In this document: positions 1 through 64,000 of the stretch, one piece after another
Numbering within the stretch: the first letter of the stretch is position 1
How the letters are laid out: each line of letters starts with the position of its first letter
Assembly: GCF_002056295.1 (NCBI RefSeq)
Contig: NZ_CP020100.1
Span: 2,999,501 to 3,063,500, forward strand
Direction: 5' to 3'
Length of the DNA stretch: 64,000 nt
Source: Halopseudomonas phragmitis
Lineage (GTDB): Bacteria; Pseudomonadota; Gammaproteobacteria; Pseudomonadales; Pseudomonadaceae
Notes under the pieces: model-generated
Databases searched by the model: none
What the model was told of the DNA's origin: nothing
What the model saw: only the letters and a program-made list of their open reading frames with translations
Translations under genes and position numbers: made by a program

Positions 1-186
1 GAAATCGTCGGCTCGTCGAAAATCAGTATCGACGATGCCATCAACAATGCCGTAGCCGAGTGCAGTAAAAGTATCAAGAACGTAGAATGGTTCGAGGTGA
101 CGGAAACCCGAGGTCATGTCGTCAATGGCAAAGTAGGGCACTTTCAGGTGGTACTGAAAGTGGGATTCCGTATCGAAGGCAGTTAG
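1..186 (+). CDS. Dodecin family flavin-binding protein, 3' part only
   Basis: The reading frame is open from the first base and stops with TAG at 184-186, giving the last 61 residues of a small protein. The segment ISIDDAINNAVAECSKSI, then a conserved Trp (VEWFEV) and a C-terminal GHFQVVLKVGF strand, are typical of dodecins. These are about 70-residue proteins that form hollow dodecamers storing FMN/FAD or riboflavin in the cytoplasm. The start lies outside the window, probably fewer than 12 residues upstream. It is followed 34 bp later by the mutarotase gene on the same strand. Family membership is inferred from motif resemblance. Confidence 0.8.
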   Translation, partial: EIVGSSKISIDDAINNAVAECSKSIKNVEWFEVTETRGHVVNGKVGHFQVVLKVGFRIEGS

Positions 187-220
187 TCTGCTCGAGCCAA
201 AAGGAGCTTAAAGCGCGGTT

Positions 221-1093
221 ATGACGGCAACACTACCCGAAGGTCTGGCGCTGACCCGCAATGCGCACGGCCGAGAGTTCATCCAGATCAACCATCCGGC
301 GGTAACCGCCACCATTGCCTTGGAAGGTGCGCAGGTGATTGACTGCGTACCTGCCGGCAAACAGCCGCTACTGTGGATGAGCCCCATCGACCCGCGCATG
401 CCGGGCACCGCTCTGCGCGGGGGCATCCCACTGTGCTGGCCATGGTTTGGCAATTCCCGTCCTGGACCTGCCCACGGTATTGCCCGTACCAGTCCGTGGC
501 AACTGATTGATGCCCAGCGCGATGATCAGCAGGTGCGTCTGCGCCTGGAGCTCGCAGCAGAGCAGATGAAAGCCTTGCTGCCTGATGAACGCTGGCATCT
601 GCAGGTGGAGTTTGTAATCGGCAAACAGCTGAGCGTCAGCCTCACCAGCACCAACCTTGGCAAGCAGGCGCAACCGCTGAGCCAGGCGCTGCACAGTTAC
701 CTGCCGGTAGCCGATATCACCCAAGCCAGCATTACCGGCCTGGAAGGCTGCCGTTACATCGACCAGCTGACCAGCCAGGAACACCGGGCCCAACCTGGGC
801 CAATCCTGATCGATCAGGAAGTCGACCGCATCTATTACGACCATACCGCACCGGTGATCCTGCACCAGCACAACGGCCGCTGCCTGGAAGTCACTCGCGA
901 AGGTAGTCACTCACTGGTGGTCTGGAACCCCTGGCAGGCCAAAGCCGCCAGACTCAGCCAGTTTCCCCAGGATGGCTTTCGCCAGATGGTCTGCCTGGAA
1001 GCCAGCAACGCCGGGCCTGATGCTCGCGTGCTTGAACCAGGGCAAAGCCATACACTGGTAACCCGGATTCGCCAGGTGCCGGGGACCGGCTGA
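221..1093 (+). CDS. yeaD: D-hexose-6-phosphate mutarotase (YeaD/aldose-1-epimerase superfamily)
   Basis: This 290-residue cytoplasmic protein of the galactose-mutarotase fold is expected to interconvert the alpha and beta anomers of glucose-6-phosphate. The diagnostic YeaD block LRGGIPLCWPWFG is at about residues 65-77, followed by AHGIAR with the likely catalytic His85. A second histidine is in HSYLPVAD near residue 158, and a candidate catalytic Glu is in CLEASNA near residue 265. The length matches YeaD proteins (about 290-300). The ATG at 221 has AAGGAG at 201-206, a longer spacing (14 nt) than ideal, but no better start is in frame. It ends 9 bp before the convergent globin gene. Confidence 0.88.
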   Translation: MTATLPEGLALTRNAHGREFIQINHPAVTATIALEGAQVIDCVPAGKQPLLWMSPIDPRMPGTALRGGIPLCWPWFGNSRPGPAHGIARTSPWQLIDAQRDDQQVRLRLELAAEQMKALLPDERWHLQVEFVIGKQLSVSLTSTNLGKQAQPLSQALHSYLPVADITQASITGLEGCRYIDQLTSQEHRAQPGPILIDQEVDRIYYDHTAPVILHQHNGRCLEVTREGSHSLVVWNPWQAKAARLSQFPQDGFRQMVCLEASNAGPDARVLEPGQSHTLVTRIRQVPGTG

Positions 1094-1102
1094 GCCCTGA
1101 AG

Positions 1103-1540
1103 TTACTGGGTGTCAGGCTCGCGACGGGCTCTGGCAGCCTGGACCACGCGATCAGCCGGCACCCGTAACTGACGCAGCAGATACTCCTTGAACTCCGGAT
1201 GCCAGGGTTGGCGATCAATGGCCTGGGCCATACAGCCAAGCCAGGCATCACGCTCAGGCTCACCGATCGGCCAGCGCGCGTGAAAGCTCGGAATACTGAT
1301 CTGGCCATAACGCTCAAGGAACAACCTTGGTCCACCAAGCCAACCACACAGGAAGCGGGTGAGCTTATCGCGCGCTTCAGTCAGATCCTCTCTGTGCATG
1401 GCACGAATATCGGTCGCATCGGGCAAGCTATCCATGATCTGGTAAAAATCGTCGACCAGTTGTCGAATACCGTCATAACCGCCAGCAGCTTGAAAAGACG
1501 CATCTTCCTGACCGTAGCGAGGCTTGTTTGAATCGTTCAT
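1103..1540 (-). CDS. Group II truncated haemoglobin
   Basis: This 145-residue haem protein belongs to the 2-on-2 globin family, thought to act in O2/NO/peroxide chemistry in the cytoplasm. The sequence shows the group II hallmarks: FYQIMDSLPDA (B-helix Tyr region), CGWLGGPRLFLERYG, and the HARWPIGEPERDAWLGCM block. That block contains the proximal His followed by the conserved Trp of helix G. The length is near the family norm of 130-145 with a short C-terminal extension. The ATG at 1540 is used. The gene converges on the mutarotase, and the 185 bp beyond its start is AT-rich and holds the hydrolase terminator. Confidence 0.88.
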   Translation of the reverse strand: MNDSNKPRYGQEDASFQAAGGYDGIRQLVDDFYQIMDSLPDATDIRAMHREDLTEARDKLTRFLCGWLGGPRLFLERYGQISIPSFHARWPIGEPERDAWLGCMAQAIDRQPWHPEFKEYLLRQLRVPADRVVQAARARREPDTQ

Positions 1541-1673
1541 GGGGACTCAGGCAATAGAGTGGAAGCAGGGGGTATTGTAGAGGCTGATCTGTGCCACTTG
1601 CATAGGCTAATACGTAATTTAACATAATATACATTATACGAACTCAAAGATCAGGCTCACGCACTACAATATA

Positions 1674-1707
1674 AAGCCGTCCGCAGATTTTCACCTGCGG
1701 ACGGCTT
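1674..1707. terminator. Bidirectional intrinsic terminator after the alpha/beta hydrolase
   Basis: A perfect 13-bp inverted repeat, AAGCCGTCCGCAG / CTGCGGACGGCTT, encloses an 8-nt loop and lies 18 bp beyond the hydrolase stop codon. In the hydrolase direction the stem is followed by only a weak TAT-rich tail. The stem itself is strong enough to suggest termination. Confidence 0.75.
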
Positions 1708-1725
1708 GTTCAAACAGCTGGACAT

Positions 1726-2679
1726 TCAGTTCTTCAGAAACTCCAGCAGATCCTGGTTGAAGCGATCTTTGTGCGTGTCAGTTAAGCCATGCGGCGCACC
1801 CGGGTAAACAATCAGTTTCGCGCCTTTGACCTGATCGGCTGACGCCTGTCCGGAAATATCGAGCGGTACGATCTGGTCGTCATCACCGTGAATGACCAGT
1901 GTCGGTACGTCGAACCTCTTCAGGTCCTCACGGAAATCGGTGGCCGAAAACGCTGCGATCGAGTCAAAGGTGTTCTTGTGGCCTGCCTGCATACCCTGAG
2001 CCCACCAGCTGTTGATCAGCCCCTGGGAGACTGCGGCACCAGGACGGTTGAAACCGAAGAACGGACCCGATGCAATGTCCAGATACAGTTGCGAGCGGTT
2101 CTCCAGCGAGGCCTTGCGCAGTCCATCGAACACTTCGAGTGGCACGCCGCCTGGATTGTCAGCGGTTTGCAGCATCAGCGGCGGTACCGCACTGACCAGC
2201 ACTGCTTTCTTGACTCGAGCGGTACCATGGCGACCGATGTATCGAGCTACTTCGCCACCGCCGGTGGAAAAGCCCACTGCGGTTACATCCTTCAGATCGA
2301 GTGCGTTGATCACGGCAGCCAGGTCATCTGCGTAATGATCCATGTCGTTGCCATCCCAGGGCTGGCTGGAGCGGCCGTGGCCGCGGCGGTCGTGAGCGAC
2401 CACTCGATAGCCCTTGTCTGCCAGGAAGATCATCTGCGATTCCCAGCTATCCGAATTGAGTGGCCAGCCGTGGCTGAAGGTAATGACCGGACCATTCTTT
2501 GGACCCCAATCCTTGAAGTAAAGACGCACGCCGTCAGCGGTGATGATGGTGTTGCCCTCTACAGTGGCGCTGGCTGCAATCTGTGCGGGAGTAACGGGTT
2601 GCGAGGCATGTGCTGCGACGCCGGTCGCCATGGCAACGGCTAACAGACTGGCTGCGAAGGTATGAGAAAAGCTTTTCAT
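1726..2679 (-). CDS. Secreted alpha/beta hydrolase (non-haem chloroperoxidase/esterase-like)
   Basis: From the ATG at 2679 the product is 317 residues. This start has AGGAGA seven bases upstream, so I prefer it to an upstream in-frame start at 2700. An N-terminal signal peptide ([18 protein letters not shown]... to about residue 25) predicts export to the periplasm or beyond. The alpha/beta-hydrolase core follows: HGWP oxyanion region near residue 70, nucleophile Ser138 in GFSTGGGE, acid in [11 protein letters not shown], and the catalytic His in PHGLTD near the C-terminus. This is the arrangement of the cofactor-free haloperoxidase/esterase family; the physiological substrate is unknown. It is divergently transcribed from an AraC regulator (143 bp between the starts), which probably controls it. 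Confidence 0.86.
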
Positions 2680-2788
2680 GGTGATGTCTCCTGTGTTCAA
2701 TCTTAAGAACGGTCGTCGGTGGTAAGTGGCCGGACGGTGTTGCCCGGTGATGTGTATTCTGTATGGGCAATCAGAACTATTGGTGATG

Positions 2789-2794
2789 TATAAT
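2789..2794 (+). promoter_or_regulatory. -10 box of the AraC-family gene
   Basis: A perfect TATAAT hexamer lies 28 bp upstream of the ATG at 2823, in the gap shared with the divergent hydrolase. No convincing -35 is present 16-18 bp upstream, which would fit an activator-dependent promoter (inference). Confidence 0.45.
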
Positions 2795-2822
2795 CCTGAA
2801 AAATTGATCAGGAGTACTTATC

Positions 2823-3659
2823 ATGTCTGACAGGCTTGCAGCACTGATGGCCCACTTCCCGGTACGCGCTCAGACGTTCAAGACCGAAACCCTGCGTGGC
2901 ACCACTACACTGACAAGCGATGGCACCCACGGGCGACTGCACCTGATACGCACAGGCTCGGTCGAGCTGCGCTACGCCAGGCAATCTCTGCAGGTCGAGC
3001 GTCCAAGCCTGCTGCTGTTACCTCGGCCGTTAACCCACCGCTTTGTTACCGACGCGGCACAGGGTGCAGACATGGTTTGTGCAGACTTGTCGTTTGAGGG
3101 TGGCGCTCATAATCCGATCGCTTCGGCGCTGCCAGATGTTATTTGCCTGCCACTGGATGAGATATGGGGAGCCGAGCCGGTTCTATCACTGCTTTTCGAA
3201 GAAGCCTTTGAGCAGCGCTGCGGGCGTGTAGCACTGGTTGAACGCCTGTTCGAGGTGGTAATGATCCAGATCCTGCGCCAATTGATGGCCAGTGGAGACG
3301 TTAAAAGTGGCATGTTGTTGGGGCTGTCACATCCGCGCCTGCGCAATGCGCTGGTGGCCATGCACGAAACACCAGCACAGGAATGGGGACTTGAAGAGCT
3401 TGCTGCCGTAGCAGGAATGTCACGCAGCGTATTCGCTACCACTTTCCGCGAAACGATTGGCATCACGCCGGGGCAGTATCTGCAAGGTTGGCGTGTGCGG
3501 CTGGCGCAAAAGGCGTTGTTGCGTGGACGGCCATTGAAGGTAATTGCAACCGAAGTTGGCTACGGCAGCGAAGCCGCCCTCTCCCGTGCCTTTAAAGCGC
3601 AATCCGGGCAATCGCCGAGGGAATGGAAAAATCAGTCGGCTATCGCGGCCGATGGCTAA
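2823..3659 (+). CDS. AraC-family transcriptional regulator with N-terminal cupin domain
   Basis: This 278-residue regulator has an N-terminal AraC-type cupin (about residues 15-170, with GRLHLIRTGSVELRY and LLLLPRPLTHRF strands). It ends in two helix-turn-helix motifs: ELAAVAGMSRSVFATTFRE near 195-215, and IATEVGYGSEAALSRAFK near 245-262. These are the signature of the AraC C-terminal DNA-binding domain. AGGAG eight bases before the ATG supports the start. Cupin AraC proteins of this type often sit beside, and control, the divergently transcribed enzyme gene, here the secreted alpha/beta hydrolase. The effector cannot be told from sequence. Confidence 0.9.
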   Translation: MSDRLAALMAHFPVRAQTFKTETLRGTTTLTSDGTHGRLHLIRTGSVELRYARQSLQVERPSLLLLPRPLTHRFVTDAAQGADMVCADLSFEGGAHNPIASALPDVICLPLDEIWGAEPVLSLLFEEAFEQRCGRVALVERLFEVVMIQILRQLMASGDVKSGMLLGLSHPRLRNALVAMHETPAQEWGLEELAAVAGMSRSVFATTFRETIGITPGQYLQGWRVRLAQKALLRGRPLKVIATEVGYGSEAALSRAFKAQSGQSPREWKNQSAIAADG

Positions 3660-3691
3660 CCCCTACACGCAGCAGGTTCTTGATAGAAAAC

Positions 3692-4573
3692 CTAGACCAG
3701 CCGTCCCAGGTATTCCTCAAGCTGTGCAGCCAACCAACTGACCACAGCACCACCTTGGGCCCGCTCAGACTCCAGAGCGCTGAAAACCTTCCACCACTGG
3801 GCGCTGCGATGGCGAATGAGTTTGAGGCGCCCCTGACGCAGCTCTTCAGCGATCAACGGGAATGGCAAGTCGGCCCAGCCAGCGCCGGCAGTCACTGCAT
3901 CGCAAATCAGTTCGTATTGAGTAAAAGCCAGAAAGTTGTCGGTTTCTGCGGACTCTGCGACCAGTTGACCGCTGTCCATGTACGCCAAGGTGACCTGGGT
4001 GTGATTCATCAGGTCATCCTGCAGTACCCGGGGTAACCGGCTTAGCGCATGCTCGGGAGCCGCTACGGTCATCATCCGTACGTCAGCCAGTTCACGAAAC
4101 CACTGATACCCCTCGCTGGTTGGCGGCGGCATCAACCCATAGGCCACATCGACCGCTTGGTTAATGACCAATGATGGCAGCTCTTTGGGTGGCGCCAGAT
4201 AGACTGACACGCTGGTTTGCGGGAATTGCTCCTTGAGCTGACGCAGTACGTCCAGCCAGAAACTCTCTGGCAAGGCGTCATCCCTGGCAATCCGCAGAAC
4301 CGATTCGGCACCGCTGAGGTGCTGCTGGCAGCGTGAGTGGATCTGACGGGCTATGTGATTGAACCGGCGACAATCGGTCAATACCGCCTGACCAATCGTG
4401 GATAGCTGTAATTGGTTGCCGCTGCGTTCGAACAAGTTGACACCCAATTCGTCTTCCAGCGCCGCTAGCGCGGTACTGATGGTCGTGCGGCTGCGTTTAA
4501 GGCTGATAGCTGCAGCAGCAATACTCCCCGCCTCCACCACGGCCAGAAAGGCCTCGATTTGCGATGTCCTCAT
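3692..4573 (-). CDS. LysR-family transcriptional regulator
   Basis: The product is 293 residues from the ATG at 4573, which has GGAG five bases upstream. A longer in-frame opening to 4645 lacks both a ribosome site and homology. The N-terminal winged HTH (residues 1-62) is canonical: QIEAFLAVVEAGSIAAAA, then SRTTISTALAALEDELGVNLFER. A periplasmic-binding-like co-inducer domain follows from about residue 90. It is divergent from the cation transporter at 4669, with 95 bp between the starts, so that gene is the most likely target. The effector is unknown. Confidence 0.9.
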   Translation of the reverse strand: MRTSQIEAFLAVVEAGSIAAAAISLKRSRTTISTALAALEDELGVNLFERSGNQLQLSTIGQAVLTDCRRFNHIARQIHSRCQQHLSGAESVLRIARDDALPESFWLDVLRQLKEQFPQTSVSVYLAPPKELPSLVINQAVDVAYGLMPPPTSEGYQWFRELADVRMMTVAAPEHALSRLPRVLQDDLMNHTQVTLAYMDSGQLVAESAETDNFLAFTQYELICDAVTAGAGWADLPFPLIAEELRQGRLKLIRHRSAQWWKVFSALESERAQGGAVVSWLAAQLEEYLGRLV

Positions 4574-4668
4574 AAAGACTCCAGCGCCGTTAATCCCGTC
4601 GCTCAGCGACTCACTCCACAGCATACACAGCGATAACATGGCCATGCAATTTGAAGGAGCACGTAATC

Positions 4669-5571
4669 ATGAATCTCTTATTAGCGCGGGAAAAGCCGGC
4701 GCTGACTCTATCCGTCCTGGTTGCTGGCAGCTTTGCTGGTGCGGGGATCGCCTGGGGACTGTGGATCAACTCGCTGATGATCCTGTTCGATGGCGCCTAC
4801 TCGATGATCAGCCTGTTATTGTCACTGCTGTCACTTTATGCCGCCAAGGTTGTGCGGCAGCCGGCAAACAAGGCCTACCCCTTTGGTCGAGCCGCGATCC
4901 AACCGCTGGTGATTGCGGTCAAGGGGCTGGCCATTACCCTGGTGTGTCTGGTCTCGCTGGTGTCGGCCATGTACGCCTTGTGGCAAGGCGGCCGGCCCAG
5001 CAATGCCGGTATGGGGTTGTTGTTTGCGGCCATCAGCGTGGTCGGTTGTCTGGCCATCTGGTCCTATCTGCACTGGGTATCTAAGCAACTGCAGTCGGAC
5101 CTGGTCGTGGCGGAAAAGCGCCAGTGGTTCATGGACGCCGTGCTGAGCGCCGCGGTTATGCTGGGGTTTGCCCTGACGGTTCTGTTGAACCGGAGCCCCT
5201 GGGCCGACCTGGCGGTCTATGCCGACCCGCTGATGGTGGTACTGGTGTCGGGTTACTTTGTACTGGTACCGCTCAGAATGACTCGGGATGCCATCCGTGA
5301 GCTAGTGCTGGCTGCCCCGCCTCGGGATTTGCGGCGCGCTGCTGAAAGTATCCTGAATGAAGTGGAATTGCAGCCTGTTGACGTCAGAATGACCAAGATC
5401 GGTCCCTATCTGGTGCTGGATATAGATCTGGCAGCCAGTCAGGCGGCCTCATTCAACCTGGTCAGACTGGCGCTATATCGTCGCCTGAGTCAGCTCCCCG
5501 TGCGCCCGGTGGTGTTTCTGAATGCGATTTCTGACACCGATTCAGACACCGATTATGCCTGGCAATCGTAG
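4669..5571 (+). CDS. Cation diffusion facilitator (CDF) family transporter
   Basis: This 300-residue inner-membrane protein starts at the ATG at 4669, preceded by AAGGAG. Several hydrophobic helices occupy residues 12-200. The second holds the CDF-like block DGAYSMISLLLSLLSLYAA followed by PANKAYPFGRAAIQPL, which matches the cytoplasmic 'HPFGxxRxE' junction of CDF exporters. The fifth helix starts with WFMDAVLSAA. A soluble C-terminal domain runs from about residue 215 to 300. Family members export divalent metals in exchange for protons; the usual His/Asp metal site is partly substituted, so the metal cannot be assigned. The LysR gene on the opposite strand may regulate it, and a terminator follows. 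Confidence 0.8.
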   Translation: MNLLLAREKPALTLSVLVAGSFAGAGIAWGLWINSLMILFDGAYSMISLLLSLLSLYAAKVVRQPANKAYPFGRAAIQPLVIAVKGLAITLVCLVSLVSAMYALWQGGRPSNAGMGLLFAAISVVGCLAIWSYLHWVSKQLQSDLVVAEKRQWFMDAVLSAAVMLGFALTVLLNRSPWADLAVYADPLMVVLVSGYFVLVPLRMTRDAIRELVLAAPPRDLRRAAESILNEVELQPVDVRMTKIGPYLVLDIDLAASQAASFNLVRLALYRRLSQLPVRPVVFLNAISDTDSDTDYAWQS

Positions 5572-5576
5572 ATCAT

Positions 5577-5609
5577 AGGCGCCACCAATGAGGTTGGTTG
5601 GCGCCTTTT
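5577..5609 (+). terminator. Intrinsic terminator after the CDF gene
   Basis: The inverted repeat AGGCGCCA / TGGCGCCT, with additional pairing inside the loop, is followed by TTTTG. It starts six bases after the transporter stop codon. Confidence 0.8.
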
Positions 5610-5678
5610 GCACTTGCCCTCTCCTCGCGCTGAAAGGAAACTGAAACTACCTCATGGTGCAGCACGACGGAAATAAAA

Positions 5679-6687
5679 ATGGCGCTTCCCGAGCCCTCAG
5701 CTTCCAGTGAAAATCTGGAAAAAATCATCAAAGGTCTACGTGCCGTAGTTGATGAGCCGGTACTGACAGCCGCGTTGATTCGCTACCAGCTCGACCAGCC
5801 AATGGCGCGCTCGCAGCGAGTACCGCTGGCGGTTATCCGCTCCATGATCGAGGATTTGAGCCAGCAGCTTAATGATCCTTTGTTGATGACCCGGGCCTTT
5901 GCTCAGCTGAATTACAAGTCGAAGCTTTCTTGGCACTACCTTTCTCTCCAGCACCAGAACCGTACTGGATGTTGTCCAGATGGCGCAGCGGTACATGCAC
6001 CTTGGGACCGATCTGAGCAACATTGGGATAAGCCTTGAGGGGTCGCAAGCGCGGGTCCTGGTACAAAGCAACCCGGCGTTTCAGCCCAGCCGTCAGCAGA
6101 TGGACTCGATGCTGTATGCGATGCTGCGCACCTTACAATCGCTGGGTGTACAGCAGTTGGTTGCTCACCTTCCTGCCCCGCAAGCCGACGTCTTGAAACG
6201 CCACTATCGTCAGTTGTTCAAGGTTCCGATCCAGTTCAATAGCGCGCAGGAGTGCTACCAGCTCAGTTTTCCGCGCATCGAACTGTCACGGGCACTGGAC
6301 TGGGAGGCGACCGACATCGGCCGACTGGCACGCCGCGAGCGGCGTCTGATCCGCAATCACGACTCACATGACTGGGCTGGCTCGGTCATGTTGTTGTTAC
6401 CGGTCCTGTTGCGCCGTGGTGATGCCAGTATCGAGCGTTGCGCCACCCTCCTCGCCCTGAGTAGCCGCTCCTTGCAACGTCGCCTGGCTGACGAGGGCCA
6501 GCCGTTCAGCCGGCTGCTCGAGCAGTGCCGGCGTCGGCTGTGCATGGAATATCTGGCGGCAGGTTATGCCAGCGAGACCGTGGCGCTACTGATTGGCTAC
6601 CGTCAAACCGGGCAGTTTTTTCGCAGCTACCGGCGCTGGTTTGGTCATTCTCCGGGTGACTTTCAGCGTGCTCAGGCGGTGGCCTGA
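5679..6687 (+). pseudogene. AraC-family regulator (Arabinose_bd type), disrupted by a +1 frameshift
   Basis: Two overlapping reading frames together encode one AraC-type regulator of about 335 residues. The first (from ATG 5679) gives the N-terminal region up to LMTRAFAQLNYKS. The second resumes with SFLGTTFLSSTRTVLDVVQ, then MAQRYMHL, and ends in a clear double HTH (ATLLALSSRSLQRRLADEG, then VALLIGYRQTGQFFRSYRRW). The frames join best near 5920-5925 (tcgaagc), where removing one base restores a continuous protein. Left alone, the first frame stops at 6038. This may be a genuine recent inactivation or an assembly error. Its neighbour is the M20 hydrolase, 48 bp downstream on the same strand, a possible regulatory target. 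Confidence 0.75.
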
Positions 6688-6735
6688 CTGCTCTGTGCTT
6701 CACTGTCCTACAACTCCAATCATAAGGTCGTTCTC

Positions 6736-8049
6736 ATGCGTCGTTTGCTTCTGCCTGCGTTACTACCCCTTGCCCTGCTCGGCTCCCCTGCCCTGGCAGA
6801 GACCAACCTGACTAGCAAGGTCATCAGTCTGGCCAGCAGCCTGGAAGACCAGGCGATTGCCTGGCGCCATGACATTCACCAGCACCCAGAACTGGGCAAT
6901 CAGGAACATCGTACTGCCGCGTTGATTGCCGAGCATCTCAAAGCCTTGGGTATGGAGGTGCAAACAGGTGTCGGCAGCACTGGCGTAATTGGTTTGCTGC
7001 GCGGTGGCAAACCCGGCCCGGTGGTAGCGTTGCGGGCAGATATGGATGCCCTGCCAGTCAAGGAACAGACCGGTTTGCCTTATGCATCCCAGGTGCGGCA
7101 GCTCTATCATGGAGTGGAACGCGATGTCATGCATGCCTGCGGCCACGATGCCCATGTGGCCATTCTGATGGCTGCAGCACAAGCGCTGGCGACTGTGCGT
7201 GAGGAACTGCCCGGTAGCGTCAAATTCATTTTCCAGCCAGCCGAGGAAGGTCCCAGCGACTATGTCTACGATGGCGAGCGGCACTTCGGTGGCCGACAAC
7301 TGGTTGAGGCCGGAGTGCTGCGCAACCCCGATGTCGAAGCCATTTTCGGCCTGCATGTGACCTCCAGCCTGCCAACCGGGATCATTGCCTACCGCAGTGG
7401 CCCAATCATGGCCAGCGCCGGAGATCTGCATATTCGGGTCAAAGGTCAACAAACCCACGGTGCCCAGCCCTGGAATGGCGTTGATCCGATTGTCGCCAGT
7501 GCCCAGATCATCACGGGTCTGCAATCGGTGGTGAGCCGTCAGACCAACATCATGCCCGCGCCGGCCGTCGTCAGCATTGGTACCATTGAGGGCGGGACTC
7601 GCCATAACATCATTCCTGATGAGGTGAGCATGAGCGGGACCATCAGAACCTTTGGCGACGATGTTCAGGCGCAGGTCAATCAGCGGGTACGCCAGACCGC
7701 TGAGCAGATCGCCGCCGCTTCCGGCGCCAAGGCCGAGGTTGAGATCATCGATAACTACGCCACTACGGTAAACCATGCCGAACTGACCGAGCGCATGCTT
7801 CCTACCCTGCGACATGCAGCCGATGGCAAAGCCATTGTCTCACCAATGGTCACCGGCTCGGAGGACTTTTCCTTCTACGCTCGGGAAGTTCCGGGGCTAT
7901 TCTTCTTTCTTGGGGTGACTCCAGCCGAGCGCCTGCGCGGTGCTGCGCCCAATCATTCGCCCGAATTCATGATCGACGATGCGGCCCTGGTCACTGGCAT
8001 CAAGGCCATGGCCAGCCTGGCAACCGATTATCTCACTCAGGCGCAATAA
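6736..8049 (+). CDS. Secreted M20-family amidohydrolase
   Basis: This 437-residue zinc-dependent aminoacyl/amido-hydrolase of peptidase family M20D (N-acyl amino acid amidohydrolase / IAA-amino-acid hydrolase-like) starts at the ATG at 6736. It carries a clear signal peptide (MRRLLLPALLPLALL... cleaved after about residue 21), so it acts in the periplasm. Metal and catalytic signatures are visible: ALRADMDALPV near residues 98-108, HACGHDAH at 133-140 with the Cys-x-His pair typical of M20D, PAEEG near 174, a central dimerisation domain, and GSEDFSFY with NHSPEF near the C-terminus. The natural substrate (acyl amino acid, peptide or hippurate-like) cannot be fixed from sequence. Confidence 0.9.
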   Translation: MRRLLLPALLPLALLGSPALAETNLTSKVISLASSLEDQAIAWRHDIHQHPELGNQEHRTAALIAEHLKALGMEVQTGVGSTGVIGLLRGGKPGPVVALRADMDALPVKEQTGLPYASQVRQLYHGVERDVMHACGHDAHVAILMAAAQALATVREELPGSVKFIFQPAEEGPSDYVYDGERHFGGRQLVEAGVLRNPDVEAIFGLHVTSSLPTGIIAYRSGPIMASAGDLHIRVKGQQTHGAQPWNGVDPIVASAQIITGLQSVVSRQTNIMPAPAVVSIGTIEGGTRHNIIPDEVSMSGTIRTFGDDVQAQVNQRVRQTAEQIAAASGAKAEVEIIDNYATTVNHAELTERMLPTLRHAADGKAIVSPMVTGSEDFSFYAREVPGLFFFLGVTPAERLRGAAPNHSPEFMIDDAALVTGIKAMASLATDYLTQAQ

Positions 8050-8078
8050 TCCAGGTTACGCCCTATCGTGGCCATCCA

Positions 8079-8092
8079 TTGATCAAGGTCAA
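8079..8092 (+). promoter_or_regulatory. Anr/FNR-like box upstream of the accessory ftsH
   Basis: TTGATCAAGGTCAA matches the Anr/FNR consensus TTGAT-N4-ATCAA at 9 of 10 defined positions. Centred at 8085.5, it would place a class II start site near 8127, with a weak -10 (TTAACT, 8115-8120) at the right distance. The gene start is at 8155. Binding is inferred. Confidence 0.6.
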
Positions 8093-8122
8093 AGCCCGTC
8101 ATTCTGCTGGCGGGTTAACTAG

Positions 8123-8142
8123 ACTGACAACACCTTGTCAGT
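8123..8142 (+). promoter_or_regulatory. Perfect hairpin in the putative 5' leader of the accessory ftsH
   Basis: ACTGACAA-CACC-TTGTCAGT is an 8-bp perfect stem with a four-base loop, ending 12 bp before the ATG. It could be an mRNA structure near the ribosome site or a DNA operator. Confidence 0.4.
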
Positions 8143-8154
8143 GGTGATCAGATC

Positions 8155-10005
8155 ATGGCCATGCACAAAACCCATCAATGGAACGCCAGTTACTTTTTCC
8201 TGGCGTTTATCGTCCTGATACTTTTTCAGAACTGGTGGAGCAGTCATCAATCGACCGCCACCATTGCCTACAGTGAGTTTCTGCAGCTACTTGAGAAGCA
8301 GGAAATTACCGACCTGGTTATTGGCCAACATGATATCCAGGGGCGCTTCAAGACAGCAGAAGGACGCACTGAGCGTTTCGTGACCCAACGTGTGGAACCG
8401 CAACTGGCGGAACTGCTGGCCCGGCATGACATCAGCTTCCGCCACCGGCCCAGCAATACCTGGGTAACCAATTTGCTGTCCTGGCTACTGCCGATGGCAC
8501 TAATAATCCTGTTCTGGCTATTCCTTTTTCGCAATATTGCCAATCGCCAAGGGCTCGGCGGCATGGTCAACGTTGGCAAGTCTCGGGCCAGGGTGTTGGT
8601 TGAGCGTGATACCGGTGTCACCTTCGACGATGTGGCCGGGATCGACGAGGCCAAGGCCGAGCTGCAGGAGATCGTCTCCTTTCTCAAGGATCAGCCCAAG
8701 TACGGCCGGTTGGGCGCCCGGATTCCCAAAGGCATTCTGCTGGTTGGTCCGCCGGGGACCGGCAAAACTCTGGTGGCCAAGGCGGTAGCCGGGGAAGCCG
8801 GAGTGCCCTTCTTCTCGATATCTGGTTCTGAATTCGTCGAGATGTTTGTCGGTGTCGGCGCTGCGCGGGTACGTGATCTGTTCGAGCAGGCACGACAAGC
8901 CGCGCCCTGCATCATCTTTATTGATGAACTGGACGCGCTGGGCAAGATGCGTGGCGTCGGCGCCTTTGGTGGCAACGACGAAAAGGAACAAACTCTGAAC
9001 CAGTTACTGGCCGAACTCGACGGGTTTGATCCGCGTGAAGGTGTGGTTCTGCTAGCCGCAACCAACCGCCCGGAAATTCTTGATCCTGCCCTGATGCGCG
9101 CCGGCCGGTTTGACCGACAGGTAGTGATTGATCGGCCTGATCGTAAGGGTCGTGCTGCCATATTGCAGGTTCATTTGCGTAAGATTCAGGCAGATAGCGC
9201 TCTGGATGTTGACGCTTTAGCCGGCCTGACTACCGGTTTTAGCGGAGCCGATCTGGCCAACCTGGTCAATGAAGCAGCCATCGTCGCCACCCGCCGTGGC
9301 GCCCAAACGGTAACCATGGACGACTTCAATCAGGCTGTGGAGCGCATTGTCGCCGGCTCCGAACGCAAGGGCCGGGTATTGCAGCCCCACGAACGCGCTG
9401 TGGTAGCGCATCATGAAATGGGCCATGCGCTGGTTGCCGCGCAGTTACCCGGTATGGACCCGGTGCACAAGGTGTCGATCATTCCTCGTTCCATTGGAGC
9501 GCTGGGGTTTACCCTGCAGCGGCCTACTGAAGATCGTTTTCTGATCACCGCCAGCGAGTTGCGTGATCGTATGGTGGTGCTGTTAGCCGGACGCGCGGCC
9601 GAAGATTTGATTTTCAATGAAATTTCCACCGGTGCAGCTGACGACCTGGCACGGGTAACCGACATCGCCCGCCAGATTGTCACGCGCTTCGGCATGTGTG
9701 CGGAGCTGGGACAGGCCGTGCTTGAACGACAGCACACCCGCTATCTGGGAGAGCACGCACTGGGAGTCAACGAGAAGGATTATTCGGAGAAAACCGCTGA
9801 GAAGATCGACCTGTCGATCAGGCAGTTGATCGACGAAGCCTATGAGCGGGCCAAGGAGCTGCTCAGGCAGCAGCGCACCACCCTGGAGTTGGGGGCGACG
9901 CTGCTGCTTGAACGCGAAACCCTGACGCCGGAGGATTTCCCAGCTTTGTTACCGGCCTCAGGCTTGCAGCCGGCTCAGGACAGTACAGCCAGTGCAGCGT
10001 CGTAG
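8155..10005 (+). CDS. Accessory ATP-dependent zinc metalloprotease FtsH (FtsH2-like)
   Basis: This 616-residue inner-membrane AAA+ protease degrades damaged membrane and soluble proteins. Transmembrane segments at about 11-28 and 103-126 flank a periplasmic domain. The AAA module follows with Walker A GPPGTGKT (198-205), the MFVGVG pore loop (230-235), Walker B IIFIDE (253-258) and the SRH arginines in MRAGRFDRQ. The zinc motif HEMGH is at 420-424, where housekeeping FtsH usually reads HEAGH. The gene is not beside rlmE/folP/glmM, where the housekeeping ftsH normally lies, and it is preceded by an Anr-like box. I therefore read it as a second paralogue, similar in kind to FtsH2 of the Pseudomonas protein-quality-control island; that assignment is inference. 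Its 3' end overlaps convergent tpx by 31 bp. Confidence 0.88.
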
Positions 10006-10475
10006 TTCGGCTCGTCAGCGATTTCACCCACCAGTTCGCTATGCAGAACCTTGTCGTTCTCGTCCAGAACTACAACCGCACGAGCAGCCAGACCAGCCAG
10101 CGGACCTTCCGCCAGGGCTACACCGTAGTTCTGCAGGAACTCGGCACCACGCAAAGTCGACAGGTTGACCACGTTCTCCAGGTTCTCAGCGCCGCAGAAG
10201 CGGGCCTGGGCAAACGGCAGATCGGCGGAGATACACAGCACCACAGTGTTGTTCAGGGCGCTGGCTTTGGCATTGAAAGTACGTACGGAGGTAGCGCAGG
10301 TCGGGGTGTCGACACTGGGGAAAATGTTGAGGATCTTGCGCTTGCCGGCATAGCTGGACAAGCTCACATCAGCCAGATCCTTGGACACCAGGCTGAATGC
10401 CGGGGCCTTGTCGCCCACCTGGGGAAGCTGGCCGGCAACGGCTACCGGATTACCACGCAATGTAACGCTGGACAT
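9975..10475 (-). CDS. tpx: Thiol peroxidase, atypical 2-Cys peroxiredoxin (Tpx)
   Basis: This 166-residue thioredoxin-fold peroxidase reduces H2O2 and alkyl hydroperoxides using thioredoxin. The peroxidatic Cys60 lies in [13 protein letters not shown] and the resolving Cys94 in ARFCGAENL, the exact Tpx spacing. A third Cys is at 81. AAGGAG six bases before the ATG fixes the start at 10475. The stop codon lies 31 bp inside the 3' end of the convergent ftsH paralogue, so the two messages can form a short antisense duplex. Confidence 0.95.
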
Positions 10476-10558
10476 TGGAAACTCCTTGGTTGTTTAAACC
10501 GCCACCCGGCGGCAAATGAAAACGGCGCCATCAATATTCCGGCGGCTGATTCACACCA

Positions 10559-13500
10559 TTAGAAATCAATACGGTAGAAGAAATCCAGCGAACTGGCAAA
10601 ACCGCTGACCGCTTCCAGATAGAGCCGGCGGGTCAGTTCATAGCGCAGACCGAGCTGGTTGGCTGGTTCGAAAACCCCGACGCCGTAGCGCAGGCTGAGC
10701 TTGTCGGTGAGGTAACCGGCGGCAACCACCTGAGTGGTCAGGCCAGTACCTTCGGTTTCCAACTGAAAGCCCTCGATTCCCAGTGAACTGGCGATACTCT
10801 GGGCCATCGGTGCACTGCCGGCCAAGCCCAAGGCCAGAGCCGCCTGCCCCAGCATGTTGTCATCCCCGCCGCCCCCCAACGGCCGACCGAGGATCAGGTA
10901 CGACAGTGCCTGTTCCTGAGCCATAGCTGGCTCGGAAAACACCTCCGATTGTGGGCTTTCGGCCCGCCCGGTCAGGCGTAGGCCTGCCACCACATCGCCA
11001 GCCTGGCGAATGGCCTCAATATTCAAAAATGGCTGGCTTATCGGCCCGGCGAACAGAATCTGCGCACGGCGCAGAGTCAGGCGCTGACCATAGCCACGAT
11101 ACTGGCCGCCGAGGATATTCAGATCACCGCTGGCGGTAAGGTTCTCCTCGACTTCCAGGCGCCCACTAAGCCGGCCGGTCAAGCCAAAGCCGGAGAATCG
11201 CAGTTGATCGCCAATCAGCAATTGCACACGGGCACTGATTGCCAGAGCCTGATCGTCCTCCTCGACTTCCTGGCCAACAATCACTGCATCCGGCGATAAC
11301 TGCACCGCCTGCTCGGGCAGTTCCCTGATCGTGATGTTGCCTTGCGGAATCGCTATCTGGCCCCTGAGCTGCAAACGATTGTCCGCCAGGCTTATACGCA
11401 AATCGGGACTGACACTCAGGTCGGCATACGGATCGACCCGAACAGGCAAAGCCGTACCGCGCAAACTCAACTGCAAATCCAGCTCAGGCGCCCAGGTCAC
11501 CATACCGGTCAGGCTGCCCTGCCCTTGCTCACCGCTGCGCCAATCACCGTCAACATCCGCATGTTGACCGCTGATCCTGACCCGGATGCCCAACTGCTCG
11601 AGGCTGATGGGCAACTCCGGCCCGGCTATCTGGCCGTCGCGCAAGACAATCACACCTTCGACCTGCGGATCGGTCAACTGACCGGTAAGCAGGCCGTTGC
11701 CGTTCAGCTCACCGCGCAAGGTTTCAACTTGCGGCAGGAATGGGCGCAGGAAGTCCAGACGCAGGCCCTCGATGGCATAACGACCATTCAGCCGCTGCTG
11801 ACCACCGGGATCATCGATATTCGCCTGAATATCCAGCCGGCCAATGTCTTCGCTACTGAGCAAGAACTGGCTGCGCGCCTGGTTTGCCTCCAGTACGGTA
11901 TTCAACTCCAGCCGGTCATAGGGGAAGCGCAGTGTCTGCTCAGGGCTGGCCACGGTAATAGCGCCGTCACGACTGCTGACCTGAACCTGTGCCAGCGGCT
12001 GTGCACCGACAGCCTGACGGAAATCGACCTCAACATTGAGCGTGGCATCCCAACTGAAGTCCTCGGGCAGCAGATGCTGCAGCGACTCCAGCGGAAAGTC
12101 ATTCAAGCTCAAGCGCAACTGCCGGTCAGGCATCAAGCGCTGCTCGCCGCTGAAGCATAGCCGTGAGCTGGAGCCGGCATGCGCCCAGCAATGCTCGCTC
12201 AGGCGCAGTTGTCCAGGCTCGAACCGATAACTGATCAAAGCTGGCTGAGACAGGTCCCAGACCAGCTCTTCACTGGCAATCCGGCTGCGGCCAAGACGGC
12301 CTTCCCAGCGTTCATCGGTCAGTTGACCGGTAAGTTGTGCGTCAAGGTCGACCAGACCTCGCTCAAGCGTAAACTGCAACTGATGCTCGGCGCGATTGCC
12401 GGCCAGGTTCAGTTCGAGATTGCCGAGCCGGGTATCGCCGCTGACAATCCGCTGGGCCGTCAGCTTCAACTCGCCGGGTAGCTGCTCGGACAGCGTTAAC
12501 CGGCTTTGCAGCTCCAGGCCTGGAATGCTCAGCTCGTCATAGACCAAGCGTTGAGCTGTCAGCTCCAGGTCGACCACCGGGGCATCCTGCGGGCCGGCTG
12601 CCCGGAGCTGGCCCTGCAGATTGCCGCGCAGACCCGGCCACAGGGTATTCAGGCGCGGCATTTGAATGTCCAGAGCAGCCTGGACCTGAGGGCCCCATTC
12701 AGCATTGCCGCTGATCCGGTTGTCGCCCTGACGTAGCAGCAGATCGTTGACTGTCCAGCGCTGGTCCTGACCTGAGAGCTGACCACTCAGTGCCAGCGGC
12801 TGTGCGCGCAGGGTGCCCTCCAACGCCCAATCAGCAGACGCCTGCAGGCGATCATCCCGGAACTGTCCTTCGCTACGCAGCGGGCCGCTCAGGCTACCAG
12901 GCAACTCAGCCACGAACACGCCAGGGTCAAGCTGATCTAGCAACAGTTCGACAGCCCAGGCAATCCCATCGGCAAAGTTCAGGGTAACTTCACCCTGGGC
13001 TGAACCAGCGGCGGTTTCCAAGTGCAACGGAGCGATATCAATCCGTTCCGGAGTGCCGTCAAGGCTGAGATTCAGATTCAGTACCTGATCGGCCAGCGCG
13101 CTCACCTGCCCCTTGAGTTCTGCCTGGTAGGACTCGCCCGCCAGTTGGGCATCCAATGTCAGTTGCTGGACCACCACCGGACCAATGTCCTGGGGATACA
13201 ACCACTGCCAGGGAAAGGCTTGTTCCAGCACCAAGGTGGCGTCGGCAGTCACCTGCTCGGCCCAGCCACCTAGGCCCTGAAGTGTAATCCGGCGCTGGGG
13301 CTGTTCCACCACACTCAGTTCAAGGTCAAGCTCCTGGAGTGTTTCAAGATCGGCTTTGGCCGCCAGCCTCAGAGCCACGTCACCTCCTTCGCCGGGCAAT
13401 CGAGCCCTGGCCAGCAGGTTGAAGCCCTGCTCCAGGTCGCCTGCGAGATTGAGCGACAAATCATTGAGTGTGAGCGTTGACGGCAACGTCTGCAGGGCCA

Positions 13501-14269
13501 GGAACGGCTCCCCGGTCCATTCCAGGGCAATCGGCAGTTCCGGCTGCAGCGGCTCAAGCGTTCCGCTCAGACGGCCTTGCAGGTAACCCCGGCTAGCCAA
13601 CTCCACTGTCAGCTGATCAAGGCTGCCACCCAGCCGCAGTTGAGCCTGCCAGTCACGCTCGTCGACCGGGGGCAGGTTGACCTCTGCATGCAGACGCAGC
13701 GGCCACTCGCCACTCAGACGCATGTCGGCATCCAGTTGCCAGTCCACCTCAGGGCCTATACCGCTGAACTGATGCACGACCAGATGATCACCGCTCATAT
13801 GCGCGGCCAACAGCAACTCGCGAAGCAGCGGCTGCTCTTCATTCAGCCACAGGCTACCCAGATACAGCCGGTCAAGCTGAATGCCCAACGGCAGGCGAAT
13901 GTCAGGCAGCGTCACGGGCTCAGACTCACTGGGGCTGTCATCGCCCTCGATCAACAAGTGCAGGCTGTCCACCTCCAGATGGTCGATACACAAGCGCCTG
14001 CCCCAGAGGCACTCAGGAGACCAGGCCAGGCTAAGCTTGTCTAACCGTACTTCCAGTCCTTCGTCACGCCAGTACAGGTGGGCAAAGTCCCAGCCGCGCC
14101 ACAGTTGGCCACCAACGAAGTCCAGCTCAAGACGTGGCTCGAAGCGCGCAGCTTGCTCGAACAACCAGCGATTAACCGTTTCGCTGGCCAGCAGTAACCC
14201 AAGCACCAGCGGAATCAGGGCCAGCAGCAACAGGCCTCGAAGCAAGGTCTTGGCGATAAAGCGAATCAC
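10559..14269 (-). CDS. tamB: Translocation and assembly module inner-membrane subunit TamB
   Basis: This 1236-residue AsmA-like protein has an N-terminal signal anchor (about residues 5-28, LLRGLLLLALIPLVLGLLL). A very long periplasmic stretch of repeating beta-strands follows, ending in the DUF490/TamB domain with its conserved YEL..R....LDFFYRIDF C-terminus. TamB bridges the inner membrane to TamA and is implicated in phospholipid transport and outer-membrane protein assembly. The start codon is GTG at 14269, overlapping the tamA stop as GTGA, so translation is coupled. The length matches Pseudomonas TamB (about 1220-1240). Confidence 0.93.
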   Translation of the reverse strand: MIRFIAKTLLRGLLLLALIPLVLGLLLASETVNRWLFEQAARFEPRLELDFVGGQLWRGWDFAHLYWRDEGLEVRLDKLSLAWSPECLWGRRLCIDHLEVDSLHLLIEGDDSPSESEPVTLPDIRLPLGIQLDRLYLGSLWLNEEQPLLRELLLAAHMSGDHLVVHQFSGIGPEVDWQLDADMRLSGEWPLRLHAEVNLPPVDERDWQAQLRLGGSLDQLTVELASRGYLQGRLSGTLEPLQPELPIALEWTGEPFLALQTLPSTLTLNDLSLNLAGDLEQGFNLLARARLPGEGGDVALRLAAKADLETLQELDLELSVVEQPQRRITLQGLGGWAEQVTADATLVLEQAFPWQWLYPQDIGPVVVQQLTLDAQLAGESYQAELKGQVSALADQVLNLNLSLDGTPERIDIAPLHLETAAGSAQGEVTLNFADGIAWAVELLLDQLDPGVFVAELPGSLSGPLRSEGQFRDDRLQASADWALEGTLRAQPLALSGQLSGQDQRWTVNDLLLRQGDNRISGNAEWGPQVQAALDIQMPRLNTLWPGLRGNLQGQLRAAGPQDAPVVDLELTAQRLVYDELSIPGLELQSRLTLSEQLPGELKLTAQRIVSGDTRLGNLELNLAGNRAEHQLQFTLERGLVDLDAQLTGQLTDERWEGRLGRSRIASEELVWDLSQPALISYRFEPGQLRLSEHCWAHAGSSSRLCFSGEQRLMPDRQLRLSLNDFPLESLQHLLPEDFSWDATLNVEVDFRQAVGAQPLAQVQVSSRDGAITVASPEQTLRFPYDRLELNTVLEANQARSQFLLSSEDIGRLDIQANIDDPGGQQRLNGRYAIEGLRLDFLRPFLPQVETLRGELNGNGLLTGQLTDPQVEGVIVLRDGQIAGPELPISLEQLGIRVRISGQHADVDGDWRSGEQGQGSLTGMVTWAPELDLQLSLRGTALPVRVDPYADLSVSPDLRISLADNRLQLRGQIAIPQGNITIRELPEQAVQLSPDAVIVGQEVEEDDQALAISARVQLLIGDQLRFSGFGLTGRLSGRLEVEENLTASGDLNILGGQYRGYGQRLTLRRAQILFAGPISQPFLNIEAIRQAGDVVAGLRLTGRAESPQSEVFSEPAMAQEQALSYLILGRPLGGGGDDNMLGQAALALGLAGSAPMAQSIASSLGIEGFQLETEGTGLTTQVVAAGYLTDKLSLRYGVGVFEPANQLGLRYELTRRLYLEAVSGFASSLDFFYRIDF

Positions 14270-15987
14270 AGCTCAGGCCCCATGGAAAAGTGAATGCGGA
14301 ACCCTTCATCGGGATCGCTGATCGAGCGAGCCAGATCAATGCGGATCGGTCCGACCGGAGAAACCCAGCGTACACCCAGCCCTGCGCTGGTCTTGCGCGG
14401 ATCGGTCAATGAGTCCATGGCGTTACCATGGTCGATGAAGACTGCAGCACGCCAGCGGTCGATGAACTCATACTGATATTCGACGCTTGAGGCCAGCAGG
14501 AATCGGCCACCGATCCGCTCGCCGGAGCTGTCGGTCGGCGACAGGGTGCGATAATCATAGCCACGCACGCTCTGATCACCGCCGGCGAAGAAACGTAGCG
14601 AAGGAGGAACCCGGCGGAAACTGTTGCTGGCTATCCCCCCCAGATTGACCCGCGACAGAAAACGGTGATTGTCCCAAAGCGTGTATAGCCCTTTGGCGCT
14701 GGCGTTGGCGCGCACAAAGTCGAAATCGGAAACGATCCCTTCCTTGGCGCCCTGAACATCCAGCAGCAGACTATAGCCCTGGCTGGGATCCACGCCACCG
14801 GTACTTGTAGTACGTTGGAACGAGATGCTGGGGATCAACAAGGTACTGTCACCAGACTCATTACCCAGGCTGAACCTCTCCTGCTCCAGACGTAAACCGA
14901 TAACTCGCTCCCAACCACTGCGCAGACGTTTCTGATACTGAGCGCCGATGGTAAAGGCCTCACTCTCGGTGTCGTCGATATTCTCGTTCTGCCAGCCAGT
15001 GAAGAATCGCAACGCACTGCTCTGTGGTGGCGTCAGCGGGATTTGATACCAGGCGCTAAGCTTTTGCCGCGGAGAGGAAACCTCCAGTTCTGCCCCTCTG
15101 GAGTGCCCTTTGGCATTGAGCCAATGCTGGGTCCAGTTGGCCCGGGCCCGGGGTCCCACGTCGGTAGAAAAGCCAGCACCAAACCCGAGGGAATGCTTTT
15201 TTCGGGCCTGAAGCTGAACATCAACCGGTATCAGTCCATCCTCATCTGCCCGGTTCGCCGGAGCCGAAACCTGAACCGATTCGAAAAAACCGCTGGATAG
15301 CAGATCGCGGTTTAAGCCAGCGATCAGGTCTGCATCGTAAGGAACGCCCGTGCGAAACGGCACCATGCGCTGCAGCAGGTTTTCGTTGAACGGCGTCTCG
15401 CTGAACACCACTTCACCGAGCCTGAAGCGCTCGCCGGTGTGGTAAACCAGCGTGATATCGGCCTGATTGTTCTCGATGTCGATCAGCATCCGGTGCTCGG
15501 TGAAGCGTCCAGAGAAGTAGCCATAGCGCAGGGCCTGGTTGCTGATCAGGGTTTTGAGGTCTTCATAGTAGCCATGGTGCAGGATTGCGCCGGTACGCAA
15601 GCGCCGACCCGGCGTCGTCAGGGCGAAAGCGTCAGTCCCCTGCCCTGGTCCTTCAATGCGGATGTCGACGTTGCGCAAGCGCACCGGCTCGCCAAGGGTG
15701 ACATTCAAGACCAGGGTTGGCGCGTTGTTGGGGCCGGTTACCTGTGGGCGAATGCGGGTCTGGTAGTACCCCAGGGCCTGAGCAGCACGCTCGGCCTGGG
15801 CAATACTCGGGCGTGCCAGGCGCCACATTTCACGCCGGCTACTGGCCTGTACCGGGCCGACGAAGGCCTCAATATTGGCCTTTACTCGACTGTTGGCGGG
15901 TTCGATATTGACTTCGAGCTCGGCCCGGGTGCTGATCGCAAACATCATCAGGCAGATCAGAACGAAAGCTCGGACCATATGTATCAT
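14266..15987 (-). CDS. tamA: Translocation and assembly module outer-membrane subunit TamA
   Basis: This 573-residue member of the Omp85 superfamily has a signal peptide (MVRAFVLICLMMFAIS, to about residue 22). Three POTRA domains span about residues 23-270, and a 16-stranded beta-barrel follows. The FAGGDQSVRGYDYRTLSP block near residue 470 is the conserved VRGF/Y motif of barrel loop 6. ATG codons at 15987 and 15978 are both possible; neither has a strong ribosome site. It forms an operon with tamB (4-bp overlap) and is divergent from xthA. Confidence 0.93.
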   Translation of the reverse strand: MIHMVRAFVLICLMMFAISTRAELEVNIEPANSRVKANIEAFVGPVQASSRREMWRLARPSIAQAERAAQALGYYQTRIRPQVTGPNNAPTLVLNVTLGEPVRLRNVDIRIEGPGQGTDAFALTTPGRRLRTGAILHHGYYEDLKTLISNQALRYGYFSGRFTEHRMLIDIENNQADITLVYHTGERFRLGEVVFSETPFNENLLQRMVPFRTGVPYDADLIAGLNRDLLSSGFFESVQVSAPANRADEDGLIPVDVQLQARKKHSLGFGAGFSTDVGPRARANWTQHWLNAKGHSRGAELEVSSPRQKLSAWYQIPLTPPQSSALRFFTGWQNENIDDTESEAFTIGAQYQKRLRSGWERVIGLRLEQERFSLGNESGDSTLLIPSISFQRTTSTGGVDPSQGYSLLLDVQGAKEGIVSDFDFVRANASAKGLYTLWDNHRFLSRVNLGGIASNSFRRVPPSLRFFAGGDQSVRGYDYRTLSPTDSSGERIGGRFLLASSVEYQYEFIDRWRAAVFIDHGNAMDSLTDPRKTSAGLGVRWVSPVGPIRIDLARSISDPDEGFRIHFSMGPEL

Positions 15988-16145
15988 CCATAATCATTGG
16001 GTCGCGCCAGAAGCGCCGTGCATAGACTAAATGCTAACATGCCATCCAGCACGGGGCTGGGAAAATTGTGTGTGGGCATGTTCGCCCCAACACCTTGCAA
16101 GAGCCCCGAAAAATGCCTTAACCAAGCTCAGGAATAGCTATTTCA

Positions 16146-16961
16146 ATGAAGATTGTTTCTTTTAATATCAATGGCTTGAGAGCAAGACCTCATCAGCTCA
16201 AAGAGATTGTCGAGCGGCATGCTCCCGACATTATCGGGCTCCAGGAAACCAAGGTCGATGACCCGCAATTTCCCCATGATGAGGTCGCCACATTGGGTTA
16301 CCACGTTCATTTCCATGGCCAGAAAGGCCACTATGGAGTTGCCCTGCTGAGCAAAAACGAGCCGCTCTGGGTGCGCAAAGGCTTGCCTGGCGAGCCGGAA
16401 GATGCCCAGCGGCGAATGATCAGCGCAGCAATTCCCTGTGCCGACGGTCACCCCCTTTTCGTTTTCAACGGCTATTTCCCGCAGGGCGAAAGCCGGGATC
16501 ACCCACTGAAATTTCCTGCCAAACAGCGCTTCTATGCTGATCTGCAAAGCCATCTGGAGCAGGACTTCAAAGCTGATCAACGTCTGTTGGTCATAGGTGA
16601 CATGAACATCTCGCCAGAGGACTGCGATATCGGCATTGGCCCGGAAAACGCCAAGCGCTGGCTACGCACCGGCAAGTGCAGTTTTCTACCAGAAGAGCGC
16701 GAATGGATGCAGCGCCTGAAGGACTGGGGGCTGGTTGACAGCTTCCGCCACCTCAACCCCGAAACTGATGACCAGTTCAGCTGGTTCGACTATCGTAGCC
16801 GGGGCTTTGAAGATCAGCCCAAGCGAGGGCTGCGCATTGATTTGGTGATGGCCAGTCGTGGCCTGATTGACCATTGCATCGCGGGTGGAATTGATTACGA
16901 CATCCGCGGCATGGAAAAACCGTCTGACCACGCTCCCGTATGGGCGGAGTTCACTATCTAG
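16146..16961 (+). CDS. xthA: Exodeoxyribonuclease III
   Basis: This 271-residue AP endonuclease / 3'-5' exonuclease of base-excision repair belongs to the ExoIII/APE1 family. Motifs include [14 protein letters not shown] at the N-terminus, [11 protein letters not shown] with the metal-binding Glu near residue 35, and [13 protein letters not shown] near 152-164. The terminal [10 protein letters not shown] contains the catalytic His. The length is the usual 268-272. The ATG at 16146 is the family start. The divergent tamA begins about 160 bp away. Downstream, a REP-type repeat pair separates it from the convergent clpA. Confidence 0.95.
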
Positions 16962-16973
16962 CTGAAGGCTGGT

Positions 16974-17045
16974 TTGTTTCGAGGCCGCGCCGCTCCTACC
17001 AGGGGATTCCGATTGGTAGAAGCGGCCCTGCGGCCGCGAAATCGG
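16974..17045. repeat. Inverted pair of Pseudomonas REP-type elements between xthA and clpA
   Basis: Two GTAG(G/A)AGCGGC-type REP units face each other. At about 16978-16999, read on the minus strand, GTAGGAGCGGCGCGGCCTCG forms one hairpin. At about 17016-17040, on the plus strand, GTAGAAGCGGCCCTGCGG... with GGCCGC/GCGGCC pairing forms the other. They are separated by about 16 bp. This fills the whole gap between the two convergent genes and ends two bases before the clpA stop. Such REP doublets (BIME-like) are dispersed repeats in pseudomonads and can also act as terminators. Confidence 0.75.
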
Positions 17046-17046
17046 T

Positions 17047-19314
17047 TCAGGCCATTTCCTCTTCCGGGACGTCCAGCACCAGTTCGTCGTCGCGAATGCT
17101 GATATGTACCGTACCGCCATGCTCGGCCAAATCGCCGAACAGGATCTGCTCGGCCAGCGGTCGCTTGATCTTGTCCTGAATCAGTCGCGCCATCGGTCGC
17201 GCACCCATCAGCGGATCATAGCCGTGCTCGGCCAGCCAGTTACGGGCAGCCTCGTCGACATCCAGCAACACATGCTTGTCTTCCAGTTGCGCCTGCAGCT
17301 CGGTGAGGAACTTGTCGACCACGAACTTGATGCTCTCGTGGCTCAGACGACCAAACTGGATGATCGCATCCAGGCGGTTGCGGAACTCGGGCGTAAAGGT
17401 TTTCTTGATCACTTCACTGCCGTCGCTGGTGTGATCCTGGGTAGTGAAACCGATCGAAGCCCGGCTCATGGTCTCGGCCCCTGCGTTGGTGGTCATGACG
17501 ATGATCACGTTGCGGAAGTCGGCTTTGCGTCCGTTGTTGTCGGTCAAGGTGCCATGGTCCATGACCTGTAGCAGCAGGTTGAATACCTCCGGATGGGCCT
17601 TTTCGATCTCGTCGAGCAACAGTACGCAATGTGGGCTCTTGGTGATCGCCTCGGTCATCAGACCACCCTGATCGAAGCCAACATAACCGGGCGGAGCACC
17701 AATCAATCGCGATACGGTATGCCGCTCCATGTACTCGGACATGTCGAAGCGTACCAGCTCGATTCCCAGGCTCTTGGCCAACTGGCGGGTAACCTCGGTC
17801 TTGCCGACCCCGGTCGGACCGGCGAACAGGAAGGAGCCTACCGGCTTATCGGCTGACTTCAGGCCGGCGCGCGACAGCTTGATCGCAGTGGACAGCGCGG
17901 CAATTGCGTCATCCTGACCGAACACCACCAGCTTGAGGTCACGCTCAAGGTTCTTCAGCAGCTCCTTGTCGCTGGAGGACACATGCTTAGGCGGAATACG
18001 CGCGATTTTCGCCACGATAGCCTCAACCTCTGGCACATCGATGAAGTCCGGTCGGTCTGCCGGCAGTTGCAGGCGCTGATAGGCACCCGCTTCGTCGATT
18101 ACATCGATGGCCTTGTCCGGCATGTGCCGATCGTTGATATAGCGTGCTGCCAATTCGGCTGCCGCACGCAGGGCTTCATCGGTGTAACGAATACCATGGT
18201 GCTCCTCGAAGCGGCCCTTGAGCCCCCTGAGGATCTGGATGGTGTCGCTGACAGACGGCTCGGCCACATCGACTTTCTGGAACCGCCGAGCCAACGCCCG
18301 GTCCTTCTCGAAGATGCCGCGAAACTCCTGGAAGGTGGTTGAGCCGATGCAGCGAATCTCACCGGACGACAACAGCGGCTTGAGCAGGTTGGAGGCATCC
18401 ATGACGCCGCCAGAGGCAGCGCCGGCCCCAATGATGGTGTGGATCTCGTCGATGAACAGAATCGCCTGTGGGCGCTTCTTGAGCGCCTTGAGCAGAGCCT
18501 TGAAGCGCTTCTCGAAATCACCCCGGTATTTGGTCCCGGCCAGCAACGCCCCCAGGTCAAGTGAATAGACCACGGCCTGGGACAAAATGTCAGGCACTTC
18601 ACCATCGATGATGCGTTTGGCCAGACCTTCGGCAATGGCGGTCTTGCCTACCCCGGCCTCACCGACCAGCAACGGGTTGTTCTTGCGCCGCCGCATGAGG
18701 ATCTGTGCGACCCGCTCGACTTCCGACGCCCGGCCGACCAGCGGGTCGATCCGGCCCTGACGGGCCTGTTCATTCAGATTGCTGGCATAGGCTTCCAGCG
18801 GATTGCTGGCGGTCGAGGTCTCACCACCTTCTTCGTCTACACCGTCCTGATCGGACTGGATCTGCTCACTGTCACCGGCAACCTTGGAGATCCCGTGGGA
18901 AATGAAGTTGACCACATCAATGCGGGCAATCTGCTGCTGTTTGAGGAAAAACACCGCCTGGCTTTCCTGCTCGCTGAAGATTGCTACCAGTACATTGGCA
19001 CCACTGACCTCACCCTTACCCGAGCTCTGCACATGAAATACAGCGCGCTGCAAAACTCGCTGAAAACCAAGGGTTGGCTGGGTTTCACGCTCATGATCCT
19101 GGCGCGGGATCAGTGGTGTGGTGGAGTCAATGAACTCGGTCAGTTCGCGGCGCAGGCGCTCCAGGTCTGCACCGCAGGCCCGCAGCACAGAGACCGCAGC
19201 CTGATTGTCGAGCAATGCCAGCAAAAGGTGCTCGACCGTCATGAATTCGTGGCGTTTGTTACGGGCATCCTTGAACGCGAGGTTCAGGGTGATCTCGAGA
19301 TCTCTATTGAGCAT
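17047..19314 (-). CDS. clpA: ATP-dependent Clp protease ATP-binding subunit ClpA
   Basis: This 755-residue AAA+ unfoldase feeds substrates to ClpP. It has an N-domain of two Clp repeats (about 1-145) and a linker. The first AAA module has Walker A GEAGVGKT and the second GPTGVGKT, and the C-terminal D2-small domain carries [20 protein letters not shown]. An IGL/IGF-type loop for ClpP docking is suggested by the ASIGFTTQ segment. AGGTGG precedes the ATG. The adaptor gene clpS lies just upstream on the same strand (35 bp), the standard clpS-clpA arrangement. Confidence 0.96.
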
Positions 19315-19349
19315 GATGCCACCTCATCTCTGGCGACCGAAGTCGCTTG

Positions 19350-19721
19350 TTACGCTTCCCGTTCTATTTGACACATCAACGGGTGCTGGCATTCCCTGGC
19401 GTAGTCATTTACCTGGGCCGCCTTGGTTTCGGCGATATCCCGGCTGTAGACCCCGCACACGGCCCGCCCTTCGGTATGTACCTTGAGCATGACCTGAGTA
19501 GCGGCTTCCCGGTTCAGCGAAAAGAAGCTTTCCAGTACCTCCACAACGAAGTCCATCGGTGTGTAGTCGTCATTGAGCATGACCACCTTGTAACGGGATG
19601 GGGGCTTTAGCTCGGGCTTGCTGGTCTCAACCGCCACCCCATGATCGGGTTCATGGTCCGGTTCCTGTGAACCCTGATTTAAGGTTAGTAGAATTTCCGT
19701 CATTGCAAATAGGTTATGCAT
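19350..19721 (-). CDS. clpS: ATP-dependent Clp protease adaptor ClpS
   Basis: This 123-residue adaptor delivers N-degron substrates to ClpA. The core is unmistakable: [20 protein letters not shown] (N-degron pocket), then [26 protein letters not shown] chose the ATG at 19721 ([11 protein letters not shown]) because it gives a length and N-terminus like P. aeruginosa ClpS. An in-frame opening to 19775 and an inner ATG at 19703 are alternatives, and none has a good ribosome site. It is upstream of clpA and divergent from cspD, with 207 bp between the starts. Confidence 0.94.
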
Positions 19722-19928
19722 CGCAGCTGGCAAATGGAGGTCCGGCTCGCCGAGGGAAACTGTGCATTGATACACAGCTTGCCAGAGGCTAACTTGACTT
19801 AGTCGAATTCAGTGTTAAAAAGTGTAAATGAGCATGGTTCGGTGGTCATCTGATTTATTACATCATATCTACCGGCCTGCCCTGTACTCGAGGAATCACC
19901 CCGTTGGGGTCTAGCAGAGGGATGTTGT

Positions 19929-20195
19929 ATGGAAAACGGCAAGGTCAAATGGTTCAACAACGCCAAAGGTTACGGTTTTATTGTGGCCGATGGTCGTGAT
20001 GAGGACCTGTTCGCGCATTATTCCGCAATCCAGATGGATGGATACAAGACACTAAAGGCTGGGCAGCCGGTTCGTTTCGATATCATTCAAGGCCCCAAGG
20101 GTCTGCACGCAGTGAATATCCAGTCCGTAGCTGAATCGGCCAACGCCGCCCCGGTCAGCAAAATCACCCATGAGGTTACCGCCACCCAGCACTAA
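19929..20195 (+). CDS. cspD: Cold-shock-domain protein CspD
   Basis: This 88-residue single-stranded nucleic-acid-binding protein begins MENGKVKWFNNAKGYGFI (RNP1), followed by EDLFAHYSAIQ (RNP2). The acidic residues near RNP2 and the position next to clpS match CspD, which in E. coli is induced in stationary phase and blocks DNA replication. GAGGG lies seven bases before the ATG. A shared terminator separates it from icd. Confidence 0.92.
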   Translation: MENGKVKWFNNAKGYGFIVADGRDEDLFAHYSAIQMDGYKTLKAGQPVRFDIIQGPKGLHAVNIQSVAESANAAPVSKITHEVTATQH

Positions 20196-20223
20196 CTTCC
20201 TGGTTTTTTGCCCAGCCATCACA

Positions 20224-20250
20224 ACAAAGCCGGCATATAGCCGGCTTTGT
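20224..20250. terminator. Bidirectional terminator between cspD and icd
   Basis: ACAAAGCCGG / CCGGCTTTGT is a perfect 10-bp stem with a short loop, lying between two convergent genes. Confidence 0.8.
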
Positions 20251-20271
20251 TCATTACCCAAACGCGTTCGC

Positions 20272-21531
20272 TCAGTTCATCGCGGCAACGACGTCCTTGC
20301 CGAACTCCGAGCACTTGCGCAGCGTTGCGCCATCCATCAGGCGCTCGAAGTCGTAAGTGACGGTCTTGTTGGCAATGGCGCCGTTCACGCCCTTGATGAT
20401 CAGATCAGCAGCCTCGGTCCAGCCCATGTGGCGCAGCATCATCTCGGCAGAGAGAATGACCGAACCCGGGTTGACCTTGTCCTGGCCAGCATACTTCGGC
20501 GCAGTACCATGAGTTGCTTCGAACATGGCCACTTCGTCGGACAGGTTTGCACCCGGGGCGATACCAATACCGCCAACTTCGGCGGCCAGAGCATCGGACA
20601 GGTAGTCACCATTCAGGTTCAGGGTAGCGATCACGTCATATTCGGACGGACGCAGCAGGATCTGCTGCAGCATGGCGTCAGCGATCACATCCTTGACCAC
20701 GATGGTCTTGCCGGTGTTCGGGTTCTTGAACTGCATCCACGGGCCACCATCCAGCAGCTCGGCGCCGAACTCGTCACGAGCGATTTCGTAACCCCAATCT
20801 TTGAAGGCACCCTCGGTGAACTTCATGATGTTGCCCTTGTGAACCAGGGTCACGGAGCTGCGATCGTTGTCGACAGCGTACTGCAGGGCTTTGCGTACCA
20901 GACGCTTAGTGCCAGCTTCGGAAACCGGCTTGATGCCGATACCGCACATGTCGGTGAAGCGGATCTTGGTAACACCCATTTCTTCGGTCAGGAACTTGAT
21001 GACCTTGTCGGCTTCCGGGGTACCGGCCTTCCACTCGACGCCAGCATAGATGTCTTCGGAGTTTTCACGGAAAATCACCATGTCGACATCGCCAGGCTTC
21101 TTGACCGGGCTCGGCACGCCTTCGAACCAACGCACCGGGCGCTGGCAAACGTACAGGTCAAGCTGCTGACGCAGAGCAACGTTCAGGGAGCGGATGCCAC
21201 CACCAACCGGAGTGGTCAGCGGGCCTTTGATGGAAACGACGTATTCCTTGACGGCGTGCAGGGTTTCTTCCGGCAACCAGGTATCCTGATCATATACCTG
21301 GGTAGCCTTTTCACCAGCGTAGACTTCCATCCAGGAGATCTTGCGCTTACCGGCATAGGCCTTCTCGACGGCAGCATCGACTACATCGATCATCACCGGT
21401 GAAATGTCGACACCGATACCATCACCCTCGATAAAGGGGATGATCGGGTTGTCTGGCACGTTCAGGGACAGGTCGGCATTAACGGTAATTTTGTCGCCGC
21501 TGGCCGGCACCTGGATCTTTTGGTATCCCAT
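20272..21531 (-). CDS. icd: NADP-dependent isocitrate dehydrogenase
   Basis: From the ATG at 21531 (MGYQKIQVP) the protein has 419 residues, the length of E. coli-type homodimeric Icd. It oxidises isocitrate to 2-oxoglutarate with NADPH formation. Substrate-site residues include the [13 protein letters not shown] block, whose Ser is the site phosphorylated by AceK in enterics. [15 protein letters not shown] and the C-terminal [11 protein letters not shown] also fit. The longer in-frame opening to 21651 has no homology and is rejected. A promoter (GTGACA-N17-AACAAT on the minus strand) lies about 90 bp upstream, with a palindromic operator in its spacer. Confidence 0.96.
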
Positions 21532-21622
21532 TTTTGACTCCGTTGCTTTGTCGTTGTCACAAGACTCCGGAGTGGTAACCCCGGAATCGCAGAATGCAGA
21601 ATACGGATTTTTCGGTGGCCGT

Positions 21623-21651
21623 ATTGTTGTAGTTTTCCTACAGAATGTCAC
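21623..21651 (-). promoter_or_regulatory. icd promoter with TGTAG-N5-CTACA operator in the spacer
   Basis: Read on the minus strand: -35 GTGACA (5/6 match) at 21646-21651, a 17-bp spacer, and -10 AACAAT (4/6) at 21623-21628. The palindrome TGTAGTTTTCCTACA (21628-21642, plus strand) fills the spacer, a position expected for a repressor. The half-sites resemble those of the KDPG-responsive regulator RccR of pseudomonads. Confidence 0.55.
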
Positions 21652-21730
21652 GCGTTTTTATGGAAAAAGCTTCGCATTCCGTTACATTTTTGTCGCCATC
21701 TGGATATTGGCTGCCCAAAGCACACTTTCA

Positions 21731-21757
21731 TGTAGTATCACTACAAGCCCCACTACA
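21731..21757. promoter_or_regulatory. Clustered TGTAGT/ACTACA boxes between icd and nudJ
   Basis: TGTAGT-ATC-ACTACA is a perfect palindrome at 21731-21745, and a second ACTACA follows at 21752-21757, 15 bp after the TGTAGT half. The same half-sites occur in the icd promoter and upstream of aceA. Confidence 0.5.
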
Positions 21758-21891
21758 TCACGACAGGGCAACAGCAATCCTAGCTGTTTTTGCCGCTAGC
21801 GCCAGCAAGCACCGATACAATAGACGAGTCGAGGACAGTTCACGCCCCCACTCCTTTAGGCTACCCTATAGGCCTTTTTCAGGAGCTGTGC

Positions 21892-22326
21892 ATGCGCTTT
21901 TTACCTCATGTAACCGTGGCAACCATTGTCGAGGATCAAGGGCGCTTTTTGATGGTTGAGGAGCAACGTGGCGACCGCATTGTTATAAATCAACCTGCGG
22001 GGCATCTGGAAGCCGACGAAAGTCTCATCGAGGCCGCCCGGCGCGAAGTACTGGAAGAAACCGCCTGGGAAGTTGAAATCACCTCGGTCGTTGGTCTCTA
22101 CCTGTTCAAAGCCGACAATGGTGTAACCTATCAGCGTGCCTGTTTTGCCGGCAAAGCCCTGCACCATTGCCCGGAACAGCCCTTGGACCATGGCATCGTG
22201 CGAGCCAGTTGGATGAGCCTTGAGCAACTACAGGCCAAACGCCAGGATTTACGCAGTTACCTGGTGCTCGACTGCATTCAGGACTACCTGAACAAACCTC
22301 ACTACTCTTTGGATCTGATTCGCTGA
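21892..22326 (+). CDS. nudJ: NUDIX hydrolase, NudJ-like phosphatase
   Basis: From the ATG at 21892 (AGGAGC just upstream) the protein has 144 residues. The Nudix box is present as [20 protein letters not shown] at about residues 38-57, fitting Gx5Ex7REUxEE. NudJ in E. coli hydrolyses nucleoside di/triphosphates and HMP-PP, and its gene precedes mnmA exactly as here. The longer opening to 21790 is non-coding in character. One base separates the stop from mnmA, so the genes are probably cotranscribed. Confidence 0.9.
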
Positions 22327-22327
22327 C

Positions 22328-23470
22328 ATGACCACTTCCGCCAGCCGCCCCGCCAACCAGGCCCCCAGCCAAACCAGAGTCATCGTCGGCATGTCCGGCG
22401 GGGTCGACTCGTCCGTTTCCGCAGCCTTGCTGCTTGAACAGGGCTATCAGGTCGAAGGCTTGTTCATGAAGAACTGGGATGAGGATGACGGCACCGAGTA
22501 TTGCACTGCCATGACCGACCTGGCCGATGCCCAGGCGGTAGCCGATCGGCTTGGCATCAAACTGCACACCGCCAACTTCGCCGCCGAGTACTGGGACAAT
22601 GTGTTTGAACACTTCCTGGCCGAATACAAGGCCGGACGTACACCAAACCCGGACATCCTGTGTAACCGCGAAATCAAGTTCAAGGCTTTTCTCGACTACG
22701 CGCTGATGCTCGGTGCCGATCTGATCGCCACCGGCCACTATTGCCGGCGCGGTGAGCGCGACGGCCAGACCGTGCTCCTGCGTGGCATCGACACCAACAA
22801 GGACCAGAGCTACTTCCTGCATGCGGTTGGCGCGGAGCAGATCGCTCGCACCCTGTTCCCGGTCGGCGAACTGGAAAAGCCCGAAGTACGGCGTATCGCC
22901 GAGAAATACGATCTGGCTACCGCCCGCAAGAAAGATTCGACCGGGATCTGCTTCATCGGCGAACGGCGTTTCACCGACTTTCTCAAGCAATACCTGCCAG
23001 CCCAGCCCGGTGATATTGAAACCACTGAGGGCACGGTGATCGGTCGCCATCACGGTTTGATGTACCACACTATCGGCCAGCGTCAGGGCCTTGGTATCGG
23101 CGGTATGCAGGGCGCTGGCGACGAGCCCTGGTATGTTCTGCGCAAGGATTTGACCCGTAACGTGCTGGTGGTTGGCCAGGGCAATGATCATCCATGGCTG
23201 TTCGCCCAGGCTCTGGAGTGCTCCAGCATCTGGTGGGTCAACCCGCTGGAGCTTGCCCAGCCGCGGCGGCTGACCGCCAAGGTGCGCTATCGCCAGTCTG
23301 ATCAGGCCTGCACCCTTGAACGCACCGCCAGCGGTTACCGCGCGCACTTTGACGAGCCCCAGCGCGCAGTGACACCCGGTCAGTCGGTGGTGTTCTACGA
23401 CGGTGATATCTGCCTTGGTGGCGGCGTTATCGAAACGGCCATTCCGGCCTTTGCCGAGGATGCCGCATGA
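22328..23470 (+). CDS. mnmA: tRNA-specific 2-thiouridylase MnmA
   Basis: This 380-residue PP-loop ATPase makes the s2 group of mnm5s2U34 in tRNA Lys/Glu/Gln. The PP-loop GMSGGVDSS is at 21-29. The two catalytic cysteines lie in ILCNREIKF near residue 115 and [12 protein letters not shown] near 213. The central and beta-barrel domains are intact, with [13 protein letters not shown]. The length is slightly above E. coli MnmA because of a 15-residue N-terminal extension. It overlaps hflD by four bases (ATGA). Confidence 0.96.
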
Positions 23471-24079
23471 CCCGCTATGAAGAGCTGGCCGTAGCCCTGG
23501 GCGCGGTATTCGAGACAGCCATTCTGGTCGACAAGCTGGCCCGTTCCGGGCAACTGGCCGAAGGGCCTGCCGCCTGTCTGGTGCGTAGTATTCTTGAGCG
23601 CTCGCCCGATGACGTGATGGGCGTTTATGGCGGCAGCCACCACCAGATCCGTCAAGGTTTGCAGGCGCTGGAATCAATGCTGGCTCGCGACAATGCCGCA
23701 CTACAGCGCGATGCCCTGCGCTACACAATGAACCTGCTGGTGCTCGAGCGCCAACTCAACAAGCGCGATGACATGCTGCAGGTGCTTGGTCAGCGGCTTC
23801 AGCAAGCCGAAAGCCAGGTCGAACACTTCGGCGCCCTGCACGACAATGTCTGGGCCTCACTTGGCAGCATTTATCAGGACACCATCAGCACGCTGAAACT
23901 GCGTATCCAGGTGCATGGCGACATGCGCTACCTACAGCAGCCAGATATCGCCAACCGGATCCGCGCCCTGCTGCTGGCCGGTATCCGTTCAGCCCGGCTC
24001 TGGCGTCAACTCGGCGGTCACCGCTGGCATCTGTTGTTTTACCGCAAACGCCTGCTTGAAGCGGTGCGTGCGGTGCTCA

Positions 24080-24087
<8 letters not shown>
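23467..24087 (+). CDS. hflD: High frequency lysogenization protein HflD homologue
   Basis: This 206-residue, mostly helical protein has the HflD pattern: [19 protein letters not shown] at the N-terminus, a central [24 protein letters not shown], and [17 protein letters not shown]...[10 protein letters not shown] at the C-terminus. HflD is membrane-associated; in E. coli it sequesters lambda CII, while its housekeeping role is unclear. Gene order mnmA-hflD-purB is conserved across gammaproteobacteria. It overlaps mnmA at its start by four bases and the DMT gene at its end by eight. Confidence 0.93.
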
Positions 24088-26397
<2,310 letters not shown>

Positions 26398-26410
26398 AAC
26401 TTTTGCTTTG

Positions 26411-26416
26411 TATAAT
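26411..26416 (+). promoter_or_regulatory. TATAAT -10 hexamer just before the first hairpin element
   Basis: A perfect TATAAT lies 14 bp after the purB stop. It would start transcription near 26423, five bases before the left arm of the first hairpin, so both elements would lie in the leader of the roxA message. No clear -35 is present. Confidence 0.35.
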
Positions 26417-26427
26417 GCGTGCCTGGA

Positions 26428-26532
26428 CGGTGTTGTACTACGGCTGTTCCGGGCACGCACAAGTACTTCCCTGTAGCTCTTCGATGCCATCCCTGGCATC
26501 GAACGGCCCGGAACAGCCGTAGCACAACACCG
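26428..26532 (+). repeat. Hairpin element copy 1: 51-nt core in 27-nt self-complementary arms
   Basis: The left arm 26428-26454 (begins CGGTGTTGTACTACGGC) pairs with the right arm 26506-26532 at 26 of 27 positions. The core 26455-26505 contains a hairpin TTCGATGCC-ATCCCT-GGCATCGAA and a smaller TAC-TTCCCT-GTA hairpin. The predicted fold is therefore a three-way junction closed by a long stem. Confidence 0.85.
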
Positions 26533-26604
26533 CCCTACCAGTTCCGTGCATAATCGCATTCAGATTACTGCTGGAACGTGGACTGACCAACTCAGACCTC
26601 AAGA

Positions 26605-26711
26605 GCCGACTGCCTGTCCCCATATCCTGGACCGTTCGATGCCAGGGATGGCATCGAAGAGCTACAGGGATGTACTTGTGCGTGTCCAGGATATGGGGAC
26701 AGGCAGTCGGC
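26605..26711 (-). repeat. Hairpin element copy 2: same core inverted, different arms
   Basis: The left arm 26605-26632 (begins GCCGACTGCCTGTCCCC) and right arm 26684-26711 are perfectly complementary over 28 nt. The core 26633-26683 is the reverse complement of the copy 1 core with one difference in 51. The arms have no sequence similarity to those of copy 1. In this orientation the small hairpin reads TACA-TCCC-TGTA. Confidence 0.85.
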
Positions 26712-26778
26712 CAGCGCGCAAACCAATGTCAGTCCGCGATCCTTGCACGAACTTGAAATCACCACGAGAAACCAACCC

Positions 26779-27945
26779 ATGTCCGACCTCCCACTGCTTG
26801 GCAACCTCACCCCAGAACAGTTCCTGCGCGACTACTGGCAGAAAAAGCCCCTGCTGATTCGTCAGGCAGTACCAGGCTATGAAAGCCCTATCAGCCCCAA
26901 TGAACTGGCAGGACTGTCGCTCGAAGAAGAGGTTGAGTCGCGGATCATTCTCGAGCACGGCCAGCACCCTTGGGAGCAGCGCCGAGGCCCCTTTGCCGAA
27001 GATGCCTTTCAGAATTTGCCAGAGCGTGACTGGACACTGCTGGTTCAGGCCGTAGATCAGTTTGTCCCGGAAGTAGCCGAGTTGCTCAAAGCCTTCGACT
27101 TCCTGCCCAGTTGGCGCAAGGACGACATCATGATCAGCTACGCAACGCCGGGTGGTGGTGTCGGGCCGCACTATGACAACTACGACGTATTTCTGCTGCA
27201 AGGGCAAGGTCGCCGGCGCTGGAAAATTGGTCAGCACTGCGACGAAAACAGCCCGCTGCTCGACCATCCTGATCTGCGCATCCTACGCGACTTCGAACAG
27301 ACGGATGAGTGGGTACTGGAGCCTGGCGACATGCTTTACATCCCGCCAGGTGTCGCCCACTGGGGGACCGCTGAGGATGACTGCATGACCTTCTCGGTAG
27401 GCTTTCGCGCACCCAGCCATGCCGAAATTTTGTTGCATTACACTGACTTCGTCAGCCAACAGTTGGGTGACAGCCTGCGCTACAGTGATGCAGGCATGAC
27501 GCCAGTCGAGGATCCCGCCAGCATTGATGAGCAGAGTATCGACCGGTTGCAACAAATTTTGCGCCCACTGGTCGAAGACAGAGAGGCATTGGCCACCTGG
27601 TTCGGACGCTTCATGACCGAGGCGCGTTATCCGGAACTGATACAGCCTCAAGAGTGGGAAGCAGCCGATTTGCTTGCATTGCTTGAGGCTGGGTACGGTT
27701 TGATACGTCACCCAAGTAGCCGTCTGGCATGGCGCAAAGGGAAAAATGACAGCTTGCGGCTGTTCGCCAGCGGCGAGCATTGTGAGCTGTCAATTTCCTT
27801 GCTGCCACTGGTTCAGCTAGTCTGCAAACAGGACTACCTTGAAGCCGGAGCCCTGGAGCCGTGGTTGCAGCAGGAAGATGCACGGGAATTGCTGGTGCAA
27901 TTGCTCAACAAGGGAGAACTCCTGCCGGAGGAGGATGATGAATGA
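26779..27945 (+). CDS. roxA: Ribosomal protein uL16 arginine 3-hydroxylase (YcfD/RoxA-type cupin)
   Basis: This 388-residue Fe(II)/2-oxoglutarate oxygenase hydroxylates an arginine of ribosomal protein L16. The JmjC/cupin core carries the metal triad His131, Asp133 (GPHYDNYDVF) and His194 (IPPGVAHWG), with the substrate-side segment TPGGGVGP before it. The C-terminal winged-helix region follows from about residue 290. MSDLPLLGN at 26779 is the family start; a longer opening to 26743 runs into the repeat region and is rejected. It overlaps the acetyltransferase gene by eight bases. Confidence 0.92.
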   Translation: MSDLPLLGNLTPEQFLRDYWQKKPLLIRQAVPGYESPISPNELAGLSLEEEVESRIILEHGQHPWEQRRGPFAEDAFQNLPERDWTLLVQAVDQFVPEVAELLKAFDFLPSWRKDDIMISYATPGGGVGPHYDNYDVFLLQGQGRRRWKIGQHCDENSPLLDHPDLRILRDFEQTDEWVLEPGDMLYIPPGVAHWGTAEDDCMTFSVGFRAPSHAEILLHYTDFVSQQLGDSLRYSDAGMTPVEDPASIDEQSIDRLQQILRPLVEDREALATWFGRFMTEARYPELIQPQEWEAADLLALLEAGYGLIRHPSSRLAWRKGKNDSLRLFASGEHCELSISLLPLVQLVCKQDYLEAGALEPWLQQEDARELLVQLLNKGELLPEEDDE

Positions 27946-28954
27946 TGCAAGGGTCGAACTGGTAAGCTGGTCAGCCACACCTGCCTTGCGGGATATTCGC
28001 CAGCGGGTGTTTGTCGACGAACAGCATGTGCCGCCCTCCCTTGAATGGGATGAGCATGATCTGAGCGCGGTGCATTTTCAGCTTCTGGTCAATGAACAAC
28101 CCGCGGGCACTGCCCGGTTGCTGCGCGATGGGCACATTGGCCGGGTGGCGATTCTTCCGGATTACCGTGGCCTGGGGCTAGGCAACCTGCTTATGCGAGA
28201 GGTGATGCGCCACGCCCAAGAACTTGGGCATCGACACCTGGAACTGTCAGCGCAAACGCATGCTCAGCGATTTTACGAACGCCTGGGCTTCATTCGCTGC
28301 TCCGAACCGTACATGGATGCCGGCATTGCGCATATCGATATGCGCTGGAGCGCTGACACCCAAAGCCAGGCCGAGCTGCCGCCAATCGAGTTTGTCTCTC
28401 CTGGCTCTTTCAGCATCCACAATCCCGAGCAGCAGGCCAAGCGCTACAGCACTCACCTACCCTATCAACTGGGTGAACAGCGTGATTTGATCGAAATTGA
28501 TGAGGAGCATGCCCTTGCACATGCCTGTCATCTGGTCCTGCAGGCCCGGCGACGCCTGACTATCAGCAGCCCGGAGCAGGCAATGTGGTTATTTCACCGA
28601 CGCGATTTTATCGACTGCTGCGAACAGTTCATCGCCACCCATCCCAAGGGCAGTATCCGCGTACTGGTCAATCAAGTGACTGCCGATTTCACCCAGGGGC
28701 ACAGCTTGTCCAGCCTGCAGCACCGCTTCCCCAGTCTGTGCGAAATCCGTAAGCGCCACCCTGATCTGGCCCGAGAGCCGCAGGTGTACCTGCTGGCTGA
28801 CGACAGCGGTATTCTGATGTTTCCGCAGGCGCTTCAGCCTCAAGGGTTCGTGCGCTATAACAGCCCCGATCAGGTCAGGCGCTGGCAGGCCAGTTTTGAT
28901 GAGCACTGGAGCCGCAGCCTGAGTGACCAGGGATTGAGGAGATTTACCCTATGA
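27938..28954 (+). CDS. GNAT-family N-acetyltransferase fused to a conserved C-terminal domain
   Basis: The product has 338 residues. The N-terminal half (1-150) is a GNAT domain with the acetyl-CoA loop in LPDYRGLGLGNLLM and the RFYERLGF motif. The C-terminal half (about 165-338) is an uncharacterised domain of the DUF7931 kind, with repeated SPEQ/SPDQ segments that recall phospholipase-D-like folds but lack an HKD motif. GGAGGAGG lies directly upstream: ATG 27935 is too close to it, so 27938 is chosen. It overlaps roxA by eight bases and the secretin-like gene by four, so the three form one operon. The substrate is unknown. Confidence 0.82.
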   Translation: MNDARVELVSWSATPALRDIRQRVFVDEQHVPPSLEWDEHDLSAVHFQLLVNEQPAGTARLLRDGHIGRVAILPDYRGLGLGNLLMREVMRHAQELGHRHLELSAQTHAQRFYERLGFIRCSEPYMDAGIAHIDMRWSADTQSQAELPPIEFVSPGSFSIHNPEQQAKRYSTHLPYQLGEQRDLIEIDEEHALAHACHLVLQARRRLTISSPEQAMWLFHRRDFIDCCEQFIATHPKGSIRVLVNQVTADFTQGHSLSSLQHRFPSLCEIRKRHPDLAREPQVYLLADDSGILMFPQALQPQGFVRYNSPDQVRRWQASFDEHWSRSLSDQGLRRFTL

Positions 28955-29763
28955 AATGGATTGTTTCGCTGGTTCTGCTGAGCACCCTGAGCTGGGCCGC
29001 CCCTACTCTCGCAGCGCCTCAGACCGAGGTCATCAACCTGAATTACAGCCTGGCAGAACAGGTATTGCCGGCACTTACACCCATGCTGCGCGATGATGAG
29101 CGGGCTTCGGCTTATGGCAATCAGCTTATCGTCCGTGCAGAACCTGCCCGGTTAGCCGAAATTCGTGAACTACTGCAACAACTGGATCGCCGGCCAGCCA
29201 AATTGTTGATCAGTGTGGCCAACACGGGTGACAACGTCACTCACGAGCAGGGCTACCAAGTGAACGGCCGGGTAAGTAGCGGGCCGGTGGATATCGTTGT
29301 CGGTCAGCCCGGTCAGGGCAATCAGGCCCGAGTCATACGCCGGCAAACCCGGGGAGCAGATGACTCGATACGCCAGATCAGCGCCAATGAGGGATATCCG
29401 GTGCTAATCCAGTCTGGCCAGAGCGTACCACTGACCAGCACCACGACCGACATTTACGGCCGCGTTGTTCAGCAAACCGAATACCGCGACGTCACCCAGG
29501 GGTTTTATGCCACGGTCCGGCTCAATGGTGATATTGCGACTATCAGCCTCAGCGCCAACCATGACCGACTCAATCGCTCTGACAGCCGTCTGATCGACGT
29601 CCAGCAAACCGACACCGTTGTTACCGCCCGACTTGGTGAATGGATTACTGTCGGCGGCCTGGACGACAGCAGCGCCGGGCAGTCCAGTGACATCGGCCGG
29701 CGGATCAGCACGCGCGGCCAGCATCAGTACAGCGTTCGGCTGATGGTAGAGCGTCTGGAATAG
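28951..29763 (+). CDS. Exported secretin-like short protein (N-domain type), uncharacterised
   Basis: This 270-residue protein has a signal peptide (MKWIVSLVLLSTLSWAA..., cleaved near residue 21). Residues 25-85 look like a secretin N/NolW domain (NLNYSLAEQVLPAL...YGNQLIVRAEPARLAEIREL). The rest holds strands resembling the start of a secretin core (GYPVLIQSGQSVPL, GEWITVGGLDD), but it is far too short to form a normal secretin channel. No type II, III or IV-pilus gene is nearby. A similar gene lies next to aceA in P. aeruginosa. TTGAGGAG precedes the ATG. The function is unknown; it may be a periplasmic or outer-membrane accessory protein. Confidence 0.75.
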   Translation: MKWIVSLVLLSTLSWAAPTLAAPQTEVINLNYSLAEQVLPALTPMLRDDERASAYGNQLIVRAEPARLAEIRELLQQLDRRPAKLLISVANTGDNVTHEQGYQVNGRVSSGPVDIVVGQPGQGNQARVIRRQTRGADDSIRQISANEGYPVLIQSGQSVPLTSTTTDIYGRVVQQTEYRDVTQGFYATVRLNGDIATISLSANHDRLNRSDSRLIDVQQTDTVVTARLGEWITVGGLDDSSAGQSSDIGRRISTRGQHQYSVRLMVERLE

Positions 29764-29797
29764 GCATTCGTGACTCGGTAGCCACAATTGATACTTT

Positions 29798-29823
29798 TGT
29801 AGTGGTTTGAAAAAAACACTACA
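29798..29823 (+). promoter_or_regulatory. TGTAGT-N14-ACTACA operator upstream of aceA
   Basis: TGTAGTG and CACTACA form a perfect 7-bp inverted repeat with a 12-bp AT-rich spacer, ending six bases before the -35 of the probable aceA promoter. The half-site is the one found twice near icd, and resembles RccR operators that control glyoxylate-shunt genes in pseudomonads. Confidence 0.6.
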
Positions 29824-29829
29824 TTGAGA

Positions 29830-29858
29830 TTGACTTCTCGCAAGCGAAGACGCATTAT
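29830..29858 (+). promoter_or_regulatory. Probable sigma-70 promoter of aceA
   Basis: TTGACT (5/6) and CATTAT (4/6) are separated by exactly 17 bp, directly downstream of the TGTAGT/ACTACA operator. The start site would be near 29865. Confidence 0.5.
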
Positions 29859-30231
29859 TGCCCCGCTCCCGCTAGCCAGAGACTCTGAATGAGCCTCCGG
29901 ATCGGCTCCGAAACCAAAGGACCGATGCGTGTCACAACAGCCCAGAAGGCGGTTCGACGAGGTGGCGACTGGAACGAAAGTTGTCCTGAGGGACGGGGAA
30001 GCGATTTAACGTATCAGCCTGCATGACAGGTTTAGCCAGTCCGACACATGTCCCAAGTGACGAGTCGGTGGCACGGTCATCGTCTGTTCGTCACAGCCCC
30101 CATTCTGAACGGACTATCTGCTTTCTTCCTCCAGTTTGCCCTTCCTATGTCAACCCTTGACGGCAGTTCCGTTTGGCGGGAACAGGGTCACAAATCGTGC
30201 TGAACCTACTGCAAACTGTGAAGGATTGACC

Positions 30232-31827
30232 ATGTCAGCTTATCAAAACGATATCAAGGCCGTTGCCGCTCTGAAAGAGAAGTTCGGCAGCAGCTGGAGC
30301 GCTATCAACCCCGAGTCCGTCGCCCGTATGCGTGCTCAGAACCGCTTCAAGACCGGTCTGGAAATCGCTCAATACACCGCCGATATCATGCGCAAAGACA
30401 TGGAAGAGTATGACGCCGACTCCTCCGTCTACACCCAGTCGCTGGGCTGCTGGCACGGCTTCATCGGTCAGCAGAAGCTGATCTCGATCAAGAAGCACCT
30501 GAAGACCACCAACAAGCGTTACCTGTACCTGTCCGGCTGGATGGTTGCTGCACTGCGCTCCGACTTCGGTCCGCTGCCTGACCAGTCCATGCACGAGAAA
30601 ACCGCTGTTTCCGACCTGATCGAAGAGCTGTACACCTTCCTGCGTCAGGCCGACAGCCGCGAACTGGACCTGCTGTTCACCGCTCTGGACGCCGCTCGTG
30701 AAGCTGGCGATACCGCCAAGGCTGCAGAGATCCAGAGCCAGATCGACAACTACGAAACTCACATCGTACCGATCATCGCTGACATCGACGCCGGCTTCGG
30801 TAACCCGGAAGCCACCTACCTGCTGGCCAAGCGCATGATCGAAGCTGGTGCTTGCTGCATCCAGATCGAAAACCAGGTATCTGACGAGAAGCAGTGTGGC
30901 CACCAGGACGGTAAAGTAACCGTTCCGCATGCCGACTTCCTCGCCAAGATCGCTGCCGTTCGTTACGCCTTCCTTGAGCTGGGCATCGACAACGGCGTGA
31001 TCGTTGCTCGTACCGACTCTCTGGGTGCCGGCCTGACCAAGCAGATCGCTGTTACCAACCAGCCGGGCGACCTCGGCGACCTGTACAACTCCTTCCTGGA
31101 TTGCGAAGAAATCTCCGAAGCCGAACTCGGCAACGGCGACGTCGTCATCAAGCGCGAAGGCAAACTGCTGCGTCCCAAGCGCCTGCCGTCCAACCTGTTC
31201 CAGTTCCGCGCTGGCACTGGCGAAGACCGCTGCGTTCTGGACTGCATCACCAGCCTGCAAAACGGTGCCGACCTGCTGTGGATCGAAACCGAGAAGCCGC
31301 ACGTTGGTCAGATCAAGGCCATGGTTGACCGCATCCGCGAAGTCATCCCGAACGCCAAGCTGGTTTACAACAACAGCCCGTCGTTCAACTGGACCCTGAA
31401 CTTCCGTCAGCAGGTATTCGATGCGATGGTTGCCGAAGGCAAGGATGTTTCTGCCTACGATCGCGCCAACCTGATGAGCGTCGACTACGACGAAACCGAA
31501 CTGGCCCAACTGGCGGACGAGAAGATCCGTACCTTCCAGCGTGACGGTTCTGCTCAGGCTGGTATCTTCCACCACCTGATCACTCTGCCGACCTATCACA
31601 CTGCTGCTCTGTCGACCGACAACCTGGCCAAAGGTTACTTCGCCGACCAAGGCATGCTGGCCTACGTGAAAGGTGTTCAGCGTCAGGAAATCCGCCAGGG
31701 TATCGCCTGCGTCAAGCACCAGAACATGGCTGGTTCTGACATTGGTGATAACCACAAGGAGTACTTCGCTGGCGAAGCTGCTCTGAAGGCTAGCGGTAAA
31801 GACAACACCATGAATCAGTTCGGCTAA
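30232..31827 (+). CDS. aceA: Isocitrate lyase
   Basis: This 531-residue enzyme of the glyoxylate shunt cleaves isocitrate to succinate and glyoxylate. It belongs to the longer subfamily typical of Pseudomonas (531 residues, about 100 more than E. coli AceA). The catalytic motif KQCGH is at 220-224, with the metal-binding segment DIDAGFGN near 184-191. Codon use is strongly biased, with many GCT/CGT and CTG codons, fitting high expression. The ATG at 30232 gives the known N-terminus MSAYQNDIKA. A strong terminator follows the stop by 40 bp. Confidence 0.96.
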   Translation: MSAYQNDIKAVAALKEKFGSSWSAINPESVARMRAQNRFKTGLEIAQYTADIMRKDMEEYDADSSVYTQSLGCWHGFIGQQKLISIKKHLKTTNKRYLYLSGWMVAALRSDFGPLPDQSMHEKTAVSDLIEELYTFLRQADSRELDLLFTALDAAREAGDTAKAAEIQSQIDNYETHIVPIIADIDAGFGNPEATYLLAKRMIEAGACCIQIENQVSDEKQCGHQDGKVTVPHADFLAKIAAVRYAFLELGIDNGVIVARTDSLGAGLTKQIAVTNQPGDLGDLYNSFLDCEEISEAELGNGDVVIKREGKLLRPKRLPSNLFQFRAGTGEDRCVLDCITSLQNGADLLWIETEKPHVGQIKAMVDRIREVIPNAKLVYNNSPSFNWTLNFRQQVFDAMVAEGKDVSAYDRANLMSVDYDETELAQLADEKIRTFQRDGSAQAGIFHHLITLPTYHTAALSTDNLAKGYFADQGMLAYVKGVQRQEIRQGIACVKHQNMAGSDIGDNHKEYFAGEAALKASGKDNTMNQFG

Positions 31828-31867
31828 TCACCGATAGGTTCACCGGGTTCGCCCGGTTGTCAGAAAG

Positions 31868-31891
31868 AGGCCACCTTCGGGTGGCCTTTTT
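31868..31891 (+). terminator. Intrinsic terminator of aceA
   Basis: AGGCCACC-TTCG-GGTGGCCT is a perfect 8-bp stem with a stable UUCG loop, followed by TTTTTC. Confidence 0.92.
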
Positions 31892-32009
31892 CGTGATGGG
31901 CCTGCGTATTACCCGCGAGTCGCGTACAATGCGCCCTGCCCTGCCGGTCTCTCCGGCCCCGATTGATCAAAGCCGCCAAGGCATCCGTACAATAGGTAAA
32001 AGATTCAGC

Positions 32010-32456
32010 ATGGCTCGCCTGAACCTCGTATTCCCCGATGACCAGTTCTACTTCACCACACAGCTGACCGTTCGTATCACCGATATCAACGCCGGTAAGC
32101 ATCTGGCCAATGACTCGATGATTTCGATGATCTCCGAAGCCAGAGCCCGGTTTCTGTACCAGTTTGGTATTGAAGAAGTTGGCGAGAATGACACTGGGAT
32201 TATCGTCACCGATCTTGCCACCACCTACAAGCGCGAGGCCTTTGCCCGTGACCGGCTGATCTTTGAAGTGGGCCTGATGGATCTGAACAGATACGGTGGT
32301 GATATCATCTTCCGCATCAGTAAGGCCGAAGGCGGTGAGCTGGTAGCCCTGGCAAAATCAGGGTTTGTCTTCTATGACTTCACCACATCCAAGGTAGTAC
32401 CCATGCCCGAAGACTTCCGTCTGCGCTTTCCCGGAGCCAATTACCTTGAGTACTGA
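32010..32456 (+). CDS. Hotdog-fold thioesterase family protein
   Basis: From the ATG at 32010 the product is 148 residues. The hotdog-fold signature is visible in RITDINAGKHLANDSMISMISEARARFL, which is close to the 4-hydroxybenzoyl-CoA thioesterase pattern. TDLATTYKREAFARDRLIFEVGL and LVALAKSGFVFYDF follow. Such proteins hydrolyse acyl-CoA esters in the cytoplasm; the substrate is unknown. The longer opening to 31857 overlaps the aceA terminator and is rejected. It is transcribed separately from aceA and ends at a strong terminator. Confidence 0.85.
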   Translation: MARLNLVFPDDQFYFTTQLTVRITDINAGKHLANDSMISMISEARARFLYQFGIEEVGENDTGIIVTDLATTYKREAFARDRLIFEVGLMDLNRYGGDIIFRISKAEGGELVALAKSGFVFYDFTTSKVVPMPEDFRLRFPGANYLEY

Positions 32457-32480
32457 GTTTAGTTTGGCGCAGAGCTGACA

Positions 32481-32510
32481 AAAAAGCCCCGGCACGAGCC
32501 GGGGCTTTTT
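32481..32510. terminator. Bidirectional terminator between the thioesterase and oprF
   Basis: AAAAAGCCCCGGC / GCCGGGGCTTTTT is a 13-bp stem with an ACGA loop, giving A- and T-tracts on both strands. A second perfect hairpin, CATGCCTGGC-AA-GCCAGGCATG (32515-32536), lies between it and the oprF stop. Confidence 0.9.
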
Positions 32511-32550
32511 TGTTCATGCCTGGCAAGCCAGGCATGGGATTGAGTTCGAC

Positions 32551-33510
32551 TTAGCGAACTTCAACCTGTGCTTCAACTTCAGCTTCAACACGACGGTTCA
32601 TCGCGCGACCTTCGTCGGTACTGTTATCGGCGATCGGGCGGGACTCGCCGTAGCCAACAGCACTAACGCGGGACGGCTCAACGCCTTCGTCGATCAGAGC
32701 CTGACGAACTGCATTGGCGCGACGCTCGGACAGACCCTGGTTATAGGCATCCGAACCGACAGAGTCGGTGTGACCTTCAACGGTGGTGGTGACCGACGGG
32801 TAGGTCTTCATGAATTCGGCCAGGCTCTGGATGTCCTGACGGAATTCTGGGCGGATGCTGTCGCGGTCGAAGTCAAACTTGACGTCCAGTTCAACGCGGA
32901 CCGACTGCATGACCGGCTCAGGAGCCGGAGCAGGTGCAGGTGCCGGGGCAGGTGCCGGAGCAACAACCGGAGCCGGCTTGCCACCGAAGTTCAGCCCCAT
33001 GCCAACACCGGCTTGCCACTCGGTGTTGCTGCTGTCGAAGCCGTACAGCACGTCCAGGCCAGCCTTGACATAGAAATTGTCGCTCAGGTACTGCTTGACG
33101 CCAGCACCGGCCAGAGCCATGGTGGTCTTGTCACGGCTGCTGCTGGTGACCTGATCCAGTTCCTGGTGACCCAGACCGCCAGACAGGTAAGGACGGAAGT
33201 TACCAGCACCGAAGTGGTAGATGGCTTCAACGGTAGCCAGGCGGCCGTTGATGTCTTCTTTGGTCGCATCGTCTTCCAGGCTGTTGCGATAGGTGCCCAG
33301 ATTGATGTTCAGCAGAACGTCATCGGTCAGGAAGTAACCAATGCCGCCGCCCACCAGGGTGCCGTCGCTCATGTTGCGGTAGCTATCGGTGAAGTAGCGT
33401 TTGGCGAAAGCCTCAACTTCGACAGATCCGGCACCCTTGGCCATGACAGGCATGGTGGAAGCCGCGATAGCGGCGCCAACAACGATACCCACAGTGTTTT
33501 TCAATTTCAT
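32551..33510 (-). CDS. oprF: Major outer-membrane porin OprF (OmpA family)
   Basis: This 319-residue protein has a signal peptide (about 1-24) and an N-terminal eight-stranded barrel (25-175). A proline-alanine hinge (APAPAPAPAPAP near 185-200) leads to a C-terminal OmpA-like peptidoglycan-binding domain with KFDFDRDSIRPE, VEGHTDSVGSDAYNQGLSER and NRRVEAEV. OprF anchors the outer membrane and allows slow diffusion. The hinge lacks the disulfide cysteines of P. aeruginosa OprF. It lies downstream of sigX, as in other pseudomonads, and is probably SigX-dependent. Confidence 0.95.
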   Translation of the reverse strand: MKLKNTVGIVVGAAIAASTMPVMAKGAGSVEVEAFAKRYFTDSYRNMSDGTLVGGGIGYFLTDDVLLNINLGTYRNSLEDDATKEDINGRLATVEAIYHFGAGNFRPYLSGGLGHQELDQVTSSSRDKTTMALAGAGVKQYLSDNFYVKAGLDVLYGFDSSNTEWQAGVGMGLNFGGKPAPVVAPAPAPAPAPAPAPEPVMQSVRVELDVKFDFDRDSIRPEFRQDIQSLAEFMKTYPSVTTTVEGHTDSVGSDAYNQGLSERRANAVRQALIDEGVEPSRVSAVGYGESRPIADNSTDEGRAMNRRVEAEVEAQVEVR

Positions 33511-33605
33511 CTTTGAATCCCCATATAATCCATTAGGACACTAGGTTTGCGCACAACACAGGCGCAAGTATAACAGAAATACAACAATTTCAATATGCGA
33601 GCGAT

Positions 33606-34187
33606 CTAAAAAGGATTGTCGATATGCTTTCTGAGTTTTTCCAAGGCGCGCTTGTAACGCATCTTGGTGGCACTTAGCCCCATATGCATGATGTCGGCAA
33701 TCTCTTGAAACTCCAACTCGGCAATAAAACGCAACACTAAAATTTCTCTGTCTACAGGGTTCACATGGACCAGGAAACGGTCAAGACTGGTGCGCTCGGC
33801 AACACTCTCTTCCTGTTCATGATGTTCATCCTGCGGATCCAGGCTTAGTGCATCCAGCAAGCGCTTTTTGCGCTTCTCCTTGCGGTACTGAGTAATACAT
33901 TCGTTATAGGTAATACTATATAGCCAGGTTTTGAACTTGGCCTTTCCTTCAAAATGTCTCAGGCCATGCAGAACTTTAAGCATGACTTCCTGACAGACAT
34001 CATCTGCGTCACGCTCGTTACCAAGATAGCGTGCACAAACATTGAACAGCGTGCGCTGATAACGGCGCATCAACTCTTCATAGGCCGTGGTCGTATGAAA
34101 CAGCTCGCTGTTGGCCTTGGCCACCAGCTCTTCGTCCGAGAGTTCGGCAGGTCGATAACGGGTACGGGCTACGCTGGGCGGACTCAA
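33606..34187 (-). CDS. sigX: ECF RNA polymerase sigma factor SigX
   Basis: This extracytoplasmic-function sigma factor has region 2 in YEELMRRYQRTLFNVCARYL with DADDVCQEVMLKVLHGLRHF and KTWLYSITYNECI. Region 4 is VNPVDREILVLRFIAELEFQEIADIMHM followed by TKMRYKRALEKLRKH. SigX responds to envelope stress and controls oprF and fatty-acid genes. No ATG is available. A TTG at 34187 gives 193 residues and aligns with my memory of the P. aeruginosa N-terminus. A GTG at 34229, directly after cmpX, would add 14 residues. Neither has a strong ribosome site. Confidence 0.9.
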   Translation of the reverse strand: MSPPSVARTRYRPAELSDEELVAKANSELFHTTTAYEELMRRYQRTLFNVCARYLGNERDADDVCQEVMLKVLHGLRHFEGKAKFKTWLYSITYNECITQYRKEKRKKRLLDALSLDPQDEHHEQEESVAERTSLDRFLVHVNPVDREILVLRFIAELEFQEIADIMHMGLSATKMRYKRALEKLRKHIDNPF

Positions 34188-34220
34188 AATAGATCGTCGC
34201 GACGTGTCAGTATTAAGGGA

Positions 34221-34239
34221 GTCCCGCACTCAGCGGGAC
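34221..34239 (-). terminator. Hairpin across the cmpX stop codon
   Basis: GTCCCGC / GCGGGAC is a perfect 7-bp stem with a 5-nt loop that includes the cmpX stop codon. It could attenuate read-through into sigX; there is no long T-tract. Confidence 0.4.
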
Positions 34240-35051
34240 ACTCGCTCATCAATCAAAGTGCGGTTTGACACCGAAATAATGGCACCCTCATCGTCGACCA
34301 GCGTGGTTTTGACTGTACCAATTTCGTCAATTATCCCTTCGAGCTCGCCGACCTTGATCCGGTCACCGACCTGATACAGCTCTCGCACATAAACCCCGGC
34401 AACGATCTGACCGACGATCTGGCGACTGCCCAGACCCAGCGCCAATGCTGCGGCAGCACCAAAGGACACAAGCACGATAGCGATGACCGTATTGAGTAAC
34501 GCAGTTTCAATCTGCAGCTGACCGATCGCCAGTGACACCGTGATGATTACCAGCAAGCCTTGAACAAAACGTCCCAGACTGCTGGCATAGTCGACGCCGA
34601 TACTTTCAGCAGCACCCTTGACCACACCGCCAACCAGATGCGACAGCAGCAAGCCGGCCAGCAGAATCAGAGCGGCACCAAATACTTTGGGTAGATATAG
34701 TGCAAAAGCATCAAGAGTCGCAGAGACCCGGGCCAGGCCCATGGTTTCGGCAGCAGAAACGACAAAGGTCAGCACAATGAACCAATAGACGATCTTGCCC
34801 ACCACTGCTGACACCGGCGCCCGAATCCCAACCCGGCCCAGCATCTTGGTCACACCCGCCCCAGTCATCAGGCGGTCAAGCCCCAGCTTGGCCAAGCCTT
34901 TGCTAAGAATGGTATCGACGATCTTGGCTACCACGAAGCCCAACAGGATGATGAACAGCGCAGCGATCAGGTCGGGAATGAAAGAAGCCACCTTGCCCCA
35001 CAGGGTAGTCATGGCGGCAACAAAGCTTTGACTCCAGGTTTCCAGTTCCAT
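34230..35051 (-). CDS. cmpX: CmpX-type mechanosensitive ion channel (MscS-related)
   Basis: This 273-residue inner-membrane protein has about four helices and two conserved TM-helix repeats (FIPDLIAALFIILLGFVVAK, and AALILLAGLLLSHLVGGVVKG). The MscS-like pore helix is FGAAAALALGLGSRQIVGQIVAG, with the beta-domain start YQVGDRIKVGELEG. It is small for an MscS protein because the C-terminal domain is truncated, as in CmpX. In P. aeruginosa cmpX loss alters SigX activity. The ATG at 35051 is chosen; a TTG 18 bp upstream would overlap cfrX. Confidence 0.9.
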   Translation of the reverse strand: MELETWSQSFVAAMTTLWGKVASFIPDLIAALFIILLGFVVAKIVDTILSKGLAKLGLDRLMTGAGVTKMLGRVGIRAPVSAVVGKIVYWFIVLTFVVSAAETMGLARVSATLDAFALYLPKVFGAALILLAGLLLSHLVGGVVKGAAESIGVDYASSLGRFVQGLLVIITVSLAIGQLQIETALLNTVIAIVLVSFGAAAALALGLGSRQIVGQIVAGVYVRELYQVGDRIKVGELEGIIDEIGTVKTTLVDDEGAIISVSNRTLIDERVSR

Positions 35052-35065
35052 GGTTCGCTCGCTAT

Positions 35066-35317
35066 TCAATGGGGGTCAATGGATGAGTTTTCGTCGTGTT
35101 CACGACGTACCGGCTTGATATGTCTCAAACCACGCGCGCCGCCTTCAGACAAAACCCAACCCCAACGGGTAAACAGATTCAGCAGGTCGAAGATGCCACC
35201 GTGGATATGGGCCTTGTGCAGTACCCGCTCCAAACGCTGGTCATCGGTACTCTCCGACTGCTGCTCGGATGCCTGACGCATCAATTCGCGCACTCGGCGC
35301 TCAAAAGGATCTTCCAT
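35066..35317 (-). CDS. cfrX: CfrX family protein
   Basis: This 83-residue conserved cytoplasmic protein (MEDPFERRVRELMRQASEQQ...LLNLFTRWGWVLSEGG) is recognised mainly from its place upstream of cmpX-sigX-oprF and its CfrX-like sequence. Its function is unknown. It ends 14 bp before cmpX and is likely cotranscribed with it. Confidence 0.8.
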   Translation of the reverse strand: MEDPFERRVRELMRQASEQQSESTDDQRLERVLHKAHIHGGIFDLLNLFTRWGWVLSEGGARGLRHIKPVRREHDENSSIDPH

Positions 35318-35360
35318 GGCTGACCTCCGGATCAGTGGACTCCTGTTTCAGACGCACGCC

Positions 35361-35388
35361 GACCGGTCAGTGTCACCACTGACCGGTC
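35361..35388. promoter_or_regulatory. Perfect 12-bp hairpin between rraA and cfrX
   Basis: GACCGGTCAGTG-TCAC-CACTGACCGGTC is a perfect palindromic hairpin with no T-tract. It separates rraA from cfrX and may end the ppsA-rraA transcript or act as an operator for the cfrX-cmpX-sigX unit. Confidence 0.55.
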
Positions 35389-35427
35389 ATGAGAGCCCAT
35401 TAAACCAGAATGCCCGCCACGCCTTAT

Positions 35428-35916
35428 TTATTCAGGCATACTCAAAGGCTCGGCTGAGACGATGATGCCGTTGTTGTCGGCATATACGTACTCACCCGGT
35501 TTGAAGGTGACACCGCCAAAGGTGACAGCCACGTTCAGGTCGCCAATCCCCCGCTTGTCGGTCTTCATCGGGTGACTGGCCAGCGCCTGAATACCGAGCG
35601 CGGTCTGGGCCAGTACATCGACGTCCCGTACACAGCCGTAGACGATGATGCCTTCCCAGCCATTACTGGCTGCTTTCTCAGCCAGCATGTCGCCCAGCAG
35701 TGCCCGGCGCATGGAGCCGCCACCATCGACTACCATGACCTTGCCACGGCCATCCTGCTCGACCTGCTCCTTGACCACCGAGTTGTCTTCGAAACATTTG
35801 ACCGTGACAATCTGGCCGCCGAAGGAGTCATGACCACCGAAGTTGCTGAACATCGGTTCGACCACGGCGACGTCAGGATAGGCGTCACACAGATCCGGGG
35901 TTACATAGTGCTGCAT
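35428..35916 (-). CDS. rraA: RraA-like protein (RNase E inhibitor / HMG aldolase fold)
   Basis: This 162-residue protein of the RraA fold has [20 protein letters not shown], then [21 protein letters not shown] and [12 protein letters not shown]. The GDMLAxxA...G.RD pattern also occurs in 4-hydroxy-4-methyl-2-oxoglutarate/oxaloacetate decarboxylase aldolases. E. coli-type RraA binds RNase E and modulates mRNA decay; aldolase activity is an alternative given the neighbouring PEP synthase. AGGAGC precedes the ATG. It starts 16 bp after ppsA, so the two are probably an operon. Confidence 0.88.
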
Positions 35917-35932
35917 AGGTAGCTCCTTGCGC

Positions 35933-38302
35933 TTAGTTCTGACCTTCGGCCAGGAAGAACCAGGTATCCATTACCGAATCGGGGTTGAGCGATACGGTAT
36001 CGATGCCCTGCTCCATCAGCCACTTGGCCAGATCCGGATGATCAGAAGGCCCCTGACCGCAGATGCCGATGTACTTTCCGGCAGCGCGGCAAGCGCTGAT
36101 GGCGTTGGACAGCAGCTTTTTGACCGCGGCATTACGCTCATCAAACAGGTGGGCAATGATGCCGGAGTCGCGATCCAGCCCCAATGTCAACTGAGTCAGG
36201 TCGTTGGAACCGATCGAGAAGCCGTCGAAGTGCTCAAGGAACTCTTCGGCCAGCAGCGCATTGGCCGGCAACTCGCACATCATGATCAGACGCAAGCCAT
36301 TGTCGCCACGCTTGAGGCCGTTTTCGGCCAGCAGTTCAACGACCTGCTTGGCTTCGCCGACGGTACGCACAAACGGCACCATGATTTCGACGTTGGTCAG
36401 CCCCATGACATCGCGCACGCGCTTCATTGCCCGGCACTCGAGTTCAAAACAGTCGCGGAACGAGTCGCTGATATAGCGCGAAGCGCCACGGAAGCCCAGC
36501 ATCGGGTTTTCTTCTTCCGGTTCGTACAGACGACCGCCGATCAGGTTGGCGTATTCGTTGGACTTGAAGTCGGACAGTCGCACAATGACCTTTTTCGGCC
36601 AGAAGGCCGCAGCCAGGGTGCTGACACCCTCAACCAGCTTCTCGACATAGAAGTCGACCGGGTCGGGGTAGCCGGCGATGCGCTTTTCGACGCTGTCCTT
36701 GACGTCCGCCGGCAGGCTGGCGAAGTTCAGCAGCGCCTTGGGATGCACGCCGATCATGCGGTTGATGATGAACTCCAGACGGGCCAGTCCTACGCCCTCA
36801 TTGGGCAGATTGGCGAAGTCGAAGGCGCGATCAGGGTTGCCGACGTTCATCATGATCTTGAATGGCAGCGGCGGCATGGCATCAACGCTGTTGGTGCGGA
36901 TATCGAACGACAACTGGCCATCGTAAATCAGTCCGGTATCACCTTCGGCGCAGGAAACGGTAACTTCCTGGCCATCTCTGAGCTCGCTGGTGGCGTTGCC
37001 ACAGCCGACCACAGCCGGAATACCCAGCTCACGAGCAATGATCGCCGCGTGACAGGTGCGACCACCGCGATTGGTGACGATGGCGCTGGCGCGCTTCATG
37101 ATCGGTTCCCAGTCCGGATCGGTCATGTCCGAGACCAGCACATCGCCTGGCTGCACCTTGTCCATTTCCGAGACATCATGAATGACCTTGACCGGGCCAG
37201 AACCAATCCGCTGACCAATGGCTCGACCTTCGACCAGTACCTTGCCTTTTTCCTTGAGCAGGTAACGCTCCATGACATTGGCATTGCTACGGCTTTTGAC
37301 CGTTTCAGGGCGCGCCTGAACGATATACAGCTTTCCATCGTCTCCGTCCTTGGCCCACTCAATATCCATCGGCCGGTCGTAATGCTTCTCGATGATCAGC
37401 GCCTGCTTTGCCAGGTTGACCACTTCCTCATCGCTGATACAGAAACGTGCCCGCTCGGCCTTGTCGACATCAACGGTCTTGACTGAACGACCGGCCTTGG
37501 CCTCTTCGCCATAGATCATCTTGATCGCCTTGCTGCCCAGATTGCGGCGCAGGATCGACGGCCGCCCGGCTTCCAGGGTCGGCTTGTGTACGTAGAATTC
37601 ATCGGGGTTGACCGCACCCTGCACCACGGTCTCACCCAAACCGTAGGCACCAGTGATAAAGACCACGTCACGGAAACCCGACTCGGTGTCCAGGGTGAAC
37701 ATTACCCCGGCGGTGCCAGTTTCCGAGCGCACCATACGCTGCACACCAGCTGATAGCGCCACGCCCTTGTGGTCGAAGCCCTGGTGGACCCGGTAGGCGA
37801 TGGCGCGATCATTGAACAGAGAGGCGAAGACTTCCTTGCAGGCGCGGATCACGTTATCGACGCCGCGAATATTAAGGAAGGTTTCCTGCTGGCCGGCAAA
37901 GGATGCGTCTGGCAGGTCTTCAGCAGTAGCCGAGGAGCGCACGGCTACTGCCAGATTGTCATTGCCCGCAGAAAGCTCAACGAAGGCCTTGCGGATCGCC
38001 TCGTCCAAAGCGGCAGGGAATTGAGCATCCATTACCCACTGACGGATTTGCGCACCGGTTTGCGCCAGGGCGTTGACGTCGTCGACATCCAGCGCATCGA
38101 GGGCTGCATGGATGCGGTCGTTCAGACCACTTTGTTCGAGGAAGTCACGATAGGCCTGGGCGGTAGTGGCGAAGCCACCAGGAACCGACACACCGGCGTG
38201 GGACAGGTTGCTGATCATTTCACCCAGGGAAGCGTTCTTGCCGCCTACCCGCTCAACATCACCAACGCCCAGCTGTTCGAAGGACACTACGTACTCTAAC
38301 AA
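35933..38302 (-). CDS. ppsA: Phosphoenolpyruvate synthase
   Basis: This enzyme converts pyruvate and ATP to PEP, AMP and phosphate for gluconeogenesis. The product is 789 residues from a TTG start at 38302. GGAGA lies eight bases upstream, and the following [24 protein letters not shown] matches the known N-terminus over its first residues. No ATG fits, and the opening to 38395 has no homology. The ATP-grasp domain is at the N-terminus, the phosphohistidine in [15 protein letters not shown] near residue 418, and the PEP-binding TIM barrel with [11 protein letters not shown] and the CGQGPSD cysteine at the C-terminus. It is divergent from its regulator ppsR. Confidence 0.95.
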
Positions 38303-38454
38303 GGTGATCTCTCCGTAAATCGATAAGTTGAGTGGCGCATGCCACAAACCAGACTGTCTGGCCTGAATGTGACAAATGCGCCACAATGCCGGCAAGGAGC
38401 CTCAGGCTCGTTACCGCAGCACTCAGCCAATCAGGACATCTTAAGGCCTCGCGC

Positions 38455-39273
38455 ATGAAACGCACCGCTTTTTTCATCTCGGATGGTACCGGTATTACCG
38501 CAGAAACTCTCGGTCAAAGCCTGCTCACGCAGTTTGAAAACATTCAGTTCACCAAACGGCTGCGGCCCTACGTGGATACCATCGAAAAAGCGCGAAACAT
38601 GGTACAACAAATCAATGCGGCTGCCGAGCAAGATGGGGCACGTCCGATCATCTTCGATACCGTGGTCAACAAGGAAATTCGTGAAGAACTGGCCAAGGCC
38701 AATGCCTTCATGATCGACATCTTCTCCTCATTCCTGGCCCCGCTGGAGCAGGAACTGGGTGACGGTTCCTCCTACTCGGTCGGCAAGTCGCACTCTATTC
38801 AGCACAACGCTCACTACAAGGATCGTATTGATGCCGTGCACTTCGCCATGGACAATGACGATGGTGCCCGCACCCATTACTACAATGAAGCCGATATCAT
38901 TCTGGTCGGGGTCTCGCGCTGCGGCAAAACTCCTTCCTGCCTTTATATGGCCCTGCAATATGGCATCCGTGCGGCCAATTACCCCCTGACCGAAGATGAC
39001 ATGGAGCGCCTGCAACTACCGGCCGCGCTCAAACAGCACAAGCACAAGCTCTTCGGCCTTACCATTGACCCCGACAGGCTGGCCAGCATCCGCAATGAAC
39101 GCCGGCCAAACAGCCGTTATGCCAGCTTTGCCCAGTGCGAGTTCGAAGTTCGCGAAGTGGAAAACCTGTTCCGCCGCGAGAACATCGACTTCATCAACTC
39201 GACGCACTTTTCGGTCGAAGAGATTTCCGCCAAGATTCTGGTCCAGATGGGCATTGAGCGCCGGCTGAAATAA
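38455..39273 (+). CDS. ppsR: PEP synthase regulatory kinase/phosphorylase (PSRP)
   Basis: This 272-residue bifunctional enzyme inactivates PpsA by ADP-dependent phosphorylation and reactivates it by phosphorolysis. The start [20 protein letters not shown] is typical, and the P-loop GVSRCGKTP is at 152-160. [13 protein letters not shown] and the [13 protein letters not shown]-terminus complete the family pattern. The ATG at 38455 gives the normal length. It faces its target gene ppsA across 152 bp. Confidence 0.95.
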
Positions 39274-39280
39274 TTGTGGG

Positions 39281-40186
39281 CTACTGGCGCCAGGCTTCTG
39301 GCGCCGCTTGACGTAACCAGTCGATCAGGGCGCCAACCTTGCGCGGCGCCCTACCGAAACTGTACATCAGGTTTACCGGCAAGGCTTCCGGTGCCCAGCC
39401 GTCCAGGCAGCGCACAAAGCTGCCTGGATGGGCCGCTTCGTAACGCTCGGCATACCAGTTGGGCAGAATACCGATGCCTTGCCCGCGCACCAGCGCATCA
39501 GCTTGCAGAACCACTGTGTCTGCCTTCAGCCGCGACGGCGTTGGCTTGAACAGGTAAGGCCCTTTTTGCCCATGCAGCAAACGCACCGACTCTGCACCAC
39601 CGCCCAATACATCGACCCAGCGATGCAGGTTGAGCTGGCGAGGATGCTCGGGTGCTCCGTTAGCCTGCACATAGGCCGGGCTGGCATATAGTCCTGTGGT
39701 CCAGCGCCCCAGCGGCTCACTGCGCAGCCCATTGCTGGCTTCAGGTCCAAGCCAAAGCCACAGATCGCCTTGACCGGCATCCTCCTGCGACGGTGGACGC
39801 AAGCTACTGCTTACCTGGATCCGTATACCCGGATGCTCTTCTATGAATGAGTGAATTACCGGCGGCAGCCAGCCACGCTCGAAGGCATTGTGAATACGCA
39901 GCACAAGCTCACCGCTCACCTCTTCCTTCAGGTCGTCCAGAGCTTGCTGGCTTTGCTCGCCAAGATCCAGCATCTGCCGGCAATAGTTGTAAAACAACTT
40001 GCCGGCTTCAGTCGCCAGCATCCGGTTAGACTGGCGTAGTAACAGGCGTTGACCTACGCGGTTTTCGAGTTGACTGATGCGCCGGCTCAAAGTTGACTTG
40101 GGCAAACCCAGCGCGGTTGAAACCGGGGTCAGGCCTCCCTGCTCAACCACCGCGACGAACACACTCAGTTCATTGAAGTCATGCAT
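39281..40186 (-). CDS. LysR-family transcriptional regulator
   Basis: The product is 301 residues from the ATG at 40186 (MHDFNELSVFVAVVEQGG), with AGG seven bases upstream. The N-terminal HTH (STALGLPKSTLSRRISQLENRVGQRLLLR) is followed by a co-inducer-binding domain. It resembles the CrgA/AaeR-like LysR subgroup. It converges on ppsR (7 bp) and is divergent from the TonB receptor across a 405-bp region with a Fur box. The target is uncertain. Confidence 0.88.
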   Translation of the reverse strand: MHDFNELSVFVAVVEQGGLTPVSTALGLPKSTLSRRISQLENRVGQRLLLRQSNRMLATEAGKLFYNYCRQMLDLGEQSQQALDDLKEEVSGELVLRIHNAFERGWLPPVIHSFIEEHPGIRIQVSSSLRPPSQEDAGQGDLWLWLGPEASNGLRSEPLGRWTTGLYASPAYVQANGAPEHPRQLNLHRWVDVLGGGAESVRLLHGQKGPYLFKPTPSRLKADTVVLQADALVRGQGIGILPNWYAERYEAAHPGSFVRCLDGWAPEALPVNLMYSFGRAPRKVGALIDWLRQAAPEAWRQ

Positions 40187-40591
40187 CACCATGCCTTTTT
40201 CCCTCCACGACGGGTATGACCCAGGGCACTGACGCAAGGTTCGGATCTGGACTGCGGCATATGAAATCAAACGCTTGTTGGGGAGACTTCCCGATTCTCT
40301 TGGTAACGAGAATTATTGTCAAATGCTTGACAGCAGAATTCCGGCCAGTGGCTATCAGTCTTCGCCACCTCACCTACGCCAAGCCCTTGATCCCTATGCG
40401 GGCTGAGCAGCTACCTACCCTGTTCCAGTTTGAGCAACACGAGGTTTCACCCCTAACGCTGGAACTTTTCCTTTGCGCTCTTTAGAGTTATCGGCAGTTG
40501 ATAATCATTATCATCATTGCTGCCAATCGCGAACTAGTTGCACACAAACGCACTCACGGCAGCAATTACCAAAGGAAAGGAGTACCGATTG
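40187..40591. other. 405-bp divergent region between LysR gene and TonB receptor
   Basis: It holds the Fur box at 40500-40518 and a weaker Fur-like match, GAGAATTATTGTC, at 40308-40320 nearer the LysR gene. The receptor ribosome site GGAG is at 40579-40582. An 89-codon opening inside it has no coding character. Confidence 0.55.
40500..40518 (+). promoter_or_regulatory. Fur box upstream of the TonB-dependent receptor
   Basis: GATAATCATTATCATCATT closely matches the 19-bp Fur consensus, and the 15-bp core TGATAATCATTATCA (40499-40513) is a perfect palindrome. It predicts iron repression of the receptor. Confidence 0.82.
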
Positions 40592-42829
40592 ATGACGCAC
40601 TACCGCCCCTCCCTCGCCGTTGGCGGCCTGGCTTTGCTGGCCAGCAGCATTGCCATGGCCAACCAGGTCCAGGACAGTGTTCGGCTGGCCGATACCGTGG
40701 TGACCGCTTCAGGCTTTGAGCAGAAGATCACCGACGCGCCCGCCAGCATCAGCGTCATCAGTCAGCAAGACCTGCGCCGCAACCGTTACACCAACCTGGC
40801 TCAGGCGCTGGACGGGGTGGAAGGTATTGATATTCGCCAGGGTACCGGCAAGACCGGTGGGCTGAATATCAGCATGCGCGGCCTGCCCAGCGAATACACG
40901 CTGATCCTGATCGATGGCCGACGTCAGAACACCGCGGGCAATGTCACTCCCAACGGCTTCAACGAGACCGCTACCAGCTTCATGCCGCCAATGTCGGCAA
41001 TTGAGCGTATCGAAGTCATCCGCGGGCCGATGTCGACCCTGTACGGATCAGACGCCATGGGCGGTGTGGTCAACATCATCACCAAGAAAGTTGCCGCTGA
41101 ATGGGGAGCCACTGTAACCGTTGACCACGTTTTCCAGGAAGACAGTGACTATGGCGACAGCACCCGTACCAACCTCTATGCCAGCGGCCCGCTGGTTGAT
41201 GACCTGCTGGGCGTTTCCCTGCGTGGCAGTTTCTATGACCGCGAGAAGTCCAACCTGCAGTTCAGTGACGGCAGCAACGTCAGCAAGCGCGGCGCTTCAC
41301 CGGTAGAAGGTCAGAACTTCACTGCTGGTGTGCGCCTCAACCTCACTCCCAGTGAGCGTAACGATTTTTATCTGGATTTCGAGCGTGGCGCTCAGCGTTA
41401 CAACAACGACGACTGCCAGTTGGGTAGTCTGGATGGCAAGGCCGGCGGCAACGCTGTCAATGGCTGTACCACCGACGCTCCGACTCGCGCCAATGGCTAT
41501 AAGGATGAACTACGCTTCACCCGCAATCAGGTCGCGCTGGGGCATGAAGCCAGGCTGGACTTTGGCCGCTGGAGCAGTAGTGTGACCCACAATGTCACTG
41601 AGACCCTAGGTCGTACCATTCCCGGCACGCCTATTGGCCAGGGCTATGTAGGATTCCCAAGCATCATCGTCGGCGCCGACCGCGAGCTCAAATCTACCGA
41701 CCTGATTTTCGATACCAAACTGGTCGCGCCGCTGGGGCAGTCGCATGTCGGTACGTTTGGCGCCCAATGGTGGGATGCCGAAGTAAAAGACGGCATTACC
41801 ACCGAAACCTTCGAACAGAAGTCCTGGGCGCTGTTCGCCGAAGATGAATGGCGTCTGCGCCAAAATCTGGCTCTGACCCTTGGCGCACGCTACGAGCACC
41901 ATGACAGTTTTGGCGGTCACGTCAGTCCACGCGCCTATCTGGTGTGGAATACCACCGACAACTGGACCCTCAAAGGCGGTGTCAGCCGGGGCTACAAAAC
42001 CCCGACCCTGAATCAGTTGCACAATGGAATCAACGGGGTAACCGCTCAGGGAGCCACCATCACCATTGGTAGCCCTGATCTTGATCCAGAAATCACCACC
42101 AATACCGAGTTTGGCGTTTATTACGACAATCTGGCCAACTTCAACGCCAACGTTACCCTGTTCCACAACCAGTTCAAGGACAAGATCGATTCCGGCACCC
42201 CGATCCCGAACTGTTTCTCCAGTGCCAACCCCAACCTGCCAGGCTGCATCAGCTTCGGCCCTGGGTTTGATCAGGACAGCTTCGCCCAGAACAAGAACAT
42301 CGGCAAAGCGATGACCCAGGGGGTAGAGATTGCAGGTAAATGGCAATTCGCACCGGCCTGGAGCCTGAGCGCCAACTACACCTACACTGACAGCGAACAG
42401 AAGAGCGGTGACAACAAGGGCGCCCCCCTGACCAACAGCCCGGATCATCAGCTTTATGCCCGGATCAACTGGGATACTACTCAACGACTGAACCTGTGGT
42501 TCCAGGGTGAGTATCGCAGCAAGCGTGAGCGTTTCACTGACCGTTACGAGAACCTGTCAGCGGCCAACCAGGCGCTGTACGATGCTGCTGGCGACCTTAA
42601 GGCCTACGAAGTGTTCCACCTTGGCGGCTCCTACCGTGCCACTGACCGCCTGAGTCTGAGCGCGGCTATCTACAACGTGTTTGACAAGGACTTCACCAAA
42701 GGTCAGTTCTACACGACCAATACCGGTGCGACCGGCTGGGTATCCAACTATATCCAGACGGGTCAGTCTACCGACGGCACCCTGGAAGAATCCCGCCGTC
42801 TCTGGCTGTCAGCCACCTACGAGTTCTGA
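40592..42829 (+). CDS. TonB-dependent outer-membrane receptor, probably for a ferric siderophore
   Basis: The 745-residue precursor has a signal peptide ending near MANQ (residue 25) and a TonB box-like ADTVVTASG. The plug domain (about 40-160) carries RGLPSEYTLILIDGRRQN and IERIEVIRGPMSTLYGSDAMGGVVNIITK. A 22-stranded barrel closes with WLSATYEF. The sequence is closest in style to the FepA/CirA/PirA group. Together with the Fur box, this suggests a catecholate-type siderophore ligand, which is not proven. GGAG nine bases before the ATG sets the start. No TonB/ExbBD or transport genes adjoin it. Confidence 0.9.
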   Translation: MTHYRPSLAVGGLALLASSIAMANQVQDSVRLADTVVTASGFEQKITDAPASISVISQQDLRRNRYTNLAQALDGVEGIDIRQGTGKTGGLNISMRGLPSEYTLILIDGRRQNTAGNVTPNGFNETATSFMPPMSAIERIEVIRGPMSTLYGSDAMGGVVNIITKKVAAEWGATVTVDHVFQEDSDYGDSTRTNLYASGPLVDDLLGVSLRGSFYDREKSNLQFSDGSNVSKRGASPVEGQNFTAGVRLNLTPSERNDFYLDFERGAQRYNNDDCQLGSLDGKAGGNAVNGCTTDAPTRANGYKDELRFTRNQVALGHEARLDFGRWSSSVTHNVTETLGRTIPGTPIGQGYVGFPSIIVGADRELKSTDLIFDTKLVAPLGQSHVGTFGAQWWDAEVKDGITTETFEQKSWALFAEDEWRLRQNLALTLGARYEHHDSFGGHVSPRAYLVWNTTDNWTLKGGVSRGYKTPTLNQLHNGINGVTAQGATITIGSPDLDPEITTNTEFGVYYDNLANFNANVTLFHNQFKDKIDSGTPIPNCFSSANPNLPGCISFGPGFDQDSFAQNKNIGKAMTQGVEIAGKWQFAPAWSLSANYTYTDSEQKSGDNKGAPLTNSPDHQLYARINWDTTQRLNLWFQGEYRSKRERFTDRYENLSAANQALYDAAGDLKAYEVFHLGGSYRATDRLSLSAAIYNVFDKDFTKGQFYTTNTGATGWVSNYIQTGQSTDGTLEESRRLWLSATYEF

Positions 42830-42858
42830 AGTACAGCGGAGCTCTCTGCAACGCCCGC

Positions 42859-42880
42859 AACGCCCGCTTATGCGGGCGTT
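42859..42880 (+). terminator. Terminator-like hairpin after the TonB receptor
   Basis: AACGCCCGC-TTAT-GCGGGCGTT is a perfect 9-bp stem 30 bp after the stop. Only a short T-run follows. Confidence 0.65.
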
Positions 42881-42977
42881 GTGCGTTGTTTAGCCCCTGC
42901 CACAACATGACTATCACTTCGAACTGGCTCGTCACTGACCATCTGTTGCCCCAACTCTCTGCTCAACTGTATCGCTG

Positions 42978-43002
42978 AGCATAGGGCAGCCTGACCTATG
43001 CT
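42978..43002. promoter_or_regulatory. Inverted repeat upstream of benE-like gene
   Basis: AGCATAGG-N9-CCTATGCT is a perfect 8-bp inverted repeat 38 bp before the ATG, a candidate operator. Confidence 0.35.
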
Positions 43003-43039
43003 GTGCGCCCCCCCCTGGTTTCTTATTGGACATTGCGGT

Positions 43040-44233
43040 ATGCGCACGGCTGAATCGCAGACAAACCTGCTGAATGACTTCAACTCATCGACCCTGGTGG
43101 CCGGCTTTGTCGCCACCCTCACCGGCTATGCCAGCTCGCTGGTACTGATGATTCAGGCGGGGCAAGCCGCCGGTTTGACCGAGTCCCAGATCGCTTCCTG
43201 GATCTGGGCGCTGGCCATCGGCATGGCCGTCTGCACCCTGATCCTGTCGCTGCGTTATCGAACCCCGATTCTGGTTGTCTGGTCCACCCCTGGGGCAGCC
43301 TTGCTGATCACCAGCCTGCCGACTGTCAGCTACGCCGACGCCATCGGGGCATTCATCTTTTGCGGGCTGCTGGTCATGCTTACCGGGCTGACTGGGAGTT
43401 TCGAACGTCTGGTCAGGCGCATCCCGGCATCGCTGGCGGCAGCACTGCTGGCCGGCATCCTGTTCCGGATCGCCGGTGAAATGCTGATCGCCGCTGAACA
43501 ACAGGTGGGACTGGTAGTCGGCATGGGACTGACCTGGTTGCTTGGCAAGCGCTGGCTGCCGCGCTATGCCGTGCCGCTGGCCTTGCTGGCAGGCTGTCTG
43601 ATTGCCTGGTTTACCGGGCTGTTTGATCTGCCTACGGTTGAATGGACGCCAACCCTGCCGGAGCTGACCATACCGGGTCTGTCACTCAGCGCTCTGATCA
43701 GCATCGGTTTGCCGCTGTATATTGTCGCGATGACTTCACAGAACCTGCCAGGCATGGCGGTACTGCGGGCCGACGGCTACCGGGTATCGGCCTCACCGAT
43801 TCTTTCGCTGACCGGTCTGGCTTCAATGCTGCTGGCCCCGCTGGGGGCTCACGGGGTCAACCTGGCGGCAATCAGCGCTGCGGTTTGTACCGGCCCTGAG
43901 GCCCATCAGGACCCGAGCAAACGCTACGCCGCGGCCATCTGGTGCGGGTTGCTGAATCTACCCATCGCCCTGTTCGCCGGAGCTCTGACCGCAGTGTTCA
44001 TCGCCCTGCCCTGGACACTGGTGATTTCAATTGCCGCACTGGCGCTCTTGGGGTCGATTGCCAACGGCCTGACCCAGGCCATGGCCAATCCAGGTGAACG
44101 CGATGCCGCGCTGATCACCTTTATGGTCAGCGCCTCGGGCATCAGTCTGCTGTCGATAGGTTCAGCCTTCTGGGGCGTGGTTGCCGGGGTTCTGGCCTTG
44201 TGGCTTCTGCGGCCCAAGAATCCCGACAACTGA
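43040..44233 (+). CDS. benE: BenE-family benzoate/H+ symporter
   Basis: This 397-residue inner-membrane protein has about twelve helices. The BenE signature is WSTPGAALL near residue 90, with PLYIVAMTSQNLPGMAVLRA near 230-250, and GAHGVNLAAISAAVC followed by DPSKRYAA near 275-300. The family moves benzoate or related aromatic or purine-like compounds with protons. No benzoate-degradation gene is nearby, so the substrate is unsure. The ATG at 43040 lacks a clear ribosome site. It abuts the convergent cyclase gene without a gap. Confidence 0.87.
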   Translation: MRTAESQTNLLNDFNSSTLVAGFVATLTGYASSLVLMIQAGQAAGLTESQIASWIWALAIGMAVCTLILSLRYRTPILVVWSTPGAALLITSLPTVSYADAIGAFIFCGLLVMLTGLTGSFERLVRRIPASLAAALLAGILFRIAGEMLIAAEQQVGLVVGMGLTWLLGKRWLPRYAVPLALLAGCLIAWFTGLFDLPTVEWTPTLPELTIPGLSLSALISIGLPLYIVAMTSQNLPGMAVLRADGYRVSASPILSLTGLASMLLAPLGAHGVNLAAISAAVCTGPEAHQDPSKRYAAAIWCGLLNLPIALFAGALTAVFIALPWTLVISIAALALLGSIANGLTQAMANPGERDAALITFMVSASGISLLSIGSAFWGVVAGVLALWLLRPKNPDN

Positions 44234-46051
44234 TCAGCAATCGCGCTGTTCAACCTCGGTGCCGGGCTCATCTTCGGCACCGGGAGCCTCCAGCGCCTGG
44301 GCGCAAACCTGGTTGCGACCCTGCCCCTTGGCCTGATAGAGCGCGCTGTCGGCGGCATTCATCAGGCGGCTGATCAAGCGGGTCACACCCTCATCGCTGC
44401 TGGAGCCATCCCACCAGACACAACCGACGCTGACGGTTACCACCCGCAAGGGTGAGCCGTTATGCGCAATCCCCAGACCGAACACTGCCTCTCGCAAGTT
44501 CTCGGCAGCAGCCAGAGCCTGCTCCCTGGAGTAACCGGGCAATAGTACTGAGAACTCCTCACCGCCGAGCCGAGCCGGTAACTCCGCGGCTCGTTTGAAC
44601 CGCCGTTTGAGCTGATCGGCCAGGGCAACCAGACAATCATCGCCGTGACCATGGCCATAGAGATCATTGAAGTTCTTGAAATAGTCGACATCGATCATCA
44701 GCAATCCAACCGGTTGCTGATTGCGCAGCGCACGACGAACTTCATCGGCTCGGCGCTCATCGAAATGCCGGCGATTGGCCAGCCCGGTCAAGTGGTCCCG
44801 GTGTGACAACACCAACAGTTCCTGGCGGGCACGCTCCAGATCCAGTGCGTGCTCCCAGCGCTGCAACAGACTGAACAGCCACTGCCCCGCATCCTCAAGC
44901 AGACTCAGCCGGGCCGGCGGCAAGGCCTGGCGTTCGGCACTTCTGACCGCACAGGTAAAGCCCCGCTGCTGGCTGTGATAACGCACCAGTATCACGCCCG
45001 GGTCAGCCTCCGATGACTGCAGGGTCCAGCCCGGTTCCTGCGGCTGTCCTGGCAGGCCCAGTTGCCGATGAGTGCGTTCAAGCCAGGGCCAATCCTCGGA
45101 ACCAAACCAGACCAGGCGAGTAGTCCAGCTCTGCTGCCCATGACGTTCGAATAGCGCACAGGCATCCAGCTTTAAGTAACCAGCCAGCTCGCCCAGCAAG
45201 CGCTGCAGAGTATCGGGGTAATCGGCATGGCCTATATGCATGAAGCTGAGCATGCTTTGCGATAGCCATTCCTGATAGCCGCTGACAAAGGCCAATTCTT
45301 CGGTGCGCTCAGCCACTCGCCGGTCCAGGCTATCGCGCTCCTGTTCCAGCGTGTGCAACGCCTGTTCATGGCGCGCGGCATAATGACCAATGCTCTCACG
45401 CAGAGTATCGAATCCCTCAGCCACCTGATCGATCTCATCTCTCCAGGGTCGCTGCGGATGAAGTGGTGCCAGTGCCGGCGGATGCTTCTCCGGTACCAGG
45501 GCGCCGACATAGCCGGCCATGCGCCCCAATGGAACCACCAGTTCCCGGCGCAGGTAATGGAAGATAACCAGGCAGATCAATAGCGTGAACAATGACAGTT
45601 CAAACAGGCGCAAGCCCGCTGCAGCGACAATAGCCTGGGTCAGGCGCTGATGCTGGTAGTACACATGCAACTCGGCCAGATCGAAGGCGCCCCCATCGGG
45701 TGGAGGAATCCGCAGGCTGGCATCCGGGCGGATCAGGCTGGCGAAATTGCCTGCGCGCACATCCAGACCGGTTGTCGCCCTAAGTTCGACGGCGGCAATG
45801 TCCGGCAGCAACGCAATCTGCTCGACCTGACGACTCAGGGCCTCGATCTCGATATCCCAAAGCGCCACCTGAAGCAGCGGCACATGCAGTTCGGCCAATT
45901 GCTGTATGGTCTGAGTGAAATGGCGTTTTTCCTGCTGGTAGAGCAGCAGCGCGTGGATGATCGAACCCGCGAGGATGCAGAGCAGCGCCAATCCGGCCAG
46001 GCGTTTGATCAGCCGGGCACTCAGCGGTGCGAAAGGCTTGTCACTGGTCAT
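44234..46051 (-). CDS. Membrane diguanylate cyclase with periplasmic sensor domain
   Basis: This 605-residue protein has TM1 (about 17-38), a periplasmic domain (39-144), TM2 (145-166), a HAMP-like region (167-220) and a coiled coil (226-256). A GAF-like segment (265-400) precedes the GGDEF domain (415-590). The catalytic loop is GGEEF at 496-500. The position of the inhibitory I-site reads RAAE (487-490) rather than RxxD, so product inhibition may be weak. It synthesises c-di-GMP from GTP. Its start overlaps the end of the upstream periplasmic binding-protein gene by 11 bp, which strongly suggests that the two form one sensory unit. Confidence 0.9.
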   Translation of the reverse strand: MTSDKPFAPLSARLIKRLAGLALLCILAGSIIHALLLYQQEKRHFTQTIQQLAELHVPLLQVALWDIEIEALSRQVEQIALLPDIAAVELRATTGLDVRAGNFASLIRPDASLRIPPPDGGAFDLAELHVYYQHQRLTQAIVAAAGLRLFELSLFTLLICLVIFHYLRRELVVPLGRMAGYVGALVPEKHPPALAPLHPQRPWRDEIDQVAEGFDTLRESIGHYAARHEQALHTLEQERDSLDRRVAERTEELAFVSGYQEWLSQSMLSFMHIGHADYPDTLQRLLGELAGYLKLDACALFERHGQQSWTTRLVWFGSEDWPWLERTHRQLGLPGQPQEPGWTLQSSEADPGVILVRYHSQQRGFTCAVRSAERQALPPARLSLLEDAGQWLFSLLQRWEHALDLERARQELLVLSHRDHLTGLANRRHFDERRADEVRRALRNQQPVGLLMIDVDYFKNFNDLYGHGHGDDCLVALADQLKRRFKRAAELPARLGGEEFSVLLPGYSREQALAAAENLREAVFGLGIAHNGSPLRVVTVSVGCVWWDGSSSDEGVTRLISRLMNAADSALYQAKGQGRNQVCAQALEAPGAEDEPGTEVEQRDC

Positions 46052-47177
46052 GGACCGGCGCCTCCAACCAACTTTTCAGAGAAAAGTCGTAGTCCTCGCG
46101 GGCCGAATTGCAGACCTTGCTGAAATGGCAATAGTCAACAGTTGTCCCTGTCAGGCTCTGGCGCTCGAGAAACTGCCGGGCGCTGTCCGAATCGAACGAC
46201 ATGAACATCGGGCGTTCAAGCTCCGTACCTTCGGTCGCAGCAAAGTCGAGACCATGATAATGATCATACAGCAGCACCAGCGCCCAGACTCCGGTCAGAT
46301 AATGGCCCCCAGCCAAAGCACCCAGTTCTCCGGAAATCAGCGCCTGCATGGCTTCTTCGGAGGTATTGATCGCAGAAAACAGCATGTCCTGGCCGGGAAC
46401 ACCTCCACCCTGGCGCAAGCTATCAATGGCGCCAAAGGCCATTAGATCGCTCCCAGCCCAAAGCACTCTGGCTTCTGGATAGCGCAGATATAGCTGTCGA
46501 GCCTGCTCCGCCGCCTTGTCCTTGCGCCAGTCGCCATGCACCAGCTGACGCAACTGTACATCCGGATACTCGGCCAACGCCGCCTGCATTCCGCGATTAC
46601 GTCGGTTCGAACTATCTGTTGCCCGGTCGCCGGAGATCGCCAGCACTTCAATAATGCCTTCAGGATTGCTCAGCCCTCGGGATCGGGCCTTTTCCACCAG
46701 AGCCCTGGCCGTCAGATAGCCGGCATCCTCGGCCCGTGGCACCAGACTACCGAGCCAAAAGGCATAGCGTTCACGGGGGTATCCAAGGACCGCCCGCTCA
46801 TCGCTCTGCACAGTGTTGTAGGCCACGAAGCTTTGGATATTGGCGCCTTCGGCCAGCTCAAGCTGCTCGAACAGAGTCCGCTTGTCCCCGACCAGGACAA
46901 GATAGTCGGGCTGCAATTGTCGAGGGCGCTCAGCCACCTCACGAGTGAGACTGATCTGGGCCAGATAGTCTCTCTCGGCAAACAGCATTTCAAGCTCAAT
47001 CCCCAAACTGGTGGCAGCCTCTTGCATGGCCAAGGCTGCGTCCTGCCAGAATGGCTCGTCTTGCTTGCCTGGATTGATGAAAGCCACACTGGGTCCGGCA
47101 TCAGCTGAACTAACCACCAGCGCCGTCAAAGCCAAGCCCAACCCGGCGCCTAACCGGCCACTGCGTCCGTTACCCAT
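46041..47177 (-). CDS. Periplasmic sugar-binding-type protein, LuxP/RbsB-like, paired with a cyclase
   Basis: From the ATG at 47177 (AGGA eight bases upstream) the product is 378 residues with a signal peptide of about 28 residues. The Peripla_BP_4 fold is seen in PSVAFINPGKQDEPFWQDAA, DYLVLVGDKRTL, EVLAISGDRATDSSNRRNRG and VLWAGSDLMAFGA. No ABC permease or ATPase gene is next to it. It instead overlaps the diguanylate cyclase, so a role as ligand-sensing partner (as LuxP is for LuxQ) is more likely than transport. The ligand is unknown. Confidence 0.85.
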   Translation of the reverse strand: MGNGRSGRLGAGLGLALTALVVSSADAGPSVAFINPGKQDEPFWQDAALAMQEAATSLGIELEMLFAERDYLAQISLTREVAERPRQLQPDYLVLVGDKRTLFEQLELAEGANIQSFVAYNTVQSDERAVLGYPRERYAFWLGSLVPRAEDAGYLTARALVEKARSRGLSNPEGIIEVLAISGDRATDSSNRRNRGMQAALAEYPDVQLRQLVHGDWRKDKAAEQARQLYLRYPEARVLWAGSDLMAFGAIDSLRQGGGVPGQDMLFSAINTSEEAMQALISGELGALAGGHYLTGVWALVLLYDHYHGLDFAATEGTELERPMFMSFDSDSARQFLERQSLTGTTVDYCHFSKVCNSAREDYDFSLKSWLEAPVHDQ

Positions 47178-47187
47178 CACCCGTTTC

Positions 47188-47982
47188 CTAATCCTTGAAG
47201 CTGCCCCGAAACAATGTGCCAGTATACCTGTTAAGCCGCTTCAGCTCTCGCCTTGCCTGCTTTTCATACTGCTCCAGCTGCCGTTGCCAGGTCTTGGTCA
47301 AAGGGCGCAGGTCCTGCTCAACCTGACTGCGTTGAAGCCATTGCCAGCGATCATGCCAGTCGCCCAGGCTGCTCTGGCACTGCTGCAGAGCCGTCAACAG
47401 CTCTGGAGACATCGCCAGAGCCGGTGCGAAGGCCTGAAGTAGATAACGCAAACGTTTCACCAAAATGCGCACCCGATGCAAATCGAGCGATTTGCGGCTT
47501 AGCTGATTGTCAAGCCGACGCCGCAGACGCATCAGTTCGGCAATCAACTGCTTAGCCATCCGGCCGGCCGGCCAGTCAGCCAGTAACAAGGGGGCATCGT
47601 TCAAAAAGTTCTCAAGTTGCTGTTCGAGTTGCGGCAAGAGCGGATCCTCACGCAACAGCAGATAACCAGTTTCCAGCGCTGCGCTGCGAGCGCTTAGAGC
47701 CATATCCTGTCCCTGCTTGGCCAGCTCGACACACAGCACCTCCAGATCCCGCCAAGGCCCCGAGCGCTGGCCAAACGCGCTTGCCGAGCACAATATCTCT
47801 TCGCACCAGTCTGCCTTGCGCCAGGGGCGGGTCAGGCTGCGCAACGAGCGCAAGGCTACTCGCAGGTCATGCAATGCCTCCTGCTCACCCGCCCCACCGA
47901 GCAATGCCCGGTTCGCCACCAAAGCCCGATATTGCTGTTCGATTCCTTTGCACAAACAGCCCGGTACTGTGTCCATGGACAT
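47188..47982 (-). CDS. CHAD-domain protein
   Basis: The product is 264 residues from the ATG at 47982, preceded by AGGAAACGGGGG. An all-helical CHAD domain spans nearly the whole protein, with the conserved His and basic residues in EALHDLRVALRSLRSLTRPW and LHRVRILVKRLRYLLQAF. CHAD domains bind inorganic polyphosphate and associate with polyP granules. Unlike many relatives, no CYTH triphosphatase domain is attached. Openings further upstream (to 48318) run over the divergent DUF411 gene and are rejected. It lies 10 bp upstream of the binding-protein gene. Confidence 0.85.
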   Translation of the reverse strand: MSMDTVPGCLCKGIEQQYRALVANRALLGGAGEQEALHDLRVALRSLRSLTRPWRKADWCEEILCSASAFGQRSGPWRDLEVLCVELAKQGQDMALSARSAALETGYLLLREDPLLPQLEQQLENFLNDAPLLLADWPAGRMAKQLIAELMRLRRRLDNQLSRKSLDLHRVRILVKRLRYLLQAFAPALAMSPELLTALQQCQSSLGDWHDRWQWLQRSQVEQDLRPLTKTWQRQLEQYEKQARRELKRLNRYTGTLFRGSFKD

Positions 47983-48063
47983 CCCCCGTTTCCTTTGTGT
48001 CATTGCCAGAATTGAAGGTTGATCATACTCTTGGCAAAAGTCATACACGATATGGGGATGCCA

Positions 48064-48492
48064 ATGCTTCGTGCACTGCTGTTGTTTGTCTTTTTGAGTA
48101 GCCCACTGCTGGCCGCAGAGCAGCCCGACATCGATGTCTATCGTGACCCGAACTGTGGTTGCTGCTCGGCCTGGATCGACCACCTGCGCGATAATGGCTT
48201 TGCCGTCAGGGATCACCTGGAGAGCAATATGGCGGCGGTCAAGGCCCATTTGGGCGTGCCAGCGGACATGGCGTCCTGCCACACTGCTGTGATTGACGGG
48301 CGTTTTATTGAAGGGCATGTGCCTGCTGCCGATATTCTACTGATGCGCAGCCAGCCGGATCTGTTGGGCCTGGCAGTACCCGGCATGCCCATAGGTTCAC
48401 CGGGCATGGAGATCGGTGACCGGGTCGACGCCTATGATGTCATCTCCATCGATCAGCAGGGCGAGCGCCGGGTTCTGACCAGCTACCCCTGA
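48064..48492 (+). CDS. Exported DUF411 metal-binding-like protein
   Basis: The product is 142 residues from ATG 48064 (MLRALLLFVFLSSPLLA is a good signal peptide); ATGs at 48052 and 48058 are alternatives. The DUF411 hallmarks are VYRDPNCGCCSAWIDHLRDNGF with the CGCC cluster, SCHTAVIDGRFIEGHVPAADI, and GLAVPGMPIGSPGME. DUF411 proteins are periplasmic and linked to copper handling by context in other bacteria. No copper genes are seen here. Its last 10 bp overlap the convergent cyclase gene. Confidence 0.87.
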   Translation: MLRALLLFVFLSSPLLAAEQPDIDVYRDPNCGCCSAWIDHLRDNGFAVRDHLESNMAAVKAHLGVPADMASCHTAVIDGRFIEGHVPAADILLMRSQPDLLGLAVPGMPIGSPGMEIGDRVDAYDVISIDQQGERRVLTSYP

Positions 48493-49508
48493 ATTGTTTG
48501 TGTCTGCACCTCCAGGGGCAGACACACCCTATTGCGCCCTTCGCGCTTTGCCCGATAGAGATTTTCATCGGCCTGCTGTAGCCAAACCTCCCAACTGGCC
48601 TGATCGGTCAGCAAGGCCCCGCCGATAGAAACCGTAACGCCTCCGCCCGGGCTGCTCAGCTCGGCGGCTATTCGTGCACGCAGGTGTTCCGCCGCTTTAA
48701 ACAATCCCTTGGCATCTATTCCTGGCAACAGCAGCACAAACTCCTCGCCGCCCAGACGGAAGAGCCGGTCAGATTTACGGCAGACAGCTTTGACGATACG
48801 CACAAAATCGACCAGTACCTGATCCCCCGCCTTGTGTCCGTGCCGATCATTGATCTGCTTGAAATTGTCCAGATCTAGCACCAACAGGCCATAAGCCTGG
48901 GCATAACGCTGGCGGGCTGACATGGCGATGACCAGTTCCTGCTCCATGGTGCGACGATTACCAGCCCCGGTCAGCGGATCGATAGTGGCCAGGGTATTGA
49001 GCTGTTCGCGCTGACGGCGACCGCGATAGGCAAAAACAAAAGCGAACAGGCTGGCCATCAGACAGGTAACCAGAAACGAGCTCATCTGGTAGTAGCTTTC
49101 AAATACCTCACCGGGGTTAAGCAGCCCATACAGGCACAGCACAGCCAGCGCTGAGAGTGTCGCAACCAGGCTTTGCCGGGGAGGCACTACAAAGAAGTTG
49201 AACAGTATCAGGTTGTAGAACCAGAACAGGCCGTTGACGCCCAATTTGATAGAGACCAGCACGGCGCCAATCGAGTAGATAGTCGCCAGGAATTGACCAG
49301 GCCGAATAGTATTACCAGTACGCCAGGCATATGCGATGGCAACCAGCGTGCAGAGTACCAGCAGGCTATCGACAATGCCGACCAGCCAACTACCCTCGAT
49401 CAGGCGAAAGATTGCATAGGGGGTCACGCCCAGAAGAGCCACTAGGCCAACCAGGGTGATGATGGACAACTGAAAGTCGCCTTTCAGTCTCAGCCACAGC
49501 TTTGCCAT
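48483..49508 (-). CDS. Integral-membrane diguanylate cyclase
   Basis: This 341-residue protein has six predicted helices in residues 15-162, then a GGDEF domain (about 172-335). The catalytic GGEEF is at 253-257, and an intact inhibitory site RKSD at 244-247, so feedback by c-di-GMP is expected. DPLTGAGNRR at the domain start is canonical. The ATG at 49508 begins MAKLWLRLKG. The membrane part has no named sensor domain. It is separated from the first cyclase by two unrelated genes. Confidence 0.9.
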   Translation of the reverse strand: MAKLWLRLKGDFQLSIITLVGLVALLGVTPYAIFRLIEGSWLVGIVDSLLVLCTLVAIAYAWRTGNTIRPGQFLATIYSIGAVLVSIKLGVNGLFWFYNLILFNFFVVPPRQSLVATLSALAVLCLYGLLNPGEVFESYYQMSSFLVTCLMASLFAFVFAYRGRRQREQLNTLATIDPLTGAGNRRTMEQELVIAMSARQRYAQAYGLLVLDLDNFKQINDRHGHKAGDQVLVDFVRIVKAVCRKSDRLFRLGGEEFVLLLPGIDAKGLFKAAEHLRARIAAELSSPGGGVTVSIGGALLTDQASWEVWLQQADENLYRAKREGRNRVCLPLEVQTQTIQG

Positions 49509-49623
49509 TAAGCCTCGTGCTTGCCAGATATTGTTACAGGCGATCTAAGATGCCGCCATGAGTCAATATGCGAACACTACAGTGGCTTGAAGTCACAAAT
49601 CAATAGTGATGTGCGATCACGTT

Positions 49624-49652
49624 GCGTCGGGCGACGTATAGCCGGCCGACGC
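49624..49652. terminator. Possible hairpin terminator at the end of the suf operon
   Basis: GCGTCGG / CCGACGC forms a 7-bp stem 12 bp beyond the sufE stop, with no T-run. The rest of the 156-bp gap to the cyclase gene shows nothing else. Confidence 0.35.
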
Positions 49653-49664
49653 CCAGGCCAATAC

Positions 49665-50081
49665 TTACTGAGTAGCGGTATCCTGAATCCGCTTGACCAT
49701 GGCCCGCAGGCCATTGCCGCGAGTCACGCTCAAGTGCTTGAGCAGGTTGAGCTGCTCAAAATAGCCTTCGATATCAAAATCGAGAATCTGCTGGCGAGTC
49801 TTGCCGTTATAGGCAGCCAGTACTACCGCCAGCAGGCCCTTGACGATGAACGCGTCACTGTCGGCACTGAAGAACAGCTTGTCGTCGCGCTGATCGCTGA
49901 CCAGCCAGACCTGGCTTTGGCAGCCACGTACGAAGTTTTCCTCGGTCCGCAGAGCATCATCCAGTACCGGCAACTCGCGGCCCAGGTCGATGATGTACTT
50001 GTAGCGATCCTCCCAACTATCGAAGAATGACAGGCTATCAACGATGTCATCGCTGGTAATATCGATACCAAACTGGCTCAT
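49665..50081 (-). CDS. sufE: SufE sulfur-acceptor protein
   Basis: This 138-residue partner of the cysteine desulfurase SufS accepts persulfide on Cys54 (NFVRGCQSQVWL) and boosts its activity. The C-terminal GYFEQLNLLKHLSVTRGNGL is typical of SufE. It is the last gene of the suf operon, 11 bp after sufT. Confidence 0.93.
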   Translation of the reverse strand: MSQFGIDITSDDIVDSLSFFDSWEDRYKYIIDLGRELPVLDDALRTEENFVRGCQSQVWLVSDQRDDKLFFSADSDAFIVKGLLAVVLAAYNGKTRQQILDFDIEGYFEQLNLLKHLSVTRGNGLRAMVKRIQDTATQ

Positions 50082-50092
50082 GCCGACCTCTC

Positions 50093-50626
50093 TCAGAAAA
50101 ACATACCGGTTTCGAGTTGAGCCTCTTCGCTCATCATCTCACGGCTCCAGGGCGGGTCAAATACCAGCTCAACCTTGACCGTCTCGACATTCGGCACCCG
50201 CTTGACCCGGTATTCGACGTCACCAACCAGAACTGGGCCCATCCCACATCCAGGCGCAGTCAGAGTCATGCGGATATCGACATGCTTACCCGGCTGATCC
50301 ACCTCAACCCCATAGATCAATCCCAGATTGACCAGATCAACCGGAATTTCCGGGTCATAAACCGATTTCAGTGCAGTCCAGACCTGTTCAATATCGATCT
50401 GATCATCAACCGGCTCAGGGAACTCCAGCAGCTCCGGCTCCAGGCCGAGCTTGTCGGCATCAGTGCCATCCACCCGCACCATCTGACCGTGATAGGTCAC
50501 CGTGTAGTTGCCACCCAGAGCCTGGGTAATGGTTACAAAGGTATCCTTGGGGATGGTCAGCGGCGTGCCATCAGGAACCCGGCGCGCAGGGCAATCGGCC
50601 TGCGCTACCACCATACGTCTTTCCAT
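50093..50626 (-). CDS. sufT: SufT, MIP18-family Fe-S assembly factor
   Basis: This 177-residue protein has an N-terminal extension (CPARRVPDGTPLTIPK) and a DUF59/MIP18 domain from about residue 75. The core reads VWTALKSVYDPEIPVDLVNLGL and MTLTAPGCGMGPVLVGDVEY with the conserved Cys. SufT assists maturation of Fe-S proteins and is often part of suf operons. The ATG at 50626 follows sufA by 18 bp. Confidence 0.92.
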   Translation of the reverse strand: MERRMVVAQADCPARRVPDGTPLTIPKDTFVTITQALGGNYTVTYHGQMVRVDGTDADKLGLEPELLEFPEPVDDQIDIEQVWTALKSVYDPEIPVDLVNLGLIYGVEVDQPGKHVDIRMTLTAPGCGMGPVLVGDVEYRVKRVPNVETVKVELVFDPPWSREMMSEEAQLETGMFF

Positions 50627-50644
50627 TCAGTTCACACCAGCCAT

Positions 50645-51001
50645 TCAATTAACACTAAAGCTTTCGCCGCAACCGCACTGGTCTTTGACGTTGGGGTTGA
50701 TGAAGCGGATCTGCCGGTTGATGCCTTCCTTGACCAAGTCGATCTCGGTGCCTGACAGAATCGGCAGACTATCGTGATCGACCAGCAGCGCAACCTGATC
50801 ATCAAGTTGGTAGCGCAGATCGTTGTCAGCGCCCTTCTCGACCAGATCGATCACGTACATGAAACCGGTACAACCACTCTTTTTCACGCTCAAGCGCACC
50901 GCCTTGCCCGGCTCCGCGCCTAGCTGGCGACGAAAATGCTCCAGCGCCGCAGGGGTTACACTCACGACCTGGCGTGCCGGATCAAAGGACTCAACACTCA
51001 T
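50645..51001 (-). CDS. sufA: A-type Fe-S carrier SufA
   Basis: This 118-residue HesB/IscA-family protein has the three conserved cysteines: Cys44 (KKSGCTGF) and Cys109/Cys111 (QCGCGESF). A-type carriers receive clusters from SufBCD and pass them to apo-proteins. It lies 9 bp after sufS. Confidence 0.93.
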   Translation of the reverse strand: MSVESFDPARQVVSVTPAALEHFRRQLGAEPGKAVRLSVKKSGCTGFMYVIDLVEKGADNDLRYQLDDQVALLVDHDSLPILSGTEIDLVKEGINRQIRFINPNVKDQCGCGESFSVN

Positions 51002-51010
51002 GATGCACTC

Positions 51011-52258
51011 CTAAACAAGGAACTGCCGGACCTTGGCCAAAGCCTCGAACAGGCGATCGACGTCGGCACGGGTGTTGTAGAAACTGAAGCTGGCACGCAC
51101 TGTGCCAGGAATACCAAACTGATCCATGATCGGCTGGGCACAGTGATTCCCGGTCCGCACCGCCACGCCCTGCTGATCCAGCAGCATCCCGATATCATGG
51201 GGGTGGGCACCTTCGAGCAAAAAGCTCATCACGCTGGTTTTGCGGGCAGCAGTACCGACCAGGATCACACCGGGGGTATTGCGTGCGCAGTCTTCGGCGT
51301 AGGCCAGCAGAGCCTGCTCATGGGCCGTCGCACCAGCGCGGTCCAGGCCCAGAATGTAATCAATGGCCGCCCCCAAACCGATTACACCGGCGATGTCGGG
51401 GGTGCCGGCTTCGAACTTATAGGGCAACTGGTTGAAGGTGGTTCCGGCAAAGCTGACCGATTCGATCATTTCGCCACCGCCCTGATAAGGCGGCATCGCC
51501 TCCAGCAGAGCTGCTTTGCCATAAAGCACACCCAGACCGGTCGGACCAAACAGCTTGTGCGAGGAAAAAGCGTAGAAATCGCAGTCCAGGGCCTGTACAT
51601 CAACTTCGAAATGGCTGACCGCCTGAGCCCCGTCGATCAGACACAAGGCTCCAACGCTATGAGCCAGACGCACTACCTGCTCGACCGGATTGATGGTACC
51701 CAAAGCGTTGGACACATGCACACAGGCAACCATCCGCACCCGCTCATCAAGCATGGCTTCCAGAGCGGCCATGTCCAGCGTACCACTGGCATCGACAGGA
51801 ATCGGTTCGACGCTGGCACCCTTCTCCGCCGCCACCAGTTGCCACGGCACGATGTCCGAATGATGCTCCATGGCCGAAACCAGAATCCGATCACCCGGTT
51901 TAAGTTCGCTGCGGCCCCAGCAGGCGGCGACCAGATTGATGCCCTCAGTGGTACCGCGAGTCCAGATGATTTCACGCCGCTCGGCGGCATGGATGAACTG
52001 CTGAACCTTGACCCTGGCGGCCTCAAACTTTTCCGTCGCCCGGTCAGCCAGCGCGTGGGCACCGCGATGCACATTGCTGTTGTCCTGACGATAATAGTCG
52101 CTGATTGCCTGGATCACCGCTTCCGGCTTCTGGGTCGTGGCGGCATTGTCCAGATAGACCAGAGGATGCCCGTTGACCTGCTGATGCAGGATCGGGAAGT
52201 CCTTGCGGACACGCTCGGCATCGAAAGCCGGCTTGAGGTTCAGCACCTGATCATTCAT
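51011..52258 (-). CDS. sufS: Cysteine desulfurase SufS
   Basis: This 415-residue group II PLP enzyme releases sulfur from cysteine. The PLP lysine is in FSSHKLFGPTGLGVLYG and the catalytic cysteine in RTGNHCAQPIM. The short loop around that Cys is typical of SufS rather than IscS. The ATG at 52258 overlaps the sufD stop by eight bases; an opening to 52294 is longer than needed. Confidence 0.95.
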   Translation of the reverse strand: MNDQVLNLKPAFDAERVRKDFPILHQQVNGHPLVYLDNAATTQKPEAVIQAISDYYRQDNSNVHRGAHALADRATEKFEAARVKVQQFIHAAERREIIWTRGTTEGINLVAACWGRSELKPGDRILVSAMEHHSDIVPWQLVAAEKGASVEPIPVDASGTLDMAALEAMLDERVRMVACVHVSNALGTINPVEQVVRLAHSVGALCLIDGAQAVSHFEVDVQALDCDFYAFSSHKLFGPTGLGVLYGKAALLEAMPPYQGGGEMIESVSFAGTTFNQLPYKFEAGTPDIAGVIGLGAAIDYILGLDRAGATAHEQALLAYAEDCARNTPGVILVGTAARKTSVMSFLLEGAHPHDIGMLLDQQGVAVRTGNHCAQPIMDQFGIPGTVRASFSFYNTRADVDRLFEALAKVRQFLV

Positions 52259-53558
52259 AAGCCAATTGTCCCACCTGTTCGCTGCCCTGACCAAACAAAG
52301 TGGCCAAACGCGGGCGCAAATAGTCCTGAATGGCCTGTTCCGGCACTTCGTTCAGCAGCTCATTGATGAAACCGAAGCTGAGCATTGTGCGTGCATCGGC
52401 CTCGGATACGCCACGGCTTTGCAGGTAATACAGCGAGGTCTCATCCAACTGAGCGATAGTGGCGCCATGGGCACAGCGCACATCGTCGGCATAGATTTCC
52501 AACTCGGGCTTGGTGTCGATCTCGGCATTGGGTGAAGTCAGCAAATTCTTGTTGCTGAGTTCGGCCAGGGTTTTCTGGGCCTTGGGATGGATATGAATCC
52601 GACCATTGAATACCGCCTTGGCCGAGTCTCCGACGATACCCCGGAACACCTCGTTGCTAGTGCAGTGCGGCACACAATGCTCGATATTGGTGTGGTAGTC
52701 GATCAACTGGCGATTGCGCGGCAGGTAGACCCCGTCCAGCTCTAGATGCGCACCTTCACCCCGGTGATTGACCTGATAGTCGATCCGCTTGAGCCGGCTG
52801 CCCTGGGCCAGAGTGAAGCCATGGAAACGGGCATCGCGCTGCAGATCGACATGCACGCCACCAACATGCAGCAGGTCTTCCTGCTCCAGGTTGAGGCGGT
52901 AATGCTGTACCTGTGCATTGGCCCCGACCACAACCTCGGTCAGACTGTTGACGAAGCCGTTCTGGCTGGCATCACTGGAGACATAGTGCTCGATCAGCTC
53001 AGCCTGACTGTTATCCTCCAACACCACCAGTACGCGCTGGCTGGCCACGGCCGGCTCCGCGCTAGGAGTCGAGACATTCAGGATATAGACCGGCTTGGTC
53101 AGTTTCTGGCCACGGCCAACATGGACCAGCACACCGTCGGCCGCCCAGGCGTTGCTCAGCGCTGCAAACAAGTGCCGCTGGCTGTCCACCACCTTGCCCA
53201 GATGCTGCTGAATCAGCGCCTGCTGCTGCTCGTCGGCTGAGGCAAAGCGCACCACGCCAGTCGGCAGCGGATCGGAATGGGTCGCATCGAACACACCATT
53301 GACGAATACCAGACGAGTCGCGTCCAGCTCGATCGGTTCAACCGAGTCTTGCCAGTCAGCGCTGTCGACCAGCCCCCAGCGTGCCGGCGCGTCGTTGGCC
53401 AATGGAGTCAGCGGGGTGTATTTCCACAATTCGGTTTTACGGGTCGGCCAACTTGCCGCTGACCAGCTATCAGCACCCTGGCGGCGCAACGCATCAAGCC
53501 AGGCAGGGCTTTGCTGTTGCTGCGCCAGTTCCAGAGCCAGTTGTTGGAAGTCGCTCAT
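52251..53558 (-). CDS. sufD: SufD subunit of the SufBCD scaffold
   Basis: This 435-residue right-handed beta-helix protein forms the SufB2C2/SufBC2D scaffold for cluster assembly. The core has HVGRGQKLTKPVYILN, VVVGANAQVQHYRLNLEQ, and the C-terminal CAHGATIAQLDETSLYYLQS with the conserved Cys-His pair. The N-terminal part (WPTRKTELWKYTPL) is typical. It starts four bases after sufC ends. Confidence 0.94.
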   Translation of the reverse strand: MSDFQQLALELAQQQQSPAWLDALRRQGADSWSAASWPTRKTELWKYTPLTPLANDAPARWGLVDSADWQDSVEPIELDATRLVFVNGVFDATHSDPLPTGVVRFASADEQQQALIQQHLGKVVDSQRHLFAALSNAWAADGVLVHVGRGQKLTKPVYILNVSTPSAEPAVASQRVLVVLEDNSQAELIEHYVSSDASQNGFVNSLTEVVVGANAQVQHYRLNLEQEDLLHVGGVHVDLQRDARFHGFTLAQGSRLKRIDYQVNHRGEGAHLELDGVYLPRNRQLIDYHTNIEHCVPHCTSNEVFRGIVGDSAKAVFNGRIHIHPKAQKTLAELSNKNLLTSPNAEIDTKPELEIYADDVRCAHGATIAQLDETSLYYLQSRGVSEADARTMLSFGFINELLNEVPEQAIQDYLRPRLATLFGQGSEQVGQLAYE

Positions 53559-53562
53559 GGGC

Positions 53563-54312
53563 TCAGGCTACCTCGCCTTCAAGCCAGCCATAGCCCTTGG
53601 CCTCAAGCTCGAGGGCCAGGCTCTTGTCGCCGGACTTAACGATCCGGCCACCGGCCAGCACGTGAACATAATCGGGAACGATGTAATCGAGCAGACGCTG
53701 GTAGTGAGTCACCACCAGAAAGCTGCGCTTGCCGTCACGCATAGCATTGACCCCGTCAGCCACCACTTGCAAAGCATCGATGTCCAGACCCGAGTCGGTC
53801 TCATCAAGGATGCACAGATCCGGCTCGAGCAGCATCATCTGCATGATCTCGTTGCGTTTCTTTTCACCGCCAGAGAAGCCTTCGTTGACCCCGCGCTTGA
53901 GGAAGCCGGGGTCCAGGCTAACGCGCTTGCTGGTTTCACGGGCGAGCTTCATGAACTCGACCGACGACAGCTCAGGCAGCGCCTGGTGCTTGCGCTTGGC
54001 ATCGACTGCGGCCTTGAGGAACTCCATGTTGCTCACGCCCGGAATTTCGACCGGATACTGGAACGCCAGGAACAGGCCTTCGCGGGCACGCTCTTCGGTA
54101 TCCATATCCAGCAGGTCGTGGCCTTTGAAGAGCACGCTGCCAGAGGTCGCTTCGTAACCAGGGCGCCCGGACAGCACATTACCCAGGGTGCTCTTGCCCG
54201 AACCGTTGGGCCCCATGATCGCATGGACCTCGCCCGGCTTTACCTCGATGCTCAACCCCTTAAGGATATTTTTCTCTTCAACTTTGGCGCACAAATCTTT
54301 GATAGATAACAT
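53563..54312 (-). CDS. sufC: SufC ATPase
   Basis: This 249-residue ABC-type ATPase of the SufBCD complex has Walker A GPNGSGKST, signature FSGGEKKRNEIMQM, Walker B CILDETDSGLDID and a switch His in LVVTHYQRLLDY. The DE(T/P)DSGLD form is SufC-specific. It follows sufB by 53 bp. Confidence 0.96.
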   Translation of the reverse strand: MLSIKDLCAKVEEKNILKGLSIEVKPGEVHAIMGPNGSGKSTLGNVLSGRPGYEATSGSVLFKGHDLLDMDTEERAREGLFLAFQYPVEIPGVSNMEFLKAAVDAKRKHQALPELSSVEFMKLARETSKRVSLDPGFLKRGVNEGFSGGEKKRNEIMQMMLLEPDLCILDETDSGLDIDALQVVADGVNAMRDGKRSFLVVTHYQRLLDYIVPDYVHVLAGGRIVKSGDKSLALELEAKGYGWLEGEVA

Positions 54313-54365
54313 ATTTGTTAACCTGAAACCGTCTTAAAACCAATCCACTGATCCGCTACTGGCGA

Positions 54366-55802
54366 TCAGCCCACTGAACCTTCAAGGCTGACTTCGAGCA
54401 ACTTGCCAGCCTCAACTGCGAACTCCATCGGCAACTCCTTGAACACCTCGCGGCAGAAGCCGTTGACGATCATGGAAATGGCCTTTTCTGCATCCAGCCC
54501 GCGCTGCTGGCACAGGAACAACTGATCATCGCTGACCTTGGATGTAGTGGCCTCGTGCTCGATTACCGCACTGGGGTTCTTGCTCTCGATATAGGGGAAG
54601 GTGTGAGCCCCGCAACGATCACCGATCAGCAGCGAATCACACTGGGTGTAGTTGCGCGCGCCTTCAGCACCAGGGTTGATCCGTACCAGTCCGCGATAGG
54701 CACTGTCGCTCTGGCCGGCCGAAATCCCCTTGGCAACGATGGTCGAACGGGTGTTCTTGCCCAGGTGGATCATCTTGGTGCCGGTATCGGCCTGCTGGAA
54801 ATTATTGGTCAGCGCGACCGAATAGAACTCACCGACGCTGTTGTCACCCTTGAGAATACAGCTCGGGTACTTCCAGGTTACCGCCGAGCCAGTCTCGACC
54901 TGGGTCCAGGAAATCTTGGCGTTGGTGTGGGCAATGCCACGCTTGGTGACGAAGTTGTAGATCCCGCCTTTGCCTTCGGCGTTACCCGGATACCAGTTCT
55001 GAACTGTGGAGTACTTGATCTGGGCGTTGTCCATGGCAACCAGTTCGACCACGGCAGCATGCAGCTGGTTTTCGTCGCGCATCGGCGCGGTACAGCCTTC
55101 CAGATAGCTGACGTAGGAGCCTTCGTCGGCCACGATCAGGGTCCGCTCGAACTGCCCGGTGTTCATCTCGTTGATCCGGAAGTAGGTCGACAGCTCCATC
55201 GGGCAGCGCACGCCCTTGGGGATATAGACAAACGAACCATCGGAGAACACCGCCGAGTTCAGCGCGGCATAGAAATTGTCTTTCTGCGGAACCACGCTAC
55301 CCAGGTATTTCTGCACCAGATCCGGGAAACGCTTCACCGCTTCACTGATCGGGCAGAAGATTACCCCGGCTTCTTCCAGCTTCTCGCGGAAGGTGGTTAC
55401 TACCGAAACCGAATCGAAGACCGCATCGACCGCCACACCGGCGAGCATTTCCTGTTCATGCAGCGGAATGCCGAGTTTTTCATAGGTCGCCAGCAGCTCC
55501 GGATCGACCTCATCGAGGCTCTTGGGCTTGTTGGCCATGCTCTTGGGCGCGGAATAATAGGATACCGCCTGGAAATCGATTTCCGGATAGTGGACATGGG
55601 CCCACTTGGGCTCTTCCATTTCCTGCCAGGCGCGAAACGCCTTCAAGCGCCACTCGAGCAGCCATTCAGGCTCCTCTTTCTTGGCTGAAATGAAACGAAT
55701 CACGTCTTCATTGAGCCCAGGTGGCAGGGTCTCGGACTCAATGGCCGAATGGAACCCGGCCGCGTAGTCCTTCTTGATAAGGCTTTCGACTTCTTCAGTC
55801 AC
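54366..55802 (-). CDS. sufB: SufB scaffold protein
   Basis: This 478-residue Fe-S scaffold subunit starts at GTG 55802 (AGGTG seven bases upstream; no ATG fits). Typical blocks are [55 protein letters not shown], and the C-terminal [19 protein letters not shown] with cysteines used in cluster assembly. The length is slightly under the E. coli 495. It is the first structural gene after the iscR-like regulator (99-bp gap). Confidence 0.95.
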
Positions 55803-55901
55803 GGTATCACCTCAATCATGCAGCCCTCGATATGGGGCCGCCACTTCAGTTCAGGCTAGCGGATCCATGCTCCGCAGGATGAACGGTTCTTCCGACCGTT
55901 T

Positions 55902-56384
55902 TCAGATAATGCGTTCCAGGTTGACCACGCTCTCATGGCCATTGCTACAGCCACGGTCCTGGCGGGAACGTACGCGCTGGATATCGTCGCGGGACACCAG
56001 ATCAGCCAGAGTGATATCACTTAGAAACTGGCGCAGGCGATCACTAAGATCGGACCACAGGTGATGGGTCAGACACACCTCGCCATGCTGGCAGTCGCCC
56101 TTACCCATGCATCGGGTGGCATCCATGGAGTCGTTCACCGCTTCGACGATCTGCGCCACACTGATGGCACCCGCACCGCCGGCCAGCCGATAACCGCCAC
56201 CTGGACCGCGAACGCTTTCAACCAGCTTGCTGCGGCGCAATTTGGCAAACAACTGTTCCAGATAGGAGATCGATACGCCCTGACGCATGGAAATATCCGC
56301 CAGGGTAATCGGCCCCTGGTCCTCGTGGAGCGCCAGGTCCAGCATGGCCGTTACGGCATAGCGGCCCTTGGTCGTCAGTCGCAT
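55902..56384 (-). CDS. iscR: Rrf2-family Fe-S regulator IscR, heading the suf operon
   Basis: This 160-residue winged-helix regulator starts at ATG 56384 ([15 protein letters not shown]), with GGGAGC upstream. The cluster ligands Cys92, Cys98, Cys104 and His107 are at the same positions as in E. coli IscR, and recognition helix residues [22 protein letters not shown] are conserved. With a [2Fe-2S] cluster it should repress its own promoter. Here it precedes suf genes rather than isc genes, so it probably serves as the operon's Fe-S sensor. An opening to 56426 would run through the promoter and is rejected. Confidence 0.94.
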
Positions 56385-56417
56385 AAAAGCTCCCAAGCCC
56401 TTGATGACATGCTCGGC

Positions 56418-56450
56418 ATGATGCAATATCCAAGCAAATCAGTCAAGTAT
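56418..56450 (-). promoter_or_regulatory. iscR-suf promoter with overlapping type 1 IscR box
   Basis: On the minus strand, ATACTTGACTGATTT and then GCTTGGATAT (plus-strand 56426-56450) fit the 25-bp type 1 IscR site: the left half is perfect, the right half partial. The -35 TTGACT (56441-56446) lies inside it, and a 17-bp spacer leads to -10 CATCAT (56418-56423). The overlap implies autorepression by cluster-loaded IscR. Confidence 0.65.
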
Positions 56451-56630
56451 TTGACCCGATAAACGACCGCTCAGGCCCGCGCAGTATAAGAGTTTTGCCA
56501 CTAATCTTGAAGGAAAAGCATGGTACTCAATCAGGCTGGCTGATTGACCACAAAATGGCTGATACAAACATGCAATGAGTGTTATCGTTTGTCAGTTTTC
56601 ATGAACAGTATAAAAAGGAGTCAGTGCACC

Positions 56631-58067
56631 ATGAGCCACACCCGGCAGTTCTATATCAATGGCCAGTGGGTTGCTCCCAAGGGCGATAAAACCCTGGACG
56701 TCATCAATCCTGCCACTGAAGAAGTAGTGGCCACCATTGCCCTGGGCAACAAAGAGGATGTTGACCTGGCTGTGGACGCTGCGCGCGAGGCCTTTGAAAG
56801 CTACTCGCAGACCAGCCGCGAAGAGCGCCAGGCCCTGCTCGGTCGCGTTATTGAAGTATTCAAGAAGCGCATGGGCGACGTTGCCGTCGCCATTTCCCAG
56901 GAAATGGGTGCGCCGGCCAAGCTGTCACAGGTTGCCCAGGCGCCGTCCGGGCTGGGTCATTTCGCCACCGCCCTCGAAGCACTCAAGCATTTCGAGTTCG
57001 AAGAGCAAATCGGCACCACCCAAGTAGTCAAGGAACCCATTGGCGTTTGCGGTCTGATCACCCCCTGGAACTGGCCGATGAACCAGCTCACCTGCAAGGT
57101 CGCCCCGGCGCTGGCCACCGGCTGCACCATGGTGCTCAAGCCGTCTGAAGTTGCCCCGCTGTCAGCCCTGCTGCTGGCCGAGATTCTTGATGAGGCCGGT
57201 GTCCCGGCAGGCGTGTTCAACCTGGTCAACGGCGATGGCCCGACCGTGGGTGCCGCCATGTCCGCCCACCCCGGCATCGACATGATGTCATTCACCGGTT
57301 CCACCGGGGCCGGTCGTCAGGTGATGATGAACAGCGCTCAAACCATCAAGCGTGTTGCGCTGGAGCTGGGTGGCAAGTCCGCCAACATCCTGCTCGATGA
57401 TGTCAACTTCGAGAAGATGGTTGCCCATGGGGTGATGAGCTGCATGAACAACAGCGGCCAGTCCTGTAACGCACCGACCCGCATGCTGGTACCCAACAGC
57501 CGTATGGATGAAGTCGCCGCGATTGCCGAAACTGTAGTCGCCAAGGTCAAGGCCGGTGATCCGAACGCCGAAGATACCGTGATCGGTCCGGTAGTCTCCC
57601 ATGCCCAGTTCGACAAGATTCAGAGCCTGATCCAGGCCGGCATCGACGAAGGCGCGCGACTGATCGCTGGCGGCACCGGCAAGCCGGAGGGGCTGGACAA
57701 GGGGTACTTTGTCAAGCCGACCATCTTCACCCACGTCACCAACGAGATGACTATCGCTCGCCAGGAAATTTTTGGCCCGGTGCTGTCGATCATCGGTTAC
57801 GAAGATGAAGAAGATGCTATCCGCATCGCCAACGACACCAACTACGGCCTGTCCGGCTATGTTTCATCGGCTGACCTGGATCGCGCTCGCCGCGTTGCCC
57901 GCCGTATCCGGACCGGCATGGTCCACCTCAACGGCGCGCCGCTGGACAACAAGGCGCCGTTTGGCGGTTACAAGGAGTCAGGCATCGGTCGCGAATGGGG
58001 CCATTACGGCTTCGAGGATTTCCTCGAGGTGAAGTCGATCTTCGGCTATCACCCCAAGCAAGCGTAA
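56631..58067 (+). CDS. NAD(P)-dependent aldehyde dehydrogenase
   Basis: This 478-residue enzyme oxidises an aldehyde to the acid. It has the cofactor-binding PWNWPMNQL and FTGSTGAGRQV motifs, the general base Glu in LELGGKSANI near residue 250, and the catalytic Cys in NNSGQSCNAPTRM near 284. GPVLSIIGYEDEEDA and APFGGYKESGIGREWG follow. AAGGAG ten bases before the ATG at 56631 sets the start; an opening to 56544 is unlikely. The specific aldehyde cannot be assigned. It is divergent from iscR and convergent with pntB. Confidence 0.9.
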   Translation: MSHTRQFYINGQWVAPKGDKTLDVINPATEEVVATIALGNKEDVDLAVDAAREAFESYSQTSREERQALLGRVIEVFKKRMGDVAVAISQEMGAPAKLSQVAQAPSGLGHFATALEALKHFEFEEQIGTTQVVKEPIGVCGLITPWNWPMNQLTCKVAPALATGCTMVLKPSEVAPLSALLLAEILDEAGVPAGVFNLVNGDGPTVGAAMSAHPGIDMMSFTGSTGAGRQVMMNSAQTIKRVALELGGKSANILLDDVNFEKMVAHGVMSCMNNSGQSCNAPTRMLVPNSRMDEVAAIAETVVAKVKAGDPNAEDTVIGPVVSHAQFDKIQSLIQAGIDEGARLIAGGTGKPEGLDKGYFVKPTIFTHVTNEMTIARQEIFGPVLSIIGYEDEEDAIRIANDTNYGLSGYVSSADLDRARRVARRIRTGMVHLNGAPLDNKAPFGGYKESGIGREWGHYGFEDFLEVKSIFGYHPKQA

Positions 58068-58081
58068 GCTCAGAAAGCCAA

Positions 58082-58108
58082 GGTGAGGGCGGCAACACCG
58101 CCCTCACC
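58082..58108. terminator. Bidirectional hairpin between the aldehyde dehydrogenase and pntB
   Basis: GGTGAGGGCGG-CAACA-CCGCCCTCACC is a perfect 11-bp stem. Its right arm includes the pntB stop codon (58104-58106). There is no T-run. Confidence 0.65.
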
Positions 58109-59528
58109 CCAGCGCCTTAACCGCCTCAATCATCTGCACCATGACCTTCTGCGCATCGCCATACACCATCGCGGTGTTTTCGGCATAGAACAGCTCGTTT
58201 TCAACCCCTGAATACCCTTTGCCCTGCCCGCGCTTGATCACGTAGGCCTGATGAGCCTGATCAACATTGAGAATCGGCATGCCATAGATCGGGCTGGACT
58301 TGCGGGTCCGGGCGGCGGGATTGACCACATCATTGGCACCGATGACTACGGCCACATCGGCCTGGGTGAAGTCTTCGTTGATATCCTCCAGATCCGCAAT
58401 AATGTCGTAGGGCACCCCGGCCTCGGCCAATAGCACGTTCATGTGCCCGGGCATCCGGCCGGCCACCGGGTGGATGGCGAAGCGCACGTCCACGCCCTGC
58501 TTCTGCAATAGTTTCACAAACTCATAGAGTTTGTGCTGGGCCTGAGCTACCGCCAGGCCATAACCGGGAACGATAATGACCTTGCTGGCGTAGTACATGG
58601 CGATTGCCGCATCCGAAGCCTCACTGGCCTTCATGCTGCCCTGTATATCTCCGGCATCGCCCTCCTCGTCGCCGCCGAATTGACTGAACAGCACATTGGT
58701 TACCGACCGGTTCATGGCCTTGGCCATCATCAAGGTCAGCAACGTACCGGCCGAGCCAACGACCGTGCCAGCAATAATCATCGCCGGGTTCTGCAAAACG
58801 AAACCCTCGAATGCCACGGCCAGACCAGTCAAGGCGTTGTAAAGTGAGATCACCACTGGCATATCGGCTCCGCCAATCGGCGTGGTAATCATCACCCCCA
58901 GTGCCAGCGCAATCAGGAAGAACACCGCAATCAGCAGCATCGGCGGCTCGGCTCCAGCCATCCCGGCAGTAACCACTGCCGCGCCGGTAGCCAACGAAGC
59001 GAAGAACAGCACGGCATTAACCAACTGCTGCATAGGCAGACGCAGCACTCGGTTCAAGCGGCCATCGAGCTTGGCCCAGGCGACCAGCGACCCGGACAGC
59101 GCCACCGAACCGATCAGCCCTCCCAGCACGGCCAGAATGCTGATCACCACACCATGAGCCTGAGCATTGCCGGAGAACAGCTCTACCGCAGCAATCGCCG
59201 CCGCCGCACCGCCGCCCATGCCGTTGTACAGGGCCACCATCTGCGGCATATTGGTCATCGCCACTTTCTTGCCGCTGTACCAGGCCCAGCCAACCCCAAG
59301 CCCCAGAGCAATCAACACCAGGGCGATATTCATAGTCAGGTGCGGCTGGGCCCGTTCATTGACATCGAAGCCGTAGAGAAAGGCCACCACCACCGCCAGC
59401 GCCATACCCCAACCGGCAACCAGGATGCCCGAACGCGCGGTAACCGGGCTGGACATGCGTTTGAGACCGTAGATGAACAGCAGTGCCGCGACGAAATAAG
59501 CCGTCTCGATGATCAGCGAGGTGTCCAT
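58104..59528 (-). CDS. pntB: NAD(P) transhydrogenase subunit beta
   Basis: This 474-residue subunit has an N-terminal membrane part of about nine helices (1-270) and a C-terminal NADP-binding domain III (about 295-474). The latter has VPGYGLAVAQAQHKL, FAIHPVAGRMPGHMNVLLAEA and VVIGANDVVNPAA. It couples proton entry to hydride transfer from NADH to NADP. It is the last gene of pntAA-pntAB-pntB, four bases after the previous stop. Confidence 0.95.
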   Translation of the reverse strand: MDTSLIIETAYFVAALLFIYGLKRMSSPVTARSGILVAGWGMALAVVVAFLYGFDVNERAQPHLTMNIALVLIALGLGVGWAWYSGKKVAMTNMPQMVALYNGMGGGAAAAIAAVELFSGNAQAHGVVISILAVLGGLIGSVALSGSLVAWAKLDGRLNRVLRLPMQQLVNAVLFFASLATGAAVVTAGMAGAEPPMLLIAVFFLIALALGVMITTPIGGADMPVVISLYNALTGLAVAFEGFVLQNPAMIIAGTVVGSAGTLLTLMMAKAMNRSVTNVLFSQFGGDEEGDAGDIQGSMKASEASDAAIAMYYASKVIIVPGYGLAVAQAQHKLYEFVKLLQKQGVDVRFAIHPVAGRMPGHMNVLLAEAGVPYDIIADLEDINEDFTQADVAVVIGANDVVNPAARTRKSSPIYGMPILNVDQAHQAYVIKRGQGKGYSGVENELFYAENTAMVYGDAQKVMVQMIEAVKALG

Positions 59529-59531
59529 GAC

Positions 59532-59858
59532 TTACTCCTTGTCAGCCGCTGCAGCATCCCGCTTGTCGCTGGGCTTGAACATTTCCAGCATGCGTTCGGT
59601 CACCACATAGCCTCCGGCAGCATTGCCGGCACCGAGCAACACACCGACAAAACCAATCAATTGCTCCAAAGGCGAGCCTGCGTTGAGCAGCGCCCACATG
59701 GCGCCAACCACCACGATCCCGTGAATGAAGTTGGAGCCGGACATCAATGGCGTATGCAGGATCGCCGGCACCCTGGCGATGACCTCGTAACCAGTAAAGG
59801 CCGCCAGCATGAAGATATACAGTGCAACGAACCCGGTGATGGTACTGGTGAAGTCCAT
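59532..59858 (-). CDS. pntAB: NAD(P) transhydrogenase subunit alpha part 2
   Basis: This 108-residue membrane segment of the split alpha subunit has three helices, with GFVALYIFMLAAFTGYEVI, a conserved TPLMSGSNFIHGIVVVGAM and GLLLGAGNAAGGYVVTERML-like residues near the end. In enterics it is fused to the NAD-binding domain as one PntA; here the two are separate genes. Confidence 0.94.
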   Translation of the reverse strand: MDFTSTITGFVALYIFMLAAFTGYEVIARVPAILHTPLMSGSNFIHGIVVVGAMWALLNAGSPLEQLIGFVGVLLGAGNAAGGYVVTERMLEMFKPSDKRDAAAADKE

Positions 59859-59862
59859 GGTC

Positions 59863-60990
59863 TCACTCCCCCGTATTGTCGACGGCCTTACGGGCCGCTT
59901 TGTTCTTGATTTCGCCGTCTTTGGTCAGTAGCGCATGGGCCAGCACCTCATCCTCCCAGTCCGGCGCCAGCTCTCCGTCATGCATCAGCAACCCGGCCAA
60001 TGCCAACAAGTTGCGGGCATATAGCTCAGAGGCGTGCTCGGCCAGATGACTGGGAATGTTCAGCGGCGCGACTATGGTCGCCGGACCGACCTCAACCGTA
60101 TCGCCTGGGTGCGTCAGCGGGGTATTGCCGCCCCCCTCGGCCGCCAGATCGACGATCACCGCCCCTGGTTTCATGCCCATGATCTGCGCTTCGCTGATGA
60201 TCTTCGGGCTCGGCCGCCCAGGAATCGAGGCTGTGGTGATCACCGCATCGGCCTGTTGAATATGCCTGGTCAGCACCTCGGCGACCCGCTCCTGCTCCTC
60301 GCTGGTCAGCTCCCTGGCATAGCCCCCCAAACCGCTGGCCGAAACTCCGGTATCAACGAACTTGCCACCCACCGACTCAACCTGCTCCTTCACTTCAGGG
60401 CGCACGTCATAGCCCTCGACCATAGCGCCCAACCGCCTGGCCGTAGCCAGCGCCTGCAACCCAGCCACCCCCGCGCCCATCACCAGTATCTTGGCCGGGC
60501 GTAGCGATCCGACTGCGGTGGTCATCATCGGCAATATCCGGTTGAGACTGGTCGCCGCCAGTAACGCCGCGTAATAGCCCGCCAACGCGGCCTGGGATGA
60601 CAGTGCATCCATGGCCTGAGCCCGGGTAATCCGGGGAATCAGCTCCATCGCCAGACAGGTGATCTGTCGGTCGCGCAAAGCCTTAACCAATTCAGGCTCG
60701 CGGTGAGCGTGGACGAAACAGCAGAGGATGGTGCCTGGCGGCATCTGTTCGACATCCGCCAGCGCTGGTGGCTGCACCCGGAAAATCAGTCGGGTGTTCT
60801 CAGGCATTGGACCAATGCTGGTCCCGGCCTGCTGATAGAGCGGATCGGGAATTCTGGCAGCCTCGCCAGCCCCCGATTGCAAATGGGTATGTATTCCGAG
60901 CTTTTCCAACTTGGCGACGACGGCGGGGACCAGCGCCACCCGTTTTTCATGCAGTCGTGTTTCCTTGGGAACAAACAGCGTAACCGGCAT
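59863..60990 (-). CDS. pntAA: NAD(P) transhydrogenase subunit alpha part 1
   Basis: This 375-residue soluble NAD(H)-binding domain I has PKETRLHEKRVALVP at the N-terminus and the Rossmann motif LVMGAGVAGLQALATARRLG. YDVRPEVKEQVESVGG and the RPSPKII mobile-loop region follow. The ATG at 60990 has AAGGAG five bases upstream; a GTG six bases earlier is less likely. It is the first gene of the transhydrogenase operon. Confidence 0.95.
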   Translation of the reverse strand: MPVTLFVPKETRLHEKRVALVPAVVAKLEKLGIHTHLQSGAGEAARIPDPLYQQAGTSIGPMPENTRLIFRVQPPALADVEQMPPGTILCCFVHAHREPELVKALRDRQITCLAMELIPRITRAQAMDALSSQAALAGYYAALLAATSLNRILPMMTTAVGSLRPAKILVMGAGVAGLQALATARRLGAMVEGYDVRPEVKEQVESVGGKFVDTGVSASGLGGYARELTSEEQERVAEVLTRHIQQADAVITTASIPGRPSPKIISEAQIMGMKPGAVIVDLAAEGGGNTPLTHPGDTVEVGPATIVAPLNIPSHLAEHASELYARNLLALAGLLMHDGELAPDWEDEVLAHALLTKDGEIKNKAARKAVDNTGE

Positions 60991-61084
60991 GGCCACTCCT
61001 TGCGACTGATCGGTTGTCTGTCACTAGCATAGACCACCCAAGGATTCTTACACTTGCCGATCACAGCATTGCAGTAGCACCAAA

Positions 61085-61984
61085 TCAACTCAACAGCAGC
61101 AGCCATAGCGGCATGCTGAACGCAGCCAGCAGGGTTGAAAGGAAAATTACCGAGCTGATTATCCGGTTGTCTTCCTGCCCCATCGCATAGGCCAGGACAT
61201 TGACACCGGTCGGGCAAGCAGCCATCAGTACCAGCACGGTTCTGGCTTCGGGATTCAATGGCAACAGCGAAGTGAAGCCCATGACCAGCAACGGAAACGC
61301 CAGCAATTTGGCCAGGGTCAGTGACAGCATAGCCCGGCTCAGATAGAGCCGGTAATGCGCCAGACTCATGCCCAACACCAGCAGCGCACAGGGCAATGAG
61401 GCCGCAGCCAGCCAGTCGACGGTACGCCAGACCGCAGCCGGCAGCGCTAAGCCACTCAGATTGAGCGTCGCCCCCAGCAGTAACCCGACAATGATCGGAT
61501 TGGTCAGGCTCGACAGGGTCTGACGCCACGACAGGCGCTCGCCCTGACCGCTGAACAGTGCGATATAGAGGCTTTGCAGGGTGAACAGTATCAGGCTGTG
61601 AAACACCAGCACGGCGAACAGATAAACCAGCTTATCCGTCCCCAGCAACAGGCTGACCAGCGGGATACCCACCAGCACGTTATTGGAGTAGCTGGCCGCC
61701 AGCCCCATGGAAGTGGGACGCCCCTGCGAGCGATGGGCAACTACATTGATCAGGATGAACACCAGCAATGCCGGGACAAAATACGCCACCAGCAACATGG
61801 GCGAGAGCCCCTCACTGAGGTCAGCCCGGGCCAGGCCAGCGAACAGCAATACCGGCATGAACAGCTTGAAGGTGATCGCCGCCAGAGCCGTGCCGGCCTC
61901 AGTCGGCAACCAGCGGCGCCAGCCGAGCAGATAACCAATGGCAATCAGGGCAAAGATCGGGATCAGTGCATCGACTACGGACAC
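61085..61984 (-). CDS. AEC (auxin efflux carrier) family transporter
   Basis: This inner-membrane protein of 299 residues has about ten helices in two five-helix halves (IPIFALIAIGYLLGWR, then SYSNNVLVGIPLVSLLLG, and FTSLLPLNPEARTVLVLMAACPTGVNVLAYA). AGGAG at 61991-61995 (minus strand) makes GTG 61984 the best start; the TTG at 61990 is too close to it. Bacterial AEC proteins move malate/malonate or other organic acids; the substrate is unknown. Confidence 0.85.
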   Translation of the reverse strand: MSVVDALIPIFALIAIGYLLGWRRWLPTEAGTALAAITFKLFMPVLLFAGLARADLSEGLSPMLLVAYFVPALLVFILINVVAHRSQGRPTSMGLAASYSNNVLVGIPLVSLLLGTDKLVYLFAVLVFHSLILFTLQSLYIALFSGQGERLSWRQTLSSLTNPIIVGLLLGATLNLSGLALPAAVWRTVDWLAAASLPCALLVLGMSLAHYRLYLSRAMLSLTLAKLLAFPLLVMGFTSLLPLNPEARTVLVLMAACPTGVNVLAYAMGQEDNRIISSVIFLSTLLAAFSMPLWLLLLS

Positions 61985-62052
61985 AAGCAACTCCTGACAC
62001 AGGGCTGGACGGCGCAGCCCGGGGCCATAGAGTCTACCAGCGCAAAGACGCT

Positions 62053-62901
62053 TTAGCGGATCAGATTTGCAGAATACTCTGTTGCAGTTTGCTCAAGCAG
62101 ATCCATGTTGTCGTGTTGCCAAGGATGAAAGTTCTCGCGGTAAAAATCGCGATACGCCCCAAGCAACCCGGTGAAAAAGCCATTACGCCCCCATAGCCAG
62201 CGCATACCGCGCCACCACATGCCAGGACGCAACAGCAGGCCATCGCGGCGCAACATATGCCACATCCCCCGGGTCACATCCTTGAGAAAGAAAAAGGTCG
62301 CCTGGCGCATAGCCTTGCGCAGTAGTTTGCGGTCACCACAGACCTGCATGTAGACATCAAAGGCCACCGCCTTGTGCTCGGTTTCCTCCAATGCATGCCA
62401 GCGCCACAAACGCAGCATTTCCGGGGTTGCGCCCTGCATCCAGCGCGGCTCGCGCAGCACCGCATCGGCCATGATCGCCGTAAAGTGTTCCATGGCCACA
62501 GTGCCGGCCAACTGCCGCTCAGGCGAGAAGTTCTTTTCCACGAAGCGAATGCGCCGTTTGACTGGTAATTCCAGAGCATCAATATCGTAGCCCAACTGAC
62601 GCAGGCGCTGGTTGTAGTCAATATGCTCGCGGCTGTGGTGGCCTTCCTGACCGATAAACCCACGGATCTGCTCCTGCAATTGCGGATCCTTGATCTGATC
62701 CCGGAACAGGCGGACCGAGTCGATGAAATAGCGCTCACCATCCGGAAATAGCACCGACATGGCATTGAAGAAATGCGTCTTAAACGGATCGCCATCCAGC
62801 CAGTGACGGGGCAGCGGATCGGGCAAACCGGGATCCAGTCGGCGGGGACGGATATCAAGCCGCGCGGGTGTGAGGCGGGGTGTTACGGATTCCTTTTCCA
62901 T
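62053..62901 (-). CDS. PF10118-type metal-dependent hydrolase family protein
   Basis: This 282-residue helical protein has metal-site-like motifs: GQEGHHSREHIDYN near residue 97, EHFTAIMADAVL near 150, and HALEETEHKAVAFDVY near 178. The spaced Glu/His pairs resemble ferritin-like di-metal sites. The family is labelled 'metal-dependent hydrolase', but its reaction is not well established. It is soluble with no signal peptide. The ATG at 62901 begins MEKESVTPRL. Confidence 0.82.
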   Translation of the reverse strand: MEKESVTPRLTPARLDIRPRRLDPGLPDPLPRHWLDGDPFKTHFFNAMSVLFPDGERYFIDSVRLFRDQIKDPQLQEQIRGFIGQEGHHSREHIDYNQRLRQLGYDIDALELPVKRRIRFVEKNFSPERQLAGTVAMEHFTAIMADAVLREPRWMQGATPEMLRLWRWHALEETEHKAVAFDVYMQVCGDRKLLRKAMRQATFFFLKDVTRGMWHMLRRDGLLLRPGMWWRGMRWLWGRNGFFTGLLGAYRDFYRENFHPWQHDNMDLLEQTATEYSANLIR

Positions 62902-63107
62902 AGGGCAGGACTCTCTGGTGTTATCTCATCATCATACTCCGCTATCTGCACAACCATTAGGCCATATCCGCCAACTCAAGGCGACTCTGCTGCCAGCTCC
63001 TCTCTCAGACTCAAACTGGCGTCTGCGCGTATTGCAGCTAAAGTTTAGGAAACATTCTGAAATAAGCCGTATCAGAATCCCAATGATCTCCTGGGGGCCT
63101 GTTCGCC

Positions 63108-64000
63108 ATGACATGGATTATCGATACGCTCAACACCCTGTTCTGGGGCTATGTGCTGATCTACGGATTGCTTGGGGTTGGCATCTTCTTCACCTTCCGG
63201 CTTGGACTGCTGCAGTTTCGCTACTTCGGCGAAATGGTGCGCTCAATTCTCCATGCCCGGCAAAGCGATGCTTCAGGGATATCACCTTTTCAGGCTCTGT
63301 GTACCAGCCTGGCCTCGCGCATTGGTACCGGCAACCTGGCCGGGGTGGCAGTCGCACTCTACCTGGGCGGCGCCGGGGCAATATTCTGGATGTGGATGGT
63401 AGCGCTGGTCGGCATGGCCACCGCCTACTCAGAAAGCACCCTGGCCCAGCTTTACAAGGTTCGCGATGCCAAGGGCCAATACCGTGGCGGTCCAGCGTTC
63501 TATATTTCCAAGGGCCTCAAGGCACCTTGGGCTGGCAGCATCTTTGCCATCTGCCTGATCATTTCCTTCGGGCTGGTGTTCAATGCGGTCCAGGCCAACT
63601 CGATTGCCGACGCCATGCAGGGCGCCTTCGGCTTGCCAAAACTGTGGGTAGGGGTTGTGATTGCCATACTCGCCGGCCTGGTGATCTTTGGCGGTTTACG
63701 CTCGATTGCCCGCTTCGCCGAACTGGTCGTCCCCTTCATGGCTACCGCTTATGTGCTGGTCGCCCTGGTGGTCCTGGTGCTGAACATCACCGAAGTGCCC
63801 GGGGTGCTGGCCACCATCATCAAAAGCGCCTTCGGGCTTGAAGAAGCGGCTGGTGGAGTCGCAGGGTCGGTAACTGCCGCCATGCTCAATGGCATCAAGC
63901 GCGGCCTGTTTTCCAATGAGGCCGGCATGGGCTCGGCTCCGAACGTTGCCGCCACCGCCACCCCGGCGCCACATCACCCCTCCTCTCAGGGATTCGTCCA
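63108..64000 (+). CDS. Alanine/glycine:cation symporter (AGCS family), 5' part
   Basis: An open frame from ATG 63108 runs off the window end (297 complete codons seen). It encodes MTWIIDTLNTLFWGYVLIYG, then FTFRLGLLQFRYFGEM, and the AGCS signature SLASRIGTGNLAGVAVAL. AYSESTLAQLYKVRD, RGGPAFYISKG and AEL-rich helices follow, up to NEAGMGSAPNVAATA. The family usually has about 450-480 residues, so about 150-180 are missing. It imports alanine or glycine with Na+ or H+. A different frame over the same region (62870-63841) is a shadow. Confidence 0.9.
   Translation, partial: MTWIIDTLNTLFWGYVLIYGLLGVGIFFTFRLGLLQFRYFGEMVRSILHARQSDASGISPFQALCTSLASRIGTGNLAGVAVALYLGGAGAIFWMWMVALVGMATAYSESTLAQLYKVRDAKGQYRGGPAFYISKGLKAPWAGSIFAICLIISFGLVFNAVQANSIADAMQGAFGLPKLWVGVVIAILAGLVIFGGLRSIARFAELVVPFMATAYVLVALVVLVLNITEVPGVLATIIKSAFGLEEAAGGVAGSVTAAMLNGIKRGLFSNEAGMGSAPNVAATATPAPHHPSSQGFV

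Follow-up and report, generated by a model that had tools for sequence, protein, structure and literature searches.

Within the window, the whole 64 kb stretch of Halopseudomonas phragmitis DNA that was analysed, two hairpin units occupy the spacer between the end of a gene that we take to be purB (26397) and the ATG (26779) of a JmjC-type gene, presumably roxA, both assigned from the open reading frames and family features. The units lie in inverted orientation and form one doublet (26425-26711; Table 1). Their 51-nt cores are identical at 50 of 51 positions, and each core is enclosed by long arms that pair with one another, over 30 nt in copy 1 (93 % complementary) and over 28 nt in copy 2 (100 %). 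Both imperfect pairs in copy 1 are G-U on its minus strand. The arms of the two copies are unrelated, the left arms agreeing at 12 of 28 positions when read on the same strand. Whichever strand is read, the fold of each unit is a pair of hairpins atop the long stem, with folding z-scores of -9.4 to -12.1, and none of 200 shuffles folded equally well for either unit on either strand. An earlier note made from the sequence had described the near-identical cores in unrelated, self-complementary arms, and this is upheld here; the two copies of which it spoke are better seen as halves of one doublet, a common arrangement in the host's genus.

A scan of the 64 kb with model R2 found exactly two units, both in the purB-roxA doublet. 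The octamer CATCCCTG alone occurs in the window about as often as chance predicts (4 occurrences against 3.5) and is meaningful only within the hairpins. Around the purB-roxA element, a consensus scan found no promoter or terminator. Elsewhere in the window, positions 29875-30089 on the plus strand match the Rfam SrbA sRNA (111.9 bits), the only family in the window to reach its gathering score.

Table 1. Features of the doublet in the purB-roxA spacer (window positions).
Feature	Position	Strand	Evidence or remark
Copy 1, outer arm	26425-26454		Repeat search and pair comparison with G022; pairs with 26506-26535
Copy 1, core (51 nt)	26455-26505	-	Minus is the CANGGANG strand; R2 81.1 bits over 26435-26524, minus
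Copy 1, second hairpin loop	26466-26473	-	CAGGGAAG on minus, CTTCCCTG on plus
Copy 1, first hairpin loop	26488-26495	-	CAGGGATG on minus; stem 26480-26503
Copy 1, other arm	26506-26535		Repeat search
Spacer separating the doublet halves	26536-26604
Copy 2, arm	26605-26632		Pairs 28/28 with 26684-26711
Copy 2, core (51 nt)	26633-26683	+	Plus is the CANGGANG strand; R2 84.2 bits over 26613-26704, plus
Copy 2, first hairpin loop	26643-26650	+	CAGGGATG; stem 26635-26658
Copy 2, second hairpin loop	26665-26672	+	CAGGGATG; GCUACAGGGAUGUAC
Copy 2, other arm	26684-26711		Repeat search

When 30 purB-roxA loci were compared, the doublet was present in two, the host genome (G000) and a relative with a 94 % identical purB (G022). 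Between these two, three arm pairs have changed on both sides and GGA is kept. One arm pair has gone from Watson-Crick to G-U and two have gone the other way, and copy 2 of the relative has one new A-C mismatch in its arm.

Searching the single contig of the host genome at the DNA level yielded 14 good core matches (L001-L014), from 11 of which a first covariance model was built. This model has matches in 28 of the 37 genomes of the host's genus, 9 to 71 in each. A second model, built from 118 units of 78 chosen loci and applied with stricter filters and at most 15 candidates scored per genome, has matches in 48 of 276 evenly drawn gammaproteobacteria (44 out of 216 genera); in both cases the search favours cores resembling the seeds. 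The link that the earlier note had drawn to CATCCxTG-loop repeats of gammaproteobacteria was right. A search of genome contigs with a pattern one T too long gave eight matches, four of which fit model R2, and the eight are not a count of the family. Unit-bearing examples include Marinobacter vulgaris, Xanthomonas nasturtii, Zobellella maritima, a Chromatiales MAG, and a plasmid of Enterobacter chuandaensis, which carries a doublet.

Neither the window doublet nor three other units had plasmid matches, and the doublet had no phage matches. With a copy resembling Rfam Ysr224 (see below) as the query, matches were found in 17 of 72,556 plasmid records and 5 of 5,426 Escherichia coli genomes, and the three of these that were inspected have one common neighbourhood. 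Due to these plasmid matches and the Enterobacter doublet, the idea of a family restricted to chromosomes was dropped. A Ysr224-like unit is also seen on a contig of a viral collection (L343:6208-6300). The units almost certainly make up a dispersed structured repeat family, of which no description was found in the open-licence PMC literature.

When 118 units were aligned, 31 of the 35 arm pairs had changed on both sides, and 91.9 % of the cells were paired. Arm covariation is 0.772, compared with 0.169 when shuffled and at most 0.103 with the partners slid, although this alignment was fitted to the covariance model and hence leans toward it. The core of about 52 nt is conserved, whereas the sequence of the stem is little constrained and its pairing is maintained through compensatory changes. 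No cores without arms were seen by the search models, which include the arms. When arms were clustered at 60 % identity over the inner 24 nt, the 213 units of the host's genus fell into 38 clusters and the 67 units outside it into 47. For the arm variability proposed in the earlier note the result is mixed: many copies in the genus share arm families, and sharing is looser in G113 (15 copies, nine clusters, arms of 28-40 bp) and G247 (12 copies, eight clusters, arms of 19-49 bp). A related unit in G247 (L283:1877-2029) has 34-bp perfect arms around an 85-nt core with extra hairpins.

Four copies in G113 have identical 52-nt cores within unrelated arms of 33-37 bp, the arms agreeing at 0.40 to 0.53 at the best offset (shuffled mean 0.48). 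Across all 105 pairs of G113 arms the mean is 0.51 and the maximum 0.72, against 0.48 and 0.63 when shuffled, and a few pairs may be related. Since the other cores in G113 differ, the four identical ones should share a recent source; their arms do not, and core conversion or spread of the core alone is therefore inferred for G113.

The imperfect arm pairs differ between the strands. On the CANGGANG strand, the non-Watson-Crick pairs of 211 stems comprise 246 G-U, 32 A-C, 98 G-A, and 9 C-T, stems shorter than 18 bp (13 out of 224) having been left out. Counting by arm cluster, which limits the effect of shared ancestry, G-U exceeds A-C by 42 to 2 in the genus (38 clusters), and outside the genus the counts are 55 and 14 (67 units). 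The excess persists in non-redundant units that oppose both neighbouring genes (28 against 3), where, as in the orientation counts below, a home-made predictor supplied the gene directions and a small number of overlapping loci enter the count twice. Symmetric mutation or correction of the arms would not yield this excess; folding of the CANGGANG strand, as RNA or as single-stranded DNA, would. It is therefore very probable that the fold of that strand is under selection. This bias, together with the covariation, supports the suggestion in the earlier note of a structured element with selected stems. The folded molecule is somewhat more likely to be RNA than single-stranded DNA.

Among 277 units, cores outside 46-58 nt being omitted (3 out of 280), CANGGANG is present in hairpin 1 of 263, in hairpin 2 of 274, and in both hairpins of 260. 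At any GGA position of either hairpin no more than one unit deviates, both N positions vary, and the two GGAs are 20 nt apart in 239 units and 19-21 nt apart in 276. In L003 and others, hairpin 2 reads GUACAGGGAUGU. The sequence 5'CANGGANG3' is given as the Rsm-binding motif (PMC6849547), and the loops of both hairpins match it at all six fixed positions. The SELEX consensus is reported as RUACARGGAUGU with the GGA within a hairpin loop, and one CsrA dimer is reported to bridge sites 10-63 nt apart, best at more than 18 nt (PMC7652899). The units have GGA hairpin loops matching CANGGANG, and their two sites fall within that range of spacing. That source also cautions that CsrA may bind less readily where stems are very stable (PMC7652899). 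CsrA (PF02599) is encoded in 47 of 48 unit-bearing genomes, the one in which none was found being G211 (98 % complete), and in 18 of 20 genomes without units, therefore its presence discriminates nothing. From the loop sequences, CsrA/RsmA is a candidate ligand with about an even chance of being the right one.

Of 60 pairs of units separated by less than 450 nt in the fetched loci, 55 are arranged minus-plus, that is divergently; because these loci are the best-scoring ones, weak doublet partners may be missed. The doublet is a common arrangement in the host's genus. Units are intergenic except for five flagged inside predicted open reading frames, and their sites include 75 convergent and 21 divergent spacers. 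In co-directional spacers, units in the genus lie with the genes in 27 cases and against them in 12 (two-sided p 0.02), the counts outside the genus are 12 and 15, and pooled they are 39 and 27 (p 0.18). There is no clear orientation bias, thus a role for the unit inside the mRNA of its neighbours is unsupported.

Some sites recur in several species with differing arms: gabT-gabD, metK-ahcY, gcvT-gcvP, and beside rplQ. The gabT-gabD spacer (L012, L114, L188, L235, and L241) has a unit in all five species compared, with unlike arms and in both orientations. In G016, G020, and G029, units are arrayed in direct orientation at intervals of about 340-380 nt. In eight loci (L040, L054, L055, L058, L061, L119, L141, and L240), extra structured inserts lie exactly in the loop region of one hairpin. 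Similar hairpins with a GGA loop of their own recur among such inserts across genomes, and the hairpin tips look like insertion targets.

The best overall reading, put forward as an evenly balanced prediction, is that the repeat is a structured RNA module, dispersed through the genome, on which CsrA/RsmA docks. The CANGGANG strand would act as RNA, with the long stem presenting the two loops, 19-21 nt apart, so that each could contact one face of a single CsrA/RsmA dimer. Once transcribed, the module would either titrate CsrA/RsmA away or recruit it to the RNA in which it lies, and a transcript crossing a divergent doublet in either direction would receive exactly one CANGGANG-strand module.

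The alternative that survives best, itself unlikely, is that folded single-stranded DNA is recognised by a transposition or recombination enzyme, as with REP sequences and RAYT. In that case the doublet would be what moves, and its likeness to CsrA sites would be coincidental. This alternative would accommodate the fixed divergent arrangement, the independence of the strand bias from neighbouring transcription, and the three to six tens of copies in several genomes; folded DNA, too, tolerates G-T and G-A mismatches. The match of both loops to the Rsm motif at all six fixed positions argues against it, as does the distribution of the enzymes. Of the 28 genomes of the genus with units, 25 have Y1 transposase genes and 11 have reverse transcriptase genes; of the nine lacking units, seven and five do, respectively. 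No confident unit lies within about 2 kb of 18 Y1 genes in unit-bearing genomes (best 17.4 bits). RAYT and reverse transcriptase were rejected as mobilisers, having no association with the units. By eye, one Y1 subtype is seemingly commoner in unit-bearing genomes.

As a more tentative candidate, and a rather doubtful one, the RNA module of about 52 nt may spread or convert without its stem, each time entering or building a private perfect stem, and so be a mobile docking module for CsrA/RsmA.

That copying makes the arms is improbable. Here the end of the core would fold back, inner GAC with GTC, and DNA synthesis would copy one side, making or correcting private perfect arms. Such arms reach 49 bp in G247, inner GAC/GTC is frequent, and the four identical G113 cores in unrelated arms would also fit; plain copying, however, yields no bias of G-U over A-C. 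In 24 of 26 units of G113 and G247 the left arm has a higher GC content than the flanking 80 nt, and local flank GC does not predict arm GC; an insertion in which adjacent DNA is copied to give an inverted arm, an explanation offered in the earlier note, is therefore unsupported. No informative empty site was found among the purB-roxA loci, where the spacers without the doublet are too divergent to show which arm came first, or among relatives of G247 and G113, the closest of which are about 70 % identical.

Many units in the host genome lie in an element of about 173 bp ending in GGAAACACTGATTAA. This end sequence has 38 forward and 40 reverse matches there with at most two mismatches (none for the backward control), and its pairs include forms of 161-174 bp, 250-301 bp (nested inserts), and 71-86 bp (deletion forms). 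Many single units of the genome have these shared inverted ends. It is very improbable that the core is only the cargo of such ordinary miniature transposons, with no function of its own, given that the core and the covariation are kept across families, that the arm imperfections are strand-biased, and that the window doublet, L012, and the inspected G113 and G247 copies are by eye without GGAAACACTGATTAA ends.

The widespread structured repeat is real. If CsrA/RsmA is its ligand, a global regulator would find tens of high-quality docking modules scattered through some genomes, so that the sponge would be distributed along the chromosome and not confined to two or three sRNA genes. As a clean natural example of structure that persists while sequence does not, the family could serve to benchmark covariation methods, and its identical cores in unrelated arms call for a mechanism that moves the core without the ends.

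REP/REPIN, ERIC, NEMIS, and other miniature repeats are intergenic, present in many copies, and form inverted pairs and hairpins, with their end sequences kept. The present family resembles them in the first four respects, however it keeps its tip while its arms vary. The sponge RNAs RsmX/Y/Z and CsrB/C bind CsrA/RsmA through paired GGA hairpins (PMC4383904; PMC4333381), but are single genes instead of a dispersed repeat, and their Rfam models do not match the window element. Rfam matches to units below the gathering score were mostly to miRNA models, which reward any long hairpin, and these were set aside; the others were to Yersinia sRNA 224 (Ysr224, RF02770), at best 31.7 of 70 bits. The Ysr224 consensus contains the core of the family, therefore one member has already been catalogued, and common descent of the core is likely from the sequence similarity. 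As far as the Ysr224 model shows, no repeat is described; it represents the strand opposite CANGGANG and omits the second arm, and all eight weak matches to units are on that opposite strand. As the one transcribed relative found, Ysr224 thus speaks against a simple CsrA/RsmA view. Closest in design is the TwoAYGGAY RNA (RF01731), described as a probable RNA of gut samples, gammaproteobacteria, and Clostridiales (PMC2864571). Its covariance model did not match the units in cmscan to the E-values asked, and it differs from the present family, which has tens of dispersed copies, mostly doublets, with arms of 19-49 bp. The family is a dispersed, mostly doublet form of the two-hairpin CsrA-type RNA design, with one distant member in Rfam.
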